Source of the DNA: an uncultured Bacteroidota bacterium
Lineage (GTDB): Bacteria > Bacteroidota > Bacteroidia > Flavobacteriales > Flavobacteriaceae
DNA: 64,000 nucleotides
Direction: 5' to 3'
Assembly: GCA_902629505.1 (NCBI GenBank)
Contig: CACORF010000004.1
Location: forward strand, 1-64,000
Shown here one piece after another: positions 1-64,000 of this stretch; within the stretch, counting starts at the first letter, position 1; the number at the start of each line of letters is the position of its first letter. The notes under the pieces were generated by a model. The model ran no database searches. It saw only the letters and a list, made by a program, of their open reading frames with translations, and was not told the DNA's origin. Made by a program: the position numbers and the translations under genes.

Positions 1-54
1 CCTGCTGATGAAGCTCCTGCTGAAGAAGATAGTGATTCTGAAGAAGACAAATAG
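1..54 (+). CDS. rpsP: 30S ribosomal protein S16, C-terminal end (partial)
   Basis: The first 18 codons read an open frame ending PAEEDSDSEEDK and a TAG stop, five bases before rimM. The conserved S16 core lies outside the window, so the call rests on context: rpsP-rimM is a conserved pair, and S16 of Bacteroidota commonly carries an acidic, Ala/Glu-rich C-terminal tail like this one. S16 is a structural protein of the small ribosomal subunit. The acidic tail alone could belong to another protein, hence the moderate confidence. Confidence 0.6.
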   Translation, partial: PADEAPAEEDSDSEEDK

Positions 55-59
55 TTTCT

Positions 60-575
60 ATGAGAGTTAATCATGTAAAAGTTGGAACTGTTGTTTCAAA
101 ACATGGTTATAAGGGTGAAATTAAAATTAATATATCATCATTCAATCTGCATACTTTTCCAGATTTAAAGCATCTTTTTATTGACATAGATGGATGTTTT
201 ATTCCCTTTATGATTGATAAAATAAGATCATTCTCAAAAAATATTTTAATTGTAAAATTAAATGAAATATCCTCTGAACAAAAAGCTGATGAAATCATTC
301 ATAAGAATGTTTTTGCTGATTCTTCTGAAATTAAATCAAAAAAAAGCTCTGGATTCTTTTATGATAATCTAATAAATTTTGATGTTTTTAGAGATTCTAA
401 AAAAATTGGTAAAATTGAAAATATTAACTCAAATTTACCACAACCTGTTTTTGAAGTAATTTATAACACTAGAAAAGTTTTAATTCCTATACATGTGGAT
501 CTAATTAAAGAAATCGACAAAAAAAATAATATTATTTACCTAGATATTCCTGATGGATTATTAGAAATTATTTAA
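60..575 (+). CDS. rimM: Ribosome maturation factor RimM
   Basis: 171 residues, the usual RimM length. The N-terminal RimM domain begins VGTVVSKHGYKGEIKI (about residues 8-23), the family's signature start, and the second half (about 95-170) is the PRC-barrel-like domain, with VLIPIHVDLIKEID and a terminal LDIPDGLLEI typical of the family. RimM binds S19 in the 30S head and assists late 16S rRNA maturation. It follows the S16 frame by five bases, so the two are probably co-transcribed. The ATG at 60 fits the family's N-terminus. Confidence 0.93.
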   Translation: MRVNHVKVGTVVSKHGYKGEIKINISSFNLHTFPDLKHLFIDIDGCFIPFMIDKIRSFSKNILIVKLNEISSEQKADEIIHKNVFADSSEIKSKKSSGFFYDNLINFDVFRDSKKIGKIENINSNLPQPVFEVIYNTRKVLIPIHVDLIKEIDKKNNIIYLDIPDGLLEII

Positions 576-584
576 TTGAATTCA

Positions 585-592
585 TATTTTTG
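585..592 (+). promoter_or_regulatory. Candidate -7 promoter box of the acyl-CoA dehydrogenase gene
   Basis: TATTTTTG matches the Bacteroidota -7 consensus TAnnTTTG and lies 18 bases before the ATG at 611. The last three bases are the TTG used as start codon by the ORF track at 590, so that longer start is probably an artefact. No clear TTG -33 element is visible at the expected spacing. Confidence 0.5.
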
Positions 593-610
593 CAGTATAA
601 GTTCCAAATT

Positions 611-1783
611 ATGCATGACAATTTTACATCTCCAGATTTTTATCAAATTGATGACCTACTTTCTGAAGAACATAAGTTAATAAGAGAGTCCACAAGACAG
701 TGGGTATCTAAATCTGTTTCTCCAATAATTGAGGAATATGCTCAAAAGGCTGAATTCCCAAAACATCTTATAAAAGAGCTTGCAGAAATAGGTGCTTTTG
801 GGCCATATATACCTGAAAAATACGGAGGAGCAGGACTAGACCAGATTAGTTATGGTATTATGATGCAAGAAATTGAGAGAGGTGATAGTGGAATTAGGTC
901 TACAGCATCTGTTCAATCCTCGTTAGTTATGTATCCTATATATAAATTTGGAAGTGAAGATCAAAAAGAAAGGTTTTTACCTAAACTGGCAACTGGTGAA
1001 ATAATGGGATGTTTTGGGCTGACTGAACCTGATCATGGTTCAAATCCAGGTGGTATGATAACTAATTTCAAAGATGATGGTGATCACATAATATTAAATG
1101 GATCCAAAATGTGGATCTCAAACTCTCCATTTGCTGACATAGCTGTGGTATGGGCAAAAGATGAAAATAAAAGAATTCATGGGGTTATTGTTGAAAGAGG
1201 TATGAAAGGCTTCTCAACTCCTGAAACTCATAACAAATGGTCATTAAGAGCCTCTTCTACCGGTGAATTAATTTTTGATAATGTAAGAGTGCCAAAAGAA
1301 AATATTCTCCCAGGAAAGTCTGGACTTGGCGCACCACTTATGTGTCTTGATTCTGCTAGATATGGAATATCATGGGGAGCAATTGGCGTTGCAATGGACT
1401 GTTACAATACAGCACTAAACTATTCACTTGAAAGAGTTCAATTTGGAAAACCTATTGCTGCTAAACAACTTCAACAAAAAAAGTTGGCTGAGATGTTAAC
1501 TGAAATTACAAAAGCTCAATTATTATCTTGGAAATTAGGTAAGCTTAAAAATGATGATAAAGCATCCTCAGCACAAATTTCTCTTGCTAAGAGAAATAAT
1601 GTTGATATGGCAATCAAAATTGCCCGAGATGCTAGGCAAGTTTTGGGTGGAATGGGTATAACAGGAGAGTACAGCATAATGAGACATATGATGAATTTAG
1701 AATCAGTCATAACATATGAAGGGACACATGACATTCACCTACTTATTTTAGGTAATGAAATAACTGGTCACAGCGCATTTTAA
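611..1783 (+). CDS. Acyl-CoA dehydrogenase, glutaryl-CoA dehydrogenase type
   Basis: A flavin-dependent acyl-CoA dehydrogenase of 390 residues from the ATG at 611. The order is helical N-domain, beta domain with GCFGLTEPDHGSNPGGM and MWISNSPFADIAVVWA, and helical C-domain. The catalytic glutamate is in YEGTHDIH near residue 370, and RQVLGGMGITGEY is the FAD-contact segment. GDSGIRSTASVQSSLVM resembles glutaryl-CoA dehydrogenases, which convert glutaryl-CoA to crotonyl-CoA in lysine and tryptophan breakdown; exact substrate is inference. The ORF track starts at a TTG inside a promoter-like box, so the ATG is preferred. It overlaps the convergent TonB receptor by four bases. Confidence 0.87.
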   Translation: MHDNFTSPDFYQIDDLLSEEHKLIRESTRQWVSKSVSPIIEEYAQKAEFPKHLIKELAEIGAFGPYIPEKYGGAGLDQISYGIMMQEIERGDSGIRSTASVQSSLVMYPIYKFGSEDQKERFLPKLATGEIMGCFGLTEPDHGSNPGGMITNFKDDGDHIILNGSKMWISNSPFADIAVVWAKDENKRIHGVIVERGMKGFSTPETHNKWSLRASSTGELIFDNVRVPKENILPGKSGLGAPLMCLDSARYGISWGAIGVAMDCYNTALNYSLERVQFGKPIAAKQLQQKKLAEMLTEITKAQLLSWKLGKLKNDDKASSAQISLAKRNNVDMAIKIARDARQVLGGMGITGEYSIMRHMMNLESVITYEGTHDIHLLILGNEITGHSAF

Positions 1784-4119
1784 AAGTAAAACACAAATCC
1801 AACACTTGGGATAATTGAAGTCCGATTATCACTTTGAACTTCAATTAAACTTCTAGGTATAATTACATTTTGATTACTATCTCTTAAGAGTCCATATTCA
1901 GGGGGGACTGGTATCTCATTTCCTAAAAGATTCTCGGCATCCATATAAAAATTCATTGAAGTCGTCTTAAAATTCCATCTTTTATCAATCCTTAAGTCCA
2001 GCTTCAAGAACTTATCTAAAAAGTAATTACCTAACTGAGAATAGTCAAATACTATTTCAGGGTATGACATATTACTAACTTCTATATTAATTGGAGCATA
2101 TGGTGTTTTGTCAGTATATCTTAGTTTGGAACTTATCTCCCAATTTTTTTTCAATTTATAACCTCCTGTGAATGAGAATAGGTTTCTATTATCCCAGACC
2201 GAGGGCAAATAAATTTTATCAATTCCAGAAAACTTTGAATAAAAGAAAGTATAGGATAAAATACCATAAAAATTATTTTTAAGTTTTTGTTGATATAGAA
2301 GTTCCATACCATATGATTTACCTTTACCAATAGTTAATATTTTTTCATTACCTAAAACTTCAAAATCTCCACCTTTATTTGCTAAAGAGACCATATCTGT
2401 TGATGACACTGGGTAGTTACTATATCTTTTATCAAATAACTCAATAGTGAATCTGGATGACTCAGAATTAATAAACTCAAGTCCAATAACTAAATGATCA
2501 CTTTGTGTATATTTTGAATTTTTATTAGTCAACATATTATTTAAGTCTCTGAATCCAAGTGAAGTATATGTTGGCATTTTATAATATCGACCAGATGTTA
2601 AATTTAGATTCCACTTATTGTTTCTAGATAATGCAAGTGAAAGTGCCAACCTTGGTGATATATTCTCAAAAATTTTATTTTCTGATGTAAAATTATCTTG
2701 ATCTGTTCTTATTCCAAATGATACTGATAATTTATCATTAAAAAATCTTTTTGAAGATTTTAAAAATAAACCGTACTTAAAAAAATCAATATTTGAATTG
2801 TAATTAATATTATAAAATTGAAACAATGTCCTATTTGAATATTTTGATAGTTGAAAATTCCCACCAAATGAAAATTTATAATTCTCAAAACTATTGTTGC
2901 TTATAAATCTTAATTTTATATCCTCTTCAGTTGAAATATTTGAATAAACCTTATTTGTTTTTGAAACATTGTCCTCAAATCTTTCAAAGTTATTTTCAAG
3001 TTTGTTATTACTTAAGGATAAATTAAAAAATCCATTTGAGTTTTTATAAATTCTTTTCCAAGTGACTCCAAAAGTTCTTGACTTTTGATTAGTAATTGGT
3101 ATTTGTTCAATTGTTGATTGATTTTCAAAATCGAATTCATCAGGTTCATTTACTGTCAACTCATCAATTGAGCCGATTCCAATAAAATTTATATAGTTAT
3201 AATTATCAATTTTATGATTTAACTTCATTTGATAATCCCAATAATCAGGAAGAAATGAAAAACCAAAAGCCTTAAAAATAAATTGCAAATAGCTTCTCCT
3301 TAAAGAAAAAATAAAAGAAGTATCTTGATTTACTGGACCATCTAATGTAATCCCTGCCTCACTCGAACCAATTCGAAAGTTTCCTGAAATTCTTTCTTTG
3401 TTAGCCTCTTTTTGAACAAATGATAATACGCCCGACAAGGCATTATCATATTCTGCACCAAAAGAGGAAGTTGAAAGTGTAACATCTTTTATGAAAGATA
3501 TATTTACAAGCCCTACGGGACCTCCTGAACTTCCTTGTGTACTAAAATGATTAATGTTTGGAATTTCAATTCCATCGATATAATAAACTGTTTCATTTGG
3601 ACCTCCACCTCTGATAATTATATCATTTCTAAATCCACCAACTGATGGAGAAATACCAGGTAAACTTTGAATAACTCTGGTAATATCATTATTACCTCCA
3701 GGATAAGTTTCGATTTCAACAGCTGAGAATGTTTGAGTTGACAATGGAGTCTCAATTGATGTTTTAAATGGTGACTCTACTACTATTACTTCATCAAGTT
3801 CTTCAGATGAAGGATTTAATCCATACTGCAAAGACTGGTTCCCTGCTGATTTAACTATGACATTGAATATTGTTTGAGATTTAAACCCTATAAAACTAGC
3901 CTTAACGTTATAACTTGAAGTAGGAATATCATTAATTTCAAAAAGCCCTTCGCTATTGGTTATTGCAAAAAAGTCAGAATCTTCAATTTGAATTGTTGCC
4001 CCTTCAAGATTAAGCCCAGTATCATTGTTAAAAACTTTCCCTGAAATAGTTCCTAAATTTTGAGATTGTAAGTTTAAGGATATAAATAATAAACAAAAAG
4101 TGACAAGCTGCCTTTTCAT
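1780..4119 (-). CDS. TonB-dependent receptor with carboxypeptidase-D-like N-terminal domain
   Basis: 779 residues. A signal peptide (about 1-19, ending LNLQSQ) precedes a carboxypeptidase-regulatory-like domain (about 22-108, GTISGKVFNNDTG). The plug (about 118-230) contains RVIQSLPGISPSVGGFRND and YYIDGIEIPNINHF, and a long beta-barrel ends in FVFYF with a terminal aromatic. Such proteins take up ligands across the outer membrane using TonB-ExbBD energy. There is no SusD partner, so it is not a typical SusC. Its ATG follows the TAA of the isomerase-like gene with no spacer, so the two are probably translated from one message. The ligand is unknown. Confidence 0.9.
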   Translation of the reverse strand: MKRQLVTFCLLFISLNLQSQNLGTISGKVFNNDTGLNLEGATIQIEDSDFFAITNSEGLFEINDIPTSSYNVKASFIGFKSQTIFNVIVKSAGNQSLQYGLNPSSEELDEVIVVESPFKTSIETPLSTQTFSAVEIETYPGGNNDITRVIQSLPGISPSVGGFRNDIIIRGGGPNETVYYIDGIEIPNINHFSTQGSSGGPVGLVNISFIKDVTLSTSSFGAEYDNALSGVLSFVQKEANKERISGNFRIGSSEAGITLDGPVNQDTSFIFSLRRSYLQFIFKAFGFSFLPDYWDYQMKLNHKIDNYNYINFIGIGSIDELTVNEPDEFDFENQSTIEQIPITNQKSRTFGVTWKRIYKNSNGFFNLSLSNNKLENNFERFEDNVSKTNKVYSNISTEEDIKLRFISNNSFENYKFSFGGNFQLSKYSNRTLFQFYNINYNSNIDFFKYGLFLKSSKRFFNDKLSVSFGIRTDQDNFTSENKIFENISPRLALSLALSRNNKWNLNLTSGRYYKMPTYTSLGFRDLNNMLTNKNSKYTQSDHLVIGLEFINSESSRFTIELFDKRYSNYPVSSTDMVSLANKGGDFEVLGNEKILTIGKGKSYGMELLYQQKLKNNFYGILSYTFFYSKFSGIDKIYLPSVWDNRNLFSFTGGYKLKKNWEISSKLRYTDKTPYAPINIEVSNMSYPEIVFDYSQLGNYFLDKFLKLDLRIDKRWNFKTTSMNFYMDAENLLGNEIPVPPEYGLLRDSNQNVIIPRSLIEVQSDNRTSIIPSVGFVFYF

Positions 4120-5037
4120 TTATGAGTTAAGTGCTTTTTTACAATAATCTAGACATCTTTTAACCTCTTTAACTCTATTTGATCCTTCAGGAATTCTATA
4201 TTCAAGTTCTATCGTAGCGGTAAATTTATATGATCTATCCCTCATCAATCTCAAGACTTTATCTATTGGTGTGTCTCCAAATCCCCATATTTGATTGTCA
4301 CTTACACCAGGGTTCGCATATTTACCAAATTGTCTGTCTTTTAAATGTAGACTACATATTTTTTTGTGATTATTCTTTATAAATTCTATTAAAGATTCTT
4401 TTGTATTACCCCTAACGTTTATATAATGTCCAATATCTAGATTTATAAAGTTTCTTTTTGATGATGAAAGAGCATAATCCCAAGCTTGGTCTGTAGCCAT
4501 CTTATTTGACCCAAGATTATTGCTATGTGTATGATAACCTATATTAACTTTGTGTTTTTCAGCAAAATAATTAACTCTATCAATATTCTCATTATCTAAT
4601 AACTCATTTGTTAAAAAATCTGCTCCTAAAGCTTTTGTTGCCCTCATAGCATATTCAATCTCACCATCAGTATTTTTTGAGCTAATACAGTTGGGTTTAA
4701 AAGCAAAAATATTTACACCATTATCATTAAAAAATTTCCTCATACTTTTAAGTTGCCTATTGGACACATTTGATCTCCAATTAGCATGTTGTCTTGTTGA
4801 TCTAGGAATACCTAATGTTTTTTCTACATGATTACCCATCAATTCAATATTATCTAAACCCGAGTCTAAACAATTTTGCAGTATAATATTTGCTTCTTCC
4901 TTACCTGTATTAAACGAATAAGTAATTACCGATATATCAACACCATTTATATCGTTTATTATTGATATAAAATTATAATTAAGAGCTCCTAGAGTAATCA
5001 GGGATGATTTTTTAATAAAACTTCGTCTTGATTTCAT
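4120..5037 (-). CDS. Sugar phosphate isomerase/epimerase-like TIM-barrel protein with Tat-like signal
   Basis: 305 residues from the ATG at 5037. The N-terminus MKSRRSFIKKSSLITLGAL has a twin-arginine motif (SRRSFIK) and a hydrophobic stretch, so export to the periplasm by Tat is likely. The body has xylose-isomerase-like TIM-barrel features: NIELMGNHVEKTLG, NIGYHTHSNNLG, FINLDIGHYINVRGN, ICSLHLKDRQ and TATIELEYRIPEGSN, with His, Asp and Glu residues at the usual metal-binding strands. The ORF track's longer start (5181) adds 48 low-complexity residues that cross the divergent HAD gene, so it is rejected. The substrate is not evident; coupling to the adjacent receptor suggests a sugar or polyol. 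Confidence 0.8.
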   Translation of the reverse strand: MKSRRSFIKKSSLITLGALNYNFISIINDINGVDISVITYSFNTGKEEANIILQNCLDSGLDNIELMGNHVEKTLGIPRSTRQHANWRSNVSNRQLKSMRKFFNDNGVNIFAFKPNCISSKNTDGEIEYAMRATKALGADFLTNELLDNENIDRVNYFAEKHKVNIGYHTHSNNLGSNKMATDQAWDYALSSSKRNFINLDIGHYINVRGNTKESLIEFIKNNHKKICSLHLKDRQFGKYANPGVSDNQIWGFGDTPIDKVLRLMRDRSYKFTATIELEYRIPEGSNRVKEVKRCLDYCKKALNS

Positions 5038-5126
5038 TCTAATGTTAATAATTAATATATGTTTTTTTTTAAGTTGATACTTAACTTTAAATATAATTAA
5101 ATACTTTTTTAATATAAGCTTGTAAA

Positions 5127-5771
5127 ATGAAAAAGGGTATAATATTTGATATGGATGGAACAATAGTAGATAGCTTACCATATCATTATAAAGCTTGGAA
5201 AATTTTTTTTAGGGAAAATAAAGTTGAAAATTTTTCTGACAAATTAAAAGATTATAAAGGTGGTGGAACTCTTGATTTAATGACTGCAGTCTATGGTGAC
5301 AAATATTCAAGAAAAGAGTTGAAAATAATGACTGATGATAAAGAGATAATCTTCAGACAAATTTATAAAAACAATGTAGAGCCAATCAAGGGTTTTATGA
5401 AAATGTTTGAGTTTATTAAATCAAAAAAAATTTTAGTAGGACTCGCTAGTAATGCCATTAGAAAGAATGTTAAAATGATTCTAAATGAATTGAAAATATA
5501 TGAAAAGTTTGATAGTATTATTTGTGGAGATGAAGTAAAAAGAGGTAAACCAAATCCTGAGATGTTTGATAAGACTGTTAACAGATTCAAATTGAAAAAA
5601 AAAGAATGTCTAATTTTTGAAGATTCAGTTGAGGGAGTATCAGCCGCGGTTAATTCAAAGGTTGATGTAATTGGCATAACTTCAAGCACCTCCGGAGAGG
5701 TACTTAGAGATAGAGGCTGTAAATTAACTTTGAATGATTATTTAAATTTTGATATATCAACCGTAAAATGA
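5127..5771 (+). CDS. HAD-family hydrolase, beta-phosphoglucomutase/phosphatase-like
   Basis: 214 residues. HAD motif I is FDMDGTIVDS with the nucleophile and acid at D8 and D10. Motif II lies at GLASNA, the conserved lysine at KRGKPNPEMF and motif III at FEDSVEGVSAA. A helical cap sits between motif I and the core (about 16-85), which is subclass I architecture. Such proteins dephosphorylate sugar phosphates or isomerise them through an aspartyl-phosphate; the specific substrate cannot be read from the sequence. It is divergent from the isomerase-like gene, with 89 bases between the two starts, and convergent with the photolyase, six bases apart. Confidence 0.85.
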   Translation: MKKGIIFDMDGTIVDSLPYHYKAWKIFFRENKVENFSDKLKDYKGGGTLDLMTAVYGDKYSRKELKIMTDDKEIIFRQIYKNNVEPIKGFMKMFEFIKSKKILVGLASNAIRKNVKMILNELKIYEKFDSIICGDEVKRGKPNPEMFDKTVNRFKLKKKECLIFEDSVEGVSAAVNSKVDVIGITSSTSGEVLRDRGCKLTLNDYLNFDISTVK

Positions 5772-5777
5772 AATATC

Positions 5778-7226
5778 TTATTTATTGACATGTTTTTCTA
5801 AAATCTTTTTTGCATTAATTTTGCTCTTTGAACTTTTTCTAATCTTCCAAATTTCTTCTGAAGCTTTTTTTCTTGATGTTTCTAAGTCAATAATTGGATA
5901 TGGGTAATCCTTACCTATGAAAAAGTTGTACATTTCTTGTTCAATTTTAGTCATTTTCCAAGGTTCGTGAATATATTCTGAAGGGATAGATTTGAGTTCC
6001 GATACCCATTTTTTTATAAAATCACCTTTTGGGTCTAAATCAATTGAATTTTTTACAGGATTGTATATTCTTACAGTATTAATTCCTGTAACAGCAGATT
6101 GCATCTGGATTTGTGAATAGTGAATGCCAGGTTCATAATCAAGAAATTTCTTAGCTAAATGATGACTAAAATATTTCCAATCTTGCCATAAATTAAATGC
6201 TGCAAATGATACAATCATTGCCCTCATTCTAAAATTAAGGTAACCTGTTTGATCAAGACAGCGCATACATGCATCTACTATTGGTATACCAGTAATACCA
6301 TCTCTCCAATTTGCCAGTAAATTTTTATCATGATTAATTCTTAATGAGTCATAAGCTCTATTAATATTTTTAAACTCCATTGATGGTTCATCGTCAAATT
6401 TTTGCATAAAATGGCATCTCCATTGAAGTCTTGACAAAAAATTCTTGATGTCTCTATTTTTTGATGATTTATTAAAAAACTGAAAAACTTGTCGTGAAGA
6501 TAAATTACCATAAGTTATGTAAGGAGATAACCTACTACACGAAACTCTACTTTCATTAGGTCTACTAATGTTTTTGGTATAGCCAATATGTCTTGATTTT
6601 TGAAAAGATTTTATGTACATCCATGCATATGTTTCTCCTCCTGGTTGGAATTTTTTATCAAATTTACATTTATAGTTAAAAAGTTTTATTGTTGATGGAA
6701 TTTTTACCTTTTGTTTATTTATTGAGTTCAAATCCGTCACTACAATCTCAGATTTCATTTCATCCATCCATTTCTTTTTCCAATTTTTTCTTGATTTTAA
6801 TCCTCTTATTACTCCATTCGTTTTATTTTGTATCCAATTTATATTTTTTCTTCTAAAGAATTTTGCTATTGTTTTATCTCTAGTATAAGTAAGATTATTC
6901 CCTATTTCTTGATATGATAACACATTTTTTATTTTGTATGTTTTTAAAATTTCCTGAAAAAATTCTAGTACCTCACAATTAATGTAAATTATATCCAAAG
7001 AATATTTTTTGAGCCTTTTTTCTATGTCAATTAATGACTCATGGATAAATCTAATATGACGTGGATCAGAATCATTTGAATCTAAAATTGATGGTTCAAA
7101 TATGTAAATAAATAAAGTTGGATTACCTGATTTTGAAACAAATTCAAGTGATTTATTGTCTATTGTTCTAAGGTCTCTCTTAAACCAAACAATATCTAGT
7201 TCAATATATTTTTTTTTTAGGGGCAT
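5778..7226 (-). CDS. Cryptochrome/deoxyribodipyrimidine photolyase family protein
   Basis: 482 residues from the ATG at 7226. The N-terminal alpha/beta antenna domain starts [20 protein letters not shown]. The FAD-binding helical domain contains [60 protein letters not shown] and [20 protein letters not shown], all photolyase signatures. The family repairs UV pyrimidine dimers with blue light or acts as a light sensor; which applies here is not decided. The ORF track start at 7262 reads MWVRFPPEV, which is a translation of the tRNA-Leu T-arm and 3' end, so it is rejected. The gene starts only nine bases after the tRNA. Confidence 0.87.
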
Positions 7227-7235
7227 AATAATTAG

Positions 7236-7317
7236 TACTTCGGGTGGGAATCGAACCCACACTCCAGAAGGAACTGGATTTTGAATCCAGCGCGTCTACC
7301 AGTTTCGCCACCGAAGC
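7236..7317 (-). tRNA. tRNA-Leu (anticodon CAA)
   Basis: 82 bases on the minus strand. The acceptor GCTTCGG pairs with CCGAAGT (a G-U at the first pair), followed by discriminator A; the next bases are CTA, so CCA is not encoded. The D-arm contains GGCGAAACTGGTAGACGC. The anticodon stem CTGGA/TCCAG encloses TTCAAAA with anticodon CAA. A leucine-type long variable arm (TTCCTTCTGGAGT) and T-arm GTGGGTTCGATTCCCAC follow. It reads UUG codons. Its 3' end lies nine bases before the photolyase ATG. Confidence 0.95.
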
Positions 7318-7326
7318 TAAAGGGCT

Positions 7327-7334
7327 CAAAATTA
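7327..7334 (-). promoter_or_regulatory. Candidate -7 promoter box of tRNA-Leu/photolyase
   Basis: CAAAATTA on the plus strand is TAATTTTG on the minus strand, an exact TAnnTTTG match. It lies nine bases upstream of the first tRNA base. No second box is seen between the tRNA and the photolyase ATG, so this may serve both. No convincing -33 TTG is visible. Confidence 0.5.
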
Positions 7335-7392
7335 AGAAATTCCATTATATTAAATAATTTATAATAAAATTATACTGAACAATAATTATTTA

Positions 7393-7400
7393 TAAATTTG
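7393..7400 (+). promoter_or_regulatory. Candidate -7 promoter box of prs
   Basis: TAAATTTG matches TAnnTTTG and lies 18 bases upstream of the GTG start of prs at 7419. It is divergent from the tRNA-Leu box about 60 bases away. The whole 7318-7418 gap holds only these two boxes and AT-rich spacer. Confidence 0.5.
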
Positions 7401-7418
7401 CACTCCAATTAAATTAAT

Positions 7419-8351
7419 GTGGAAACACCTGTTAAACTATTTTCTTGCACTCAAAGCATGTCTTTGTCTAACCAAATTGCAAAACATTTTGGGCAAGATC
7501 TAGGTAATGTAAATTTTCAGAGATATAATGATGGTGAATTTCAGCCTTCCTTTGAAGAATCTGTTAGAGGATCCAGGGTATTTATAATCGGATCAACAAA
7601 TCCATCATCTGATAATTTAATGGAAATGCTTCTAATGCTTGATGCAGCTAAAAGGGCTTCAGCAAGACATGTTAATGCTGTAATTCCTTATTTTGGTTGG
7701 GCTAGACAAGACAGAAAGGATAAACCTAGAGTCCCAATTGGGGCAAAATTAGTCGCAAAGCTCCTTGAATCAGCTGGAGCATCAAGAATAATTACGATGG
7801 ACTTACATGCTGACCAAATCCAAGGATTTTTTGAAAAGCCTGTTGATCATCTTTATGCTTCATCGATTTTTGTACCATACATAAAATCACTAAATATTAA
7901 TAATTTAACAATAGCATCTCCTGATATGGGTGGATCTAAAAGAGCTTACGCATATTCTAAATTTTTAAATGCAGATGTAGTAATATGTTACAAGCAGAGA
8001 TCAAAAGGTAATGTGATTACTCATATGGAACTAATTGGTGATGTTACAGGTAAAAATGTTATTTTAATTGATGATATGGTTGATACCGCTGGCACATTAA
8101 CAAAAGCTGCAGACTTAATGATTGAGAAAGGTGCTGAATCTGTAATTGCAATTTGTACTCATGCACTTCTTTCTGGAGATGCATATGATAAAATTGAAAA
8201 ATCAAAACTAAAAAAATTAATCACTAGTGATTCAATTGATATAAAGAATAAATCAAAAAAAGTTGAACACCTTACATGCTCTAAAATTTTTGCTGAAGCC
8301 ATGTACAATGTTCATAATAATAAATCAATTGACAAACTATTTATAAACTAA
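7419..8351 (+). CDS. prs: Ribose-phosphate pyrophosphokinase
   Basis: 310 residues, usual length. It makes PRPP from ribose 5-phosphate and ATP for nucleotide, His, Trp and NAD synthesis. Visible signatures are VKLFSCTQS at the N-terminus, [21 protein letters not shown] (the catalytic flexible-loop region), [13 protein letters not shown] and the PRPP-binding loop [20 protein letters not shown]. The start is a GTG at 7419; the frame is closed by a TAA at 7410-7412, so no upstream ATG is possible, and the first internal ATG would delete the conserved KLFSC strand. rplY follows four bases downstream. Confidence 0.95.
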
Positions 8352-8355
8352 AAAA

Positions 8356-9063
8356 ATGAAATCTATTGAAATAAAAGGCTTAATAAGAGAAGCTACAGGA
8401 AAAACAAGTACAAATTCTGTTAGAAAAGATGGAAATGTTCCATGCGTGTTATATGGTGGAAATGAAATTCTGCATTTCACTGCATCAGAGATAGGTTTCA
8501 AAGATTTAGTCTACACTGCAGCAGCACATACAGTTGTTCTAGATCTTGGAAATAAAAAGAAAAATGCTATTCTCCAAGACATACAATTTCATCCTGTATC
8601 AGATAAAATTCTTCATGCAGACTTCTATGAGCTTCATGATGATAAACCAGTAACAATGGATATACCTGTTGAGCTAAGCGGTTCTGCTCCAGGTGTACTT
8701 AATAGTGGTGGAATATTAACAAGAAATAAAAGAAAATTAAGAGTTAAAGCTCTTCCAGGGAATCTACCAGACTCTCTAAATGTCGATATTTCTGAGCTTG
8801 AACTCGGCGATAAATTTTACACTTCTGAACTTAAAAGCGATGACTATGAATTACTTCATCCAGATAATACGGTAGTTTGCCAAGTTAGAACTTCAAGAGC
8901 TTCCATGGCTTTACCTGAAGATGAAGAAGGAATCGAAGGTGAAGAGGGAGTAGAAGGTGCAGAAGGTGCAGAAGGTGCAGAAGGTTCAGAAGGTAAAGCT
9001 ACTGAAAGTGCTGATGCAAAATCGGAGGCTCCTAAAGAAGAATCTCAAGATTCAAAAGAATAA
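8356..9063 (+). CDS. rplY: 50S ribosomal protein L25/general stress protein Ctc
   Basis: 235 residues. The L25 domain (about 1-95: [53 protein letters not shown]) is followed by the C-terminal TL5/Ctc beta domain (about 98-185). Then comes an acidic repetitive tail of about 50 residues rich in Glu, Gly and Ala ([17 protein letters not shown]). The protein binds 5S rRNA in the large subunit. Long acidic tails are frequent in the Bacteroidota form. The prs-rplY-pth order is common in flavobacteria. Confidence 0.95.
8953..8994 (+). repeat. 9-bp tandem repeat in the rplY tail
   Basis: About 4.7 copies of GAAGGTGCA (one copy GAAGGTTCA) in frame, encoding repeated Glu-Gly-Ala in the acidic tail of L25. 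Copy-number change would preserve the frame, so tail length could vary between strains. Confidence 0.85.
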
Positions 9064-9074
9064 TTGTATTTAAT

Positions 9075-9097
9075 TAATCTTAACTTTAATAAGATTA
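9075..9097 (+). terminator. Weak hairpin between rplY and pth
   Basis: TAATCTTA, a seven-base loop (ACTTTAA) and TAAGATTA form a perfect eight-pair but AT-rich stem, followed by only a short run of T (TTTCAG). It could be a weak terminator or processing site between rplY and pth; the lack of a strong U tract argues against efficient termination. Confidence 0.3.
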
Positions 9098-9107
9098 TTT
9101 CAGTTCA

Positions 9108-9740
9108 ATGTATTTTTTTAACAAAATCGTATCACGGTTCTCTTCAAAGTCTGATATGAATAAATATCTCATCTTAGGTATTGGAAACATTGGTTCTGAA
9201 TATGAAAACACAAGACATAATATTGGATTTGATGTCCTAGATAAACTTGCATTAGAATTAAAAGTGAATTTTGATTCTGTAAAATTAGCATTTCGAGCTG
9301 AGGGAAAATATAAAGGGAAAAAATTAATTTTAATTAAACCCAATAATTATGTTAATAATTCGGGAAAGTCACTTTCATATTGGATGAAAAAAGAAAAAGT
9401 TGACACAAATAATATACTAGTAGTTTGTGATGATCTAAATCTCTACTTTGGGAATATAAAAATTAAATCAAAAGGAAATTCAGGAGGACATAATGGATTG
9501 AAGGACATTGAGAAATTTCTTGGAAATTCTAATTATTCTAGGATTAGAATCGGTATTTCAAATAACAAGAATGTTTCTATGACAGATTATGTGCTTGGTA
9601 AATGGACAGCTGAAGAACAGTTAAAAATACCATTATTAACAATTAAATCTATTGAGGTAATTTTTTCATTTCTACAAACTGGATTAGAGAGGACTATGAA
9701 TTTTTATAATAAGAAGAACTTTATAGATGAAAATTTATAA
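9108..9740 (+). CDS. pth: Peptidyl-tRNA hydrolase
   Basis: 210 residues. It cleaves peptidyl-tRNA released by stalled ribosomes. The core starts YLILGIGNIGSEYENTRHNIGFDVLD, with the catalytic histidine in NTRHN, then IKPNNYVNNSGKS, VVCDDLNLYFGNIKIK, GNSGGHNGLKDIEKFLG and YSRIRIGI. About 16 residues (MYFFNKIVSRFSSKSD) precede the usual start; flavobacterial homologues often carry a similar basic extension, so the ATG at 9108 is kept, with the ATG at 9156 as the alternative. The end overlaps ribF by 14 bases. Confidence 0.93.
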   Translation: MYFFNKIVSRFSSKSDMNKYLILGIGNIGSEYENTRHNIGFDVLDKLALELKVNFDSVKLAFRAEGKYKGKKLILIKPNNYVNNSGKSLSYWMKKEKVDTNNILVVCDDLNLYFGNIKIKSKGNSGGHNGLKDIEKFLGNSNYSRIRIGISNNKNVSMTDYVLGKWTAEEQLKIPLLTIKSIEVIFSFLQTGLERTMNFYNKKNFIDENL

Positions 9741-10653
9741 AAGTATTGATCAATATAATGAGTCAAAAAGTTCTGTTGTAACAATTGGGACATTTGATGG
9801 TGTTCATAAAGGTCATCAAAAAGTTTTTGAAAAGGTTATTAATGCATCAAAACTAAGTAATTTATCATCTGTAGTTTTAACTTTTTTCCCTCATCCTAGG
9901 ATTATATTAAATAAGTATAATGATGTAAAAATGATAGATACTTTAGATGAAAAAATAAATCATTTAGAAAAGATTGGAATTGATCATCTCATAATTCATC
10001 CTTTCGATAAAAAGTTTTCATTGTTATCTGCTGATCAATTTATAAAAGAGTATCTAATAGATAAGCTTAAGCTAAAACATATTATTATAGGGTATGATCA
10101 TAGGTTTGGTAAAGGACGAGAAGCCTCAATCACGGATCTTAAAGAATACTCTAGTGAATTCAATTTTGTAGTTGATGAAATTGATGCGCAAGAAATTGAA
10201 AAAATCGCTATAAGTTCAACAAAGATCAGAAAATCAATAAATGAAGGCGACTTGGAAACAACAAGAGTATATTTAGGAAGATTTTTTAGTTTAACTGGTA
10301 AAGTTGTGAATGGTGATGGGCTAGGCAAGCAAATAGATTATCCTACAGCTAATATCAAAATTGAGGAAAATTATAAAATTATTCCAAAAGACGGTGTCTA
10401 CTATATTAAAACTACAATTGATAATAAATTATACAATGGTATGATGAACATTGGTCACCGACCAACTATTGGAAGTAAAGAAAAATCTATTGAAGTAAAC
10501 CTATTTAACTTTAATAGGGACATCTATGATAAAATCATTAGTATAAATGTTATTAAGAAAATAAGAGACGAAAAAAAGTTTTCCTCAATTGAGGCTTTAA
10601 AAGCTCAATTAGCAAAAGATCAAGAACATTGCCTAAAATTAATAAACAAATAA
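9727..10653 (+). CDS. ribF: Bifunctional riboflavin kinase/FAD synthetase
   Basis: 308 residues. The N-terminal FMN adenylyltransferase module has TIGTFDGVHKGHQKV (HxGH-type nucleotide site), FFPHPRIIL, IIGYDHRFGKGREAS and ISSTKIRKSINEGD. The C-terminal riboflavin kinase module (about 185-308) has GKVVNGDGLGKQIDYPTANI, KDGVYYI and GMMNIGHRPTIG. It converts riboflavin to FMN and FAD in the cytoplasm, which the dehydrogenase and photolyase here need. It overlaps pth by 14 bases, indicating translational coupling. Confidence 0.95.
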   Translation: MKIYKSIDQYNESKSSVVTIGTFDGVHKGHQKVFEKVINASKLSNLSSVVLTFFPHPRIILNKYNDVKMIDTLDEKINHLEKIGIDHLIIHPFDKKFSLLSADQFIKEYLIDKLKLKHIIIGYDHRFGKGREASITDLKEYSSEFNFVVDEIDAQEIEKIAISSTKIRKSINEGDLETTRVYLGRFFSLTGKVVNGDGLGKQIDYPTANIKIEENYKIIPKDGVYYIKTTIDNKLYNGMMNIGHRPTIGSKEKSIEVNLFNFNRDIYDKIISINVIKKIRDEKKFSSIEALKAQLAKDQEHCLKLINK

Positions 10654-10657
10654 GTTT

Positions 10658-10665
10658 TATCTTTG
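10658..10665 (+). promoter_or_regulatory. Candidate -7 promoter box of serS
   Basis: TATCTTTG matches TAnnTTTG and lies 15 bases upstream of the serS ATG, just after the ribF stop. It suggests serS can start its own transcript in addition to readthrough from ribF. Confidence 0.45.
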
Positions 10666-10680
10666 ATTTCAAAATAACCT

Positions 10681-11955
10681 ATGCTTTCAGTTGATCAAAT
10701 TTCTAATAATAAAGAGGAAACACTCATAGGTTTAAAAAAAAGAGGCTTTAAAGATTTGGCTGTTATTGATAAAATAATAGATCTTAATGTCTCTCGTAAA
10801 AAAATCCAACAGGAGTTAGATCAAATTCTATTCGAATCAAATAATATATCTAAAGAAATAGCCGAAACGTTTAAATCTGGAAGTGATAACAGTAATGTTT
10901 CTTCTCTAAAATTGAAGTCAGGTGATTTAAAAATAAAATCTAAGTCTTTGTCAGATCAACTTGAAAAAACAAAATCAGATATTTTTGAATTATTAACTTC
11001 TATTCCGAATATTCCAGACAGTGAGGTACCTGAAGGTTTAAGTTTAGATAAAAATATTGAGGTTTACAGGAGTAGTGAAAATCCAGAATCTGAAGAAAAG
11101 TTAAAGAATCATTGGGATTTAGCAAAGGAATATAATATAATTGATTTTGAACTTGGAAGTAAGATTACTGGATCTGGTTTCCCCGTATATATTGGAAAAG
11201 GAGCAAAACTTCAAAGAGCATTAATTAACTTTTTTCTTGATAAAAATACATCAGCTGGATACACTGAATACCAAGTACCAAATATTGTAAATTCTGATTC
11301 AGCCTTTGCAACAGGACAACTGCCAGATAAAGATGGTCAAATGTATTATATAAATGAAGATAATTTTTATTTGATCCCAACCGCTGAGGTGCCTCTTACA
11401 AATATTTACAGGAATAAAATTTTATCGGTAGATGAACTACCAGTTTTGCTAACTGGATATACTCCATGTTTTAGAAGAGAAGCTGGAAGCTATGGTTCAG
11501 AAGTAAGAGGACTTAATAGACTGCATCAATTTGATAAAGTTGAGATCGTCAGGCTTGAACATCCTGATAAATCAAATCAAGCCCTTTCAGAGATGAAGGA
11601 TCACATAAAGAAAATTTTAGCTGAACTTGAGGTTGATTTTAGAATTCTTAACCTATGCGCAGGAGATCTTGGATTTACATCTTCTATAACATATGATTTT
11701 GAAATATTTTCAAAAGGTCAAAAAAAATGGTTGGAAGTTAGCTCTGTATCAAACTTTAAATCTTACCAATCAAACCGTCTAAACCTTAAGTATAAAAATA
11801 AAGATGGTAAAAATGTGCTATTACATACTCTGAATGGAAGTTCTTTAGCACTTCCAAGAGTTATGGCGGGACTAATTGAGAACAATCAAGGTAATAAGGG
11901 AATTCAGATTCCGAAAGCATTAGTTCCATATACTGGATTTGATTTAATCAATTAG
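10681..11955 (+). CDS. serS: Serine--tRNA ligase
   Basis: 424 residues, family length. The N-terminal antiparallel coiled coil (about 25-105) binds the tRNA-Ser long arm. The class II catalytic core includes PTAEVPLTNIYRNKI, motif 2 in PCFRREAGSYGSEVRGLNR with HQFDKVEIV, and motif 3 in LNGSSLALPRVMAGLIENNQ. It charges tRNA-Ser with serine in the cytoplasm. rsmA follows three bases downstream. Confidence 0.97.
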   Translation: MLSVDQISNNKEETLIGLKKRGFKDLAVIDKIIDLNVSRKKIQQELDQILFESNNISKEIAETFKSGSDNSNVSSLKLKSGDLKIKSKSLSDQLEKTKSDIFELLTSIPNIPDSEVPEGLSLDKNIEVYRSSENPESEEKLKNHWDLAKEYNIIDFELGSKITGSGFPVYIGKGAKLQRALINFFLDKNTSAGYTEYQVPNIVNSDSAFATGQLPDKDGQMYYINEDNFYLIPTAEVPLTNIYRNKILSVDELPVLLTGYTPCFRREAGSYGSEVRGLNRLHQFDKVEIVRLEHPDKSNQALSEMKDHIKKILAELEVDFRILNLCAGDLGFTSSITYDFEIFSKGQKKWLEVSSVSNFKSYQSNRLNLKYKNKDGKNVLLHTLNGSSLALPRVMAGLIENNQGNKGIQIPKALVPYTGFDLIN

Positions 11956-11958
11956 ATT

Positions 11959-12744
11959 ATGCAAGGAGATGTTAATCCAAAAAAATTCCTGGGTCAACAC
12001 TTTTTAATTGATGATAATATTTCCAAAAAAATAGTTGACAACATCAATTTCAAAAAATTCAAAAAAGTTATTGAAATAGGACCTGGGAAAGGGGCTCTAA
12101 CAAAGCATCTACTTCATATTAAAGATATACTTACTTTGATTGAGGTTGATAATGAATCCGTTGTTTTTCTCAAAAATGAGTTTATTAATGAGAAACTTGA
12201 TATAATTGAAAATGATTTCTTAAAGTTTGACATTCAGTCAGCATACCCATCAGAAGAAAACATATTAATTATTGGAAACTTTCCATATAATATTTCATCT
12301 CAAATATTATTTAAATCTATAGATAATTATAAGTCTGTAAAGGCAATTATAGGAATGTTTCAAAAGGAAGTTGCAGAAAGAATAATTAGTAAAAATAACT
12401 CTAAGCAGTACGGAATATTATCTGTTAAGACACAACTATTTTATGATACTAAAATTTTATTTGATGTTTCACCTAATGTTTTTTTTCCAAAACCTAAGGT
12501 TAATTCAGCAGTAATTTCATTAACTAGGAAAGAAAATATTAATATTGATTGTGATTTAGAATTATTAGACAGAATAATTAAATTAAGTTTTCAACATAGA
12601 AGAAAAAAAATAAAAAATTCTCTAAAAAAACTTGATATTGAAAAAAATATATTAGAAGATAGTATATTTGAATCAAGGCCCGAGCAACTTACTATTGAAG
12701 AATTTGTCAAATTAACAAAAAAAATAAGTAGTGAGACAATTTAA
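11959..12744 (+). CDS. rsmA: 16S rRNA (adenine1518-N6/adenine1519-N6)-dimethyltransferase
   Basis: 261 residues. The start NPKKFLGQHFLIDDNI is the family signature. The SAM-binding motif I is VIEIGPGKGALTKHLL and the catalytic motif IV is NFPYNISSQILF. The C-terminal helical domain has SFQHRRKKIKNSLKKL and RPEQLTIEEFVKL. The enzyme dimethylates two adjacent adenines in the 3' helix of 16S rRNA during 30S assembly. Its 3' end overlaps mgtE by 14 bases. Confidence 0.96.
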   Translation: MQGDVNPKKFLGQHFLIDDNISKKIVDNINFKKFKKVIEIGPGKGALTKHLLHIKDILTLIEVDNESVVFLKNEFINEKLDIIENDFLKFDIQSAYPSEENILIIGNFPYNISSQILFKSIDNYKSVKAIIGMFQKEVAERIISKNNSKQYGILSVKTQLFYDTKILFDVSPNVFFPKPKVNSAVISLTRKENINIDCDLELLDRIIKLSFQHRRKKIKNSLKKLDIEKNILEDSIFESRPEQLTIEEFVKLTKKISSETI

Positions 12745-14089
12745 AGTCAATGATGAATTAATCAGTAAGATTAAAAAACTTATTAATAATGATGATAAGA
12801 AAAAACTTATTAGTATTCTTGACGAACTCCACTATGCAGATCTTGCCGAGATTTTCGAAGCAATAGAAACTATTGAAGTTATATTTCTTGTTAAAATTTT
12901 TGATAAAGAGAAAATTGCTGATGCATTAGCAGAAATTGATGAGGATTTAAGAGAAATAATTTTAGAAAATCTTTCTGAAAAAGAAATTGCAGAAAAGATA
13001 GAAGAATTAGATACTGATGATGCAACGGATGTAATTTCTGAGTTACCAGAAGAGAGGCAAGAAAGAGTATTCTCACAGATTAAAGATTCAGAATTAACAG
13101 ATGATATTAAGGAGTTATTAAAATATGAAGAAGATACTGCAGGTGGTTTAATGGCTAAAGAGCTTGTTAAAGTCAATGAGAATTTGAATATTTCTAAATG
13201 TCTAGATGAGATAAGAAAACAAGCAAAAAATGTGACAAGAGTTCATTCCATTTATGTTGTTGACTCAAAAAATAAATTAAAAGGAAGGCTTTCCTTAAAA
13301 GATGTTGTTACTGCTAAATCAAGATCTAAAGTTAAAGACATTTTTATTCCAAAAGTGGATTATGTTACAGCTGACCAAGATGGTGAGGAGGTTGCTAAAA
13401 TTATGTCAAAGTATGACCTTGAAGCAATCCCTGTAACCAATAAAAGTAAAACTTTACTTGGAAGAATAACAATTGACGATATCGTTGATTTAATTAGAGA
13501 TGAAGCAGATAAAGATTACCAGTTAGCTGCTGGTATATCATCTGAAGTAGAAGTAAACGATTCTATTTTTCAACTAACTAAGGCAAGATTACCATGGTTA
13601 TTCTTAGGGCTTTTAGGTGGTCTTGGGAGTGTATTTATATTAAAAGATTTTGAACAAATTATGAACCAGCCTGAACTAAGAAATCTATTCTTTTACACGC
13701 CTCTAATAGCTGCAATGGCTGGTAATGTTGGAGTTCAATCGTCAGCAATAATTGTTCAAGGTTTGGCTAATGATCTAGTAAAAGGCTCACTTTTTTCGAG
13801 ACTTTTGAAAGAAGTTGGATTAAGTTTAATTAATGGATTAGCATTAGCAATTATACTAGTAATATTTGGTCAAATTGTAAATCAGGATTTATTTATGAGT
13901 CTGACTATTGCTGGTTCTATGATGGGAGTAATTATTATTGCCGCTTTGGTTGGAACTTTTGTTCCAATTATTTTAGATAGGCAAGGAATTGATCCTGCAA
14001 TTGCAACTGGTCCATTTATCACAACTGCAAATGATATATTTGGAATCTTCTTATTTTTCTACATCGCTAAACTTTCATTAGGTTTTTGA
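12731..14089 (+). CDS. mgtE: Magnesium transporter MgtE
   Basis: 452 residues. The cytoplasmic MgtE N domain (about 15-125, with TDDATDVISELPEERQERV and YEEDTAGGLMAKE) is followed by two CBS domains (about 135-255) that sense intracellular Mg2+. A five-helix membrane domain (about 285-450) carries MAGNVGVQSSAIIVQGLA, the conserved pore segment, and TTANDIFGIFLFF. The likely start is GTG at 12731, which overlaps rsmA and gives the normal N-terminus; no ATG is near. No M-box leader is possible because the start lies inside rsmA. Confidence 0.94.
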   Translation: MRQFKVNDELISKIKKLINNDDKKKLISILDELHYADLAEIFEAIETIEVIFLVKIFDKEKIADALAEIDEDLREIILENLSEKEIAEKIEELDTDDATDVISELPEERQERVFSQIKDSELTDDIKELLKYEEDTAGGLMAKELVKVNENLNISKCLDEIRKQAKNVTRVHSIYVVDSKNKLKGRLSLKDVVTAKSRSKVKDIFIPKVDYVTADQDGEEVAKIMSKYDLEAIPVTNKSKTLLGRITIDDIVDLIRDEADKDYQLAAGISSEVEVNDSIFQLTKARLPWLFLGLLGGLGSVFILKDFEQIMNQPELRNLFFYTPLIAAMAGNVGVQSSAIIVQGLANDLVKGSLFSRLLKEVGLSLINGLALAIILVIFGQIVNQDLFMSLTIAGSMMGVIIIAALVGTFVPIILDRQGIDPAIATGPFITTANDIFGIFLFFYIAKLSLGF

Positions 14090-14496
14090 TGAATATCCTT
14101 ATAATGTGTACGGGTAACTCATGCAGAAGTCAGATTGCACATGGGTTTTTAAACCAATTAACTGATAATTCAATATCTGTTTTTAGTGCAGGAATTGAAA
14201 AACATGGACTCAATAAAAACGCTGTCAGATGCATGTCTGAAATTGGAGTTGATATATCACATCATGAATCTAATCATGTTGACGAATATTCTGATAAAAA
14301 ATTTGATTTTATTATTACAGTCTGCGATCACGCAATGGAATACTGTCCTATAATTATTAATAATGCTAAAAAGATTCACAGAAATTTTAAAGATCCTTCT
14401 AAATTAAATAATGGTCTTTATGGTATTGAATATTCAGAAGTTAGGGACCAAATAAAAAAATTTATCATTGATTTTATCAAAATTGAGTTAAGATGA
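14089..14496 (+). CDS. Low-molecular-weight phosphatase/thioredoxin-coupled arsenate reductase-like protein
   Basis: 135 residues from the ATG at 14089, which shares one base with the mgtE stop (TGATG). The P-loop CTGNSCRSQIAHGF carries Cys and Arg near the N-terminus. ITVCDHAMEYCPI places two cysteines seven residues apart, the arrangement of the redox relay in thioredoxin-coupled ArsC. That triad favours arsenate reductase over a plain tyrosine phosphatase. No arsenite efflux gene or ArsR regulator is adjacent, so the in vivo role is uncertain. It overlaps the convergent GNAT gene by nine bases. Confidence 0.82.
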   Translation: MNILIMCTGNSCRSQIAHGFLNQLTDNSISVFSAGIEKHGLNKNAVRCMSEIGVDISHHESNHVDEYSDKKFDFIITVCDHAMEYCPIIINNAKKIHRNFKDPSKLNNGLYGIEYSEVRDQIKKFIIDFIKIELR

Positions 14497-14973
14497 AAGA
14501 TATTTTTCAATTATTTTTTTATCCATTCTTACAATTTTCCACTGTTCTAAACCATCAATTATTGCTCCAGTTTTCTTATAAAAATCTATAGCTGTTTTAT
14601 TCCAATCTAAAACTGACCATTCGACTCTATTTACTCCTCTATGCTTAGCTTCTAGTAAAAACTCTCTATAAAGTAGGGTCCCAACTCCCCTACCTCTCAT
14701 ATTTTCTGTCACAATTAAATCTTCTAAGTGAAGAGTATCTCCAACCCATGTTGAGTATCTAGGGGTATAAAACGCTAAGCCAACAATTTCAGAATGTAAT
14801 TCTGCCAAAAGACATTCAAACCTTGGATTAGGGCCAAAACCATCTCTGATTAATTCTTCTTCCGTAATTTTAACAGCATCAGGCTCTTTTTCATAAACAG
14901 CTAGTTCAACTAGTAACCTAATTATATCTTTTGAATCTGACGATTTTGCTTTTCTAATCTTAGGAATTTCCAT
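14488..14973 (-). CDS. GNAT family N-acetyltransferase, SAT-like
   Basis: 161 residues. The GNAT acetyl-CoA-binding motif is HLEDLIVTENMRGRGVGTLLYREF, and the C-terminal motif is VEWSVLDWNKTAIDFYKKTGA. The N-terminal IRKAKSSDSKDIIRLLVELAVYEKEP and the DWN..A.DFY motif resemble diamine/spermidine N-acetyltransferases and thialysine acetyltransferases; the true acceptor is unknown. It lies three bases downstream of the alpha/beta hydrolase gene, at the end of a pdxJ-led minus-strand operon. Confidence 0.88.
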   Translation of the reverse strand: MEIPKIRKAKSSDSKDIIRLLVELAVYEKEPDAVKITEEELIRDGFGPNPRFECLLAELHSEIVGLAFYTPRYSTWVGDTLHLEDLIVTENMRGRGVGTLLYREFLLEAKHRGVNRVEWSVLDWNKTAIDFYKKTGAIIDGLEQWKIVRMDKKIIEKYLSS

Positions 14974-14976
14974 ATT

Positions 14977-15747
14977 TCAATTTAAGAAATTAATTACTTT
15001 ACCCAGAAAAAAGGAAGGGTTATCTGCGTGAACCCAATGGCCTGAATTTGGAACTTTTATAATCTCACTATTTGTAAAATATGATTTAATAATAGGTAGA
15101 TCTGAATCCTTTACATAAGTTGATAAATCACCATACATAAACATTGTAGGTTTTTGAAAATTAAAATTATCTTGAAGCTCAAGTGATAACTTATCCTTGA
15201 ACTCATACAAAACATCTATATTGATTTTCAATCCTAAATTATATTGATCTACCCAATATAAATTCTTTAAAAGAAATTGTCTGATTCTCTCATCTTCAAT
15301 ATAATTAGACATATGATTATCTACTTCTTTTCTAGATTTCTTACTATTAAAGTCTATTGATTTTAAACTATCCATTATATTATTATGATGTGGTTTGTAT
15401 TTTTTTGGAATGATATCTACTATTATTATTTTTTCTAATAGATCTGAATATTTTTGAGCAAAAAGCATACTAACATTTCCTCCCATTGAGTGACCAAGTA
15501 AACTGAATTTTTCAATTTTATGAAAATTAGCATAATTTAAAATATCCTCAACCATAATATCAAATGTGAATTCATCATTCCAAAAGCTTTTACCGTGATT
15601 TCTTAAATCAATTAAATGAGTAGTATAATTATTATCTGAAATTTTTTTTGCATGAGATTTCCAATTATCTCCCATGCCTAAAAATCCATGAATTATAAAT
15701 AGATGTCTATCCGAATTTCCAATTAAGTTTGAATGAAGGATTTTCAT
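14977..15747 (-). CDS. Alpha/beta hydrolase, YbfF-like esterase
   Basis: 256 residues. The oxyanion region is FIIHGFLGMGDNWKSHAKKI, the nucleophile elbow LLGHSMGGNVSMLFA, and the C-terminal histidine lies in VPNSGHWVHADNP; MFMYGDLSTYV precedes it. LIDLRNHGKSFW is typical of YbfF-type acyl-CoA/short-chain esterases. No signal peptide is visible, so it is probably cytoplasmic. The start overlaps the pdxJ stop by four bases, so translation is probably coupled. The substrate is unknown. Confidence 0.88.
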   Translation of the reverse strand: MKILHSNLIGNSDRHLFIIHGFLGMGDNWKSHAKKISDNNYTTHLIDLRNHGKSFWNDEFTFDIMVEDILNYANFHKIEKFSLLGHSMGGNVSMLFAQKYSDLLEKIIIVDIIPKKYKPHHNNIMDSLKSIDFNSKKSRKEVDNHMSNYIEDERIRQFLLKNLYWVDQYNLGLKINIDVLYEFKDKLSLELQDNFNFQKPTMFMYGDLSTYVKDSDLPIIKSYFTNSEIIKVPNSGHWVHADNPSFFLGKVINFLN

Positions 15748-16457
15748 TTAAGTATTTCCAAATAGGATTTAATTGTTGGTTCTAAACCATTGTAAAGAGA
15801 CTCTGTTATAAGGGCATGACCAATAGAAACTTCTTTTAAATTGTTTATTGAATCTGAAAAAAATTTCAAATTATTTTGATTTAGATCATGTCCAGCATTT
15901 ATTTCTATACCTATTTCATTTGCTACTTCAGAGCATTTAATATATTGCTCTATCGCTTTATGCTTATCCTTTATAAATTCTTTTGCATAAGGACCTGTAA
16001 ATAATTCAATTCTATCTGCATTTATTTTTTTTGCCCCCTCTAACATTTTTATATCAGGATTAATAAAAATTGAAACTCTAATAGAATTAGACCGAAAATT
16101 ATCAACTATATCCTTTAAAAATGAATAATTAGCTACAGTATCCCATCCTGAATTTGATGTAATTGCATCCACTGAATCTGGAACTAAAGTTACTTGTGCT
16201 GGCTTAACTTCATTAACTAAATCAATGAACTTTTTAATTGGATTTCCTTCAATATTTAATTCACATGATATATTCCTCTTAAGATCCATTGCATCTTGAT
16301 ATCTAACATGTCTTTCATCTGGTCTTGGATGAATTGTTATACCTTGAGCACCAAATTTTATAATATCAATTGCAGTATTCAATAAATTTGGGTAGTCCTC
16401 ACCTCTTGCATTTCTCAAGGTGGCAATTTTATTAATATTTACACTTAAAATTGTCAT
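15744..16457 (-). CDS. pdxJ: Pyridoxine 5'-phosphate synthase
   Basis: 237 residues, usual length. It condenses 1-deoxyxylulose 5-phosphate with 3-amino-2-oxopropyl phosphate to give pyridoxine 5'-phosphate in the DXP-dependent vitamin B6 route. Signatures include VNINKIATLRNARGEDYPN, GITIHPRPDERHVRYQD, ELNIEGNP, VTLVPDSVDAITSN, RIELFTGPYA and INAGHDLNQNNLKF. It leads a three-gene minus-strand operon and is divergent from nadK across a 67-base gap. Confidence 0.96.
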   Translation of the reverse strand: MTILSVNINKIATLRNARGEDYPNLLNTAIDIIKFGAQGITIHPRPDERHVRYQDAMDLKRNISCELNIEGNPIKKFIDLVNEVKPAQVTLVPDSVDAITSNSGWDTVANYSFLKDIVDNFRSNSIRVSIFINPDIKMLEGAKKINADRIELFTGPYAKEFIKDKHKAIEQYIKCSEVANEIGIEINAGHDLNQNNLKFFSDSINNLKEVSIGHALITESLYNGLEPTIKSYLEILK

Positions 16458-16479
16458 ATTTTAAATAAAAACTTAATTG

Positions 16480-16487
16480 CAAATATA
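16480..16487 (-). promoter_or_regulatory. Candidate -7 promoter box of pdxJ
   Basis: CAAATATA on the plus strand is TATATTTG on the minus strand, an exact TAnnTTTG match 22 bases upstream of the pdxJ ATG. It shares the short gap with the opposing nadK box, so the two promoters are nearly back to back. Confidence 0.45.
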
Positions 16488-16512
16488 GTACTTAATAAAG
16501 TTTTAAAAATTG

Positions 16513-16520
16513 TATTTTTG
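16513..16520 (+). promoter_or_regulatory. Candidate -7 promoter box of nadK
   Basis: TATTTTTG matches TAnnTTTG and ends four bases before the nadK ATG at 16525. If used, the transcript would be nearly leaderless. The ORF track's TTG start at 16510 lies just upstream of this box, which argues against it. Confidence 0.45.
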
Positions 16521-16524
16521 CGAT

Positions 16525-17412
16525 ATGAAAATTGCATTATATATTGCTTTTCAGAACAAATCTTCGATTGATTGTTGTATTGAAATAATTAATCTTATTT
16601 CAGATAATAATCAACTTGTTGTCGATTCAAAAATTAAAAATGAAATTGATGAGAAAACATGTGAGAAGCTTGTTTTTTTTGATTCAAATGAAAGAATAGA
16701 TAGTGATATTGACTTCGTTTTTGCTGTAGGTGGTGATGGAACAATTTTAAGATCTATAACATATGTAAAAGATTCAAATGTTCCAATTTTAGGAGTAAAT
16801 ACTGGTAGGCTAGGTTTCTTAACTAGTGTTCAAAAAGAAAGTATAAATGATGCTATTTCACATATTAAAAACAATAAGTTCTCAATTATTAACAGAACTA
16901 TTTTAAAAGTTAATTCAGGCTCTTCTAATAATTCCTTTGCTGATTATCCGTATGCTCTAAATGAAGTTACTATTCAGAGGAAGGACACTACCTCACTTTT
17001 AAATATTTCATGTCAAATCAATGACAAATATTTAACAAATTATTGGTCTGATGGATTGATAGTGTCTACTCCAACTGGGTCTACTGGATATTCACTTAGT
17101 AATGGAGGTTCAATTGTTTCCCCTGAGTCAAATGTAATATTATTAAATCCTATTGCACCTCATAATATTAACATGAGATCATTAGTAATTCCTGATAATT
17201 CAAACATAAAAATAGACATTGAAGGGGATAATGAAATAAACCTTTCTGTTGATTCAAGAATGTATTCTATAAGCTCTTCAAATCAAATTGAAATTTCAAA
17301 AGCTGATTTTACTATTAAAACAATTAAATTTGATGATGACAATTTCTATAAAAGGTTAAGAGAAAAACTTTTCTGGGGGCAAGATATGAGAAATAAAAAC
17401 ATTAATAATTAA
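16525..17412 (+). CDS. nadK: NAD kinase
   Basis: 295 residues from the ATG at 16525, giving the usual MKIALYIAFQNK start; the ORF track's TTG five codons earlier is rejected. The GGDGT motif is in FAVGGDGTILRSI, followed by GVNTGRLGFLTSV, an NEVTIQR strand and WSDGLIVSTPTGSTGYSLSNGG. The enzyme phosphorylates NAD to NADP in the cytoplasm. uppS begins one base after its stop, so nadK, uppS and bamA form one operon. Confidence 0.95.
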   Translation: MKIALYIAFQNKSSIDCCIEIINLISDNNQLVVDSKIKNEIDEKTCEKLVFFDSNERIDSDIDFVFAVGGDGTILRSITYVKDSNVPILGVNTGRLGFLTSVQKESINDAISHIKNNKFSIINRTILKVNSGSSNNSFADYPYALNEVTIQRKDTTSLLNISCQINDKYLTNYWSDGLIVSTPTGSTGYSLSNGGSIVSPESNVILLNPIAPHNINMRSLVIPDNSNIKIDIEGDNEINLSVDSRMYSISSSNQIEISKADFTIKTIKFDDDNFYKRLREKLFWGQDMRNKNINN

Positions 17413-17413
17413 A

Positions 17414-18121
17414 ATGATTCCAGAGCATACAGCTATAATAATGGATGGAAATGGAAGGTGGGCAGAACAAAAAGGTATGCCAAGAATATTTGGACATCAA
17501 AATGGAGTTTCAGCAGTTAGAAAAATTGTTGAAGCTGCTAATAAGTTTAAAATCAAATATTTAACTCTATTTACTTTTTCGTTGGAAAATTGGGATAGAC
17601 CACAAAGTGAAGTCGATACATTAATGGGTCTTTTAGTTCAAACTCTTGAAGATGAATTTGAAGAAATGCAAAAAAACAACATAAAGCTTAATGCTATTGG
17701 TCAGTTAGATACACTTCCAGATGTTGTAAGAGATAAATTATATTCCATAATAGAAAGTACAAAGCATAACTCAGGTATGATATTAACTCTTGCATTAAGT
17801 TATGGTGGAAAACAAGAAATATTTAAGGCGGTCAGAGAGATTTCAGATAAAGTTAAAAATGATATAATATGTCTTGATAATTTTGATGATTCATTAATTA
17901 ATGACCATCTTTATACAAGGAATTTACCTGATGTTGATCTTCTAATCAGAACAAGTGGAGAGCAAAGAATTAGTAATTTTTTACTTTGGCAAATTGCATA
18001 TGCTGAATTATATTTTACAGATGTTTATTGGCCTGACTTTACTGAAGAAGATTTGGAAAAAGCTATTGTTGAATATCAAAATAGAGAGAGAAGATTTGGA
18101 AAAACGAGTAAACAACTATAA
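17414..18121 (+). CDS. uppS: Isoprenyl transferase (undecaprenyl diphosphate synthase)
   Basis: 235 residues. The catalytic loop is AIIMDGNGRWAEQKGMPRIFGH with the essential Asp and Trp. Further signatures are LTLFTFSLENWDRP, LALSYGGKQEI and LLIRTSGEQRISNFLLWQIAYAELYF near the C-terminus. It adds isopentenyl units in cis to build the C55 carrier for peptidoglycan and surface glycans. The 3' end overlaps the likely bamA start by 26 bases, coupling lipid carrier and outer-membrane biogenesis genes as in other flavobacteria. Confidence 0.96.
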   Translation: MIPEHTAIIMDGNGRWAEQKGMPRIFGHQNGVSAVRKIVEAANKFKIKYLTLFTFSLENWDRPQSEVDTLMGLLVQTLEDEFEEMQKNNIKLNAIGQLDTLPDVVRDKLYSIIESTKHNSGMILTLALSYGGKQEIFKAVREISDKVKNDIICLDNFDDSLINDHLYTRNLPDVDLLIRTSGEQRISNFLLWQIAYAELYFTDVYWPDFTEEDLEKAIVEYQNRERRFGKTSKQL

Positions 18122-20642
18122 GTCTATAATAACTAAGGCACTTGTAATTCTTATTTTAAGTACTAGTTTTCTTTTATCGCAGGATAATTACAGGAAAGGT
18201 AGCGAATACACTATAGATACAGTTACTGTTGTAGGACTCAAGAATTTTAGTGATAGAACTGTAGTCACATATAGTGGGCTAAGGCAGGGACAAAAGATTC
18301 AAGTCCCTGGAGAAGAGGTTAGTGCTATTCTAAAAAAGCTTTGGAATCTGGAGTTATTCAGTGATGTAAATTTATATGTTACAAATGTTAATAATGATAA
18401 AATCAGTCTGGAAATAAATGTTGATGAGCTTCCCACTCTTTTAAATTATAAGATTAACGGGGTTAAAAAAAGCAAAGCTGAAACTTTTGAGAAAGAAACT
18501 GAATTATCAGAAGGTAAAAGACTTTCTGAGAGTTTTCTTACAAATACGAAAAATTATATTGAAAATGATTTAAAAAAAGATGGTTATTTAAATTCCAGAG
18601 TAAATATTGTCTCAACTCCTGACTCAATTGGATCTAACAGAGTTAATCTTAACATAAATGTTGATAAAGGAGAACGAATTAAGATTAAGAATATAACATT
18701 TTCAGGAAATGAAATTTTTGGTGATTTTAAGTTGAAATCAAAACTAAAAAAAACAAAGAAAAAGTTTCCTCTCAGATTCTGGAAAAAATCAAAATTAATA
18801 GAGTCTGATTACGAAACAGATAAAGAGAATTTAATTTCTTTCTACAAGGAAAAGGGATACAGGGATGCAAGAGTTGAGTTTGATACAATTATAATTAACG
18901 ATGAAAAAACTATTGATATAGCCTTGAATGTAGATGAGGGTAACAAATATTATTTTGGTGATATTAATTACCTTGGAAACAGTTCATATACAGACTTTCA
19001 ACTAGATCAAATTTTAGGTATAAAAAAGGGTGATTCATATAACGGAGTATTGCTTAAAGAAAGGATTCAAGATGATAATCCTGATGCAAATGATCTCTCA
19101 AATTTATATCAAAATAATGGATATCTTTTCTCCTCTGTAAATGCTGTTGAGGTAAGTGCTGAAAATGATACGATTGATTTTGAGATAAGAATTAATGAGG
19201 GTAAACTTGCTAGTTTTAATAAAATATCAGTCGTTGGAAATACCAAAACAAATGATAATGTTATTTATAGAGAATTAAGAATTAAACCAGGTGAACTTTA
19301 CAGTAAAGATAAAGTTGTAAGAACAATTCGTGAAGTTGGTCAACTTGGTTTTTTTGATGCTGAGCAAATAAGCCCTGACTTTAAAAATGTAGATCCAAAT
19401 CAAGGTACCGTCGATATAGAGCTTGGTTTAGTTGAATCAGGGGCAAGTCAAATTGAGCTTCAAGGTGGATATGGTGCTGGAGGATTTATTGGAACTGTAG
19501 GTTTAGCATTTAATAACTTTTCGACGAAAAATATAAGAAACCGAAAGGCATGGAGGCCACTTCCTATGGGTGATGGTCAAACTTTTGCTATACGACTTCA
19601 AACCAGTACTTTCTACAGCACAAGGAGCTTTAGTTTTGTTGAACCATGGTTTGGTGGAAGACAGCCAGTTCAATTTTCTCTTTCTTTATCTTCAACAAAA
19701 CAATATAGATATGATTACTTCACTAGAAGAGCGGATAAAAGCCAGTCTTTTGAAATTGCTGGATTTAATGTTGGATTAGCTAAGAGGCTAAGAGTTCCAG
19801 ATGATTATTTTGTATTATCTCAATCAATTTCATATCAATATTATAACTTACAGAATTACTTCACCGGGCTTTTTACATTTGGAAATGGAGAATCGCATAA
19901 TATTGCTTATAATATTGCTTTATCAAGGAATAATACTTTTACAAATCCTATTTTTCCTGTTGGGGGATCTAGTTTTACATTAAGTGCTAGATTATCTCCT
20001 CCTTATTCATTAATTAGGGGAGATGACTATGCAGATATTGCTGAAAGACCTGAATATCAAGATAATAGTGGAAACCCAATTCAGGCTGAGATAGACCAGG
20101 CAAGATATAGATGGCTTGAATTTTATAAAATAAAGTTTGATGGTAGTTGGTATACAAGATTATTTGGAAAATTCGTGCTCAAAGCTCAGACAGATTTTGG
20201 ATTTTTAGGCACTTACAATAGTAACGTAGGTAATATTCCTTTTGAAAGATTTTATCTTGGTGGAGATGGGATGCAACAGTATGCAATGGATGGTAGAGAA
20301 ACAATAGCTCTTAGGGGTTATGAGAATGGATCACTATCAAGTAGGGATGGATCAATAATATATAATAAGTTTTCTCTTGAATTAAGATACCCTATAAGTC
20401 TTAAACCTAGTGCTTCTGTTTTTGCTTTAAGTTTTCTTGAAGCTGGAAATGGATTTGATGATTTCAAAGACTACAGCCCATTTGATATAAAAAGATCTGC
20501 TGGAATTGGAGTTAGAGTATTTATGCCTGCATTTGGATTACTCGGTATTGATTTCGGTTATGGTTTTGATTCAACAGATTTTTCAAATACAGGTCAAGCA
20601 TCTGGATGGCAAACACACTTTGTAATAGGTCAACAATTTTAA
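18096..20642 (+). CDS. bamA: Outer membrane protein assembly factor BamA
   Basis: About 848 residues with a proposed TTG start at 18096, which yields EKRVNNYKSIITKALVILILSTSFLLSQ, a plausible signal peptide; the ORF track start (17955) lies deep in uppS and adds non-signal sequence. Five POTRA repeats follow (about 30-420; for example KGERIKIKNITFSGNEIFG and KLASFNKISVVGNTKTNDN). The 16-stranded barrel ends in FVIGQQF with terminal Phe. LRGYENGSLSSRDG resembles the VRGY/F lid-lock motif of loop L6. BamA folds beta-barrel proteins into the outer membrane. The exact start is uncertain since no ATG is available. Confidence 0.92.
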   Translation: MEKRVNNYKSIITKALVILILSTSFLLSQDNYRKGSEYTIDTVTVVGLKNFSDRTVVTYSGLRQGQKIQVPGEEVSAILKKLWNLELFSDVNLYVTNVNNDKISLEINVDELPTLLNYKINGVKKSKAETFEKETELSEGKRLSESFLTNTKNYIENDLKKDGYLNSRVNIVSTPDSIGSNRVNLNINVDKGERIKIKNITFSGNEIFGDFKLKSKLKKTKKKFPLRFWKKSKLIESDYETDKENLISFYKEKGYRDARVEFDTIIINDEKTIDIALNVDEGNKYYFGDINYLGNSSYTDFQLDQILGIKKGDSYNGVLLKERIQDDNPDANDLSNLYQNNGYLFSSVNAVEVSAENDTIDFEIRINEGKLASFNKISVVGNTKTNDNVIYRELRIKPGELYSKDKVVRTIREVGQLGFFDAEQISPDFKNVDPNQGTVDIELGLVESGASQIELQGGYGAGGFIGTVGLAFNNFSTKNIRNRKAWRPLPMGDGQTFAIRLQTSTFYSTRSFSFVEPWFGGRQPVQFSLSLSSTKQYRYDYFTRRADKSQSFEIAGFNVGLAKRLRVPDDYFVLSQSISYQYYNLQNYFTGLFTFGNGESHNIAYNIALSRNNTFTNPIFPVGGSSFTLSARLSPPYSLIRGDDYADIAERPEYQDNSGNPIQAEIDQARYRWLEFYKIKFDGSWYTRLFGKFVLKAQTDFGFLGTYNSNVGNIPFERFYLGGDGMQQYAMDGRETIALRGYENGSLSSRDGSIIYNKFSLELRYPISLKPSASVFALSFLEAGNGFDDFKDYSPFDIKRSAGIGVRVFMPAFGLLGIDFGYGFDSTDFSNTGQASGWQTHFVIGQQF

Positions 20643-20694
20643 TCGTTTTTTAAAGAAAAATTACGATATTGCAGTCGAAAAATATTTATAGATT

Positions 20695-21201
20695 ATGAAA
20701 TCGATATTTAAATTATTATTCGCTGCTTTTTTAACAGTAGCTCCACTAACTGCAAATGCTCAATCAAATGTTGCACATATTAATGTTCAACAACTTATAA
20801 GCGAGATGCCAGAAGTTATAGCTGCTCAAAATGAGTTAGCAAAACTTGAAAAGGATTATACTACTCAAATTGACAATGCATTTAAAGAGTTTCAGACAAA
20901 AGCTCAAAGCTATTCTTCAGATGCTGCAAATCAAACAGATGTGACTAATCAAGCAAGACAAAAAGAGCTTGAAAGCATGCAGACTAATTTGCAAGAGTTT
21001 AGAGACTCAGCTGCTCAAGAACTTCAAAAGAAACAAATGGATTTAATGACTCCACTTCTTGAGAAGGCAAGAAATGCTATTACAAAAGTGGGAGAAGAAC
21101 AGGGCTTTAATTATGTTATAGATTCTAGTCCAAATGGAGGTATTATACTTGCAAACGGTAAAGATCTTTTAGCTGACGTGAAAAAAGAACTTGGGTTCTA
21201 A
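20695..21201 (+). CDS. OmpH/Skp family periplasmic chaperone
   Basis: 168 residues with a signal peptide (MKSIFKLLFAAFLTVAPLTANA, cleaved before QSN). The mature part begins VAHINVQQLISEMPEV, typical of OmpH, then two long charged helices (about 45-125) forming the Skp tentacle coiled coil, and ends NYVIDSSPNGGIILANGKDLLADVKKELG. Skp holds unfolded outer-membrane proteins for BamA. Flavobacteria often have two ompH copies after bamA; only one is present here. A 52-base gap separates it from bamA. Confidence 0.92.
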   Translation: MKSIFKLLFAAFLTVAPLTANAQSNVAHINVQQLISEMPEVIAAQNELAKLEKDYTTQIDNAFKEFQTKAQSYSSDAANQTDVTNQARQKELESMQTNLQEFRDSAAQELQKKQMDLMTPLLEKARNAITKVGEEQGFNYVIDSSPNGGIILANGKDLLADVKKELGF

Positions 21202-21209
21202 ATAACACT

Positions 21210-21869
21210 TTAGTTTACATAAGGCTTTTTAACATACATTGGCTCAATGTATGCAATATCTTCAAATTTTTTATCATCCATTAATTTATGAGATAGGCTA
21301 ATCATATCAATTGAACTAATAGTTCTTTTAAAAACTTTAGTTTCCTCATTTACTAAACTAGTTATAAATTCATTCGAGTCATCTGTGTTGACAACTATAA
21401 TTGATTCCTCATCTAAAATATTAAAAATATAATCTCTGTCTATAAGTTTTATTTTAGGTTCAATTATTTCTTTTAAATCATTTCTGTATTTTGAAATATA
21501 ATAATGTTCTCCTTTATCTTTAATCAACGAAATTATATTTTTATCTTCCTTGATAACTGAATTAGCAATAATTTTAAGTGATGATATACCTATTAATTTA
21601 ATATTATGAGGGTAACATAATCCTTTAGCAACTGAAAATCCAATTCTAAGACCTGTAAACGATCCTGGACCTATACCAATTGAAACAGCAGATAAATCCT
21701 TAACATCTAGATTATTTTCATTTAGGATATTCTGAATAGATGAAGTTAGAAGTTCACTGTGTCTATAACTTTCATCCTCTAAATCAAAACTTGTAACTAG
21801 TTTACCATTTGATGATAAACAAACTGAACAATTTTTACTGGATGTCTCAATATTTAGAATTATAGACAT
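21210..21869 (-). CDS. tsaB: tRNA threonylcarbamoyladenosine biosynthesis protein TsaB
   Basis: 219 residues. The ASKHA-fold start ILNIETSSKNCSVCLSSNGKL and the segment SAVSIGIGPGSFTGLRIGFSVAKGLCYPHNIKLIGISSL are diagnostic. TsaB supports TsaD in making the t6A37 modification on ANN-decoding tRNAs. It ends the minus-strand efflux operon, six bases after the TolC-family gene, and is convergent with ompH eight bases away. The C-terminal IAYIEPMYVKKPYVN matches the usual end. Confidence 0.94.
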   Translation of the reverse strand: MSIILNIETSSKNCSVCLSSNGKLVTSFDLEDESYRHSELLTSSIQNILNENNLDVKDLSAVSIGIGPGSFTGLRIGFSVAKGLCYPHNIKLIGISSLKIIANSVIKEDKNIISLIKDKGEHYYISKYRNDLKEIIEPKIKLIDRDYIFNILDEESIIVVNTDDSNEFITSLVNEETKVFKRTISSIDMISLSHKLMDDKKFEDIAYIEPMYVKKPYVN

Positions 21870-21875
21870 TAAATT

Positions 21876-23210
21876 TTAGTTATCCATTGGTATTGATAAT
21901 GGGAGACCAAAATAAAACTCCAAGACTTTTAGTCTAAAGATATAATCAAATTTTGCCCTAATATTTTCTGAAACAGAAGCCTCATATAACTGTTTTGATT
22001 GAATAAAGTCAAATGAATTTAGTGAGCCTAATAAAAATCTATCAGATGCATCTTCAAATGCACTTTGAAGAGACTTGACAGTTTTATTAGAAGCTTCATA
22101 AAACTTAATCGCACCAACAAGATCATTATATGCTTGATTAACAGTGTTTTCTAGATTAAGTTTTTCTTGTTCATATTGAAATTTCAATCTCTCTAGATTA
22201 ATTTTAGATCTTTGAATATTATTAGAAATTGCTCTACCTTGAAATATTGGTATGTTTAGCCCTAATCCATATGTTTGACCTTTATTTAAATCAAATTGAT
22301 CTTCAAAGCTTGGTAAATTATCAAGATATGATATCCTTGTATTCCATGAATAAAATGATGTTATTGAAGGCAATCTAAATGACTTTGCAATTTTGATATC
22401 CTTTTCTGCTATGGAAATATTTGTCTCTGCTAGCTTAATATCATTTCTAAAAGTTTTAGCTTTTTCAAAAATTTCTTTAGGAGTATTTTCAAGTATTTCT
22501 GAGAAAGGTATACTGAAATCTTCGTCTGCGATATCAAAGCTTTCATAATCATCAATTAAAAGTACTTGAGCAAGATTTAGCTTGACATCTCTAAGATTAT
22601 TTTCTGCTAAAACAACACTCTGCTCCTGTGATGCAAGATTAGCTTCTATTTCAAAAATTTGCCTTGGTGAGAATATTCCTGATTCAATTAAGTCTTTTGT
22701 TCTTTTATATTCTTCTTTTGTAATTTCAAGTTGAGATTTTTGAACTTTAAGTATCTCTTTATTGAACATTATCTGCAAATAAGAATTAGCAACAAAAAGC
22801 TTAACATCGTCTTTAATATCTTCAAGCTGATATTTTGACGCTAGTATTTCCAAGTTTGCTCTGTGCAATTGATAAACATTTCTTGATCCACTGTACACTG
22901 GAAGCCCAATTGATGCTGTTGCTGAAGAAAATTGAGTTGTTATTTCCTCAATAATATTAGTCGTAACGTTAACTCCTCTACCAACATTCCACTGATGGTT
23001 GGCAGAGGCACCAATATTTGGTAAAAAGTTTCCAATCGCATCAGATCTACTTAATTCAGAATTTTTAAGATTTAATTCTGATTGCTTAATATTAATATTT
23101 TTTTCTAAGGCAATATCTACAGCATCTTGAAGTGATATAATCCTTACATCTGACTGAGAGAATAAGAAAGAATTAAATAGAAGGGTTAGTAATAAATATT
23201 TTAATTTCAT
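21876..23210 (-). CDS. TolC-family outer membrane efflux protein
   Basis: 444 residues with a signal peptide (MKLKYLLLTLLFNSFLFSQ). It has the paired TolC repeat layout: ISLQDAVDIALEKNINIKQSELNLKNSELS in the first half and a matching set of long coiled-coil helices in the second, with ASVSENIRAKFDYIFRLKVLEFYFGLPL at the C-terminus. These proteins form trimeric outer-membrane and periplasmic channels. It lies directly after the adaptor gene, completing a tripartite exporter. Confidence 0.92.
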   Translation of the reverse strand: MKLKYLLLTLLFNSFLFSQSDVRIISLQDAVDIALEKNINIKQSELNLKNSELSRSDAIGNFLPNIGASANHQWNVGRGVNVTTNIIEEITTQFSSATASIGLPVYSGSRNVYQLHRANLEILASKYQLEDIKDDVKLFVANSYLQIMFNKEILKVQKSQLEITKEEYKRTKDLIESGIFSPRQIFEIEANLASQEQSVVLAENNLRDVKLNLAQVLLIDDYESFDIADEDFSIPFSEILENTPKEIFEKAKTFRNDIKLAETNISIAEKDIKIAKSFRLPSITSFYSWNTRISYLDNLPSFEDQFDLNKGQTYGLGLNIPIFQGRAISNNIQRSKINLERLKFQYEQEKLNLENTVNQAYNDLVGAIKFYEASNKTVKSLQSAFEDASDRFLLGSLNSFDFIQSKQLYEASVSENIRAKFDYIFRLKVLEFYFGLPLSIPMDN

Positions 23211-23226
23211 GTTTTTTAATTTTTAT

Positions 23227-24369
23227 CTAAAAGTCTTGATCATCAAATTCATCAAAAGCAGAATCTTCAGGCTCAATTTTAATAGGCTCCGTCTTGTTCC
23301 AAATTTTTATTTTATCACTCATTTCAATCCCAGATAATACCTCGACCTTTACACCGTCTGACAAACCAATTGTTATATCTTTTCTCTCAAATTTTTGATC
23401 TGAGATTTCAATCTCAACATAAGGCTGTTGAGTTCTTCGATCAAACTGAAGAACAGATTCAGGAATTACCATTATATCATTTCTTTGATTAATTACTAGT
23501 GAACCGTTAGCACTATATCCAGCTCTAACAAATGTGTCTTTATTTAATGTTATATCAGCCTCTATTTTAAACTGAACAGCACCACCTTCCTCTGTCCCTT
23601 TTGGTGCAACAAATTTTAATTTTGCGTCAAAGTCTTCACCAGGAATAGCAGCCATATTTACAATTATTGACATTCCATCCTGAAGATTACCAACTTCAGC
23701 TTCATCAACTTGTCCTTCAAAAATCATCTTTGTTAAATCAGCAATAATTGCAACAGATGTTCCTTCGTTAAAATTATTAGCCGCAATAACTTGATCACCT
23801 AATTTCACTGGAATCTCTAAAATAGTGCCTGATACAGTTGCTCTTATATTTGTGTTAGCTGTTGATGATCCTGATACAGAACCTTTCCTTAAAATTTCAA
23901 GATCATTTTTAGAAGCAGTAAGATTCTCTTTAGCGGTATCAAAACTTAATTTTGCATCTTCAAAATCCTGTGTTGAAATTATATCCTTTGCAAATAGCTC
24001 TTCTGCTCTTTTAATTTGTCTCTCAGCATTTTCGACGTTTAACTCTGCAGCTATAACCTGTGCTTGAGCAGCATAAACTGACCTTTCATCTGGAACAACT
24101 TTTATTAAAGCAATAAGTTGACCGTTTTGAACAGTATCTCCTTCTTCAACAAATATCTTGTCAATTATACCATTTAACTGAGGTTTTATTTCCACCTCGT
24201 CTTCTGGTATAACTTTGCCTGTAACAACAGTCATTTTTTCAATTGAAGAGATATAAGCAGTCGTTGTATCATATTCAATAGAAGATTCACTATTTGTTCT
24301 AACAAAGTATGCTATCGCAAATAAAAACGCTAGTATTAATAATAAAATCCATATATTTTTTAGTTTCAT
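23227..24369 (-). CDS. HlyD/MacA-type periplasmic adaptor subunit
   Basis: 380 residues. One N-terminal membrane anchor (about 5-24, IWILLLILAFLFAIAYFV) is followed by a biotinyl-lipoyl-like half (VIPEDEVEIKPQLNGIIDKIFVEEGDTVQNGQLIALI) and an alpha hairpin (about 95-155). The second lipoyl half is TNIRATVSGTILEIPVKLGDQVIA, followed by beta-barrel and membrane-proximal domains (FVRAGYSANGSLVI). The C-terminus is acidic (EPEDSAFDEFDDQDF). It links the inner-membrane ABC permeases to the TolC-like channel. Confidence 0.93.
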   Translation of the reverse strand: MKLKNIWILLLILAFLFAIAYFVRTNSESSIEYDTTTAYISSIEKMTVVTGKVIPEDEVEIKPQLNGIIDKIFVEEGDTVQNGQLIALIKVVPDERSVYAAQAQVIAAELNVENAERQIKRAEELFAKDIISTQDFEDAKLSFDTAKENLTASKNDLEILRKGSVSGSSTANTNIRATVSGTILEIPVKLGDQVIAANNFNEGTSVAIIADLTKMIFEGQVDEAEVGNLQDGMSIIVNMAAIPGEDFDAKLKFVAPKGTEEGGAVQFKIEADITLNKDTFVRAGYSANGSLVINQRNDIMVIPESVLQFDRRTQQPYVEIEISDQKFERKDITIGLSDGVKVEVLSGIEMSDKIKIWNKTEPIKIEPEDSAFDEFDDQDF

Positions 24370-24388
24370 TTTTGTTTAGTTTAATTAA

Positions 24389-25669
24389 TTATTCTTCTCT
24401 TAATGCTTCAATAGGCTTAATACTTACAGCTCTTTCAGCTGGAATTAGCCCAATAAGTGTACCAAGTGTTATCATTGTTATAAATGCTCCAAATACAATA
24501 GCAAGGGGAACAGTTGGGTTTGTAAAAGGAAATTCTTCCAAATTTGCAGTTCCTATATTTATTACAAATAATAAAAGTGCTCCAACAATTATTCCTATTA
24601 TACCTGCTATTATAGTTAAAAAAACTGCCTCTAAAACAATTTGAATTTTTACCTCTAATGGTTTTGCTCCAAGCGCTCTTCTAATACCAAGTTCATTGGT
24701 TCTTTCTTTGACGGCAATTAACATAATATTTCCAATACCAATAACACCTGCAAATATTGTTGCAATACCAACAACAAGGGAAAGGAAAATCATACCTGAA
24801 GAGAACTTTACTATACTTTCAAAAAGTGATCCTATATTAAATGTTCCAAAAGCTCTGTCATCCTCAGGAGCAACTGTTTTTAATACTTTTAAATTATCTA
24901 CTATTGTTTCCTCTAGATACTTTGGATTGACATAATCATATCCTGATATGAACATCCAGCCAAACTTATCTCCTCTATTGTACATTTTAGCAAATGTTGT
25001 ATATGGGATTGTTATATCTGAATCCGAACCGAAACCCCCAAAACCCTCTGCAAATTTTTCTACTCCAACAACCTTAAAATTTACATCATTAATTATTATA
25101 TATTTACCAATAGGATCTTCTCCTTGATTAAAAAGTCTTTCCTGAGTTCCCTCTCCAATTACAGCTACTTTTCTTTCATACTTTATATCTTCATCATTAA
25201 TAAATCTTCCTCCATCATAAATTTTAATCACTGAAATTTTTGCCTGTGTAGGAAAATTTCCAAACAGATTAAAATTATCAGATTTTGTTCCCCTAACAAC
25301 CAATGGTGGAGATCCTGAAAACGCCCCTGCCTGAAGTCCAGGAGATATATATTCTATTTCTGGAACTCTATCTCTAAGGTAATCTACATCAGACAATCTA
25401 AATGGAAAACGTCTACCTTCTTCAAATCCTTTATAGGGAACTGAAGTACTCTGAACCCAAACTCCCATAGAGTTCTTACTTAATCCACTAAAAGCCTGAT
25501 CAAATCCATTTTCCAGTCCAGTGGCTGAGCCAGCAAGTGCTATGTATATAAATATTCCCCAAAAAACACCAATAGTTGTTATTATCGTCCTAGTTCTATT
25601 CTTTGATATTGACTCAAAGATTTCATCCCAAGTGTCTTTTTCAAATATTTTTTTTAGACTATTCATCAT
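24389..25669 (-). CDS. ABC transporter permease, MacB/FtsX type (second permease)
   Basis: 426 residues. An N-terminal membrane helix (about 28-48) precedes a large periplasmic MacB-PCD-like domain (about 50-285), and three C-terminal helices of the FtsX domain follow (IGNIMLIAVKERTNELGIRRALGAKPLEVKIQ between the first two). It ends AERAVSIKPIEALREE, the usual MacB-type terminus. It overlaps the upstream permease by 11 bases and resembles it throughout, so the two probably form a heterodimer served by the shared ATPase. ATG codons at 25669 and 25666 are both possible starts. Confidence 0.92.
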   Translation of the reverse strand: MMNSLKKIFEKDTWDEIFESISKNRTRTIITTIGVFWGIFIYIALAGSATGLENGFDQAFSGLSKNSMGVWVQSTSVPYKGFEEGRRFPFRLSDVDYLRDRVPEIEYISPGLQAGAFSGSPPLVVRGTKSDNFNLFGNFPTQAKISVIKIYDGGRFINDEDIKYERKVAVIGEGTQERLFNQGEDPIGKYIIINDVNFKVVGVEKFAEGFGGFGSDSDITIPYTTFAKMYNRGDKFGWMFISGYDYVNPKYLEETIVDNLKVLKTVAPEDDRAFGTFNIGSLFESIVKFSSGMIFLSLVVGIATIFAGVIGIGNIMLIAVKERTNELGIRRALGAKPLEVKIQIVLEAVFLTIIAGIIGIIVGALLLFVINIGTANLEEFPFTNPTVPLAIVFGAFITMITLGTLIGLIPAERAVSIKPIEALREE

Positions 25670-26888
25670 TTAATGCTACTATTGGCTTAATTTCAGCTGC
25701 TCTTTTTGCAGGTATATATCCTGCAATTACTCCAAAAATAATTAGAACAAGTGTTGCAAAAAATGCAGTGTTAAGCCCCACCTCAGGTCTTGTTATAAAA
25801 TAAGCATATAAACTTTTATCGATTGTGTTTAAAAATATAATACCTATAGCCATACCCAAAAAACCTGAAACTGATGTAATAAAAATTGATTCAGTCAAAA
25901 TCATTTTAATAATCTCAGATGGTTTTGCACCTAGTGCTTTTCTTACTCCAAGCTCTTTTGTTCTCTCTTTAACAATAAAAACCATTATATTCGAAATCCC
26001 AATTATTCCAGCAATAAGAGTCCCGATTCCAACAAAAGCTACAATAACTTGAAGAGCTCCTGCAAATTGCATAGATCTATCTAATTCATCAGCAACATTT
26101 CTTGTTCTAATCCCACTAGGATCTGTCGGGTCAATTGATTTTTTCTTTTTTAAAAAATTTTTAATTTCATTTTCCAGCTTTATTGCTCCTGAGCCACCTA
26201 ATTTATCATTGAAGGTTATAGCAATATTACCTACCTTGTCACTTCCCATCAAAATCTGTTGCCTTGTCGTGTAGGGTAAATACAGAAAGCTTTCTTGATT
26301 ATCACCATCAAGATCTTGAAATACACCAACAACTTTATATGTCCTGCTCCCAATATTAATGAACTTGCCAATAGGATCTTCTGTTTTAAAAATATCTCTA
26401 GCAACTAGTCTTCCGATTACAACAACCTTAGATCTTGTGTCAATATCTTTTTGATTGATATATCTTCCTTTCATCAAAACATTTCCTTCTATGTATTGGT
26501 TAGAGGGAGAAACAGCTACAATCGAAAAGTCATAAGATTCTAATTTATACCTAATCGCGTCACCATATCTAATTGTAGGATTAATAAGTTCTACTCGGTC
26601 AGAAAAATTATTTCTTATGTCATAGATATCAGAATTATCAAATTCAATTCTTCTATTCGTTTTAAATCCTCCATATGGCTTGGTTGTTTTACCTGGATAT
26701 AGAAAGAGAACATTATTTGCTTGTCTTAAAAATAAATCAGAATATGAATTCTTCAGACCTTCTCCTAAACCAAACAAAACAATAAAAATTAAAATACCTA
26801 GAGACACAGTAGTGCCAGACAAAATTGTCCTAAGTTTATTTTTTTTAATAGACTGAAAGATTTCTTTCCAACGTTCTATATTAAACAT
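25659..26888 (-). CDS. ABC transporter permease, MacB/FtsX type (first permease)
   Basis: 409 residues with the same plan as its neighbour: one N-terminal helix (about 20-40), a periplasmic MacB-PCD domain (about 42-270) and three C-terminal helices. The inter-helix signature is NIMVFIVKERTKELGVRKALGAKPSEIIK, and it ends AKRAAEIKPIVALNDE. It overlaps the ATPase gene by eight bases. The paired, non-identical permeases replace the fused homodimeric MacB of enterobacteria. Confidence 0.92.
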   Translation of the reverse strand: MFNIERWKEIFQSIKKNKLRTILSGTTVSLGILIFIVLFGLGEGLKNSYSDLFLRQANNVLFLYPGKTTKPYGGFKTNRRIEFDNSDIYDIRNNFSDRVELINPTIRYGDAIRYKLESYDFSIVAVSPSNQYIEGNVLMKGRYINQKDIDTRSKVVVIGRLVARDIFKTEDPIGKFINIGSRTYKVVGVFQDLDGDNQESFLYLPYTTRQQILMGSDKVGNIAITFNDKLGGSGAIKLENEIKNFLKKKKSIDPTDPSGIRTRNVADELDRSMQFAGALQVIVAFVGIGTLIAGIIGISNIMVFIVKERTKELGVRKALGAKPSEIIKMILTESIFITSVSGFLGMAIGIIFLNTIDKSLYAYFITRPEVGLNTAFFATLVLIIFGVIAGYIPAKRAAEIKPIVALNDE

Positions 26889-27579
26889 TCTTTAAAATAT
26901 TTTGTTTAATTTTTTTATCTTCTACAATTACACCGTCCCTAAGATGAACTATCCTTTTACACATTTTCGCAATATCATGTTCATGGGTAACAACAAGAAT
27001 TGTTTTTCCCTCATTATTTATTTTTTGAATTAATGCCATTACTTCAATTGAAGTTGAGGAGTCTAATGCACCAGTTGGTTCATCAGCAAGAAGAACTTTA
27101 GGATTTGAAGCTAATGCTCTAGCAATAGCAACTCTTTGTTTTTGCCCACCTGACAATTCACTTGGAAGGTGTGTTGCCCAATCTTTAAGACCTACCTTTT
27201 CAAGGAAACTGAGTGCAGTTTTTTGTCTTTCTTTTCTAGGTATTCCTTGATAATATAAAGGTAAAGCAACGTTTTCTAGCGCATTTTTATAGTTTATAAG
27301 ATTAAAAGACTGGAAAACAAAGCCTAGAAATTTATTTCTATACTCAGCTGCTTTTTTCTCATCCATATTTTCAATTCTAATCTTATCTAGGTCATAAGTA
27401 CCCTCATCTGAATCATCTAGCATTCCTAGAATATTTAAAAGAGTTGATTTACCTGAACCTGAGGAACCCATAATCGCAACAAGTTCTCCATCCTTTACAG
27501 AAAAATCAATTCCTTTTAAAACATGGAGTGACGAGGCTCCAATCTTATATGATTTATGTAATTTATTAATTTCAATCAT
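26881..27579 (-). CDS. ABC transporter ATP-binding protein, MacB/LolD type
   Basis: 232 residues. Walker A is MGSSGSGKSTLLNILG, the Q-loop FVFQSFNLI, the signature LSGGQKQRVAIARALA, Walker B VLLADEPTGALD and the H-loop VVTHEHDIAKM. It belongs to the MacB/LolD/FtsE subfamily that powers mechanotransmission rather than membrane-spanning transport. As the first gene of the five-protein efflux operon, its upstream promoter probably drives the whole unit, tsaB included. Cargo could be a toxin, peptide, siderophore or lipid; the sequence does not decide. Confidence 0.94.
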   Translation of the reverse strand: MIEINKLHKSYKIGASSLHVLKGIDFSVKDGELVAIMGSSGSGKSTLLNILGMLDDSDEGTYDLDKIRIENMDEKKAAEYRNKFLGFVFQSFNLINYKNALENVALPLYYQGIPRKERQKTALSFLEKVGLKDWATHLPSELSGGQKQRVAIARALASNPKVLLADEPTGALDSSTSIEVMALIQKINNEGKTILVVTHEHDIAKMCKRIVHLRDGVIVEDKKIKQNILKNV

Positions 27580-27586
27580 GTAAATA

Positions 27587-27594
27587 CAAAATTA
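27587..27594 (-). promoter_or_regulatory. Candidate -7 promoter box of the ABC efflux operon
   Basis: CAAAATTA on the plus strand is TAATTTTG on the minus strand, an exact TAnnTTTG match seven bases upstream of the ATPase start codon. No TTG at -33 is evident. The rest of the 58-base gap is AT-rich with no strong hairpin. Confidence 0.45.
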
Positions 27595-27637
27595 GTTTTT
27601 CTTATAATATTATGTGTTATCTAAGCATTAAATTATT

Positions 27638-28102
27638 TTAGTTAACCGGAGCCATGATTAATTTTTTATTTTCATTTAAATTAAATAGCATTTTTTCAAA
27701 CTTAGGAGGCCCAAGCACCGGTTTTATATTATTGGAGCTTCCATAGCTCTCTTTCGGAATTCCTATAAAATTAAGATCAAGTTTGCCGTTTTTGTTTTCA
27801 TCATGGTAAAATCTTACTGCGTATATTCCAAGATTAATTGAGTCAAGGGAAATTCTAGCTTTAAAATTGCTAATTTTTATAGAAGTTGCGTTAACTATTA
27901 GATTTTGTTTAGAATCAACTAGTCCTATTTCTATATACCCTTTATTACTCTTCAAATCAGTTATTTCAATATCTAGATTAATATAGCCTCTACTCTCTGT
28001 GAAATATTTAATTATTGGTGTTTCTTGATCTCCTTCTTGAGATACACTAATCTGAAAGGTTAATATAAATAGTAATACGAAATAATATTTATTAATATTC
28101 AT
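27638..28102 (-). CDS. DUF2141 domain-containing exported protein
   Basis: 154 residues with a signal peptide (MNINKYYFVLLFILTFQISVSQ). The DUF2141 pattern is clear: GYIEIGLVDSKQNLI, then a strand-rich core ending LGIYAVRFYHDENKNGKLDLNFIGIPKESYGSSNN. The DENKNGKLD stretch resembles a calcium-binding loop, though binding is inference. The family's function is not established. It is the last gene of a three-gene unit, with ten-base gaps, behind the Xre-type regulator. Confidence 0.82.
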   Translation of the reverse strand: MNINKYYFVLLFILTFQISVSQEGDQETPIIKYFTESRGYINLDIEITDLKSNKGYIEIGLVDSKQNLIVNATSIKISNFKARISLDSINLGIYAVRFYHDENKNGKLDLNFIGIPKESYGSSNNIKPVLGPPKFEKMLFNLNENKKLIMAPVN

Positions 28103-28112
28103 AATGATGAGT

Positions 28113-28328
28113 TTAATCTGGTAATTTAAACAAATCTTCTACTTTACATTTTAAAGTTTTAGCAATCTTTAACGATAAAACAGTGGATGGAACATAAATT
28201 CCATTTTCAATAGCATTGATACTTTTTCTTGAAACCTCTGCTTTTTCAGAAAGATCTTGTTGTGTCAAGCCGGCAGCTCGTCTGAATTCTTCAAGATTAT
28301 TTTTAAGTTTATGATGATTTCTTCCCAA
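28113..28328 (-). CDS. Xre-family HTH transcriptional regulator
   Basis: 71 residues, essentially one HTH_3 domain: NLEEFRRAAGLTQQDLSEKAEVSRKSINAIENGIYVPSTVLSLKIAKTLKCKVEDLF. This is the short YozG/Cro-like class with no ligand domain. It sits between the DUF6249-like and DUF2141 genes, each ten bases away. The operon's promoter is flanked by an inverted repeat (28802-28847), so autoregulation is a reasonable inference. No partner toxin gene is evident. Confidence 0.9.
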   Translation of the reverse strand: MGRNHHKLKNNLEEFRRAAGLTQQDLSEKAEVSRKSINAIENGIYVPSTVLSLKIAKTLKCKVEDLFKLPD

Positions 28329-28338
28329 ACTTTATTTT

Positions 28339-28785
28339 TTATTTTTTCTCAAATTCCTCAACTACTTTATTAATTTCTTCTGATTGATTTGGATAAATAT
28401 ATCCTGCAACCATCTGACCTACCCCAATTAAAGCAACCAATGCTCCTACTCCTTCTACAACATTTCCAATCGCAATCCAGCCAAGCATAAATAAACCAGC
28501 TCCTACAAAAATGGTTATAACCCCACTTCTTCTTAAATCAATAGGTGATTTTTTTTGGTTATCCTGCAGACTCTCAATAAGATATCTAATTTCTTCAGGA
28601 TCACTAATGTTTTTTGATACTTCAATAATAGTATCATATTTCTTTTTTTTATTTCTTGACTCGTAGACAAATACAATCAATACAATTATTGCAGGAAGGG
28701 ATATTGCTATTATCGGAATAATAGGCACATGGAAAGATGTTGCTATTATCGGAATAAGTATTTGTAGTGCTTCTAAATTTTCCAT
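28339..28785 (-). CDS. DUF6249-like small membrane protein
   Basis: 148 residues. One N-terminal membrane segment (about 8-43, with IIPIIAISLPAIIVLIVFVY) is followed by a cytoplasmic charged stretch (ESRNKKKKYDTIIEVSKNISDPEEIRYLIESL). Two further membrane segments (about 88-132: SGVITIFVGAGLFMLGWIAIG, VEGVGALVALIGVGQMVAGYIY) precede a charged tail. The RRSGVITIFVGAGLF segment is what I recognise as DUF6249-like. The function is unknown. Co-transcription with an Xre regulator is frequent for stress-responsive membrane proteins, but that is only context. Confidence 0.7.
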   Translation of the reverse strand: MENLEALQILIPIIATSFHVPIIPIIAISLPAIIVLIVFVYESRNKKKKYDTIIEVSKNISDPEEIRYLIESLQDNQKKSPIDLRRSGVITIFVGAGLFMLGWIAIGNVVEGVGALVALIGVGQMVAGYIYPNQSEEINKVVEEFEKK

Positions 28786-28801
28786 ATATATATTTTAATA
28801 G

Positions 28802-28847
28802 TGTAACGCAAACTTATCATTTTTTTTTATGAGAAGCAAACGTTACA
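28802..28847 (-). promoter_or_regulatory. Promoter with inverted repeat upstream of the DUF6249/Xre/DUF2141 unit
   Basis: On the minus strand TTG (28837-28839), a 20-base spacer and TAAGTTTG (28816-28809) form a full Bacteroidota promoter, the best-formed in the window. The spacer contains a run of nine A. The arms TGTAACG (28802-28808) and CGTTACA (28841-28847) form a perfect seven-base inverted repeat around it, a candidate operator for the Xre protein encoded downstream. Confidence 0.55.
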
Positions 28848-28864
28848 TGAATTAAATTTAAAAT

Positions 28865-29080
28865 TTATGTAGATGACTTATTAGTTCTGTATATTTTCCA
28901 AATTATTAGCCCAACTAATATATATGGAATAGACATTAAATAAACTATACCTCTATTTAAACCCTTTGCAGCCTCATATTCTTGATCATTCTCCATTATG
29001 GCACTAAGCATTGAACATTGAGAGTAAATATCAGATGTTGATAATATTAAAACTGTAAATACAAATAATAGCTTTCTCAT
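28865..29080 (-). CDS. Small membrane protein of the cytochrome oxidase assembly cluster
   Basis: 71 residues from the ATG at 29080; the ORF track's longer start (29146) lies inside the DUF420 gene and is rejected. An N-terminal hydrophobic or signal segment (MRKLLFVFTVLILSTSDIYSQ) is followed by CSMLSAIMENDQEYEAAKGLNRGIVYLMSIPYILVGLIIWKIYR, with one C-terminal membrane helix. I recognise the family from the same position in flavobacterial oxidase clusters, where the mature start is usually CPMC. Here the second cysteine is Leu. The start codon overlaps the DUF420 stop by one base. The molecular role is unknown. Confidence 0.72.
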   Translation of the reverse strand: MRKLLFVFTVLILSTSDIYSQCSMLSAIMENDQEYEAAKGLNRGIVYLMSIPYILVGLIIWKIYRTNKSST

Positions 29081-29619
29081 TAGTAAGTATAATAAGGTGA
29101 AATCATTAGATAAACTATTACTCCAGTAACTGCTATATACAGCCAAATTGGAAATGTAATTCTTGCTATTTTCTTGTGTTTATCAAACATATTTGAAATA
29201 GCCCTAACATAAGTTACAAGAACCATTGGTACTATAAAAATAGATAAAGTGATATGTGTAATAAGTATAAAAAAGTATAAGTATCTTATTAAGCCTTCAC
29301 CGCCAAAGGGAGTAGGATCTGTTGTCATATGATAGAGTATATACATAACTAAAAAAACAAGAGATAAAAAGATTGAAGTCTTCATTAGCATCTCATGTTG
29401 CTTTATTTTCTTTTTTTTAATGCTGTTAAAAGCAGCAATTAAAAGAAGAGCAGTGATACCATTTATTGAAGCATATATTGGTGGTAAAAATTTAAGTGGT
29501 GGAAGAGATGTTATTCTTATGTTAAATAAGATTAAAACAACAACTGGAATAACTATTGAGACAATAATTATAAGAGTTTTATATCTTATACCCTGACTTG
29601 TATTTTCAATTTTACTCAT
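29080..29619 (-). CDS. DUF420 domain-containing membrane protein
   Basis: 179 residues with five predicted membrane helices. DUF420 features include LPPLKFLPPIYASINGITALLLIAAF, a KKIKQHEMLMKTSIFLSLVFLVMYILYH segment with conserved histidines, and HITLSIFIVPMVLVTYVRAIS followed by HKKIARITFPIWLYIAVTGVIVYLMI. DUF420 proteins (CtaM/YozB-like) are needed for heme-copper oxidase assembly in Gram-positive bacteria. Its position next to SCO supports the same role. It overlaps the SCO gene by eight bases. Confidence 0.88.
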   Translation of the reverse strand: MSKIENTSQGIRYKTLIIIVSIVIPVVVLILFNIRITSLPPLKFLPPIYASINGITALLLIAAFNSIKKKKIKQHEMLMKTSIFLSLVFLVMYILYHMTTDPTPFGGEGLIRYLYFFILITHITLSIFIVPMVLVTYVRAISNMFDKHKKIARITFPIWLYIAVTGVIVYLMISPYYTY

Positions 29620-30310
29620 TGATTAATTTTTTTATGTCATAGCTCAACATATCCACTCCTTGTAGGTTTGCGTTAATATCATTAATCCCTAGATAGTACA
29701 TAATTGGGTTTCCGTAGTTATCTTTTCTAGATCGAATATACCCATCTTTATCAATAAGTGCAAAATAACCCTGATGCTCAAAACCTCCAGCAAAATTTGC
29801 ATTTTGATTTGCATAAATATTAAATCCATTATTAGCTAGGTCATATATATAGTCTATTTCACCAGTTAAAAAATGCCAATTTTGAGACTGAATATCGAGT
29901 GCCTCAGAATATTCTTTTAAAGTTGATGGATTGTCATTATCAGGATCAATTGTAATTGATACAATACCAAACTCATCTGAATCACCGAATTTTTCATCCA
30001 ACAACTTCATATTTCTATTCATCTCAATACAGATATCTGGACATCTAGTAAAGAAAAATTCGAGAACATAAACTTTACCATTTAAATCCTCATTAGAAAT
30101 TATAATGGAATCCTGATTAGTTAATATAAAATCTGGCGCTTTTCTTTTTTTATCAGATATTGTTAAGAAAGATAATCTCTCATTATTATTTAACCTATTT
30201 GAGTCTTTAATATCAGAGTTTACAACTCTTTCATATATTTTTGGAATTGAAAAAATTCCAAAAAGAATTATTACTATTATTAAACCGATATATTTCAGAT
30301 TATTATTCAT
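29612..30310 (-). CDS. SCO1/SenC family copper chaperone
   Basis: 232 residues from the ATG at 30310; the ORF track starts five codons earlier. One N-terminal membrane anchor (about 6-25) precedes a thioredoxin-fold domain. The copper site FTRCPDICIEMNRNM has CxxxC, and the distal histidine is likely in GGFEHQGYFALIDKDG. SCO proteins deliver copper to the CuA centre of oxidase subunit II, which is encoded in the window (ctaC). It overlaps the preceding gene by eight bases. Confidence 0.92.
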   Translation of the reverse strand: MNNNLKYIGLIIVIILFGIFSIPKIYERVVNSDIKDSNRLNNNERLSFLTISDKKRKAPDFILTNQDSIIISNEDLNGKVYVLEFFFTRCPDICIEMNRNMKLLDEKFGDSDEFGIVSITIDPDNDNPSTLKEYSEALDIQSQNWHFLTGEIDYIYDLANNGFNIYANQNANFAGGFEHQGYFALIDKDGYIRSRKDNYGNPIMYYLGINDINANLQGVDMLSYDIKKLINE

Positions 30311-30962
30311 AGAACAAAGAATCATTTTTCTTCAATGCTAATCTGTACTCTGCAAGAATAATCTTCACATCATCTACCATTTTATTATTAATCTCGGCAA
30401 CTGATTGTGAATTAAAGCCGTATAACATTCCAATATCTTCGTCATCATCTCTTCCTCTTAAGCTAAGGTCTCTGTCTACAATAAAAACAAATGGAGTACT
30501 AAAACTATTATCCAGTTCAATATTTGTTTTGAAACTATCAAAAATCATCTTGATATTCGCTTGAGTAGTTGGAATAAAATACCAGTTTTTCAAGTCAGTT
30601 CCAACTCCACTAACTAAATCACTCTTTAGATCCTCAATTGCTTCATTATCATTTTTATCATGTAACAAAACAAATTGAAAGTCTTGAAACTCATAAAACC
30701 TTTTGTAGATTTTTTGATTTAAATTAAGAGCTTCAGATTTTTTATTATTTACATCCCCTCCCCAAAAAGCAACTATAGAAATCTTATTTTTAAAGGAGAC
30801 GTTAGTAATATTCCCTTCAATATTTTCAATATCCATTACAGTTTTTGTTATTATAGGTAGCTTTGCAAAATTATTTATACCAGTTGAAAGAAAAACGTAC
30901 ACAAAAATTGGAAAGAAAAATAGAAAGCCTAGTATCAGATACTTTTTTAAATCTTTACTCAT
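30303..30962 (-). CDS. Membrane-anchored thioredoxin-like protein of the oxidase cluster
   Basis: 219 residues. A membrane anchor (about 9-27) is followed by KLPIITKTVMDIENI and a thioredoxin-like fold (ISIVAFWGGDVNNKKSEALNLNQKIYKRFY, STPFVFIVDRDLSLRGRDDDEDIG). The strand FWGGDV sits where a CXXC would be, so it is probably not a thiol oxidoreductase. The end VAEINNKMVDDVKIILAEYRLALKKN is strongly conserved in flavobacterial homologues found beside SCO. The function is unestablished, presumably oxidase assembly. The start overlaps the subunit IV stop by one base. Confidence 0.75.
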   Translation of the reverse strand: MSKDLKKYLILGFLFFFPIFVYVFLSTGINNFAKLPIITKTVMDIENIEGNITNVSFKNKISIVAFWGGDVNNKKSEALNLNQKIYKRFYEFQDFQFVLLHDKNDNEAIEDLKSDLVSGVGTDLKNWYFIPTTQANIKMIFDSFKTNIELDNSFSTPFVFIVDRDLSLRGRDDDEDIGMLYGFNSQSVAEINNKMVDDVKIILAEYRLALKKNDSLFYE

Positions 30963-31354
30963 TAATAAATATCAAAGTCCCAAGCCTTTAAACCATCAAA
31001 CATAATATCAAATATGTATGACCCTTCCCAAAGAAGTATAAATAGTAGAAAGGGTATTAGAATAAGTAATGGAATTATAATTGTATTCTTTAAAAATGGT
31101 TTCTCATCTCTAACATGCATAAAGTCCCAAGTAATATAATACGCTTTAATAATAGTCATTATAATAAATATCCAGTTTAATATCTTAATACCTAAAAAAT
31201 AGTTCAATAAAATAGGAGGTTTAAGAATTCCTAAAGCAACCTCAACAGCAGTAACAATAGATAGAAAAATTAAGACACCCCAAATTTTTTGAACATTTGA
31301 TTTAAACTTTAAAAGTCCTCTAAATATTTCAAGTTTATGTTTGTGTTCTGCCAT
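30962..31354 (-). CDS. Cytochrome c oxidase subunit IV family protein
   Basis: 130 residues with three predicted membrane helices (about 24-42, 52-70, 93-112), the CyoD/CtaF plan. Segments such as IWGVLIFLSIVTAVEVALGI and IFIIMTIIKAYYITWDFMHVRDEKPFLK match the family. It is an accessory subunit stabilising the heme-copper oxidase. It lies three bases after the subunit III gene. Confidence 0.85.
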   Translation of the reverse strand: MAEHKHKLEIFRGLLKFKSNVQKIWGVLIFLSIVTAVEVALGILKPPILLNYFLGIKILNWIFIIMTIIKAYYITWDFMHVRDEKPFLKNTIIIPLLILIPFLLFILLWEGSYIFDIMFDGLKAWDFDIY

Positions 31355-31357
31355 AGT

Positions 31358-32338
31358 TTAAACCAAATAAAAAAATGTAAATACAAATACCCATACAAGA
31401 TCAACAAAGTGCCAATAAAGACCAACTTTTTCTACCATATCGTAGTGACCTCTTTTCTCATAAGTCCCAAGAAGAACATTTATAAAAACTATAATGTTAA
31501 GTATCACGCCTGAGAATACATGAAATCCATGAAACCCTGTAATAAAGAAAAAGAAGTCAGCAAACAAAGGATTTCCATATTCATTACGAATTAGATTAGC
31601 CCCTTTCACCACTCTAGTTGCTGAGGCAAGTTTAATTTCAGCTTCTTCTCTACTCAATATTATTTTATGACCCGTTTCATCAAGTTTCTCTAATCTAACA
31701 GTAAGATTTTGATCATTATTAAATCCTTCCATAACTTCATTAAGAGTAATTTCAGGAAGTTTTGCTTCGCTTTGATACCAAATACCAACATTATCATCAT
31801 GAGTAATTCTTTCTCGATTTGAAGAGATGTAAAATTCATCTATTGGGATTCTTTTTCCATACTCTAGATCATAGAATTGTAAAATATCACCATTTTGAAT
31901 CTCTATCGCACCATATTCTCCCTTGATAAAATTTTTCCACTCCCATGCCTGAGATCCTACAAAAACAGCACCTCCAATTATAGTTAAAAGCATGTAAAAA
32001 GCTACTCTATTCTTGTTATTGTTATGGCCAGCGTCAACAGCTAAAACCATTGTTACTGATGAGAAAATCAAAATAAATGTCATGAGTGCAACATAATACA
32101 TAGGTGCATCAACTCCATGTAGAAAAGGAAAATGATGAAATACTTCGTCAGCTATTGGCCAAGAGTCAATATTTTTAAATCTTGAAAATCCATAAGCAAC
32201 TAAAAAACCTGAAAAAGTAAGTGCATCAGATACAATGAAAAACCACATCATGAGTTTTCCATATGCTGCATCAAGAGGTTTAACTCCTCCTCCTCCCCAA
32301 GTTTTCTCTTTTGTTTTAGTTAATGTAGATGCTTGCAT
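31358..32338 (-). CDS. Cytochrome c oxidase subunit III (long form)
   Basis: 326 residues. Membrane helices occur at about 29-50, 78-100, 110-128 and, after a hydrophilic insert (about 140-250), at 260-285 and 300-325. MWFFIVSDALTFSGFLVAYGFSR and FFFFITGFHGFHVFSGVILN plus GLYWHFVDLVWVFVFTFFYLV are COX3 signatures. The large soluble insert between helices is usual in Bacteroidota. Subunit III supports the catalytic core and proton uptake. It is one of two COX3-type proteins encoded side by side. Confidence 0.92.
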   Translation of the reverse strand: MQASTLTKTKEKTWGGGGVKPLDAAYGKLMMWFFIVSDALTFSGFLVAYGFSRFKNIDSWPIADEVFHHFPFLHGVDAPMYYVALMTFILIFSSVTMVLAVDAGHNNNKNRVAFYMLLTIIGGAVFVGSQAWEWKNFIKGEYGAIEIQNGDILQFYDLEYGKRIPIDEFYISSNRERITHDDNVGIWYQSEAKLPEITLNEVMEGFNNDQNLTVRLEKLDETGHKIILSREEAEIKLASATRVVKGANLIRNEYGNPLFADFFFFITGFHGFHVFSGVILNIIVFINVLLGTYEKRGHYDMVEKVGLYWHFVDLVWVFVFTFFYLV

Positions 32339-32371
32339 CTAGGGCAATTTAGACAACAAATTTATTAATTT

Positions 32372-32986
32372 TTAACTGAAGAATTTAATAAAAAAGAATA
32401 AATATATCCATAAGGCACCAAGAAAATGCCAGAAAATTAATGCTAGTTCAAAACCTAGCTTATTTTTTTCATATTTCTGTTTATTAAACTTTGATATTAC
32501 AACAGTTAAAACAATGATTCCTGCAAATAAATGAGCTAGGTGCAGAAAAACTAGAATATAGACATAAGAAGTTGTAACAGAACTTTCTGGGCCTGTAAAG
32601 TAATATCCCTGAGATATGATTTCATTAAAGCCTAGAAATTGTGAAACTACAAATATGACTGCTGTTATGATAGTCAGAACCAACAAGATATTTACATTAT
32701 TTCGTTCAATGTATATATTAATATTTTCAGGTAGAGAAACTCTAACATATTTGTCAAGTCTAAACTTTGCAAACTGAAAGAACACACTACTAAAAACTAT
32801 TGAAATAGTGCTTATAGTAAACCAATTGGGTAATATAAAAGAGTCTAACCAATCTGGCCTGGAGCTACTTACAATAAAAGCACTAGTTAAACCAGCAAAT
32901 GTCATAGTTATACTGATCATCCCAAACCACAACATCATTTTTTTTGCTTTTGATACTTTAATATCTATTGGATTCAACGCAGTCAT
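32372..32986 (-). CDS. Heme-copper oxidase subunit III (short form)
   Basis: 204 residues with five membrane helices. MLWFGMISITMTFAGLTSAFIVSS, VYILVFLHLAHLFAGIIVLTV and ELALIFWHFLGALWIYLFFFIKF are COX3 signatures. It starts by sharing one base with the stop of the heme o synthase gene. Having a short and a long subunit III in tandem is typical of flavobacterial caa3-type oxidases. Confidence 0.9.
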   Translation of the reverse strand: MTALNPIDIKVSKAKKMMLWFGMISITMTFAGLTSAFIVSSSRPDWLDSFILPNWFTISTISIVFSSVFFQFAKFRLDKYVRVSLPENINIYIERNNVNILLVLTIITAVIFVVSQFLGFNEIISQGYYFTGPESSVTTSYVYILVFLHLAHLFAGIIVLTVVISKFNKQKYEKNKLGFELALIFWHFLGALWIYLFFFIKFFS

Positions 32987-33876
32987 TATAATAATAGTTT
33001 GTCTAGTACAAATATAATTTGAATAAAACTTAAATAAAAAATACTAGTATACATAAGTCTTATGGCATTTTGATTATCCTTATACTTCATTAATCTTAAA
33101 GCTTGAATTAACATAAAAATTCCAGCAACTAATATTAACACAAGTGATGGTAATCCAATAGAAAATTTTCCTGTAAAACTAAAGTATGGTAAAATTGATA
33201 CCAGAATCATCCATATGGTATAAAACACAATTAGGAATGCGGTAGTATTGTCTCGTTTACCAGTTGGAAGCATCTTGAATCCTGCTTTTTCATAATCATC
33301 ATATGAAACCCAGCCAATTGCCCAAAAATGTGGGAATTGCCAAAAGAACTGAATCATGAATAATATTCCCGTTTCTATTGAAAATTTATTTGTAGCAGCT
33401 ACCCATCCCAACATAAAAGGTATGGCACCTGGTATAGCTCCAAAGAAAACAGATAAAGGTGTTATTGGTTTCAGGGGAGTATAAACTGCCAGATAAATGA
33501 TCATTGATATAAACCCAAAGAAAGCTGTTCTGAAGTTTATAGTGTAAAGCATAAACAAGCCAATAAGTCCTAAAATTGAACAAATAATAATTGCCTGATA
33601 TATACTCATACTTCCTAATGATAGGGGTCTATTTGATGTACGAGACATAAGGGAGTCACTTTCTCTTTCAATAATTTGATTGAATCCATTTGATGATCCA
33701 ACTATCAAAAAACCTCCAATAATTAGTAAAATGAAAGTATCCAATGAAAATATTTCAAAAGCAAGTAGATAGGAAGCAACAGACGATAAGACAACACTAA
33801 AAGATAGCCTGTATTTTATCAGAATAAGTGTTTGAGTAAATAAAGACTTATGCTTTATATTTAAAGTTTCAGACAT
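32986..33876 (-). CDS. ctaB: Protoheme IX farnesyltransferase (heme o synthase)
   Basis: 296 residues with about eight or nine membrane helices. The prenyltransferase motif SNGFNQIIERESDSLMSRTSNRPL has the conserved Asp and Arg residues, and a second loop YTPLKPITPLSVFFGAIPGAIPFMLGW follows. It adds a farnesyl group to protoheme to make heme o for the oxidase. A heme a synthase (CtaA) gene is not seen in the window, so it must lie elsewhere if heme a is made. Confidence 0.95.
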   Translation of the reverse strand: MSETLNIKHKSLFTQTLILIKYRLSFSVVLSSVASYLLAFEIFSLDTFILLIIGGFLIVGSSNGFNQIIERESDSLMSRTSNRPLSLGSMSIYQAIIICSILGLIGLFMLYTINFRTAFFGFISMIIYLAVYTPLKPITPLSVFFGAIPGAIPFMLGWVAATNKFSIETGILFMIQFFWQFPHFWAIGWVSYDDYEKAGFKMLPTGKRDNTTAFLIVFYTIWMILVSILPYFSFTGKFSIGLPSLVLILVAGIFMLIQALRLMKYKDNQNAIRLMYTSIFYLSFIQIIFVLDKLLL

Positions 33877-33901
33877 TAATTATTTATGTTAGGATATATC
33901 C

Positions 33902-34606
33902 TTATTGAAGTCTGAAAGTGATTGGTATACTAAATGGTACTCTCACAGCTCTACCTCTTTGTTTCCCAGGCGTCATTTTAGGTAGTCTTCCTATAATTCT
34001 AGCTGCTTCATTTTCAAGGTTTTTATCTGGACCTCTCATCCTAATATTTGTAATAGAACCATCCTTGGCAATAATAAAGTTTACATAAACTCTACCTTGA
34101 ATACCCATTTCTTGTGCAATATCTGGATATCTAAAATTTTTTCTAATATGCTTATTCATCTGTTCTTGGAAACAAGCTCTTCTCTGAGATTTGGCAACTG
34201 ATTCACATCCAGGAAAAATAGGGACATCTTCAATAACAGCAAAAGGAACATCTATGTCTTCAAATTCATCTTCAACTTCTATATCCTCAATTATAATTTC
34301 ATCTTGATCAGTTTCAGTGGATTCTATAACAGTCTCTTCAACTTCCTCTTCATCTTCAACAACTTCGATTACCTCTGGAGCAGGGGGTGGAGGCGGAGGA
34401 GGAGGAGGTGTTTTAATCTGTTCTGTAATCGGAATGTCCTCATCATCGTCATCCTCAACATTTAATGCCTCATAATCAAAAGTTTTTTCGTAAGTTTTTG
34501 ATTCTATTGCTTGCCAGGTTATAAACGTAACAAACGTTAGACCTATAACAAAATAGAGATTTCTATTTTTATTTAAATCTGCTTTAGGATTTTTTTTTGG
34601 TTGCAT
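33902..34606 (-). CDS. tonB: Energy transducer TonB
   Basis: 234 residues. One N-terminal membrane anchor (about 17-35, LYFVIGLTFVTFITWQAI) is followed by an acidic and proline-rich periplasmic linker (PPPPPPPPPAPEVIEVVEDEEEVEE). The TonB C-terminal domain (about 140-234: IRKNFRYPDIAQEMGIQGRVYVNFIIAKDGSI, RVPFSIPITFRLQ) follows. TonB couples the proton gradient to outer-membrane receptors such as the one at 1780. No ExbB/ExbD genes are adjacent. Confidence 0.9.
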   Translation of the reverse strand: MQPKKNPKADLNKNRNLYFVIGLTFVTFITWQAIESKTYEKTFDYEALNVEDDDDEDIPITEQIKTPPPPPPPPPAPEVIEVVEDEEEVEETVIESTETDQDEIIIEDIEVEDEFEDIDVPFAVIEDVPIFPGCESVAKSQRRACFQEQMNKHIRKNFRYPDIAQEMGIQGRVYVNFIIAKDGSITNIRMRGPDKNLENEAARIIGRLPKMTPGKQRGRAVRVPFSIPITFRLQ

Positions 34607-34680
34607 GAATCAAAATTTAATATGCTAATCTATAAAAAATTATAATTATTTCATATAGTTAACAAATTCTTTATATTTTT

Positions 34681-35061
34681 TTAACTATCGATGAGATTAT
34701 TGTAATCACTTGCACTAAGAAGGCTATCTAATTGTGATTTATCTGTTATATCAATTTTAATTATCCAACCTTCACCATATGGATCTTCATTTACCAGTTC
34801 TGGATTATCCTCTAGACTAGGATTTACCTCAACAACTTTTCCAGCAATTGGCATAAATAAGTCCGAAACTGTTTTAACAGCTTCAACTGTGCCAAATACT
34901 TCATTTGAATCAATTTGACTATCTAATGTGTCTATCTCTAAATAGACAATATCACCAAGTTCACCTTGAGCAAAGTCAGTAATACCAACTATAGCAATAT
35001 TATCTTCAATTCTAACCCATTCATGCTCTTCTGTATATTTTAGTTCTTCTGGAATATTCAT
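34681..35061 (-). CDS. gcvH: Glycine cleavage system H protein
   Basis: 126 residues, full family length. The lipoylation site is the Lys in GTVEAVKTVSDLFMP, preceded by the typical YTEEHEWVRIEDNIAIVGITDFAQGELGDIVYLE. GcvH shuttles the aminomethyl group from the P to the T protein; no other gcv gene is in the window. It lies only two bases after ruvA, where flavobacterial genomes usually carry sprA. Confidence 0.97.
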   Translation of the reverse strand: MNIPEELKYTEEHEWVRIEDNIAIVGITDFAQGELGDIVYLEIDTLDSQIDSNEVFGTVEAVKTVSDLFMPIAGKVVEVNPSLEDNPELVNEDPYGEGWIIKIDITDKSQLDSLLSASDYNNLIDS

Positions 35062-35063
35062 AA

Positions 35064-35645
35064 CTATAATTTATTTAATGATTTTTTTATTAACTCTTGT
35101 AGTTCAATATCTTTATTTTCAAAGTAAACTTTACTTACAACATTTTCTGCCTTAGATTTACTGAAACCAAGAACTGATAAAGCAAGTAAGGCTTCTTTTT
35201 TTATGTCAACATTTTCTCCTGATAAATCTATATCTTTTTTATCAAACAACTCTACTTTATCCTTCAATTCTATTATTAATCTTTGTGCTGTTTTAAGACC
35301 AATTCCTTTAATTGATTTTATCCTATCAACATCTTCAGACCAAACTGCATCATGAATTTCTGAGGGAGATATTGATGATAAAATGGTTCTTGCTGTACTT
35401 GGACCAATACCTGATACTGAAATAAGTTGTTGAAATATCGATCTCTCACTTTGTGAGCTGAATCCAAACAAAATATCAGAATCCTCTTTTCTTTGTAAAT
35501 ATGTATATATTTTAATATTTTCCTCATCAGGAATATTCTCATAAGTATTTAAAGAAATATTTATATCATAACCTATTCCATTTGATTCAACAATTATTTT
35601 GGTTGGTGTTTTCTCAATCAATCTTCCTTTAATATAGGTAATCAT
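35064..35645 (-). CDS. ruvA: Holliday junction branch migration protein RuvA
   Basis: 193 residues, usual length. The OB-fold start MITYIKGRLIEKTPTKIIVESNGIGYDI is followed by the helix-hairpin-helix region QLISVSGIGPSTARTILS and IKSIKGIGLKTAQRLIIELKDKV, and a C-terminal domain III (LLALSVLGFSKSKAENVV). RuvA binds four-way junctions and loads RuvB. The start shares one base with the malic enzyme stop, with ruvB two genes upstream. Confidence 0.95.
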   Translation of the reverse strand: MITYIKGRLIEKTPTKIIVESNGIGYDINISLNTYENIPDEENIKIYTYLQRKEDSDILFGFSSQSERSIFQQLISVSGIGPSTARTILSSISPSEIHDAVWSEDVDRIKSIKGIGLKTAQRLIIELKDKVELFDKKDIDLSGENVDIKKEALLALSVLGFSKSKAENVVSKVYFENKDIELQELIKKSLNKL

Positions 35646-37924
35646 TACTTTTTAATTTTTCTTTGATTAGCATCAATAACTGATATGGCGGCCATATTGA
35701 CGATTTCGTCTACAGAAGCACCAAGTTGCAATATATGTATTGGCTTGTTTAAACCAATCAGTATTGGTCCCACCGATACCGATCTATCTAACTCTTTAAT
35801 AATTTTGTATGTAATGTTTGCAGAATCTAAATTTGGGAATATTAAGGTATTAACCTTTCTTCCATTTAAAATTGAAAAAGGGAATCTATTTTTTAACATC
35901 AATCTGTTCAAAGCAAAATCAGATTGAATAGGACCGTCAACAATTAAGTCTGGATGCTTTTCATGTAAAATTTCCACAGCTTTTGAAACTTTTTTAGCAT
36001 CGTCAAAATCAGAAGAGCCAAAGTTTGAATATGAAAGAATGGCTATTACTGGTTCAATCCCAAGGTTTTTGACTACTCTAGCTGTATCAACTGTAATTCT
36101 TGCAATTTCTTTATGTGAAGGATTAATATTTAATGATGTATCTGAGCAAAACAAAGGACCTTTTCTTGTAATCATCAAATTTGTTGCTGCTACTTTTTCA
36201 ACATGTTTAGCTTTTCCTATTGATCTTATTAACGGAACAAATACTGATGGGTAACTTTTTGAATATCCCGACAACATACAGTCTGCATCTCCATTTTCTA
36301 CCATCATTGATCCAAAATAATCTCTTCCTCTAAGAAGTCTTTTTACATCATCGAGTGTTTTACCTTTTCTCTTTAATTTTTTGAAAAGAATTTGAGAGTA
36401 TTTATCAATTTTATCTTTATTTATTTTGTCTTTTGGATCTATAATTTCTATTTTCTCATTAAACTCTAAAGAATCCATTAATTCTTCAATAATTTTTTTT
36501 CCCCCCAATAAAATAGGCTCAGCAATTCCTTCTTCAAAACAAATTTGAGCAGCTTTTAAAACATCCAAATGATCAGCCTCTGCAAATACCAGTTTCTTAT
36601 CTTTTGCCCTTCTTGCTCTTCTATGAATAATTCTAACTAGTTTCTGATTACTCCCTAATCTTTCTTCTAAAACTTGTGTGTATTTATCCCAGTCTGTTAT
36701 AGGCTCTTGTGCAACACCAGATTTAATTGCAGCTTTTGCTACAGCCGGAGGAATCTCTGATATTAATCTTGGGTCAAATGGTTTTGGAATTATATAGTGT
36801 TTTCCAAAATTTAATTTTGTTTCGTCATATGCAATATTTACTTGTTCTGGAACAGGCTTTTTTGCAAGTTCTGCCAAAGCAATAACAGCAGCTTTTTTCA
36901 TTTCTTCGTTTATTTTGGTTGCTCTTACATCAAGTGCTCCTCTAAAAATAAATGGGAAACCCAGCACATTATTGACTTGGTTAGGAAGATCAGATCTACC
37001 TGTAGCAAATATTATATCATCTCTCACAGACATTGCTTTATCATAATCTATTTCAGGATCTGGATTGGCCATTGCAAAAACAATTGGGTTTTTTGACATC
37101 GAACTGAGCATTTCTTCCGAAACAATATTAGCCATTGAAAGTCCAATAAAAACATCTGAATTTACCATTGCCTCAGCCAGAGAACTAATTTTTCTATCAG
37201 TTGCAAAGTATTTTTTTTCATCTGTTAGATTATCTCTGTCTTTATTTATTACACCTTTACTATCAGTCATTACAATATTTTGACGTTTTGCGCCAAATGA
37301 AATATAAAGATTTGTACATGCAACAGCTGCAGCCCCAGCTCCTGAGACAACTATTTTTACATCTTCAATTTTTTTATTTACAAGCTCTAAAGCATTTAAA
37401 AGAGCAGCGGCAGATATTATTGCTGTACCGTGTTGATCGTCGTGCATTACAGGAATATCAAGCTGCTTAATGAGATCCTTTTCAATTTTAAAAGCTTCTG
37501 GTGCTTTTATATCCTCAAGATTTATCCCTCCAAAGGTTGTTGATATTGATTTAACTACGTCAACAAATTTATCAGGATCTTTTTCACTTATCTCTATATC
37601 AAAAACATCTATGTCTGCAAAAATTTTAAATAAAAGAGCTTTACCTTCCATTACTGGTTTTGAAGCATTTGGTCCAATGTCTCCTAAACCTAAAACAGCT
37701 GTTCCATTTGAAATTACGGCAACCAAATTAGATTTATTGGTGTACTTGTAGACATTAGAAGGGTCTTTATCAATCTCTTGACAAGGTATGGCAACTCCTG
37801 GTGAGTATGCAATTGCTAAATCTCGTTGGGACCTATATTTTTTTGTAGGTACAACCTCAATCTTTCCAGGTCTTGGCTTAGCATGGTAAACTAATGATTC
37901 TCTTCTTTCCTTACTCTTTGCCAT
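35645..37924 (-). CDS. maeB: NADP-dependent malic enzyme with phosphotransacetylase-like C-terminal domain
   Basis: 759 residues, the MaeB architecture. The N-terminal malic domain (LAIAYSPGVAIPCQEIDKDP, MEGKALLFKIFADIDVFDIE, LEDIKAPEAFKIEKDL) and the NAD(P)-binding domain (KIVVSGAGAAAVACTNLYISFGA, VFAMANPDPEID, ATGRSDLPNQVNNVLGFPF) occupy about residues 1-425. A phosphate acetyltransferase-like domain fills the rest (DGPIQSDFALN, NTLIFPNLDSANITYK). It decarboxylates malate to pyruvate with NADPH. The PTA-like domain is regulatory in E. coli MaeB. Confidence 0.95.
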   Translation of the reverse strand: MAKSKERRESLVYHAKPRPGKIEVVPTKKYRSQRDLAIAYSPGVAIPCQEIDKDPSNVYKYTNKSNLVAVISNGTAVLGLGDIGPNASKPVMEGKALLFKIFADIDVFDIEISEKDPDKFVDVVKSISTTFGGINLEDIKAPEAFKIEKDLIKQLDIPVMHDDQHGTAIISAAALLNALELVNKKIEDVKIVVSGAGAAAVACTNLYISFGAKRQNIVMTDSKGVINKDRDNLTDEKKYFATDRKISSLAEAMVNSDVFIGLSMANIVSEEMLSSMSKNPIVFAMANPDPEIDYDKAMSVRDDIIFATGRSDLPNQVNNVLGFPFIFRGALDVRATKINEEMKKAAVIALAELAKKPVPEQVNIAYDETKLNFGKHYIIPKPFDPRLISEIPPAVAKAAIKSGVAQEPITDWDKYTQVLEERLGSNQKLVRIIHRRARRAKDKKLVFAEADHLDVLKAAQICFEEGIAEPILLGGKKIIEELMDSLEFNEKIEIIDPKDKINKDKIDKYSQILFKKLKRKGKTLDDVKRLLRGRDYFGSMMVENGDADCMLSGYSKSYPSVFVPLIRSIGKAKHVEKVAATNLMITRKGPLFCSDTSLNINPSHKEIARITVDTARVVKNLGIEPVIAILSYSNFGSSDFDDAKKVSKAVEILHEKHPDLIVDGPIQSDFALNRLMLKNRFPFSILNGRKVNTLIFPNLDSANITYKIIKELDRSVSVGPILIGLNKPIHILQLGASVDEIVNMAAISVIDANQRKIKK

Positions 37925-37953
37925 AGAAATTAATATCTAGTAAATATAGATTT

Positions 37954-38952
37954 TTAATTAAATAAATTATTCTGATTATTTTTATTTCTTCCTAGATGAT
38001 TATATCCTTTTTCTGTTACCTGTCTTCCTCTTGGTGTTCTAATTATAAAACCCTGTTGGATTAGAAATGGCTCATAGACTTCTTCAATTGTTTCAGAGTT
38101 TTCAGATAAAGAGGTAGCTATTGTAGATAAACCAACTGGACCGCCATTATATTTATCAACAATTGTTTCAAGGATCTTGTTGTCCATTTCATCCAAACCA
38201 TTCTTATCAACGTTTAGAGAACTTAATGCAAACTTTGTAATTTCCAAATCAATCTTACCATCACTTTTAATCTGCGCAAAATCTCTAACCCTTCTTAATA
38301 GAGAATTTGAAATTCTTGGAGTTCCTCTACTTCTTCTTGCTATTTCAAAACATGATTTCTTATCAATCTTTAACTTTAAAATACCTGAGCTTCTTTCTAC
38401 AATTTGAGATAGTAAATCATCATCATAATGTTCAAGTCTGTTAGAAATTGCAAATCTCTCTCTCATTGGATTTGTAAGAAATCCTGATCTTGTAGTTGCT
38501 CCAACTAAAGTAAATGGGTTTAAATTTAGCTGTACTGTTCTTGCATTAGGCCCAGATTCAATCATTATATCAATTTTGTAATCCTCCATAGCAGAATATA
38601 AATATTCCTCAATTACAGGACTAAGTCTATGAATCTCATCAATAAAAAGTATGTCTCTCTCTTCTAGGCTTGTCAATAGTCCTGCAAGATCACCTGGTTT
38701 GTCTATAACAGGTCCTGAAGTAACCTTTAGTCCAACTTTTAATTCATTTGCTAATATATGAGCAAGTGTAGTTTTACCTAATCCTGGTGGACCATGAAAT
38801 AGTGTATGATCTAGTGCATCATTCCTCTGATTAGAGGCTTCTACAAAGATTTTTAAGTTATTAATTATTGATACTTGGCCAATAAAATCAGTAAAACGAA
38901 GTGGTCTTAACGCCTTGTCAAATTCATTATCTTTTTCTTGATTAATGTCCAT
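37954..38952 (-). CDS. ruvB: Holliday junction DNA helicase RuvB
   Basis: 332 residues, usual length. The order is LRPLRFTDFIGQVSIINNLKIFVEA, Walker A LFHGPPGLGKTTLAHILANE, Walker B DILFIDEIHRLSPVIEEYLYSAMEDY, sensor region LVGATTRSGFLTNPMRERF, arginine finger RRSRGTPRISNSLLRRVRDFA and a C-terminal winged helix ending QQGFIIRTPRGRQVTEKGYNHLG. RuvB is the AAA+ motor of branch migration. It heads a ruvB-maeB-ruvA-gcvH run of genes. Confidence 0.97.
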   Translation of the reverse strand: MDINQEKDNEFDKALRPLRFTDFIGQVSIINNLKIFVEASNQRNDALDHTLFHGPPGLGKTTLAHILANELKVGLKVTSGPVIDKPGDLAGLLTSLEERDILFIDEIHRLSPVIEEYLYSAMEDYKIDIMIESGPNARTVQLNLNPFTLVGATTRSGFLTNPMRERFAISNRLEHYDDDLLSQIVERSSGILKLKIDKKSCFEIARRSRGTPRISNSLLRRVRDFAQIKSDGKIDLEITKFALSSLNVDKNGLDEMDNKILETIVDKYNGGPVGLSTIATSLSENSETIEEVYEPFLIQQGFIIRTPRGRQVTEKGYNHLGRNKNNQNNLFN

Positions 38953-38956
38953 TATT

Positions 38957-38964
38957 CAAATATA
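38957..38964 (-). promoter_or_regulatory. Candidate -7 promoter box of ruvB
   Basis: CAAATATA on the plus strand is TATATTTG on the minus strand, an exact TAnnTTTG match four bases before the ruvB ATG, inside the 44-base gap after ctaD. It would let the ruvB-maeB-ruvA-gcvH genes be transcribed apart from the respiratory operon. Confidence 0.4.
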
Positions 38965-38996
38965 CACTAATTAAGAAATTACTGTTTAATAACCAG

Positions 38997-40859
38997 TTAA
39001 TGTTGAAGCTCTTTCTCTCCCTTTTTTAGAGGAATATTCTGAGGGATAAAGTCTTCTTTTGAACCTGGCTTTGAATAATCGTATGCCCATCTAAAGACAT
39101 GAGGAATTTTTCCTGGCCAGTTTCCATGAATGTGCTTAATTGGAGCAGTCCATTCAAGGGTAGTAGATTTCCATGGATTTTTCTCAGCTTTTTTACCATA
39201 AAACATACTTCTTATAAAATTATACAAGAAAATAATTTGTGCCGCACCGGCTAGAAGAGCAAATAAAGTAATAACAACATTTATGTTGGCAACATCATCA
39301 AAATAAGGAAAATTTGTATTTGTATAATATCTTCTTGGAAGTCCAGCCATTCCAATAAAGTGCATTGGGAAAAACACACCATAGGCGCTTATCGCAGTTA
39401 TCCAAAAATGTATATAACCTAAATTTTTATTCATCATTCTTCCAAACATCCTTGGATACCAGTGATATACTCCAGCAAATAATCCATAAAGAGCAGAAAT
39501 ACCCATTACTAAATGGAAATGAGCAACCACAAAATAAGTATCATGTAAGTTAATGTCTAATGCGCTATCTCCTAATATTATTCCTGTAAGTCCTCCCGTA
39601 ATAAATGTTGAAACAAGTCCAATTGCAAATAACATTGCGGGATTAAACTGTATGTTCCCCTTCCAAATTGTAGTTATGTAATTGAATGCCTTTACGGCAG
39701 ATGGGATAGCTATTAGTAATGTTGTAAATGTAAATACTGAGCCAAGGAAAGGATTCATTCCTGTTACAAACATGTGATGACCCCATACAATGGTTGATAA
39801 AAATGCAATAGCAAGGATTGATCCTACCATTGCCCTATAACCAAATATAGGCTTACGAGCATTTGTTGAAATAACTTCAGATGCAATTCCTAAAGCTGGT
39901 AAAAGGACAATGTATACTTCAGGATGGCCCAAAAACCAGAATAAGTGTTCAAAAAGAACTGGTGATCCACCTTGATAATGTAAAACTTCACCTTGAATAA
40001 AAATATCTGAAAGGAAAAAAGATGTTCCAAAACTCCTATCCATTATTAAAAGAAGTGCTGCTGATAATAAAACTGGAAATGATACAACACCAATTATTGC
40101 AGTAACTAAAAAAGCCCAGACTGTCAATGGGAGTCGAGTCATTGTCATTCCTTCTGTCCTGAGGTTAAGAACTGTAACTATATAGTTTAAAGCTGCTAAA
40201 AGAGAAGATGCAATAAAAAAAGCCATAGATACTAGCCATAATGTCATTCCAGCAGCAGAACCAGGCTGAGCCTGAGGTAATGCACTTAAAGGGGGATATA
40301 TTGTCCAACCAGCTGCTGCAGGTCCAGCTTCAACAAATAGTGAGGCAATCATTAATGCAGATGAAATAAAAAATAGCCAGTATGAAATCATATTAAGAAA
40401 ACCTGACGCCATATCTCTTGCTCCAATTTGTAGTGGTATTAGTAAATTACTAAATGTCCCGCTTAAACCAGCAGTTAAAACAAAGAAGACCATAATTGTT
40501 CCATGAATAGTAACTAATGCTAAATAAACATTAGGATCCATCACTCCATCTGTAGCCCATTTTCCTAAAAGGACATCAAAAACACCGAATGACTCTTCCG
40601 GCCAAGCTAACTGTAGTCTGAATAATAAAGACATAGCAATTCCTACTATACCCATAATTAGACCTGTTATTAGATATTGTTTTGAGATCATTTTGTGATC
40701 TATACTGAAAATATATTTTGTTATAAAAGTTTCTTTGTGGTGATGATCATGACCATGATCATCATCATTTGATTCAATAACAACTTCTTTTTTCTCAGTA
40801 ATATCTATTTCGATATCTGTTCCAACTATTTTTGCTCTTCTATTTTGTTTATCTGCCAT
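38997..40859 (-). CDS. ctaD: Cytochrome c oxidase subunit I
   Basis: 620 residues with about 12 membrane helices after a cytoplasmic N-terminal extension (about 1-50) containing the His-rich NDDDHGHDHHHKETF. The heme a ligand is in TIHGTIMVFFVLTAGLSG, the CuB site includes FWFLGHPEVYIVLLPALG and VWGHHMFVTGMNP, and the heme a/a3 histidines are in NLHDTYFVVAHFHLVMG. It is the catalytic subunit reducing oxygen to water and pumping protons. It is the last gene of the ActA-F/ctaC/ctaD operon. Confidence 0.97.
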   Translation of the reverse strand: MADKQNRRAKIVGTDIEIDITEKKEVVIESNDDDHGHDHHHKETFITKYIFSIDHKMISKQYLITGLIMGIVGIAMSLLFRLQLAWPEESFGVFDVLLGKWATDGVMDPNVYLALVTIHGTIMVFFVLTAGLSGTFSNLLIPLQIGARDMASGFLNMISYWLFFISSALMIASLFVEAGPAAAGWTIYPPLSALPQAQPGSAAGMTLWLVSMAFFIASSLLAALNYIVTVLNLRTEGMTMTRLPLTVWAFLVTAIIGVVSFPVLLSAALLLIMDRSFGTSFFLSDIFIQGEVLHYQGGSPVLFEHLFWFLGHPEVYIVLLPALGIASEVISTNARKPIFGYRAMVGSILAIAFLSTIVWGHHMFVTGMNPFLGSVFTFTTLLIAIPSAVKAFNYITTIWKGNIQFNPAMLFAIGLVSTFITGGLTGIILGDSALDINLHDTYFVVAHFHLVMGISALYGLFAGVYHWYPRMFGRMMNKNLGYIHFWITAISAYGVFFPMHFIGMAGLPRRYYTNTNFPYFDDVANINVVITLFALLAGAAQIIFLYNFIRSMFYGKKAEKNPWKSTTLEWTAPIKHIHGNWPGKIPHVFRWAYDYSKPGSKEDFIPQNIPLKKGEKELQH

Positions 40860-40873
40860 AGTTAGTTTATAAT

Positions 40874-41941
40874 TTATTGTACAAAGTCTTTAAATGTTAT
40901 TTGATTATCAAGCCATTTATTGAAATCTTCTTCCGTCTCAACGATTATTTTCATTTGCATGTTGTAATGAGATGCTCCACAAATTTTGTTACATAAAAGT
41001 AAGAAATCAAATTCATATGGGTCAAGGGGAAATTCACCCTCTGCAACTAGTTTTTCGCTCTTATCAAATCTAATTTTATTAATTTTTTTAACCTTTTGGA
41101 TAATTTCAGGTCTCATCCTCATCTCTTGAGTTGTTACATTAGGAACAAATGCAAATTGAGTTATCATTCCAGGCACAGCATTCATTTGAGCTCTAAAATG
41201 AGGCATGAAAGCAGAATGAAGAACATCTTGAGATCTAATCCTAAATACTACTTCCCGGTTAACAGGTAGACGTAACTCCTGAACTACTATATCATCATCT
41301 CCATTTCTATCAGTTGGATCAATACCTACTAAGTTTTTTCCATCAAATTCTTGGAGGAATCTAACGTTTGCATCTCCAAGGACCCCATCCTCTCCAGCAT
41401 ATCTAGCTTTCCAGTTAAATTGTTGAGCATATAATTCAACCACAAGGGCTTCATCATTCTCCTCAATTGTCATAATATCTACCCATGTAAATAATCCGTA
41501 AAGAATTAAACCTGCTAGTGCAATTGTAGGAATTATGGTCCAGACTCCTTCAAGAAAATTACTATCAGCAAAGAATAAAGCTTTTCTCTTTTTATTTCCT
41601 CTATACTTAAATGCAAAATAATGGAGTAATGCCTGAGTTATGGTTTGAACAAAAAATATCACTGAAAAAGAAAACCAAAGAAGGCTATCATAGTTTTCAC
41701 CATGAACTGAAGCAGATTCTGGTAGTATAACATCTCCGTATCTAAAAAAGGAAAAGATAGTAAGGGCATAAATAAAAATCAGGAAAAGGAACATCAATTT
41801 ACCTTGAAAGTCATTGTCTTTATCAGTAGCTATCTCATCATTACTATAATTAACTGGCTTGGAAAGCTCAAGAATTTTAGTTAACTGCCATACTGCAATT
41901 GAGATTAATATTAAAGATGTTAAAACAAGTAATAATGTCAT
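40874..41941 (-). CDS. ctaC: Cytochrome c oxidase subunit II
   Basis: 355 residues. An N-terminal hydrophobic segment (LLLVLTSLILISIAVWQL) is followed by two further membrane helices (about 50-70, 90-112) and a third near 140-160. The periplasmic cupredoxin domain follows, with CuA ligands in HSAFMPHFRAQMNAVPGM and LLCNKICGASHYNMQM. VELYAQQFNWKARYAG is the aromatic docking region. No heme c domain is fused. It accepts electrons from cytochrome c or directly from the adjacent alternative complex III. Confidence 0.94.
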   Translation of the reverse strand: MTLLLVLTSLILISIAVWQLTKILELSKPVNYSNDEIATDKDNDFQGKLMFLFLIFIYALTIFSFFRYGDVILPESASVHGENYDSLLWFSFSVIFFVQTITQALLHYFAFKYRGNKKRKALFFADSNFLEGVWTIIPTIALAGLILYGLFTWVDIMTIEENDEALVVELYAQQFNWKARYAGEDGVLGDANVRFLQEFDGKNLVGIDPTDRNGDDDIVVQELRLPVNREVVFRIRSQDVLHSAFMPHFRAQMNAVPGMITQFAFVPNVTTQEMRMRPEIIQKVKKINKIRFDKSEKLVAEGEFPLDPYEFDFLLLCNKICGASHYNMQMKIIVETEEDFNKWLDNQITFKDFVQ

Positions 41942-41942
41942 T

Positions 41943-43331
41943 TTAGTCTAGGTTATAATATTGAAACGTTTTACTTTCTTCGATATATGGATCACCTTTA
42001 ACAAGAATTGGTGCTTTTGAAATTTCCTTAAATACAACATAAATAAAAATTCCTAAAAAGAATAAAAATCCGCCAATTTCAGCAGGTCCAAAAGACCACA
42101 TATCTCCAACAGCAGAAGGCATTATCATATTATATACATCAAGGTAATGTCCGATTATAATCACAATTCCAGTCAAAATTACAATAAAGTTAGTTTTCTT
42201 AAAGTCACTGTTCATAAGAACAATTAATGGAAATATAAGATTTAATACTACCATACCAAAGAACAATAAATTATAGTCTTCAATTCTAGTAATGAAATAG
42301 GTCACTTCCTCTGGTATATTTGAATACCAAATAAGCATGAATTGAGAAAACCATAAATATGCCCAAAAAACACTTACACCAAACATAAATTTAGCCATGT
42401 CATGAATGTGACTATCATTTATAAAGCTCAAATAGTTTTGAGACTTTAGATAGATTGTAATAAGAGCTAAAGTAGTTATTCCAGAAACAAACATACCAGC
42501 AAAAACATACCAGCCAAATAAAGTGCTAAACCAGTGAGGATCTATTGACATAATCCAGTCCCAAGACATCATTGATTCAGAGACTAAGAAGAATACTAAA
42601 AATCCAGCTGAGAACTTGAATAATTTCTTGTGTATGTTTATATCATTATTGGTATCCTGTTCCAAGGATAGTCTTCTAGAAATGTTTCTGTATAATACCC
42701 AACCAGTAATATAAATAACTGCTCTAGCAAAGAAGAAAGGTATATTTAAATATCCTACTTTATTCCTAATTATTTCATCATGTGCTACCACTTCAGGATC
42801 CATCCATAGAAAAAGATGGTTAAATTTAAAAGCCGAAAATACAAGTATGATTATGACAAATATTGAACCAGGGAGAAGATAACTTGTAATACCTTCCATT
42901 AACCTGTATAAAACAATTGACCAACCTGCTTGAGAAGCTCTTTGAATAGCATAAAATGCAAGAACTCCCAGTGAGATCATCATAAAGAATAAAGCTGGCA
43001 CATAGATCGCAGCCCATGGCTTATTTTGTAGTTGGTGAAAAACATGCTTATCATGATCATACTCATGACCAGAAGCTCCATGGCTATCCTCTCCATATCC
43101 ACCTTCATGACCATCACCATGATCTCCTCCGTGACCATCACCATGATCTCCTCCATGACCATCACTATGATCACCTCCATGACCTTCATGACTCATTTTG
43201 GCAACTATCTCTTTAGCTTCTTCTATATTAGAAGGTGCATAATAGAATCCAAATGCAATACCAATAGCTCCAATAATTACCAAAATTATGGATAGCCTTT
43301 TGATCTGATTTGAAAACTTATAATCTGTCAT
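41943..43331 (-). CDS. actF: Alternative complex III subunit ActF (quinol:cytochrome c oxidoreductase)
   Basis: 462 residues with about ten membrane helices, related to the N-terminal ActC/NrfD fold. Helix 1 (about 13-31) is followed by a His-, Gly- and Asp-rich loop (about 46-97) containing tandem copies of HGGDHGDG, then WAAIYVPALFFMMISLGVLAFYAIQ. The rest carries typical segments such as MSWDWIMSIDPHWFSTLFGWYVFAGMFVSG and GVSVFWAYLWFSQFMLIWYSNIPEE. It is part of the membrane module of ACIII. It sits three bases after actE and one base before ctaC. Confidence 0.92.
   Translation of the reverse strand: MTDYKFSNQIKRLSIILVIIGAIGIAFGFYYAPSNIEEAKEIVAKMSHEGHGGDHSDGHGGDHGDGHGGDHGDGHEGGYGEDSHGASGHEYDHDKHVFHQLQNKPWAAIYVPALFFMMISLGVLAFYAIQRASQAGWSIVLYRLMEGITSYLLPGSIFVIIILVFSAFKFNHLFLWMDPEVVAHDEIIRNKVGYLNIPFFFARAVIYITGWVLYRNISRRLSLEQDTNNDINIHKKLFKFSAGFLVFFLVSESMMSWDWIMSIDPHWFSTLFGWYVFAGMFVSGITTLALITIYLKSQNYLSFINDSHIHDMAKFMFGVSVFWAYLWFSQFMLIWYSNIPEEVTYFITRIEDYNLLFFGMVVLNLIFPLIVLMNSDFKKTNFIVILTGIVIIIGHYLDVYNMIMPSAVGDMWSFGPAEIGGFLFFLGIFIYVVFKEISKAPILVKGDPYIEESKTFQYYNLD
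43098..43181 (-). repeat. 24-bp tandem repeat encoding a His/Asp/Gly-rich loop in ActF
   Basis: About 3.5 in-frame copies of a 24-base unit encode HGGDHSDG, HGGDHGDG, HGGDHGDG and a degenerate HEGGYGED, residues 51-78 of ActF. The repeat also creates long opposite-strand ORFs (43016 and 43032 plus), which are shadows. The loop looks able to bind metal ions, but that is inference. Confidence 0.85.
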
Positions 43332-43334
43332 CTT

Positions 43335-43880
43335 TTATTTTTTTGATTCTTCTCTTAATTTCATTACATATTGTGCTATTTGCCATCTTTCTTCTTCATT
43401 AACTTGTCCAGCGTGAGAACCCATAGCATTTATTCCATACATTAAAACATGATAAATACTTCCTGGAGTAATTTCTCTATCTATATAAGCTGGTATACCA
43501 AGAAATTTTTCTCTTTGTGCTAAAATTCCCATACCATCTCCCTTGTCACCATGACATACTGAACAATATATTTCATATAATTCCTTGCCCTGGCTGAGGT
43601 TATTATCACTTATATCAAGTGGCGATAGAAGATTTGACTTAGCCATTTCATATCCCTCATTTGAGTCAGGGTAGTCATACGGTTCCCATCCTCTTGGAAT
43701 TGTTCCCTCAACAGGTACTTGAGCTTCAATTCCATTAGAGAATCCATCTGATTCAGCATAAGTCTCATATGCAAGAGATTCATACATGTCAGGAAAATAT
43801 TGAAAGTTAGGCTTTGAAGGATCAAAACACGAAATAAGCGTAAGGCCTATAAACAATATTAAAATTGAACTATTTCTCAC
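43335..43880 (-). CDS. actE: Alternative complex III subunit ActE (monoheme cytochrome c lipoprotein)
   Basis: 181 residues. A lipoprotein signal ends LIGLTLISCFDPS, so the mature protein is probably lipid-anchored in the periplasm. One heme c motif CSVCH lies in ELYEIYCSVCHGDKGDGMGILA, with the distal methionine probably in MYGINAMGSHAGQV. YPDSNEGYEMAKSNLLSPLDIS is a typical ActE linker. It hands electrons from the complex onward to cytochrome c or the oxidase. It overlaps actD by 11 bases. Confidence 0.93.
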   Translation of the reverse strand: MRNSSILILFIGLTLISCFDPSKPNFQYFPDMYESLAYETYAESDGFSNGIEAQVPVEGTIPRGWEPYDYPDSNEGYEMAKSNLLSPLDISDNNLSQGKELYEIYCSVCHGDKGDGMGILAQREKFLGIPAYIDREITPGSIYHVLMYGINAMGSHAGQVNEEERWQIAQYVMKLREESKK

Positions 43881-44403
43881 TTTTTTCTTTTACTTCTTTA
43901 ATTGATATTGCACCCATTTTTTTTAACATGGTCTTTGTCCTTGATAAATTTGAGCCTGATTCCATATCAATTAAAAATTTATCATCAGTTGTTGATGGTT
44001 CTGGATTTTCTGCTTTCTTAAAAGGCCACAGTTTACTTCTCATATAAAAAGTTATTACCATTAAATGTGCTGCAAAAAAAACTGTCATCTCAAAAATTAT
44101 AGGCACAAATGAGGGTATATTCTCAATTAAAGTAAAACTAGGTTTACCACCAATGTCTTGTGGCCAATCCAAAATCATTATGTAATACATCATTAATACA
44201 GCTACAGTGAATCCTATACATCCATAAATAAATGTTGCAATAGATATGTTTGTTGGTTTTAGCTTCATAGCTTTGTCTAATCCATGAACAGGAAAAGGCG
44301 TATACACTTCATGTATGTACATCTTATTTTTTACAATTTCTTTAACTGCATCTAATAAAATGTCATCATCATCAAACATTACATGTAGTCTCTTAGCACT
44401 CAT
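43870..44403 (-). CDS. actD: Alternative complex III subunit ActD (DUF3341)
   Basis: 177 residues. The cytoplasmic N-terminal part begins HVMFDDDDILLDAVKEIVKNKMYIHEVYTPFPVHGLDKAM, the DUF3341 signature, followed by two membrane helices (about 55-78, 97-120). ActD binds at the edge of the ACIII membrane module. The start shares one base with the actC stop. Confidence 0.93.
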   Translation of the reverse strand: MSAKRLHVMFDDDDILLDAVKEIVKNKMYIHEVYTPFPVHGLDKAMKLKPTNISIATFIYGCIGFTVAVLMMYYIMILDWPQDIGGKPSFTLIENIPSFVPIIFEMTVFFAAHLMVITFYMRSKLWPFKKAENPEPSTTDDKFLIDMESGSNLSRTKTMLKKMGAISIKEVKEKSEK

Positions 44404-45785
44404 TACTTATCTCTATTTTTTTTATACGTTTCACCGGATGATTTTAAAATTGTTTTAATCTCTGCTTGAGCAACTACTGGAAAACTTCTTGCATATAATA
44501 AAAATAACACAAAGAAAAACCCAATTGTTCCAATAAAAATACCTATGTCAACAAAAGTTGGGGAAAACATTGTCCATGAAGATGGAAGATAATCTCTATG
44601 TAGAGACGTAACTATAATTACAAATCTTTCAAACCACATTCCAATATTCACAACAATTGAAATTATAAATGACCAAATAATATTAGTTCTAATCTTTTTA
44701 ATCCACATGACCTGAGGCGATACAACATTACAAGACATCATTAAAAAGTATGCCCACCAATATGGTCCAGTTGCTCTATTTAAAAATGCATATTGTTCAT
44801 ATTCAACACCAGAATACCATGCTATAAATAGCTCAGTAATATATGCACATCCGACAATTGAACCTGTAATCATTATTACAATATTCATCATCTCAATATG
44901 TTGAAGTGTAATATAACTTTCCAGTCTAGAAACCTTCCTCATAATAATTAATAATGTTTGAACCATTGCAAAACCAGAAAAAATTGCACCAGCAACAAAA
45001 TATGGTGGAAATATTGTTGTATGCCAACCAGGAATTACGGAGGTTGCAAAGTCAAATGATACAATGGTATGGACTGACAATACAAGAGGAGTAGCTAATC
45101 CAGCAAGCACTAGGGATACTTCCTCAAACCTTTGCCAATCTTTTGCTCTTCCTGACCAACCAAAACTTAGTAAACTGTACATATTTTTTCTAAAAGGTTT
45201 AACAGCTCTATCTCTAATCATTGCAAAATCAGGAAGTAATCCAGTCCACCAGAAAACAAGAGAAACAGTTAAATATGTTGAAATAGCAAATACATCCCAT
45301 AGTAAGGGAGAGTTAAAATTGACCCATAAAGAACCAAACGTATTTGGAATAGGGAAAAACCAATATATTAACCAGGGTCTACCCATGTGAATAACTGGGA
45401 ACAAACCTGCTTGAACAACAGAAAAAATAGTCATAGCTTCGGCAGACCTATTAATACCCATCCTCCATTTTTGTCTGAAAAGGAGAAGAACAGCAGAAAT
45501 TAATGTTCCAGCATGACCAATTCCTACCCACCAAACAAAATTTGTAATGTCCCAGGCCCATCCAACTGTTTTGTTTAAACCCCACGTACCAATACCTGTA
45601 CCTATGGTGTAAGCAATACAACCTAGACCCCATAAAAATATTACCATTGAAATTGAAAAGGCAATCCACCAATCACGGTCCGGAGGAGTTTCTACAGGTC
45701 TTGCAATATCATTTGATATATCAGCATAAGATTTATCACCGAGTACAAGAGGTTTTCTAATAGGAGCTTCGTAGTGAGATGACAT
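44403..45785 (-). CDS. actC: Alternative complex III subunit ActC (NrfD/PsrC family)
   Basis: 460 residues with about ten membrane helices. The segment VWWVGIGHAGTLISAVLLLFRQKWR near the first helices belongs to the quinol site, and NRSAEAMTIFSVVQAGLFPVIHMGRPWLIYW and FDFATSVIPGWHTTIFPPYFVAGAIFSGFAMV are hallmark ActC sequences. It oxidises menaquinol and passes electrons to ActB/ActA. It lies two bases after actB. Confidence 0.95.
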   Translation of the reverse strand: MSSHYEAPIRKPLVLGDKSYADISNDIARPVETPPDRDWWIAFSISMVIFLWGLGCIAYTIGTGIGTWGLNKTVGWAWDITNFVWWVGIGHAGTLISAVLLLFRQKWRMGINRSAEAMTIFSVVQAGLFPVIHMGRPWLIYWFFPIPNTFGSLWVNFNSPLLWDVFAISTYLTVSLVFWWTGLLPDFAMIRDRAVKPFRKNMYSLLSFGWSGRAKDWQRFEEVSLVLAGLATPLVLSVHTIVSFDFATSVIPGWHTTIFPPYFVAGAIFSGFAMVQTLLIIMRKVSRLESYITLQHIEMMNIVIMITGSIVGCAYITELFIAWYSGVEYEQYAFLNRATGPYWWAYFLMMSCNVVSPQVMWIKKIRTNIIWSFIISIVVNIGMWFERFVIIVTSLHRDYLPSSWTMFSPTFVDIGIFIGTIGFFFVLFLLYARSFPVVAQAEIKTILKSSGETYKKNRDK

Positions 45786-45787
45786 AT

Positions 45788-48700
45788 CTATATATTTTTA
45801 CTATTTCTAATTTTAACTTGGTAAATAACATTTGGTTTTGTACCAATACTTTCAAGGACTCTATAAGTTCTATCCCCATCTTTTACTTTAAGAATTTCAC
45901 TTTCTTTATCATTAATGTCTCCAAATACCATCGCATTATCGTCACAAGATTCAGAACAAGCAGTTTTAAATTCCCCATCTCTTACTCTACGTCCTTCTTT
46001 CTTTGCATCAAGTATAGTTTTTTGTGTCATTTGAATACACAAGGAACATTTTTCCATCACACCTCTTGATCTCACATTAACATCTGGGTTAATTACCATT
46101 CGCCCAAGGTCATTATTCATGTTATAATCAAATTCATCATTCTGTGAATATTGAAACCAATTAAATCTTCTAACCTTATATGGACAGTTATTGGCACAGT
46201 ACCTAGTACCTACGCACCTATTGTAAGCCATCTGATTTTGACCCTGCCTACCATGAGATGTTGCGGCAACAGGACAGACTGTTTCACATGGAGCATGATT
46301 ACAATGCATACACGATACAGGCTGAAATACAACTTGAGGATTTGCAGATGCTTTTTCTAAATTTGATGAAGTTGATTTATACTCAGAAAACCCACTTGTT
46401 GTATCTTTAGCCTCAACATCACCTTGAATTGTATCTTGAGATGAATAATATCTATCAATCCTGATCCAGTGCATATCTCTTGACTTTCTAACTTCTTCCT
46501 TACCAACAACAGGAACATTATTCTCCGCATGACAGGCTATTACACATGCACCACATCCATTACATTTGTTTAAGTCAATTGATAAATTAAAGTGATGGCC
46601 AGTAGATCTGTCAAATTCTCTCCATATGTCAACTTCTTTTGATGTAACCTTTGTCTCGATATGATTCTTTGAAACCATAACTGTAGGATTCCATACTGAC
46701 TTATCTTTTTCAATAAATTCATCAAGTGTAGTCTCTTTTATTATCTCATCTCTACCCATCATTGTGTTATGAAGCTGAATACATGCAAATTCATGGTCTC
46801 CTTTTACTTTAGAGACATTTACTTTATGTGTCTTTTTAAAATCATCATAAAATTTGTATGCATTAACTCCAACATTCATCTCCTCGCTCATTGCTTGAGT
46901 TTTCCCATAACCAAGTGCTAGACCAACAGTTCCAGGGGTTTGGCCAGGCTGAATAATTACAGGAACTTGCATGCTGTTTCTATCATTACTTACTGTGACA
47001 TAACTACCATTTAACGCACCATTTGAAACATTATAGTTCTTAAGACCAAGTCTTTCAGCATCTTTATATGATACAGTAAGATAATTGTCCCATGTTACTC
47101 TTGTGATTGGATCAGGAAACTCTTGTAACCATGGATTTGAAGATTGCTGTCCATCACCAAGTCCTACTTTTGTATAAAGTATAAGATCTAATTGATTTGT
47201 ACTTTGAATGGGGAGATTATTAATATTTAAAGAAGTTTTAATTCTCCTTGGAGCATTGTTTTCATAGGAATAATAAAACCCATCTTGTAGTGATTTTCCC
47301 CAAGTCTTTCCTTTTAAAATATTTGTTCTCCAATTGTTTTTAATCTCATCATAGAAATTATTGTTAGATCCTGAAAGAGTCAGGATTATATCTTGGAACT
47401 GGTTAGTATCAAAGAGGGGTTTTATAGTTGGCTGGCTTAAATAATAGTGTCCAGTTTTAAATTCATAGTCTCCCCATGACTCAAGATAATGAGGTGTTGC
47501 AGCAACATACTTACAGCTGTTAGCTGTCTCATCTTCTTTCGTACTAAAACATAATGAAAATTCTAATTTGTTTACAAGCTCTAAAAAGTTCTCAGCATTT
47601 GGTAGAGTATATCCAGGATTTACTCCTGCTGTTATAATACCACTAATATCACCTGACTTAAGTTCTTCAATCATATTTAGAAGATCAGAATCATTTCCTT
47701 GATAAATTAGTCTCGGTGATGATATATCAAAGGCGTCACTTTTGATATATTCATTGATCATTAATACAATCTCCTGAGAATCAGTATCATCAAGACCAGT
47801 TATTACAACCGACTTTTTTCCAGATTTTTTAATTGAGTCAACAGCAAGTTTAACATATCGGTCAAGATATGGGCCGAGAGCTGGACCTAAATATCTTTGA
47901 TTAGTTAACTCAAGATAAATACTTTGAAGGACTTGTTTTAACTCACTTGGTTTAGCCATTACCCTATTATCAGCATTTGCTCCTGTCAAGGTCATATTTG
48001 ATTCAAATTGAAGATGGTATGACATTGAGTATTCGTTCCCTTTATTTGGAACTCGGTTTTTAGACCAGCCTGAGGAATAATTTCCACCTTGCCAATCAGA
48101 CATAAAATCAGCATCAATTGAAATTATTGTATTTGATAATGAAAAATCATAATCAGCTAAAGCTCTTTTTCCGTAGGAATTTTCAAATGCATCAAGAGCA
48201 GAACTGTTTGATATCGAATCATATACAACGTGTTGAACATTTGGATACTTTTGAATAAATTCGGTAATTATTTTTTCTGTTGTTGGACTTGCAAAGGATT
48301 GTGTAAGTAATACTACTTTTTTATTTTGACTTAAAAGACTCTCTAAATCGGATTTCACAGATAAGTTAAAATCATTCCAACTTACATATTGACCTTCAAC
48401 TTTTGGCCCTTGCAGCCTGTATATATCATACATGGATAGAACAGATGCGTTGATTCTAGCATTTGTACAATTCATTGAATTAGCATCTTTGTTCCCTTTG
48501 ATAAAAATAGGACGGCCTTCTCTTGTTTTAACTAATATGCTACTAAAATCAAATCCGTCTGCAATTGTTGTAGCATAATAGTTTGCAATACCAGGAATTA
48601 TTTGTTCAGGCTGGACAACATAAGGTACGGATTTAATAACTGGTCCTTCACAACCAACTATGGCTGCAGCTGCTGTACTAAAGCCTGCATATTTTAAGAA

Positions 48701-48844
48701 GTCTCTTCTGTTAGGGTTATTATCATTGTCTCCCTCTCCAACAGGAAGCTTTTCAACAAATTCATTTTGCTCAAGCTTTTCAACAATCTCACTATTATTG
48801 TTTAGCTCCTCAAAACCCTTCCAATAGATATTCTTCTTTCCCAT
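45788..48844 (-). CDS. actB: Alternative complex III subunit ActB (molybdopterin-oxidoreductase-like, iron-sulfur)
   Basis: 1018 residues. The N-terminal region has a twin-arginine motif followed by a cysteine, NPNRRDFLKYAGFSTAAAAIVGCEG, a Tat-type signal variant with possible lipid attachment. A molybdopterin-oxidoreductase-like region without evident cofactor ligands fills about 60-740. The C-terminal ferredoxin part carries CNGCGACVIACHAENNVP, VSCMHCNHAPCETVCPVAA, RCVGTRYCANNCPYKVRRF and EKCSLCIQMTQ, enough cysteines for several iron-sulfur clusters. It relays electrons from quinol to the ActA hemes. Confidence 0.95.
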   Translation of the reverse strand: MGKKNIYWKGFEELNNNSEIVEKLEQNEFVEKLPVGEGDNDNNPNRRDFLKYAGFSTAAAAIVGCEGPVIKSVPYVVQPEQIIPGIANYYATTIADGFDFSSILVKTREGRPIFIKGNKDANSMNCTNARINASVLSMYDIYRLQGPKVEGQYVSWNDFNLSVKSDLESLLSQNKKVVLLTQSFASPTTEKIITEFIQKYPNVQHVVYDSISNSSALDAFENSYGKRALADYDFSLSNTIISIDADFMSDWQGGNYSSGWSKNRVPNKGNEYSMSYHLQFESNMTLTGANADNRVMAKPSELKQVLQSIYLELTNQRYLGPALGPYLDRYVKLAVDSIKKSGKKSVVITGLDDTDSQEIVLMINEYIKSDAFDISSPRLIYQGNDSDLLNMIEELKSGDISGIITAGVNPGYTLPNAENFLELVNKLEFSLCFSTKEDETANSCKYVAATPHYLESWGDYEFKTGHYYLSQPTIKPLFDTNQFQDIILTLSGSNNNFYDEIKNNWRTNILKGKTWGKSLQDGFYYSYENNAPRRIKTSLNINNLPIQSTNQLDLILYTKVGLGDGQQSSNPWLQEFPDPITRVTWDNYLTVSYKDAERLGLKNYNVSNGALNGSYVTVSNDRNSMQVPVIIQPGQTPGTVGLALGYGKTQAMSEEMNVGVNAYKFYDDFKKTHKVNVSKVKGDHEFACIQLHNTMMGRDEIIKETTLDEFIEKDKSVWNPTVMVSKNHIETKVTSKEVDIWREFDRSTGHHFNLSIDLNKCNGCGACVIACHAENNVPVVGKEEVRKSRDMHWIRIDRYYSSQDTIQGDVEAKDTTSGFSEYKSTSSNLEKASANPQVVFQPVSCMHCNHAPCETVCPVAATSHGRQGQNQMAYNRCVGTRYCANNCPYKVRRFNWFQYSQNDEFDYNMNNDLGRMVINPDVNVRSRGVMEKCSLCIQMTQKTILDAKKEGRRVRDGEFKTACSESCDDNAMVFGDINDKESEILKVKDGDRTYRVLESIGTKPNVIYQVKIRNSKNI

Positions 48845-48850
48845 TTTAAA

Positions 48851-50098
48851 CTAGTAATGACATTTAGCACATTCAATTCCACCAAGCTGAGCAACAGTTA
48901 GTTTCTCAACACCATATTTCTTTGATAGTTCCTCGTGAACTTTTTGATAATATTCATTATCCTTGTCAACATTACTCTCTCTGTGACAATCTATACACCA
49001 GCCCATAGTTAATGGAGAATATTGATATAAAATTTCCATTTCTTCAACAGGTCCATGACATGTTTGACACTCAATTTTTGCGACTTGAGCATGTTGAGCA
49101 TGATTAAAGTATACAAAGTCTGGTAGATTGTGAATTCTTATCCATTTTACAGGTTGAGTGTTACCTGTGTAAACTTGATTTTCTTCATCCCATCCAACAG
49201 CACTGTATAACTTTTTAATCTCATTTGTGTAAAAATCCTTTGTATATCCGTTTTCTAAATCTTCTTCACCATTATATTCGCCAATATACTCATGGCAGTT
49301 CATACATACATTTAGTGAAGGTATTCCAGAGTGTTTAGAAACTCTTGCTGAAGAGTGACAGTACTTACATTCAATTTGATTTGCACCTGCATGAATTTTA
49401 TGAGAATAATGGATAGGTTGAATTGGAGCATATCCCTGATCAATTCCAATTTGCATTAAATAGCCGTAAGTAAAGTAAGCACTCGATAATAGAAATCCAA
49501 TTACTAATACAAACATTATAAATTGATTTTCTACAACAGCTTTCCACAGAGGCTTAATATTTCTTCTTGGCTCTGGCTCAATTTTAACACCACTTGCATT
49601 AGCAATTTTGATAAGTGTTCTTTGGACAAGAAATAACATTACTATTAAAATTGTGAAAATCACGATAGTAACTGCTAATATTATATTTACAGATATATCT
49701 GAACCCTGGCTTACTGTTTCTGCAGAAGTAGCGACTGCAGCTGCAGGTGCTGGTGGAGTATAATTAGTATATGCTAATATATTGTCGATTTGCTCATTTG
49801 AAAATTGAGGATAATTTGTCATAACCGCACGGTTATATTCCTCCCAAATAGCAACGGCTTGAGGGTCACCGTCTTTAATCATCTGCGTTCCATTCTTGAT
49901 CCACTTATATAGCCACTCTCTATCGTACTTTTCAGTTACACCTTTCAAGGCTGGACCAACAGCTTTTCTGTTTAGCTGATGACAAGCGGCACAATTTGCA
50001 TTAAATAAAGCTTTACCCGCTTGGACATCTTCTTCTTGAGAAAAACCAAAAGAAGGTAAAAGGAGTGTTACTAAAAGAATCCTTTTTAGGTGTAACAT
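48851..50098 (-). CDS. actA: Alternative complex III subunit ActA, fused monoheme plus pentaheme cytochrome c
   Basis: 415 residues. A signal peptide (MLHLKRILLVTLLLPSFGFSQ) precedes a monoheme cytochrome c domain (CAACHQLNRKAVGPAL, about residues 28-115), a membrane helix (about 137-160) and a second helix (about 192-213). Then five CxxCH motifs follow: CKYCH, CMNCH, CQTCH, CIDCH and CAKCH. The extra N-terminal cytochrome domain is usual in flavobacterial ActA. It is the first gene of the respiratory operon running to ctaD. Confidence 0.94.
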   Translation of the reverse strand: MLHLKRILLVTLLLPSFGFSQEEDVQAGKALFNANCAACHQLNRKAVGPALKGVTEKYDREWLYKWIKNGTQMIKDGDPQAVAIWEEYNRAVMTNYPQFSNEQIDNILAYTNYTPPAPAAAVATSAETVSQGSDISVNIILAVTIVIFTILIVMLFLVQRTLIKIANASGVKIEPEPRRNIKPLWKAVVENQFIMFVLVIGFLLSSAYFTYGYLMQIGIDQGYAPIQPIHYSHKIHAGANQIECKYCHSSARVSKHSGIPSLNVCMNCHEYIGEYNGEEDLENGYTKDFYTNEIKKLYSAVGWDEENQVYTGNTQPVKWIRIHNLPDFVYFNHAQHAQVAKIECQTCHGPVEEMEILYQYSPLTMGWCIDCHRESNVDKDNEYYQKVHEELSKKYGVEKLTVAQLGGIECAKCHY

Positions 50099-50164
50099 CA
50101 GTTAGGGGCGATAAAGTTTTTCTTCATGATAATCAAAGTGAATTTATACACTTTTTAAACACAG

Positions 50165-50203
50165 CAAATTTACGTCATAAACGTCATTTTAGAAACTCTA
50201 AAA
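50165..50203 (-). promoter_or_regulatory. Candidate promoter and operator region of the ACIII/oxidase operon
   Basis: CAAATTTA (50165-50172) is TAAATTTG on the minus strand, an exact TAnnTTTG box 66 bases before actA. Immediately upstream lie two direct copies of ACGTCAT (50172-50178 and 50181-50187) and a perfect palindrome TTTTAGA-AAC-TCTAAAA (50187-50203), placed about where RNA polymerase contacts the -33 region. These look like regulator sites; the regulator is unknown. Confidence 0.45.
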
Positions 50204-50256
50204 TCAACTATTATTTAATTTATAATCATTCTAAATAACAAGTTAAATCATTTTGT

Positions 50257-50264
50257 TAAATTTG
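50257..50264 (+). promoter_or_regulatory. Candidate -7 promoter box of the SPOR protein gene
   Basis: TAAATTTG matches TAnnTTTG and lies 12 bases upstream of the ATG at 50277, divergent from the actA promoter about 85 bases away. The ORF track's TTG start at 50253 lies ahead of this box and is rejected. Confidence 0.45.
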
Positions 50265-50276
50265 AGAAATATATTT

Positions 50277-50657
50277 ATGTTAAAAATTCCAATTTTACTT
50301 GTATTTATGGGGGTTTACTTATGTAGCAATTCACTTTATAGTCAGGAAAATTCTATAAGATATAATGATACCCTTACAAAGAAATTTTATGATTTAAAAA
50401 AGGATTACAGTAAGAGAGTTTATGAGTCAACTTTTTACACTATTCAAATCTATTATGGGGGTCTTGAAGATGCAGATTCTATTCTTGAGGATTTTAGAGA
50501 AAATTATCAAGAAATTAAATCAAATTTGATTTTTGAAACTCCAAATTATAAAGTTAGAATTGGAGAGTACAAAGATATAAATATTGCCTCTCAAAAATTA
50601 GAGGAGATTCGGAGAATTTATCCAAGCTCTTTTATAATAAAACTTTCTGATTTATAA
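50277..50657 (+). CDS. SPOR domain-containing exported protein
   Basis: 126 residues from the ATG at 50277. A signal peptide (MLKIPILLVFMGVYLCSNSLYSQ) precedes a short linker and a SPOR domain of about 70 residues (STFYTIQIYYGGLEDADSILEDF, NYKVRIGEYKDINIASQKLEEI, SSFIIKL). SPOR domains bind denuded glycan strands of septal peptidoglycan. It sits between actA and infB, convergent with infB and overlapping it by six bases. A small exported SPOR protein next to infB is common in flavobacteria. Confidence 0.85.
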   Translation: MLKIPILLVFMGVYLCSNSLYSQENSIRYNDTLTKKFYDLKKDYSKRVYESTFYTIQIYYGGLEDADSILEDFRENYQEIKSNLIFETPNYKVRIGEYKDINIASQKLEEIRRIYPSSFIIKLSDL

Positions 50658-53153
50658 TTTTCTTTTTATTGCAACTTCTTGGTAACATTGAATAGTGTCA
50701 CCTTCAACTAAATCATTGAACTCATCAATTTGAATACCACAATCATAGCCTTTTGCAACTTCTTTAACATCATCTTTAAATCTTTTTAGTGAAAGTAATT
50801 TCCCTTCAAAAATAACTTCATCGGATCTTACAACTCTCACATTTGAATTACGAAATATTTTTCCAGAGGTAACCATACATCCAGCTATAGTTCCAATTCT
50901 TGAAATTTTAAATGTCTCCCTAACTTCAGCCTCACCAGTACTTTCTTCTTTCATTTCAAGAGAAAGCATCCCCTCCATTGCATCTTTTAAATCGTTAATT
51001 GCATCATATATAATTGAATAAAATCTTATATCAATTTGTTCTTTTTCTGAAAGCTTTCTAGCACTATCAGTAGGCTTAACATTGAATCCTACAATTATAG
51101 CTTCGGATGCAGAGGCAAGTAAAACATCAGACTCAGTAATTGCTCCAACACCTTTAAAAATTATATTAACTTGAATTTCCTCAGTTGATAAATTTTCAAA
51201 TGAGTCTGTAAGTGCCTCAACTGAGCCATCAACATCTCCTTTAATAATTACATTGAGTTCCTTAAAGTCACCAATTGCAATTCTTCTGCCAATTTCGTCA
51301 AGAGTTAATTGTTTTTGAGTTCTAACATTTTGTTCTCTGACTAATTGTGTTCTTTTTGAGGCAATTAATTTAGCTTCTTTCTCATCTTCCAAGACCTTAA
51401 ATGGGTCACCGGCTTGGGGAGCTCCATCAAGTCCAAGTACAGACACAGGAGTTGAGGGTGTTGCAATTTTTAATGTTTTTCCTCCTTCATCAAACATTGC
51501 TTTTACTTTTCCACTAGTTTTTCCCGCTAACAAGTAATCACCTATTTTAAGGGAGCCATTTTGGACTAGCATTGTTGACACATAACCTCTACCCTTATCT
51601 AAATATGCTTCTAATACTGAACCTGTTGAGTTTTTATCTGGATTAGCTTTTAAATCCATAATCTCTGCTTCAAGTAAAACTTTTTCAAGAAGCGAGTCTA
51701 TACCTTTTCCATTTATAGCTGAAATATCTTGAGATTGAATCTTTCCACCCCAGTCCTCCACAACAAGATTCATTGATGCTAATGATTCTTTAACCTTATC
51801 TGGGTTAGCTCCCTCTTTATCAATTTTATTAATTGCAAATATGATCGGAACACCTCCAGCTTGTGCATGGCTAATTGCCTCTTTAGTCTGTGGCATTATG
51901 CTATCATCTGCAGCAATTACAATGATAACTATATCAGTTATTTGAGCTCCTCTCGCTCTCATAGCAGTAAATGCCTCATGACCGGGTGTATCAAGAAAAG
52001 TAATTTTTTTTGAATTATTAACTAAAACAGAATAAGCACCAATGTGTTGGGTAATTCCACCTGATTCTCCTTCAGTTACGGAGGAATTTCTTATATAATC
52101 TAGAAGAGATGTCTTACCATGATCAACATGCCCCATAACTGTTACAATTGGTGGTCTTTCTTTTAAAAATTTTGGATCGTCTTCTTCTACGACTTCATCT
52201 TTATCTTCTTCTATATCAGTTTTGATAAATTTTAATTGATAACCAAACTCATCTGCTACCACAGAAAGAGTTTCAGCATCTAGTCTTTGATTCATAGTAA
52301 CCATTATACCCAGTGTCATACATGCAGAGATAATATCGTTTGTTGTTACATCCATTAGAGTAGCAATTTCACCAACTGTAATAAATTCTGTTATTTTTAT
52401 GATCTTACTTTCTTTTTCAAGCAAAGCCTCTTCTTCTTCAGATTGAATTTTTCTTTGATCTCTTTTATCTTTTCGATATTTTGCTCCTTTAGATTTTGAA
52501 GATTTCCCTTGAAGTTTTTCTAATGTCTCTCTAATCTGTTTTTGAATTTCATCGTCAGTAGGTTCAACTTTTTGGTTAATAGCTTGTTTTTTATTTTTAT
52601 TAAACTTGCTTGCTGAATCTTTTGGTTGTGAAACATCCTTACTAATTCTTTTTCTTCTTCTCTTTTTTGATTCTTCTACTTTATTTTCTTTTTTCTTTAT
52701 TGAGTCAAGATCAATCACCTCACCAGTCTTTTTTATACCTGAAAGTTTTTGGAAATTGGTTTGAATTTTAGATGAGGTACTATCGTCTGAAGGTGGTTCA
52801 ATTTTCAAGTCTTCACCTTTATCATTATCTGCAGAATCTTTTTCTGTAGTTGATCCAGTTATTTCAGTTTTTATCTCCAAAATGTCCTCAGTCTTCATCT
52901 CCTCTACTTGCTTCTCCTCTGCCTGTTTCTCCTCTAATTCTTTTCTTTTCTTTGTGTTTATTTCTTCTAATTTGTCTTTATCAGATTTATCAGTTTGAAA
53001 CTCATCGAGCAAAAGGTCATATATGTCTTGATCAATTTTTGATGTCGGTCTTGGTTCAATTTCAATTTTTTTTGAACCCAAAAACTCAACAGCTCTGTCT
53101 AGAGATATATTTAATTCCTTAAGTACTTTATTTAACCTTATTGGTGATGGCAT
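50652..53153 (-). CDS. infB: Translation initiation factor IF-2
   Basis: 833 residues. A long charged, low-complexity N-terminal half (about 60-235, rich in Lys/Glu) precedes IF2 N-terminal elements and the G domain: G1 GHVDHGKTSLLD, G3 DTPGHEAFTAMRARGAQ and G4 INKIDKEGANPDKV. Domains II, III and IV follow, with NVIIKGDVDGSVEALTDSF and GIQIDEFNDLVEGDTIQCY. IF-2 places initiator tRNA on the 30S subunit with GTP. It lies nine bases after nusA. The variable N-terminal region is rather short. Confidence 0.96.
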   Translation of the reverse strand: MPSPIRLNKVLKELNISLDRAVEFLGSKKIEIEPRPTSKIDQDIYDLLLDEFQTDKSDKDKLEEINTKKRKELEEKQAEEKQVEEMKTEDILEIKTEITGSTTEKDSADNDKGEDLKIEPPSDDSTSSKIQTNFQKLSGIKKTGEVIDLDSIKKKENKVEESKKRRRKRISKDVSQPKDSASKFNKNKKQAINQKVEPTDDEIQKQIRETLEKLQGKSSKSKGAKYRKDKRDQRKIQSEEEEALLEKESKIIKITEFITVGEIATLMDVTTNDIISACMTLGIMVTMNQRLDAETLSVVADEFGYQLKFIKTDIEEDKDEVVEEDDPKFLKERPPIVTVMGHVDHGKTSLLDYIRNSSVTEGESGGITQHIGAYSVLVNNSKKITFLDTPGHEAFTAMRARGAQITDIVIIVIAADDSIMPQTKEAISHAQAGGVPIIFAINKIDKEGANPDKVKESLASMNLVVEDWGGKIQSQDISAINGKGIDSLLEKVLLEAEIMDLKANPDKNSTGSVLEAYLDKGRGYVSTMLVQNGSLKIGDYLLAGKTSGKVKAMFDEGGKTLKIATPSTPVSVLGLDGAPQAGDPFKVLEDEKEAKLIASKRTQLVREQNVRTQKQLTLDEIGRRIAIGDFKELNVIIKGDVDGSVEALTDSFENLSTEEIQVNIIFKGVGAITESDVLLASASEAIIVGFNVKPTDSARKLSEKEQIDIRFYSIIYDAINDLKDAMEGMLSLEMKEESTGEAEVRETFKISRIGTIAGCMVTSGKIFRNSNVRVVRSDEVIFEGKLLSLKRFKDDVKEVAKGYDCGIQIDEFNDLVEGDTIQCYQEVAIKRKL

Positions 53154-53162
53154 ATTTACAAT

Positions 53163-54395
53163 TTAATCTTCAAATTCCTCTTTTAAAATTTTTAAAACAT
53201 CTGAGACTGTTTCTTCTTCAAGATCAGTTCTTTTAACAAGATCCTCTTCACTTAACTCTAAAACACTCTTAGCGGTATCAAGTCCAACTTTTCTAAATTC
53301 TTCAATAACCCATGCGTCAATTTCATCTTTGAACTCTGTAAGTTCAACATCTTCTTCTGCACCTTCTCTGTATACATCGATTTCATATCCAGTTAGTCTG
53401 CCAGCAAGTCTTATATTATGTCCTCCTTTTCCAATAGCTCTCGAAACCTCATCGGGATTTAGATAAACCTGAACTGTTTTTTTCTCTTCATCAATATTTA
53501 GAGAATTCACTTTCGCCGGGCTTAATGCTCTTGTTATAAATAACTGAGTATTATTTGTGTAATTGATCACATCTATATTTTCATTCCCTAACTCCCTTAC
53601 TATTCCGTGTATTCTAGAACCTTTCATTCCCACACACGCTCCTACAGGGTCAATTCTATCATCATATGAGTCAACAGCGACTTTTGCCTTTTCACCTGGA
53701 ATTCTTACCGCTTTTTTTATAGTAATTAATCCATCGAAAACTTCTGGAATTTCTTGTTCAAATAATTTTTCTAAGAAAAGAGGTGAGGTTCTTGAGAATA
53801 TTATCCTTGGTTTATTCCCCCTTAACTCAACATTTTCAATTACACCTCTTACGTTATCTCCCTTTCTAAAAAAGTCCTTAGGTATTTGCCTATCTTTTGG
53901 CATTATTAATTCATTTCCATCATCATCTAAAAGAATAACTTCTCTTGCTCTTACATGATGCACCTCAGCAGTAAAGATTTCTCCAACTCTATCCTTGAAC
54001 TGATTAAATATGTTATTACTGTCGTGCTCAAAAACTTTTGCAACAAGGTTCTGTCTTAGTGATTGAATTGATCTCCTTCCTAGATCTATTAGCTTAAATT
54101 CCTCAGAAACTTCTTCTCCAACTTCAAAGTCAGGTTCAATTTTAACTGCTTCCTTAAGTTCAATCTCTGCATTTGGGTCCTCAACTTGACCATCTTTAAC
54201 AACTATCCTATTTCTCCATATTTCTAAGTCTCCTTTGTCAGGGTTGATGATAATATCGAAATTCTCATCGGTTCCATATTTTCTAGTAAGAGTATTTCTA
54301 AATACCTCCTCTAGTATAACCATCAAGGTTACTCTATCGATTAACTTTTCGTCTTTGAATTCAGAAAAGGAATCTAATAATGATATATTTTCCAT
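53163..54395 (-). CDS. nusA: Transcription termination/antitermination factor NusA
   Basis: 410 residues. The N-terminal RNA-polymerase-binding domain (about 1-130) is followed by an S1 domain (about 135-200, GEIFTAEVHHVRAREVILL) and tandem KH domains (VDSYDDRIDPVGACVGMKGSRIHGIVREL and DEVSRAIGKGGHNIRLAGRLTGYEIDVY). A short acidic C-terminal part resembles a degenerate helix-hairpin repeat. NusA modulates pausing and intrinsic termination. It is co-transcribed with infB. rimP, normally just upstream, is absent; a terminator-like hairpin occupies the leader instead. Confidence 0.96.
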   Translation of the reverse strand: MENISLLDSFSEFKDEKLIDRVTLMVILEEVFRNTLTRKYGTDENFDIIINPDKGDLEIWRNRIVVKDGQVEDPNAEIELKEAVKIEPDFEVGEEVSEEFKLIDLGRRSIQSLRQNLVAKVFEHDSNNIFNQFKDRVGEIFTAEVHHVRAREVILLDDDGNELIMPKDRQIPKDFFRKGDNVRGVIENVELRGNKPRIIFSRTSPLFLEKLFEQEIPEVFDGLITIKKAVRIPGEKAKVAVDSYDDRIDPVGACVGMKGSRIHGIVRELGNENIDVINYTNNTQLFITRALSPAKVNSLNIDEEKKTVQVYLNPDEVSRAIGKGGHNIRLAGRLTGYEIDVYREGAEEDVELTEFKDEIDAWVIEEFRKVGLDTAKSVLELSEEDLVKRTDLEEETVSDVLKILKEEFED

Positions 54396-54411
54396 TTACT
54401 TAACTTTATTT

Positions 54412-54441
54412 AAAAAAAAAGAGGGACATAATGTCGCCTCT
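54412..54441 (-). terminator. Intrinsic terminator-like hairpin in the nusA leader
   Basis: On the minus strand AGAGG-(C bulge)-GACA-TTA-TGTC-CCTCT forms a nine-pair stem with a three-base loop, its last U followed by eight more U residues. It ends 16 bases before the nusA ATG and lies downstream of a -7 box, with no room for another promoter behind it. It may terminate the tRNA-Gln transcript, attenuate nusA-infB, or both. Confidence 0.65.
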
Positions 54442-54460
54442 GAAATATCAAAATGCTTGG

Positions 54461-54468
54461 CAAATTTA
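54461..54468 (-). promoter_or_regulatory. Candidate -7 promoter box of nusA-infB
   Basis: CAAATTTA on the plus strand is TAAATTTG on the minus strand, an exact TAnnTTTG match 19 bases upstream of the hairpin at 54420-54441 and 27 bases downstream of the tRNA-Gln 3' end. A transcript starting here would include the hairpin in its 5' leader. Confidence 0.45.
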
Positions 54469-54495
54469 TTATAAATTATTGATATAATAAAATTG

Positions 54496-54568
54496 TTGGC
54501 CTACTAGGGATCGAACCTAGACTCTTCTGGACCAAAACCAGACGTGTTGCCAGTTACACCATAGGCCA
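54496..54568 (-). tRNA. tRNA-Gln (anticodon UUG)
   Basis: 73 bases on the minus strand. The acceptor TGGCCTA pairs with TAGGCCA, with discriminator A; CCA is not encoded. The D-arm is TGGTGTAACTGGCAACACG, the anticodon stem TCTGG/CCAGA encloses TTTTGGT with anticodon TTG, and the T-arm is CTAGGTTCGATCCCTAG. It reads CAA and CAG glutamine codons. Confidence 0.96.
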
Positions 54569-54576
54569 ATTAGCTG

Positions 54577-54584
54577 CAAATTTA
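54577..54584 (-). promoter_or_regulatory. Candidate -7 promoter box of tRNA-Gln
   Basis: CAAATTTA on the plus strand is TAAATTTG on the minus strand, an exact TAnnTTTG match eight bases upstream of the first tRNA base. The spacing resembles the tRNA-Leu box at 7327, which supports both. Confidence 0.5.
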
Positions 54585-54620
54585 ATTTATTTTTTTTTTT
54601 AAAAAATATATTTGTGAATT

Positions 54621-55871
54621 TTATTGATTAATACGATCAGGAACTGATCTTAATACTAATGAATTAAGTATGAATGACACTATTAGATAACATGACAAAA
54701 ACATCGTTATTGATGAATTATTTGTAAGAAATAGTTCTTCTTGAAAATATAATACCAGCATTCCTAATAGTATCCTTGTATACTCGAAATTGATTGACCA
54801 TTTATATCCATCCATTACTGATGAAAAGCTAAATATAGTGGAGAAGATTAATAAAAAATAACCTGTTTTATCAGCAAATGATAAATCAGCAAATGAGCTC
54901 AAAAATATATACAGTACGATATTTAAGGTCAGAAAATGGAATCCAACAAAAACTTTATGGATGAAAGTATATTCAAACTTATATTTTTCTTGATTGAAGA
55001 CATTTTCAACTTTAGTTCTAGGAACCTTTTTAACGACATCTTTTGGTCTCCATCCAGTTGGCATAAACCATATTTTAAGCTTGTCTTTTACACTACTAGT
55101 ATACCATGCATCCTGAGCAAGGAACCATAAATGTTGGAAATTTATTAAAATTGGATTCCAAGTCCTTACAGGTTTTAATGTTCCATATACACAAGGCACA
55201 TCATCTAGTTCTTCTTGAAATGTTCCAAATGCTCTATCCCATATACAGAAAATTGCAGCTAAATTCTTGTCAATATATTCTTTGTTTATTGCATGATGTA
55301 CTCTATGCTGAGATGGAGTTACTAAAATATATTCTAGCCAACCAAGCTTGCCAATATGTCTTGTGTGATACCAAAACTGACCAAATAGATGTAGTGGTCC
55401 GAGAACACTTATCATTTTGGGCGGCACTCCTAAAAGAGCTGCTGGAACTAAAAATAGAATTCCAATGCCAAGGTTATTTGTTATACTCTGTCTAAGTGCA
55501 CACGCAAGATTAAATTCTTCACTACTATGATGTATTACATGCATATTCCAAAAAATATTAATTGAATGCTTTAGTCTATGATGACAATAACTTGCAAAGT
55601 CTACACAAACAAAAGCAATAAAGTAGAGAAGAATGCTCTCCTCAAGTTCTATAACTTTTAATCTTTCATAAAAGTATGGATACGAGAATATAATTATACC
55701 TAAGCCTAAAATATCAACCATTAAATTAGTGAATCCTGAACTCAGACTTGAAATGGTATCCATATATGAGTGTTTAAGATCATTTTTCCATACACCATAG
55801 GATATTTCAACAATAATCAAAACAAGAAAAATTGGAATTGTTATTAATAAGATGTTTGCGTAGGTATCCAT
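54621..55871 (-). CDS. Sterol desaturase/fatty acid hydroxylase family membrane protein
   Basis: 416 residues. The histidine motifs of the diiron hydroxylase family are present in order: HHRLKH (about residue 97), HVIHHSSEEFN (about 110) and QHRVHHAINKEY (about 190), between membrane helices. The last third (about 310-410) holds four more hydrophobic helices not needed for the core. The family hydroxylates or desaturates lipids at the inner membrane using oxygen. The substrate is unknown; bacterial members act on fatty acids, carotenoids or ether lipids. Confidence 0.87.
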   Translation of the reverse strand: MDTYANILLITIPIFLVLIIVEISYGVWKNDLKHSYMDTISSLSSGFTNLMVDILGLGIIIFSYPYFYERLKVIELEESILLYFIAFVCVDFASYCHHRLKHSINIFWNMHVIHHSSEEFNLACALRQSITNNLGIGILFLVPAALLGVPPKMISVLGPLHLFGQFWYHTRHIGKLGWLEYILVTPSQHRVHHAINKEYIDKNLAAIFCIWDRAFGTFQEELDDVPCVYGTLKPVRTWNPILINFQHLWFLAQDAWYTSSVKDKLKIWFMPTGWRPKDVVKKVPRTKVENVFNQEKYKFEYTFIHKVFVGFHFLTLNIVLYIFLSSFADLSFADKTGYFLLIFSTIFSFSSVMDGYKWSINFEYTRILLGMLVLYFQEELFLTNNSSITMFLSCYLIVSFILNSLVLRSVPDRINQ

Positions 55872-55955
55872 AAATATTAATTAAAGTATAATCTTATTAT
55901 ATATATATGATATTCAAATATTTTATTTTATTTTGGATTTGTAAATATATCAATT

Positions 55956-58900
55956 ATGAAAATAAAAAAAATATTTAATCTTATAATGATTGTTGGACTT
56001 GCTGTTTTATCGTCAAACACAAGTGTTTACTCTCAAAAAAAATCAAAAAAAAATTCAGTAACATTTGACAAAGCTCTTCATGAGTCAGTTGAATATAGAG
56101 AAATAGGTCCTTTTAGAGGAGGACGTTCAGCAGCAGTTGTAGGAGTTCCTGGTAATCCAAAACTATTTTATTTTGGTGCAACAGGAGGTGGTGTCTGGAA
56201 AACTGAAGACGGTGGTGAAACCTACGAAAACATTTCTGATGGTTACTTTGGAGGAAGTATTGGTTCAATTGCAATTGCTAAAAATGATCCCAATGTAATT
56301 TATGTTGGTGGTGGTGAGGTAACAATTAGAGGAAATGTTTCATCAGGCTATGGAGTATTTAAGAGTGTAGATGCTGGAAAGACATGGACTTTTTCAGGTC
56401 TTCCAAACTCTAGACATATTCCAAGAATAGTTATAGACCCATATAATAATGATATAGTTTATGCAGCAGTGTTAGGAAACCTATACAAGCCTACTCAGAA
56501 TAGAGGTGTCTACAAATCTATTGATGGAGGTGCTACATGGAAAAAAGTGCTTTATGCAAATGATTTATCAGGTGCATTTGAAATCGTACTTGACCCAAAT
56601 AATTCAAGAGTACTTTATGCATCAACATGGAGGGTGCAGAGAACACCTTCAAGTTTGAGTAGTGGTGGTGAAGGGTCAGATCTTTGGAAAAGTATAGACA
56701 GTGGAGAGAGCTGGACAAAGATTACTACTAACTCAGGTTTTCCTACAGGTGTAATTGGTGTAATCGGAGTGACCGTGTCGCCTGTTAACTCAGATAGAGT
56801 ATGGGCTATAGTTGAGAATCAAGATAAAGGAGGTGTATACAGATCTGATGATGCAGGTGATACTTGGACTTATACTAATAGTAGTCGATCTCTCAGACAA
56901 AGAGCTTGGTACTATTCAAAGATATATGCTGATACTCAAGATATTGATGGTGTCTATGTTATGAATGTAGCCTATCATTTCTCAGATGATGGTGGTAAAA
57001 CTTTTAAGTCAAGTAATGCTCCTCATGGAGATCATCATGACTTATGGATAGCACCTGAAGATAATAATAGACTTATTATCGGTGATGATGGAGGAGCTCA
57101 AGTTTCATATGATAAAGGAAAAACTTGGAGTACATATTATAATCAACCAACTGCACAATATTATAGAGTAACAACAGATAACTCTTTTCCATATAGAATT
57201 TATGTTGCACAACAAGATAATTCAACTCAAAGAGTAAGACACAGAAGTCTTGGATATAGTATAAGTGAGGATGACTGGGAGAGTACTGCAGGAGGAGAAT
57301 CAGGACATATAGCTATTGATCCAAATAATAATGAAATTGTTTATGGTGGAAGTTATTTAGGTTTTCTACAAAGAAGAAATCATGAAAAACAAACGTCAAG
57401 AACAATTAACGTATGGCCAATCACTACTCTAGGAGAGGGAGCTGAAGCTATGAAATACAGATTTAATTGGAATTTTCCTATAGCTTTTAGTAAGCATGAT
57501 TCATCTAAACTTTATACTTTTTCAAATCAAGTACACCTTACCACAGATGAGGGACATAGTTGGGAAACAATTAGCCCAGACTTAACTAGAAATGATAAAT
57601 CTAAACTTGTATCCTCAGGTGGCCCAATAACACAAGATAATACTGGTGTTGAATACTATGCAACAATTTTTGCAGTTGATGAATCTCCACTTCAAGAAGG
57701 ACTAATGTGGGTAGGAAGCGACGATGGATTAATTCATTTGACAAAAGATGGAGGTGCTACATGGGAAAATGTAACTCCAAAGAAAATGCCAGATTGGATG
57801 ATGATAAATAGTATTGATGCTTCATCGTTTGACTCTGGAACAGCATACGTTGCTGGGACTAGATATAAACTTGGTGACTTTACACCATATCTATATGTTA
57901 CTGAAGACTATGGAAAAAACTGGAAGCTTATAACAAATGGAATTGAAAATGAACATTTTACTAGAGTTTTAAGATCAGATAAATCAAATAAAAACATATT
58001 ATATGCCGGAACTGAAACTGGAATGTATATTTCGTATGACAAAGGAAATAGTTGGAATAAATTTCAAAAAAATCTACCAATTGTTCCAATAACAGATCTT
58101 ACAATTAAAGACAACTCATTAATTGTAGCAACTCAAGGAAGAAGTATATGGATGATTGATGACTTGACTGTAATTCATCAACTAACTTCATCTACTGATG
58201 AGGTGAAACTTTACAAACCAAAGGACTCTTACAGAATGAGAGGAGCTGGAGGGAGAAAGTCTTTGACGGCTGGAACAAATCTTCCAAATGGTGTAATTGT
58301 TCATTATTTCATTCCAAATTTTGATAAAGAGAATGATCAAGTGAAACTATCAATTCATCAAGTCGATGGGACAATCATTAAGGAATTTTCAAACAAGAGT
58401 AAACAGAATTCACTGAAAGTTAAAAATGGTGGTAATTCATTTGTGTGGAACATGAAATATCCTGGAGCAAAACGACTGGATAATATGGTGCTTTGGGGAG
58501 CAGATTTTTCAGGAGCTAAAGCAGTGCCTGGAGATTATATTGTAAAATTAAAAGTCAATGACGATGAAATGACTCAAAACTTTACAATCCATAAAGATCC
58601 AACTTCAGAAGGTTCTATGGATGACATTAAAGCACAATTTGAATTTGTAAATGAAATAAATGGAGTGGTTGATAAAGCTCATAAAGCTATTGAAAACATT
58701 AGAAATATGAAAGCAGACCTTAAAAAGTTTCAATCAAATTATGCTGATAATGAGTCTGCAAAAGATTTGATTAAAGAATCTAAGTCTATAATAGAGTCAA
58801 TAGATAAAATTGAAAATGAACTTTATCAAACAAAGAATCAGAGTAATCAAGATCCTCTTAATTATGGAGTTAAGTTAACTAATAATTTAGGGAACTTAAA

Positions 58901-59078
58901 CTCTGCTTTTAGAGGTGGTGATTTTGGACCAACAGTTCAAGATGTTCAGGTTAAAGATGAGTTAATTAAGAAAGTGAATGCTCAATTAACAAAGTATGAC
59001 AAAATTATTTCAGAGGATATTCCTAATTTTAACTCAAGCTTCAAAAAACTTGAATTAGATTATTTAAATGTTTTATAG
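55956..59078 (+). CDS. VPS10/sortilin-like Asp-box beta-propeller exported protein
   Basis: 1040 residues with a signal peptide (about 1-26, ending NTSVYS). About eleven Asp-box repeats (S/T-x-D-x-G-x-T-W type) are visible, for example KTEDGGETYENI, KSVDAGKTWTFSG, KSIDGGATWKKV, KSIDSGESWTKI and LTKDGGATWENV, spread over about residues 45-735. This indicates one or two beta-propellers, as in sortilin/VPS10 or BNR proteins. A C-terminal helical, charged region (about 860-1040) follows. No type IX secretion C-terminal signal is seen. Ligand or enzymatic activity is unknown; it is probably periplasmic or surface located. Confidence 0.82.
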   Translation: MKIKKIFNLIMIVGLAVLSSNTSVYSQKKSKKNSVTFDKALHESVEYREIGPFRGGRSAAVVGVPGNPKLFYFGATGGGVWKTEDGGETYENISDGYFGGSIGSIAIAKNDPNVIYVGGGEVTIRGNVSSGYGVFKSVDAGKTWTFSGLPNSRHIPRIVIDPYNNDIVYAAVLGNLYKPTQNRGVYKSIDGGATWKKVLYANDLSGAFEIVLDPNNSRVLYASTWRVQRTPSSLSSGGEGSDLWKSIDSGESWTKITTNSGFPTGVIGVIGVTVSPVNSDRVWAIVENQDKGGVYRSDDAGDTWTYTNSSRSLRQRAWYYSKIYADTQDIDGVYVMNVAYHFSDDGGKTFKSSNAPHGDHHDLWIAPEDNNRLIIGDDGGAQVSYDKGKTWSTYYNQPTAQYYRVTTDNSFPYRIYVAQQDNSTQRVRHRSLGYSISEDDWESTAGGESGHIAIDPNNNEIVYGGSYLGFLQRRNHEKQTSRTINVWPITTLGEGAEAMKYRFNWNFPIAFSKHDSSKLYTFSNQVHLTTDEGHSWETISPDLTRNDKSKLVSSGGPITQDNTGVEYYATIFAVDESPLQEGLMWVGSDDGLIHLTKDGGATWENVTPKKMPDWMMINSIDASSFDSGTAYVAGTRYKLGDFTPYLYVTEDYGKNWKLITNGIENEHFTRVLRSDKSNKNILYAGTETGMYISYDKGNSWNKFQKNLPIVPITDLTIKDNSLIVATQGRSIWMIDDLTVIHQLTSSTDEVKLYKPKDSYRMRGAGGRKSLTAGTNLPNGVIVHYFIPNFDKENDQVKLSIHQVDGTIIKEFSNKSKQNSLKVKNGGNSFVWNMKYPGAKRLDNMVLWGADFSGAKAVPGDYIVKLKVNDDEMTQNFTIHKDPTSEGSMDDIKAQFEFVNEINGVVDKAHKAIENIRNMKADLKKFQSNYADNESAKDLIKESKSIIESIDKIENELYQTKNQSNQDPLNYGVKLTNNLGNLNSAFRGGDFGPTVQDVQVKDELIKKVNAQLTKYDKIISEDIPNFNSSFKKLELDYLNVL

Positions 59079-59108
59079 TCATTAAAAAATTATTAATAAT
59101 TGACTGAT

Positions 59109-62100
59109 ATGCCCGAAACGAAGTTTCGAAAAATCAATAATTTAATTGGATGGCTTCTATTTTCTGTTGCCCTTGTTACCTATGGACTAACTGTTGAACC
59201 AACTGCTAGTTATTGGGATGCTGGAGAATATATTTCAACTTCAGCAAAGCTGCAAGTGGGTCATCCACCTGGGGCTCCATTTTTTCAGATGATGGGAGCA
59301 GTTTTCTCTATGTTTGCCTCAAACAATGAGTCTATTGCTATTGCTGTAAACTTTTTGTCAGTTGTATCTAGTGCGTTTGTAATCCTATTTCTTTTTTGGT
59401 CAACTACATTATTTCTTAAAAAAATATCTAAGAAAAATAATTTTGTAAATGACACAAATATTTTACTTAGTTCATCAATTGGTGCTTTAGCATTTACATT
59501 TTCTGATAGCTTCTGGTTCAATGCTGTTGAAACTGAAGTATATGCACTTGCTATGCTTTTTTTATCTGCTACATTTTGGTGTGGTCTTAGATGGGAAAAA
59601 GATTTTGATAATAAAAGAGGTGATAAATGGTTATTGCTTATCTGTTTTTTGATTGGCCTCTCATTTGGAGTTCATTTTATGGCAATACTTACTATTCCTG
59701 CTATAGGAATGATCTATTTCTTTAAAAAGTATAAAAAAATAACAATTAAAAATTTTGTTTTAGCAAACATAATATCAGTTTCAATACTACTCTTTATTTT
59801 CAAACTTTTACTTCCCTCTACCTTATCTCTTTTTGGTCAACTAGAAGTATTCTTTGTAAACTCAATTGGTCTGCCGTTTAACTCTGGGACAATTATTGCG
59901 GCTTTCTTAATAGTCTTCTTTTTCTACAAGTCTCTTAGTTACACCAAGTTAAAGGGTATGGTTCAGGCTAATACACTAATATTATGTATCCTGTTTATTT
60001 TTATTGGATTCTCATCTTGGCTAATGCTTCCAATTAGATCAAATGCTAATACTGTAATTAATGAAAATTCTCCCTCTGATGCTAGAACTCTTTTAGCATA
60101 TTATAGACTTGAGCAGTATCCAAAAACATATCTGTTTTATGGACCAATGTTCTCAGACATATATGCTCCACAAGACGAGAAGGAACCATATGTAGATGGA
60201 AAACCAAAATATGAAAGAGACTATAAAACAAATAAATATAAAATTGTTAATTACTGGAAAGACTCTGAGATAAATTCAAACTCTAATCACAGAGGACTTA
60301 TACCTAGACTTTGGAGTTCAAGTCATGCAGGAAATTATATGAATTTTACAAATCCCTTAAAATTTGAAATACTGGATAGATATAAATCTGAAGAGGTTAT
60401 TGTAGAGAGTGTCAATGAATTTAAAAGTAGAGAACTTCAAGGAGAACTTTCTGGAGATGATTATAATGAGTTCTTCAGATCTTTTGGTCCATACCTTAAT
60501 ATAAGTAAGCCTTCACTTTTTGATAATCTTAATTTTCTATTCTCTTATCAAATTAATTATATGTACTGGCGATATTTTCTATGGAATTTTGCAGGTAGGC
60601 AAAATGATGTTCAGGGAGAATACAATATCCTTAATGGAAACTGGATAAGTGGAATAAACTTTATAGATCAGCTAAGACTGGGTAATCAATCGGAACTTAG
60701 TGAAGACCAAAAAAATAACAAAGCCAGAAACACATATTTTTTCCTCCCTTTAATACTGGGAGTAATTGGTTTAATGTATTGCTACAAGTATGACATCAAA
60801 TCTTTTTGGACACTGCTTTTACTCTTTCTCTTTACAGGACTTGCATTAAAATTTTATTTAAACGAAAGGCCCTTTGAACCAAGAGAAAGAGATTATGCAT
60901 TAGTTGGATCCTTTTATATTTTTTCTATTTGGATAGGTATGGGATTCACTGCGATCATGAACTACATCAAAAAATATGAAAATAAAGTATCAAGATCCAT
61001 TATCTATGTATTATGTATCGCTGCTGTTCCTTTTCTTATGGGATATAATAACTGGAACGATCATGATAGGTCAGACAGGTATACAGCTCAATCAATTTCT
61101 AAAGCATATCTGCAATCTATAGATGAAGATAAAGATGCAATGATTTTTACTATCGGTGACAATGATACTTTTGCGCTATGGTATGCTCAAGAAATTGAGG
61201 AGTTTAGAACAGATGTTAGAACTATAAATACTAGCCTTTTAGCTACAGACTGGTATATTGATCAAATGAAAAGAAGAGCGTATGAAAGCAGTCCAATTCC
61301 ATCACAAATGGAACATGCTCAGTACGCTTTTGGAGTAAGAGATTATATAAGATATGAGAACTTATTAGATTCTATTAGATGGGATATAAATGATTTTGTT
61401 GATTGGGTAGCAAGTGATAATCCAAGAACAAAATATAGAAATTTAATTACTCAATCGGGAGGAGATACAAGCGATTATCCAGAAAATGCACTTGAGACAG
61501 TATTCTATCCTACAAATAAGATCCGACTTCCCGTGAATAAGGAAAATGTAATTAAAAGTGGACTAGTCAAAGAAAAAGATAGTGATCTAATCCTGGATTA
61601 CATTGACATAGATTTACCTGAGTCTATTATTACAAAAAATCAAATAATGATGTTAGACATCCTTGCTAACAACAATTGGGAAAGACCAATTTATTTTACT
61701 GGAGGTAGCTACGAGGAGTCTGAATATATTTGGATGAAAGATTATCTTCAACTCGACGGACTTGTCTATAAATTAGTTCCTATTAAAACTTCAATTGAAA
61801 ATAATCCATATGAAATGGGGAGGATTGACTCAGATTTAATGTATGATATTGTGAAAAAATGGTCATGGGGTAATTCTGAAAGTGATGAGATATATCACGA
61901 TCCTGAAACAAGAAAAAATAGTATTTCTTTTAGAGGTAATCTATCCAGATTGTCTGAAGAGTTAATTTCAGAGGGAGAATACGAAAAAGCTGAAGAGATA
62001 TTAGATTTGGCTTTTTCTAAAATGCCAATTGATTATTACGGGTATTACAGTCTGTGGACACCCCTAGTCAAATCCTATTATGATATAGGAAAGAGCGAGA

Positions 62101-62618
62101 AAGTAAGAGAAATAGTTCAAAAATTATCTTTTAAATACTCCGATAGATTAAAATATTTTTCTTCGCTTGAGATATTTAATCAGTATGACGTAGGTGAAGA
62201 AATTATTTCAGATATCGAGAGGTTTAGAAACCTAATTGAAACAATTCAAGAATCTGGTGAAAGAGAAATTCTAGCTGATCAAATAAAAAGTTTTATATCA
62301 AGCTCTGAGCAGTTTAACTACATATATGGTGAATATGATTATTATATTTCTCTATCAAACTTTTTAGTTTCACTTTTAGAGTTAGATGAATTCGAATACT
62401 CAATGAGTATAATTGATAAGATTGAAGAACAATTGATTAGAAGAGTCTCTGTTTTCTCAAACATTGATGAAGAAGAACAGGTCTATTACATAGAGGGCAT
62501 AACATCTGATATAAACCAGTACAGCAGGCTAATAAATCAAATAGAAGTATATGATAATGATGTATATAATAAATATGATAAGAATCTAAAAGATATGTTA
62601 GCTAGAATGATTGAATAA
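59109..62618 (+). CDS. DUF2723 (GT117-like) membrane protein with helical-repeat C-terminus
   Basis: 1169 residues from the ATG at 59109; the ORF track's TTG three codons earlier is rejected. About ten to twelve membrane helices occupy residues 15-330 and 540-650. The signature TVEPTASYWDAGEYISTSAKLQVGHPPGAPFF (acidic residue in the first periplasmic loop, then HPPGAP) is the DUF2723 hallmark. Human TMEM260, which shares DUF2723, is a protein O-mannosyltransferase (GT117), so a lipid-linked glycosyl transfer role is inferred. The soluble C-terminal third (about 930-1169) is helical and TPR-like. The Flavobacteriia protein's activity is untested here. Confidence 0.85.
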   Translation: MPETKFRKINNLIGWLLFSVALVTYGLTVEPTASYWDAGEYISTSAKLQVGHPPGAPFFQMMGAVFSMFASNNESIAIAVNFLSVVSSAFVILFLFWSTTLFLKKISKKNNFVNDTNILLSSSIGALAFTFSDSFWFNAVETEVYALAMLFLSATFWCGLRWEKDFDNKRGDKWLLLICFLIGLSFGVHFMAILTIPAIGMIYFFKKYKKITIKNFVLANIISVSILLFIFKLLLPSTLSLFGQLEVFFVNSIGLPFNSGTIIAAFLIVFFFYKSLSYTKLKGMVQANTLILCILFIFIGFSSWLMLPIRSNANTVINENSPSDARTLLAYYRLEQYPKTYLFYGPMFSDIYAPQDEKEPYVDGKPKYERDYKTNKYKIVNYWKDSEINSNSNHRGLIPRLWSSSHAGNYMNFTNPLKFEILDRYKSEEVIVESVNEFKSRELQGELSGDDYNEFFRSFGPYLNISKPSLFDNLNFLFSYQINYMYWRYFLWNFAGRQNDVQGEYNILNGNWISGINFIDQLRLGNQSELSEDQKNNKARNTYFFLPLILGVIGLMYCYKYDIKSFWTLLLLFLFTGLALKFYLNERPFEPRERDYALVGSFYIFSIWIGMGFTAIMNYIKKYENKVSRSIIYVLCIAAVPFLMGYNNWNDHDRSDRYTAQSISKAYLQSIDEDKDAMIFTIGDNDTFALWYAQEIEEFRTDVRTINTSLLATDWYIDQMKRRAYESSPIPSQMEHAQYAFGVRDYIRYENLLDSIRWDINDFVDWVASDNPRTKYRNLITQSGGDTSDYPENALETVFYPTNKIRLPVNKENVIKSGLVKEKDSDLILDYIDIDLPESIITKNQIMMLDILANNNWERPIYFTGGSYEESEYIWMKDYLQLDGLVYKLVPIKTSIENNPYEMGRIDSDLMYDIVKKWSWGNSESDEIYHDPETRKNSISFRGNLSRLSEELISEGEYEKAEEILDLAFSKMPIDYYGYYSLWTPLVKSYYDIGKSEKVREIVQKLSFKYSDRLKYFSSLEIFNQYDVGEEIISDIERFRNLIETIQESGEREILADQIKSFISSSEQFNYIYGEYDYYISLSNFLVSLLELDEFEYSMSIIDKIEEQLIRRVSVFSNIDEEEQVYYIEGITSDINQYSRLINQIEVYDNDVYNKYDKNLKDMLARMIE

Positions 62619-62645
62619 AAAAAGCTTAACTAATTAATTTCGATT

Positions 62646-62861
62646 ATGATAATAAAATATGATGTTTCTAATGAAATGCAAGATCTAATTAATAAGACAA
62701 TTGAATCAGATGCAGCTAAAAAAGGATTTGGAGTTATTCCAACACAAAAGCAGTTTTTAATTGGAGTAATATATTATTGGATTAGAAAAAACATTCCAGA
62801 TATTATAGACGATATTTCTCAGATTGAAGAAATTATGGAGCACAAGGCGTTAAAAAAATAA
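62646..62861 (+). CDS. Small protein of unknown function
   Basis: 71 residues, 27 bases after the DUF2723 gene, same strand. It starts MIIKYDVSNEMQDLINKTIESDAAKKGFGVIPTQ and continues KQFLIGVIYYWIRKNIPDIIDDISQIEEIMEHKALKK. It looks soluble and mostly helical, with one amphipathic to hydrophobic helix (FLIGVIYYWI) and acidic and basic ends; no signal peptide or Cys. I do not recognise a family. The codon and base use match the neighbours and the ATG is well placed, which supports a real gene. Confidence 0.6.
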   Translation: MIIKYDVSNEMQDLINKTIESDAAKKGFGVIPTQKQFLIGVIYYWIRKNIPDIIDDISQIEEIMEHKALKK

Positions 62862-62869
62862 TTTAAAAT

Positions 62870-63169
62870 CTAGTTAAGCTGGTCTTTCATTAAACTTATT
62901 AATGTATTAGCATCTTGATCTCCACTCTGTCTCCAAACCATTTCTCCAAATTTATAGATCATTAAAGTTGGAATGACTTTGACTCGTAATGCCTCCGATA
63001 GTTTGATATTCTTTTCAGTATTAATTTTAATTACTTTTCCTTTATCCCCTAGAGCGGCAGCTACATCCTTTAAAATAGGATGCAGATTTGTAGATAGCTC
63101 ATCAAACTCACTAAAGAATACGAGTAATAGTGGCTTCTTTTCATCTAATAATTCACCAAACTTGGACAT
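62870..63169 (-). CDS. Thioredoxin-fold protein lacking the CXXC motif
   Basis: 99 residues covering a complete thioredoxin fold: PLLLVFFSEFDELSTNLHPILKDVAAALGDKGKVIKINTEKN, then the cis-proline loop VKVIPTLMIYKFGEMVWRQSGDQDANTLISLM. The active-site position reads FSEFDELS instead of WCGPC, so it cannot do dithiol chemistry. I recognise very similar flavobacterial proteins that share this loss, so it is a lineage-wide non-catalytic form, perhaps a chaperone or partner-binding protein. It is convergent with the small unknown gene, eight bases apart. Confidence 0.85.
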   Translation of the reverse strand: MSKFGELLDEKKPLLLVFFSEFDELSTNLHPILKDVAAALGDKGKVIKINTEKNIKLSEALRVKVIPTLMIYKFGEMVWRQSGDQDANTLISLMKDQLN

Positions 63170-63176
63170 ATTTAAA

Positions 63177-63190
63177 CGCTTTTAAAAGCG
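63177..63190. promoter_or_regulatory. Perfect 14-base palindrome upstream of the thioredoxin-fold gene
   Basis: CGCTTTTAAAAGCG is its own reverse complement and lies seven bases upstream of the ATG at 63169. In the 182-base gap 63170-63351 it is the only GC-containing symmetric element of note; the rest is AT-rich, with a short ATCTTT/AAAGAT hairpin near 63266-63288. It may be an operator or an RNA stem in the leader. Confidence 0.35.
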
Positions 63191-63351
63191 AAAGTATAAA
63201 TTTTTTCTGTTTTAATCCAAAAATTTTTATTGCTATTATCCTGATTAATAAGAACTTCTACTAATATCTTTTATAGTATAATAAAGATTTTATAACCTAA
63301 ATTTTAAGATTATTTAACATTACATATTTATTTGTTTTTGATATTTGAAAT

Positions 63352-63777
63352 ATGAAAAAATACTTACTTATTATACTGTTATTAGTGTCAACAACCATAA
63401 CATACTCTCAGAAAATAGGTTATGAATTCCGAACTAATGGAAAAGCGTACATATCAACTTCCTATGCTGGTTTTGAAATTAGACATAGAACAGATAGAGA
63501 AGAAAATAGATTTACTTATAGACATAAATTGATTGATTCTGATAAGTTTACACTTAGTTTACCATTACATTATAAAGTTGAAAAAGACCAAGCTACTCTA
63601 GAGCCAAGACTTAAGTACCATTTAGAAAAATTTAGTTTTTGGGCTCAAAAAGAATTTAACACCGAAGAAAATATGAATGCTGCATTTGGTCTAGATATTC
63701 CTGTTAAAGATTTCACGTACAGAGTTGGATGGGATTCATCAAATACAGTTAGAGTCAGATTAGTTAAAAAGTTTTAA
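63352..63777 (+). CDS. Small exported beta-rich (barrel-like) protein
   Basis: 141 residues. A signal peptide (MKKYLLIILLLVSTTITYSQ) is followed by alternating short strands: IGYEFRTNGKAYISTSYAGFEIRHRT, NRFTYRHKLIDSDKFTLSLPLHYKVEK, ATLEPRLKYHLEKFSFWAQKEF, AAFGLDIPVKDFTYRVGWDSSNTVRVRLVKKF. The pattern and terminal Phe suggest a small outer-membrane beta-barrel of about eight strands. I do not recognise a family. It ends six bases before the PiT phosphate transporter, so a phosphate-related role is possible by context only. Confidence 0.68.
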   Translation: MKKYLLIILLLVSTTITYSQKIGYEFRTNGKAYISTSYAGFEIRHRTDREENRFTYRHKLIDSDKFTLSLPLHYKVEKDQATLEPRLKYHLEKFSFWAQKEFNTEENMNAAFGLDIPVKDFTYRVGWDSSNTVRVRLVKKF

Positions 63778-63783
63778 ATCATT

Positions 63784-64000
63784 ATGGAAAACATTTATTT
63801 ATTTATATTAATAGCTCTTGTATTATTAGCATTTGCAGACTTAATTGTAGGGGTAAGTAATGATGCTGTAAATTTTTTAAACTCCGCTATAGGCTCTAAA
63901 GTTTTATCATTTAAAACATTAATGATAATTGCCAGTATAGGGGTCTTTGTTGGATGCGTTTATTCAAGTGGTATGATGGAAGTAGCAAGAAAAGGAATAT
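63784..64000 (+). CDS. Inorganic phosphate transporter, PiT family (partial, 5' end)
   Basis: The frame from the ATG at 63784 runs off the window edge after 72 codons, so it is missing from the ORF track. It begins MENIYLFILIALVLLAFADL and contains IVGVSNDAVNFLNSAIGSKV, the PiT signature around the conserved Asn-Asp, followed by a second membrane helix (IIASIGVFVGCVYSSGMM). PiT proteins import phosphate with a proton or cation. The C-terminal part and any PhoU-like partner are outside the window. Confidence 0.87.
   Translation, partial: MENIYLFILIALVLLAFADLIVGVSNDAVNFLNSAIGSKVLSFKTLMIIASIGVFVGCVYSSGMMEVARKGI

Follow-up and report, generated by a model that had tools for sequence, protein, structure and literature searches.

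The locus raises the question of whether the hairpin in front of nusA is a regulatory terminator of nusA-infB and, if so, which factor it answers to. The window, meaning the whole stretch of 64,000 nucleotides analysed here, belongs to a Flavobacteriaceae MAG of 864,596 bases that is 72% complete; named relatives with 91–99% identical NusA are marine genomes of the MED-G11, MED-G122 and AG-893-B06 type. The initial annotation described a nine-pair hairpin with one bulged C and a three-base loop, followed by nine U and 16 nt to the ATG, and direct reading reproduced this exactly. On the minus strand the order is a TAAATTTG box, 19 nt, the hairpin, nine T, 16 bases and the nusA ATG at 54395 (Table 1). 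The box is of the TAnnTTTG promoter type (consensus as in PMC6847099), and no clear -33 element was found upstream of it. The stretch between box and hairpin includes GCATTTTGA, which resembles, by column frequencies, a partly conserved family segment. The NusA search gave a single match in most of the family genomes searched. Upstream, tRNA-Gln has its own TAAATTTG box at a distance of 8 nt, and no GC-rich terminator lies between this tRNA gene and the nusA hairpin. Because tRNA-Gln has its own box, transcripts from its promoter would also meet the nusA hairpin, which may also end tRNA-Gln transcripts in the window's genus.

Table 1. Features of the nusA leader and its surroundings in the window.
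Feature	Coordinates	Strand	Basis
Promoter -7 box TAAATTTG, Bacteroidota TAnnTTTG type	54461..54468	minus	sequence; family conservation
Box-to-hairpin stretch (19 nt), with probable transcription start	54442..54460	minus	start inferred from box
Predicted terminator hairpin AGAGG(C)GACA-TTA-TGTCCCTCT, nine pairs, one bulged C	54420..54441	minus	sequence, folding, conservation, covariation
Hairpin 5' arm, AGAGG	54441-54437	minus	
Hairpin 5' arm, bulged C	54436	minus	
Hairpin 5' arm, GACA	54435-54432	minus	
Hairpin loop, TTA	54431-54429	minus	
Hairpin 3' arm, TGTC	54428-54425	minus	
Hairpin 3' arm, CCTCT	54424-54420	minus	
U tract, nine T, first T paired with stem	54412..54420	minus	sequence
A-rich 16-nt spacer AAATAAAGTTAAGTAA to nusA start codon	54396..54411	minus	sequence
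nusA, 410 aa, first protein gene 3' of leader	53163..54395	minus	ORF
infB, 833 aa, 9 nt 3' of nusA	50652..53153	minus	ORF and sequence; named from sequence
tRNA-Gln (TTG), upstream of leader	54495..54568	minus	ARAGORN and Rfam
Likely tRNA-Gln promoter box TAAATTTG	54577..54584	minus	sequence; likeness to consensus

The hairpin and its tail fold with a predicted energy of -9.8 kcal/mol (z = -4.8), and none of 200 shuffles was equally stable; folding of the region 54396-54455 gave z = -2.85, again with 0/200 equally stable shuffles. A stable GC-containing stem followed by at least six U in the first nine bases, the pattern taken to define an intrinsic terminator, is present. An automated terminator scan of the window did not list the nusA hairpin, presumably owing to the bulge. 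For the genomic background, hairpins were counted on a 1.11 Mb contig from a congeneric genome (G217), where 75 intergenic ones were followed by a T run versus 19 by an A run. A start codon followed within 60 nt for 21 of the T-run hairpins, of which just six, nusA included, did not also lie within 100 nt behind a same-strand protein gene (1,104 ORFs). With -9.3, compared with a median of -11.6 across the 37 hairpins behind genes, the nusA hairpin of this contig was among the weaker ones, as expected for a leaky or regulated terminator. Two of the five other leader cases, near 12439 (minus strand) and 762503 (plus strand) of contig G217:C1, consist of a leader-type hairpin and U tract before carB-like and pheA-like genes, the likeness being judged from the gene sequences. 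The carB and pheA genes are classical attenuation targets, and these two leaders are putative attenuation candidates. A search of the genus genome for a second copy of the nusA element gave as its best covariance-model match (L224:10427) a palindrome resembling a two-way terminator; the leader of nusA itself ranked only fourth, and further copies may escape so short a model.

Absence of the hairpin from close relatives had been named as an observation that would speak against an attenuator. The hairpin was present in 22/22 genus leaders holding the nusA start (20 from one comparison, the window and L002), and the box, the U tract and the spacing were kept with it. Across 28 genus loci, which partly repeat the same genomes, the arms were invariant except for the bulge base (C, once A), and the loop took six forms. 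The tRNA-Gln gene adjoins the leader upstream in all 17 genus loci scanned. The genomes compared were mostly MAGs.

The same layout of box, hairpin, U tract and start codon was found in 105/105 Flavobacteriaceae leaders (74 distinct hairpins), three of which the automatic fold missed and which were located by sequence; outside the genus, the gene 3' of the leader is in nearly all cases rimP, followed by nusA. A TAnnTTTG-type box lies 14–30 nt (median 25) upstream of the hairpin in every one of the 105, and its strict form occurs in 102 of them, versus about 2.6% expected in the 17-nt range; the reading of the box as a promoter is supported because it is conserved across leaders. After the stem, at least three T occur in the first five bases in 121/121 leaders, and all five are T in 107. 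The distance to the start codon ranges from 4 to 26 nt and is once 111. A loose segment, GCATTnTGAA, CGTTGAAAG or ACATTCTGAA, was noticed in the first 10–15 bases after the box (window 54442-54460; L003-L110); lying near the probable mRNA 5' end, it is perhaps a start-site sequence or a factor site.

The comparison of related leaders that the initial annotation had proposed revealed, besides the retained U tract (121/121), compensatory changes in five of the eight stem pairs. The covarying stem variants are GAGGGGAC/GTCCCCTC, GAGCGGAC/GTCCGCTC, GAGAGGAC/GTCCTCTC, GAGGGGAT/ATCCCCTC, GAGGGGGC/GCCCCCTC and TAGAAGAC/GTCTTCTT. In 24 aligned ungapped hairpins, two-sided changes at these five pairs occupied 11 cells, and 96.9% of cells were paired; none of 500 shuffles scored as high, and sliding the partner destroyed the signal. 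When the register was fixed by structure, 23 distinct arm pairs nearly always formed seven of the eight pairs, and pair 5 was G-C, A-U, an A.C mismatch or, as in the window, a bulge. Four leaders with a deviating stem or a loop outside the rule (L007, L045, L058 and L087) were left out of the structure-register counts. In two of them, L007 and L045, the stem core is now AGAGGC...GCCTCT, with hairpin, U tract and position kept, and the leader adjoins a divergent RimP. A chance hairpin was ruled out by the shuffle tests, the covariation and the phylum-wide count against the A-run control given below.

The genus of the window differs from the rest of the family in its operon. RimP_N (PF02576) was detected in 0/21 genus genomes versus 96/100 other family genomes. 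A RimP family profile built from 15 family members also found none in 13/13 genus genomes and recovered rimP in 8/8 positive controls, among them the divergent rimP of G016 that the Pfam model misses. The family profile likewise detected no RimP in the genomes of L048, L249, L250, L252, L253 and L256. A hairpin with a T run lies about 30, 60 and 20 nt before nusA in L249, L250 and L253, respectively, with no intervening gene, and about 100–140 nt before nusA in L256 and L252. Altogether, five rimP-less lineages retain a hairpin and T run, 7 to about 110 nt upstream of nusA; no leader hairpin was found before nusA in L258, from a genome of 0.3 Mb. At L048:2854-3000, a fragment of about 30 codons resembling the RimP C-terminus lies 3' of an intact leader hairpin, an arrangement that may be an intermediate of rimP loss. 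In a NusA tree made by a quick method, in which some long rows are unsure, the rimP-less rows fall in separate places and imply seven changes, at least five of them forced by well-supported (starred) branches; for example, L249 stands beside the rimP-bearing L099, and L048 groups with L044 and L049. Independent rimP losses in which the hairpin was retained appear to have occurred in at least four lineages besides the window's genus.

Judged from gene order and sequence, the window element is by descent the leader of an ancestral rimP-nusA-infB operon, and it now abuts nusA because rimP was lost in this genus. This goes beyond the initial annotation, which saw neither the ancestral leader nor the missing rimP, nor that the type of element had already been described. 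RimP feedback is ruled out in the window's genus by the absence of rimP in both the Pfam and the family-profile searches. Since rimP has been lost repeatedly with the hairpin kept, RimP can be dropped as a candidate in those lineages, and the element serves nusA-infB. That the leader has survived the loss of rimP speaks against RimP as its sensor or its only target.

In 24 other Bacteroidota families, we found a hairpin and T run before rimP in 55/56 loci, against two in the A-run control. The threshold was -8 kcal/mol or better within 250 nt before the rimP match; the Pfam match served as the anchor of the scan, longest-ORF rimP starts being unreliable outside the family. Flavobacteriales outside the family accounted for 25/26 loci (10 families; A-run control 2) and further families of the phylum for 30/30 (14 families; A-run control 0). 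The stem sequences differ widely among these 24 families. Some of these hairpins could be ends of upstream genes, although this is made less likely by how near they lie to the start. An unusually long leader hairpin, GGGGAGC...GCTCCCC, occurs in L139 and L144 (family f8); like a two-way terminator, it is picked up by the A-run control as well.

Taken together, the element is very probably a real premature intrinsic terminator in the leader, as predicted from its sequence and conservation. The proposal of the initial annotation, a candidate attenuator of nusA-infB, is well supported by conservation, covariation, the kept U tract, the kept box and the placement. RNA polymerase would start a few bases after the TAAATTTG box and make about 40–50 nt; at the hairpin and U tract, the short RNA would be released or polymerase would read through into nusA-infB. 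NusA promotes hairpin-dependent termination, and a high NusA level would thus raise termination and lower nusA-infB mRNA. We infer both termination at the hairpin in vivo and the role of NusA as sensor, and the suggested feedback at this leader draws by analogy on E. coli, where NusA down-regulates the operon that encodes it (cited in PMC2965389).

Classical switches were considered as well. No antiterminator was found in 105 leaders, the hairpin being part of the minimum-energy fold in 105/105 and the upstream structure weak; with no rival structure of note, an antiterminator switch was ruled out. Leader-peptide attenuation was ruled out, because no conserved leader peptide was found: even inside the genus, reading frames ahead of the hairpin and across it are not conserved, as shown by a one-base difference between L031 and L033 in the box-to-hairpin stretch. 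A leader of this length has no room for a sensor. Without an antiterminator or leader peptide, the choice between stopping and reading on should therefore rest with polymerase-bound factors and not with the ribosome or a ligand. The reading as NusA autoregulation is strengthened because the rimP losses leave the hairpin in place. As a whole, a leader terminator of nusA-infB with NusA feedback as the best guess is the account we favour, with modest confidence. The broader claim that the widespread 'rimP leader' is a RimP-independent feedback attenuator of nusA-infB regulated by NusA, kept in at least five rimP-less Flavobacteriales lineages, is more tentative, and we consider it possible without yet calling it probable.

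Other explanations have to be weighed against NusA feedback. A fixed leaky terminator, which would hold the proportion of short RNA to nusA-infB mRNA constant with no feedback, agrees with the absence of a sensor domain, a ligand pocket and an antiterminator from the leader, and low hairpin stability fits leakiness; however, phylum-wide conservation before the operon of a termination factor, together with repeated retention after rimP loss, goes beyond what would be needed to do the work of a weaker promoter, and we consider this explanation unlikely. A premature terminator answering to another regulator, such as cold-shock antiterminators, NusG or an initiation or ribosome signal, would recall the E. 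coli operon, which is strongly cold-induced with band patterns suggesting that promoters or terminators are used differently. The E. coli work cites antitermination by CspA-family proteins, and the hosts here are cold-water bacteria, but no conserved single-stranded target was found except the loose segment after the box. We consider another regulator rather improbable.

The hairpin might instead terminate tRNA-Gln or an upstream desaturase-like gene, with a nusA promoter that bypasses it. The tRNA gene is 54 nt upstream, has its own box and is separated from the leader by no other GC-rich hairpin. Nevertheless, 35 of the 44 non-genus loci L037-L080 have no tRNA in the stretch covered, and the intact leaders there keep the hairpin; the promoter box is conserved upstream of the hairpin in 105/105 leaders; just 16 nt are left after the U tract; and L023 has a separate hairpin directly 3' of tRNA-Gln. 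We regard this explanation as very improbable. Equally little weight is given to a 5' hairpin acting on mRNA stability or translation start and not on termination. Its closeness to the 5' end and start codon would suit such a role, and the main text on Flavobacterium psychrophilum calls the rimP element just structured (PMC9723704), but a stability hairpin needs no U run, which follows the stem in 121/121 leaders, and the spacing to the start codon is not fixed (4 to 26 nt, once 111).

The closest known system is the rimP-leader attenuator (Naville & Gautheret 2010, Genome Biol 11:R97, PMC2965389), a terminator hairpin with a G-rich and a C-rich arm and a T stretch, 4–130 nt before the first gene of rimP-nusA-infB and with no antiterminator. 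In 2010 it was described as the most ubiquitous bacterial attenuator; RimP and NusA were both left as candidate controllers, NusA was named the best candidate, and Bacteroidetes are not mentioned in the main text (PMC2965389). The window hairpin is likewise directly 5' of a T stretch, its U tract ends 16 nt before the ATG, inside the 4–130 nt range, and no antiterminator is visible in window-type leaders. In contrast to the rimP-leader, the leader of the window and its genus stands before nusA and lacks rimP; the relatives with rimP match the described position. The rimP-leader stem is GGGc(...)gCCC; the window core is GG(C)GAC...GUCCC with a bulge, and relatives have GGGGAC...GUCCCC. At the DNA level, the window has GAGGCGAC...GTCCCTC, in which CCC is present and GGG is interrupted by the bulge, and most relatives have GGGGAC...GTCCCC. 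The window element is thus a positional orthologue of the rimP-leader, not a literal member.

Three further systems invite comparison. A structured 5' element before rimP, common to Flavobacteriaceae genera and without an Rfam match, is described in the F. psychrophilum transcriptome study (ISME Commun 2021, PMC9723704). It is very probably the ancestral form of the window leader; the species concerned have rimP, and the main text includes no rimP-less case and does not call the element a terminator. The gammaproteobacterial Rfam family RF01770 'rimP' is alike in operon position and terminator character, whereas it is longer and has tandem terminators; its covariance model gave no match at the gathering score in the window or at the leaders of eight relatives, the single line reported being below the cut-off and away from the leaders. 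In E. coli metY-rimP-nusA-infB, a tRNA gene and terminators (t1, t2) also precede the operon, whose expression NusA reduces, but the tRNA is a different one, the leader is longer, and RNase III sites and rimP are present.

An earlier report of the rimP-less form was not found in the open-access literature searched, whose coverage is incomplete. The natural rimP losses with a terminator beside nusA argue against RimP as the sensor, and the rimP-less leaders, small and simple at about 70 nt, are suited to direct tests of NusA feedback. The element is spread over Bacteroidota, where no Rfam model covers it. What was already known is the rimP-leader kind and, from the 2021 study, the 5' element before rimP; to these, the present analysis adds the rimP-less form and the repeated losses of rimP, along with the covarying stem and the count across the phylum.
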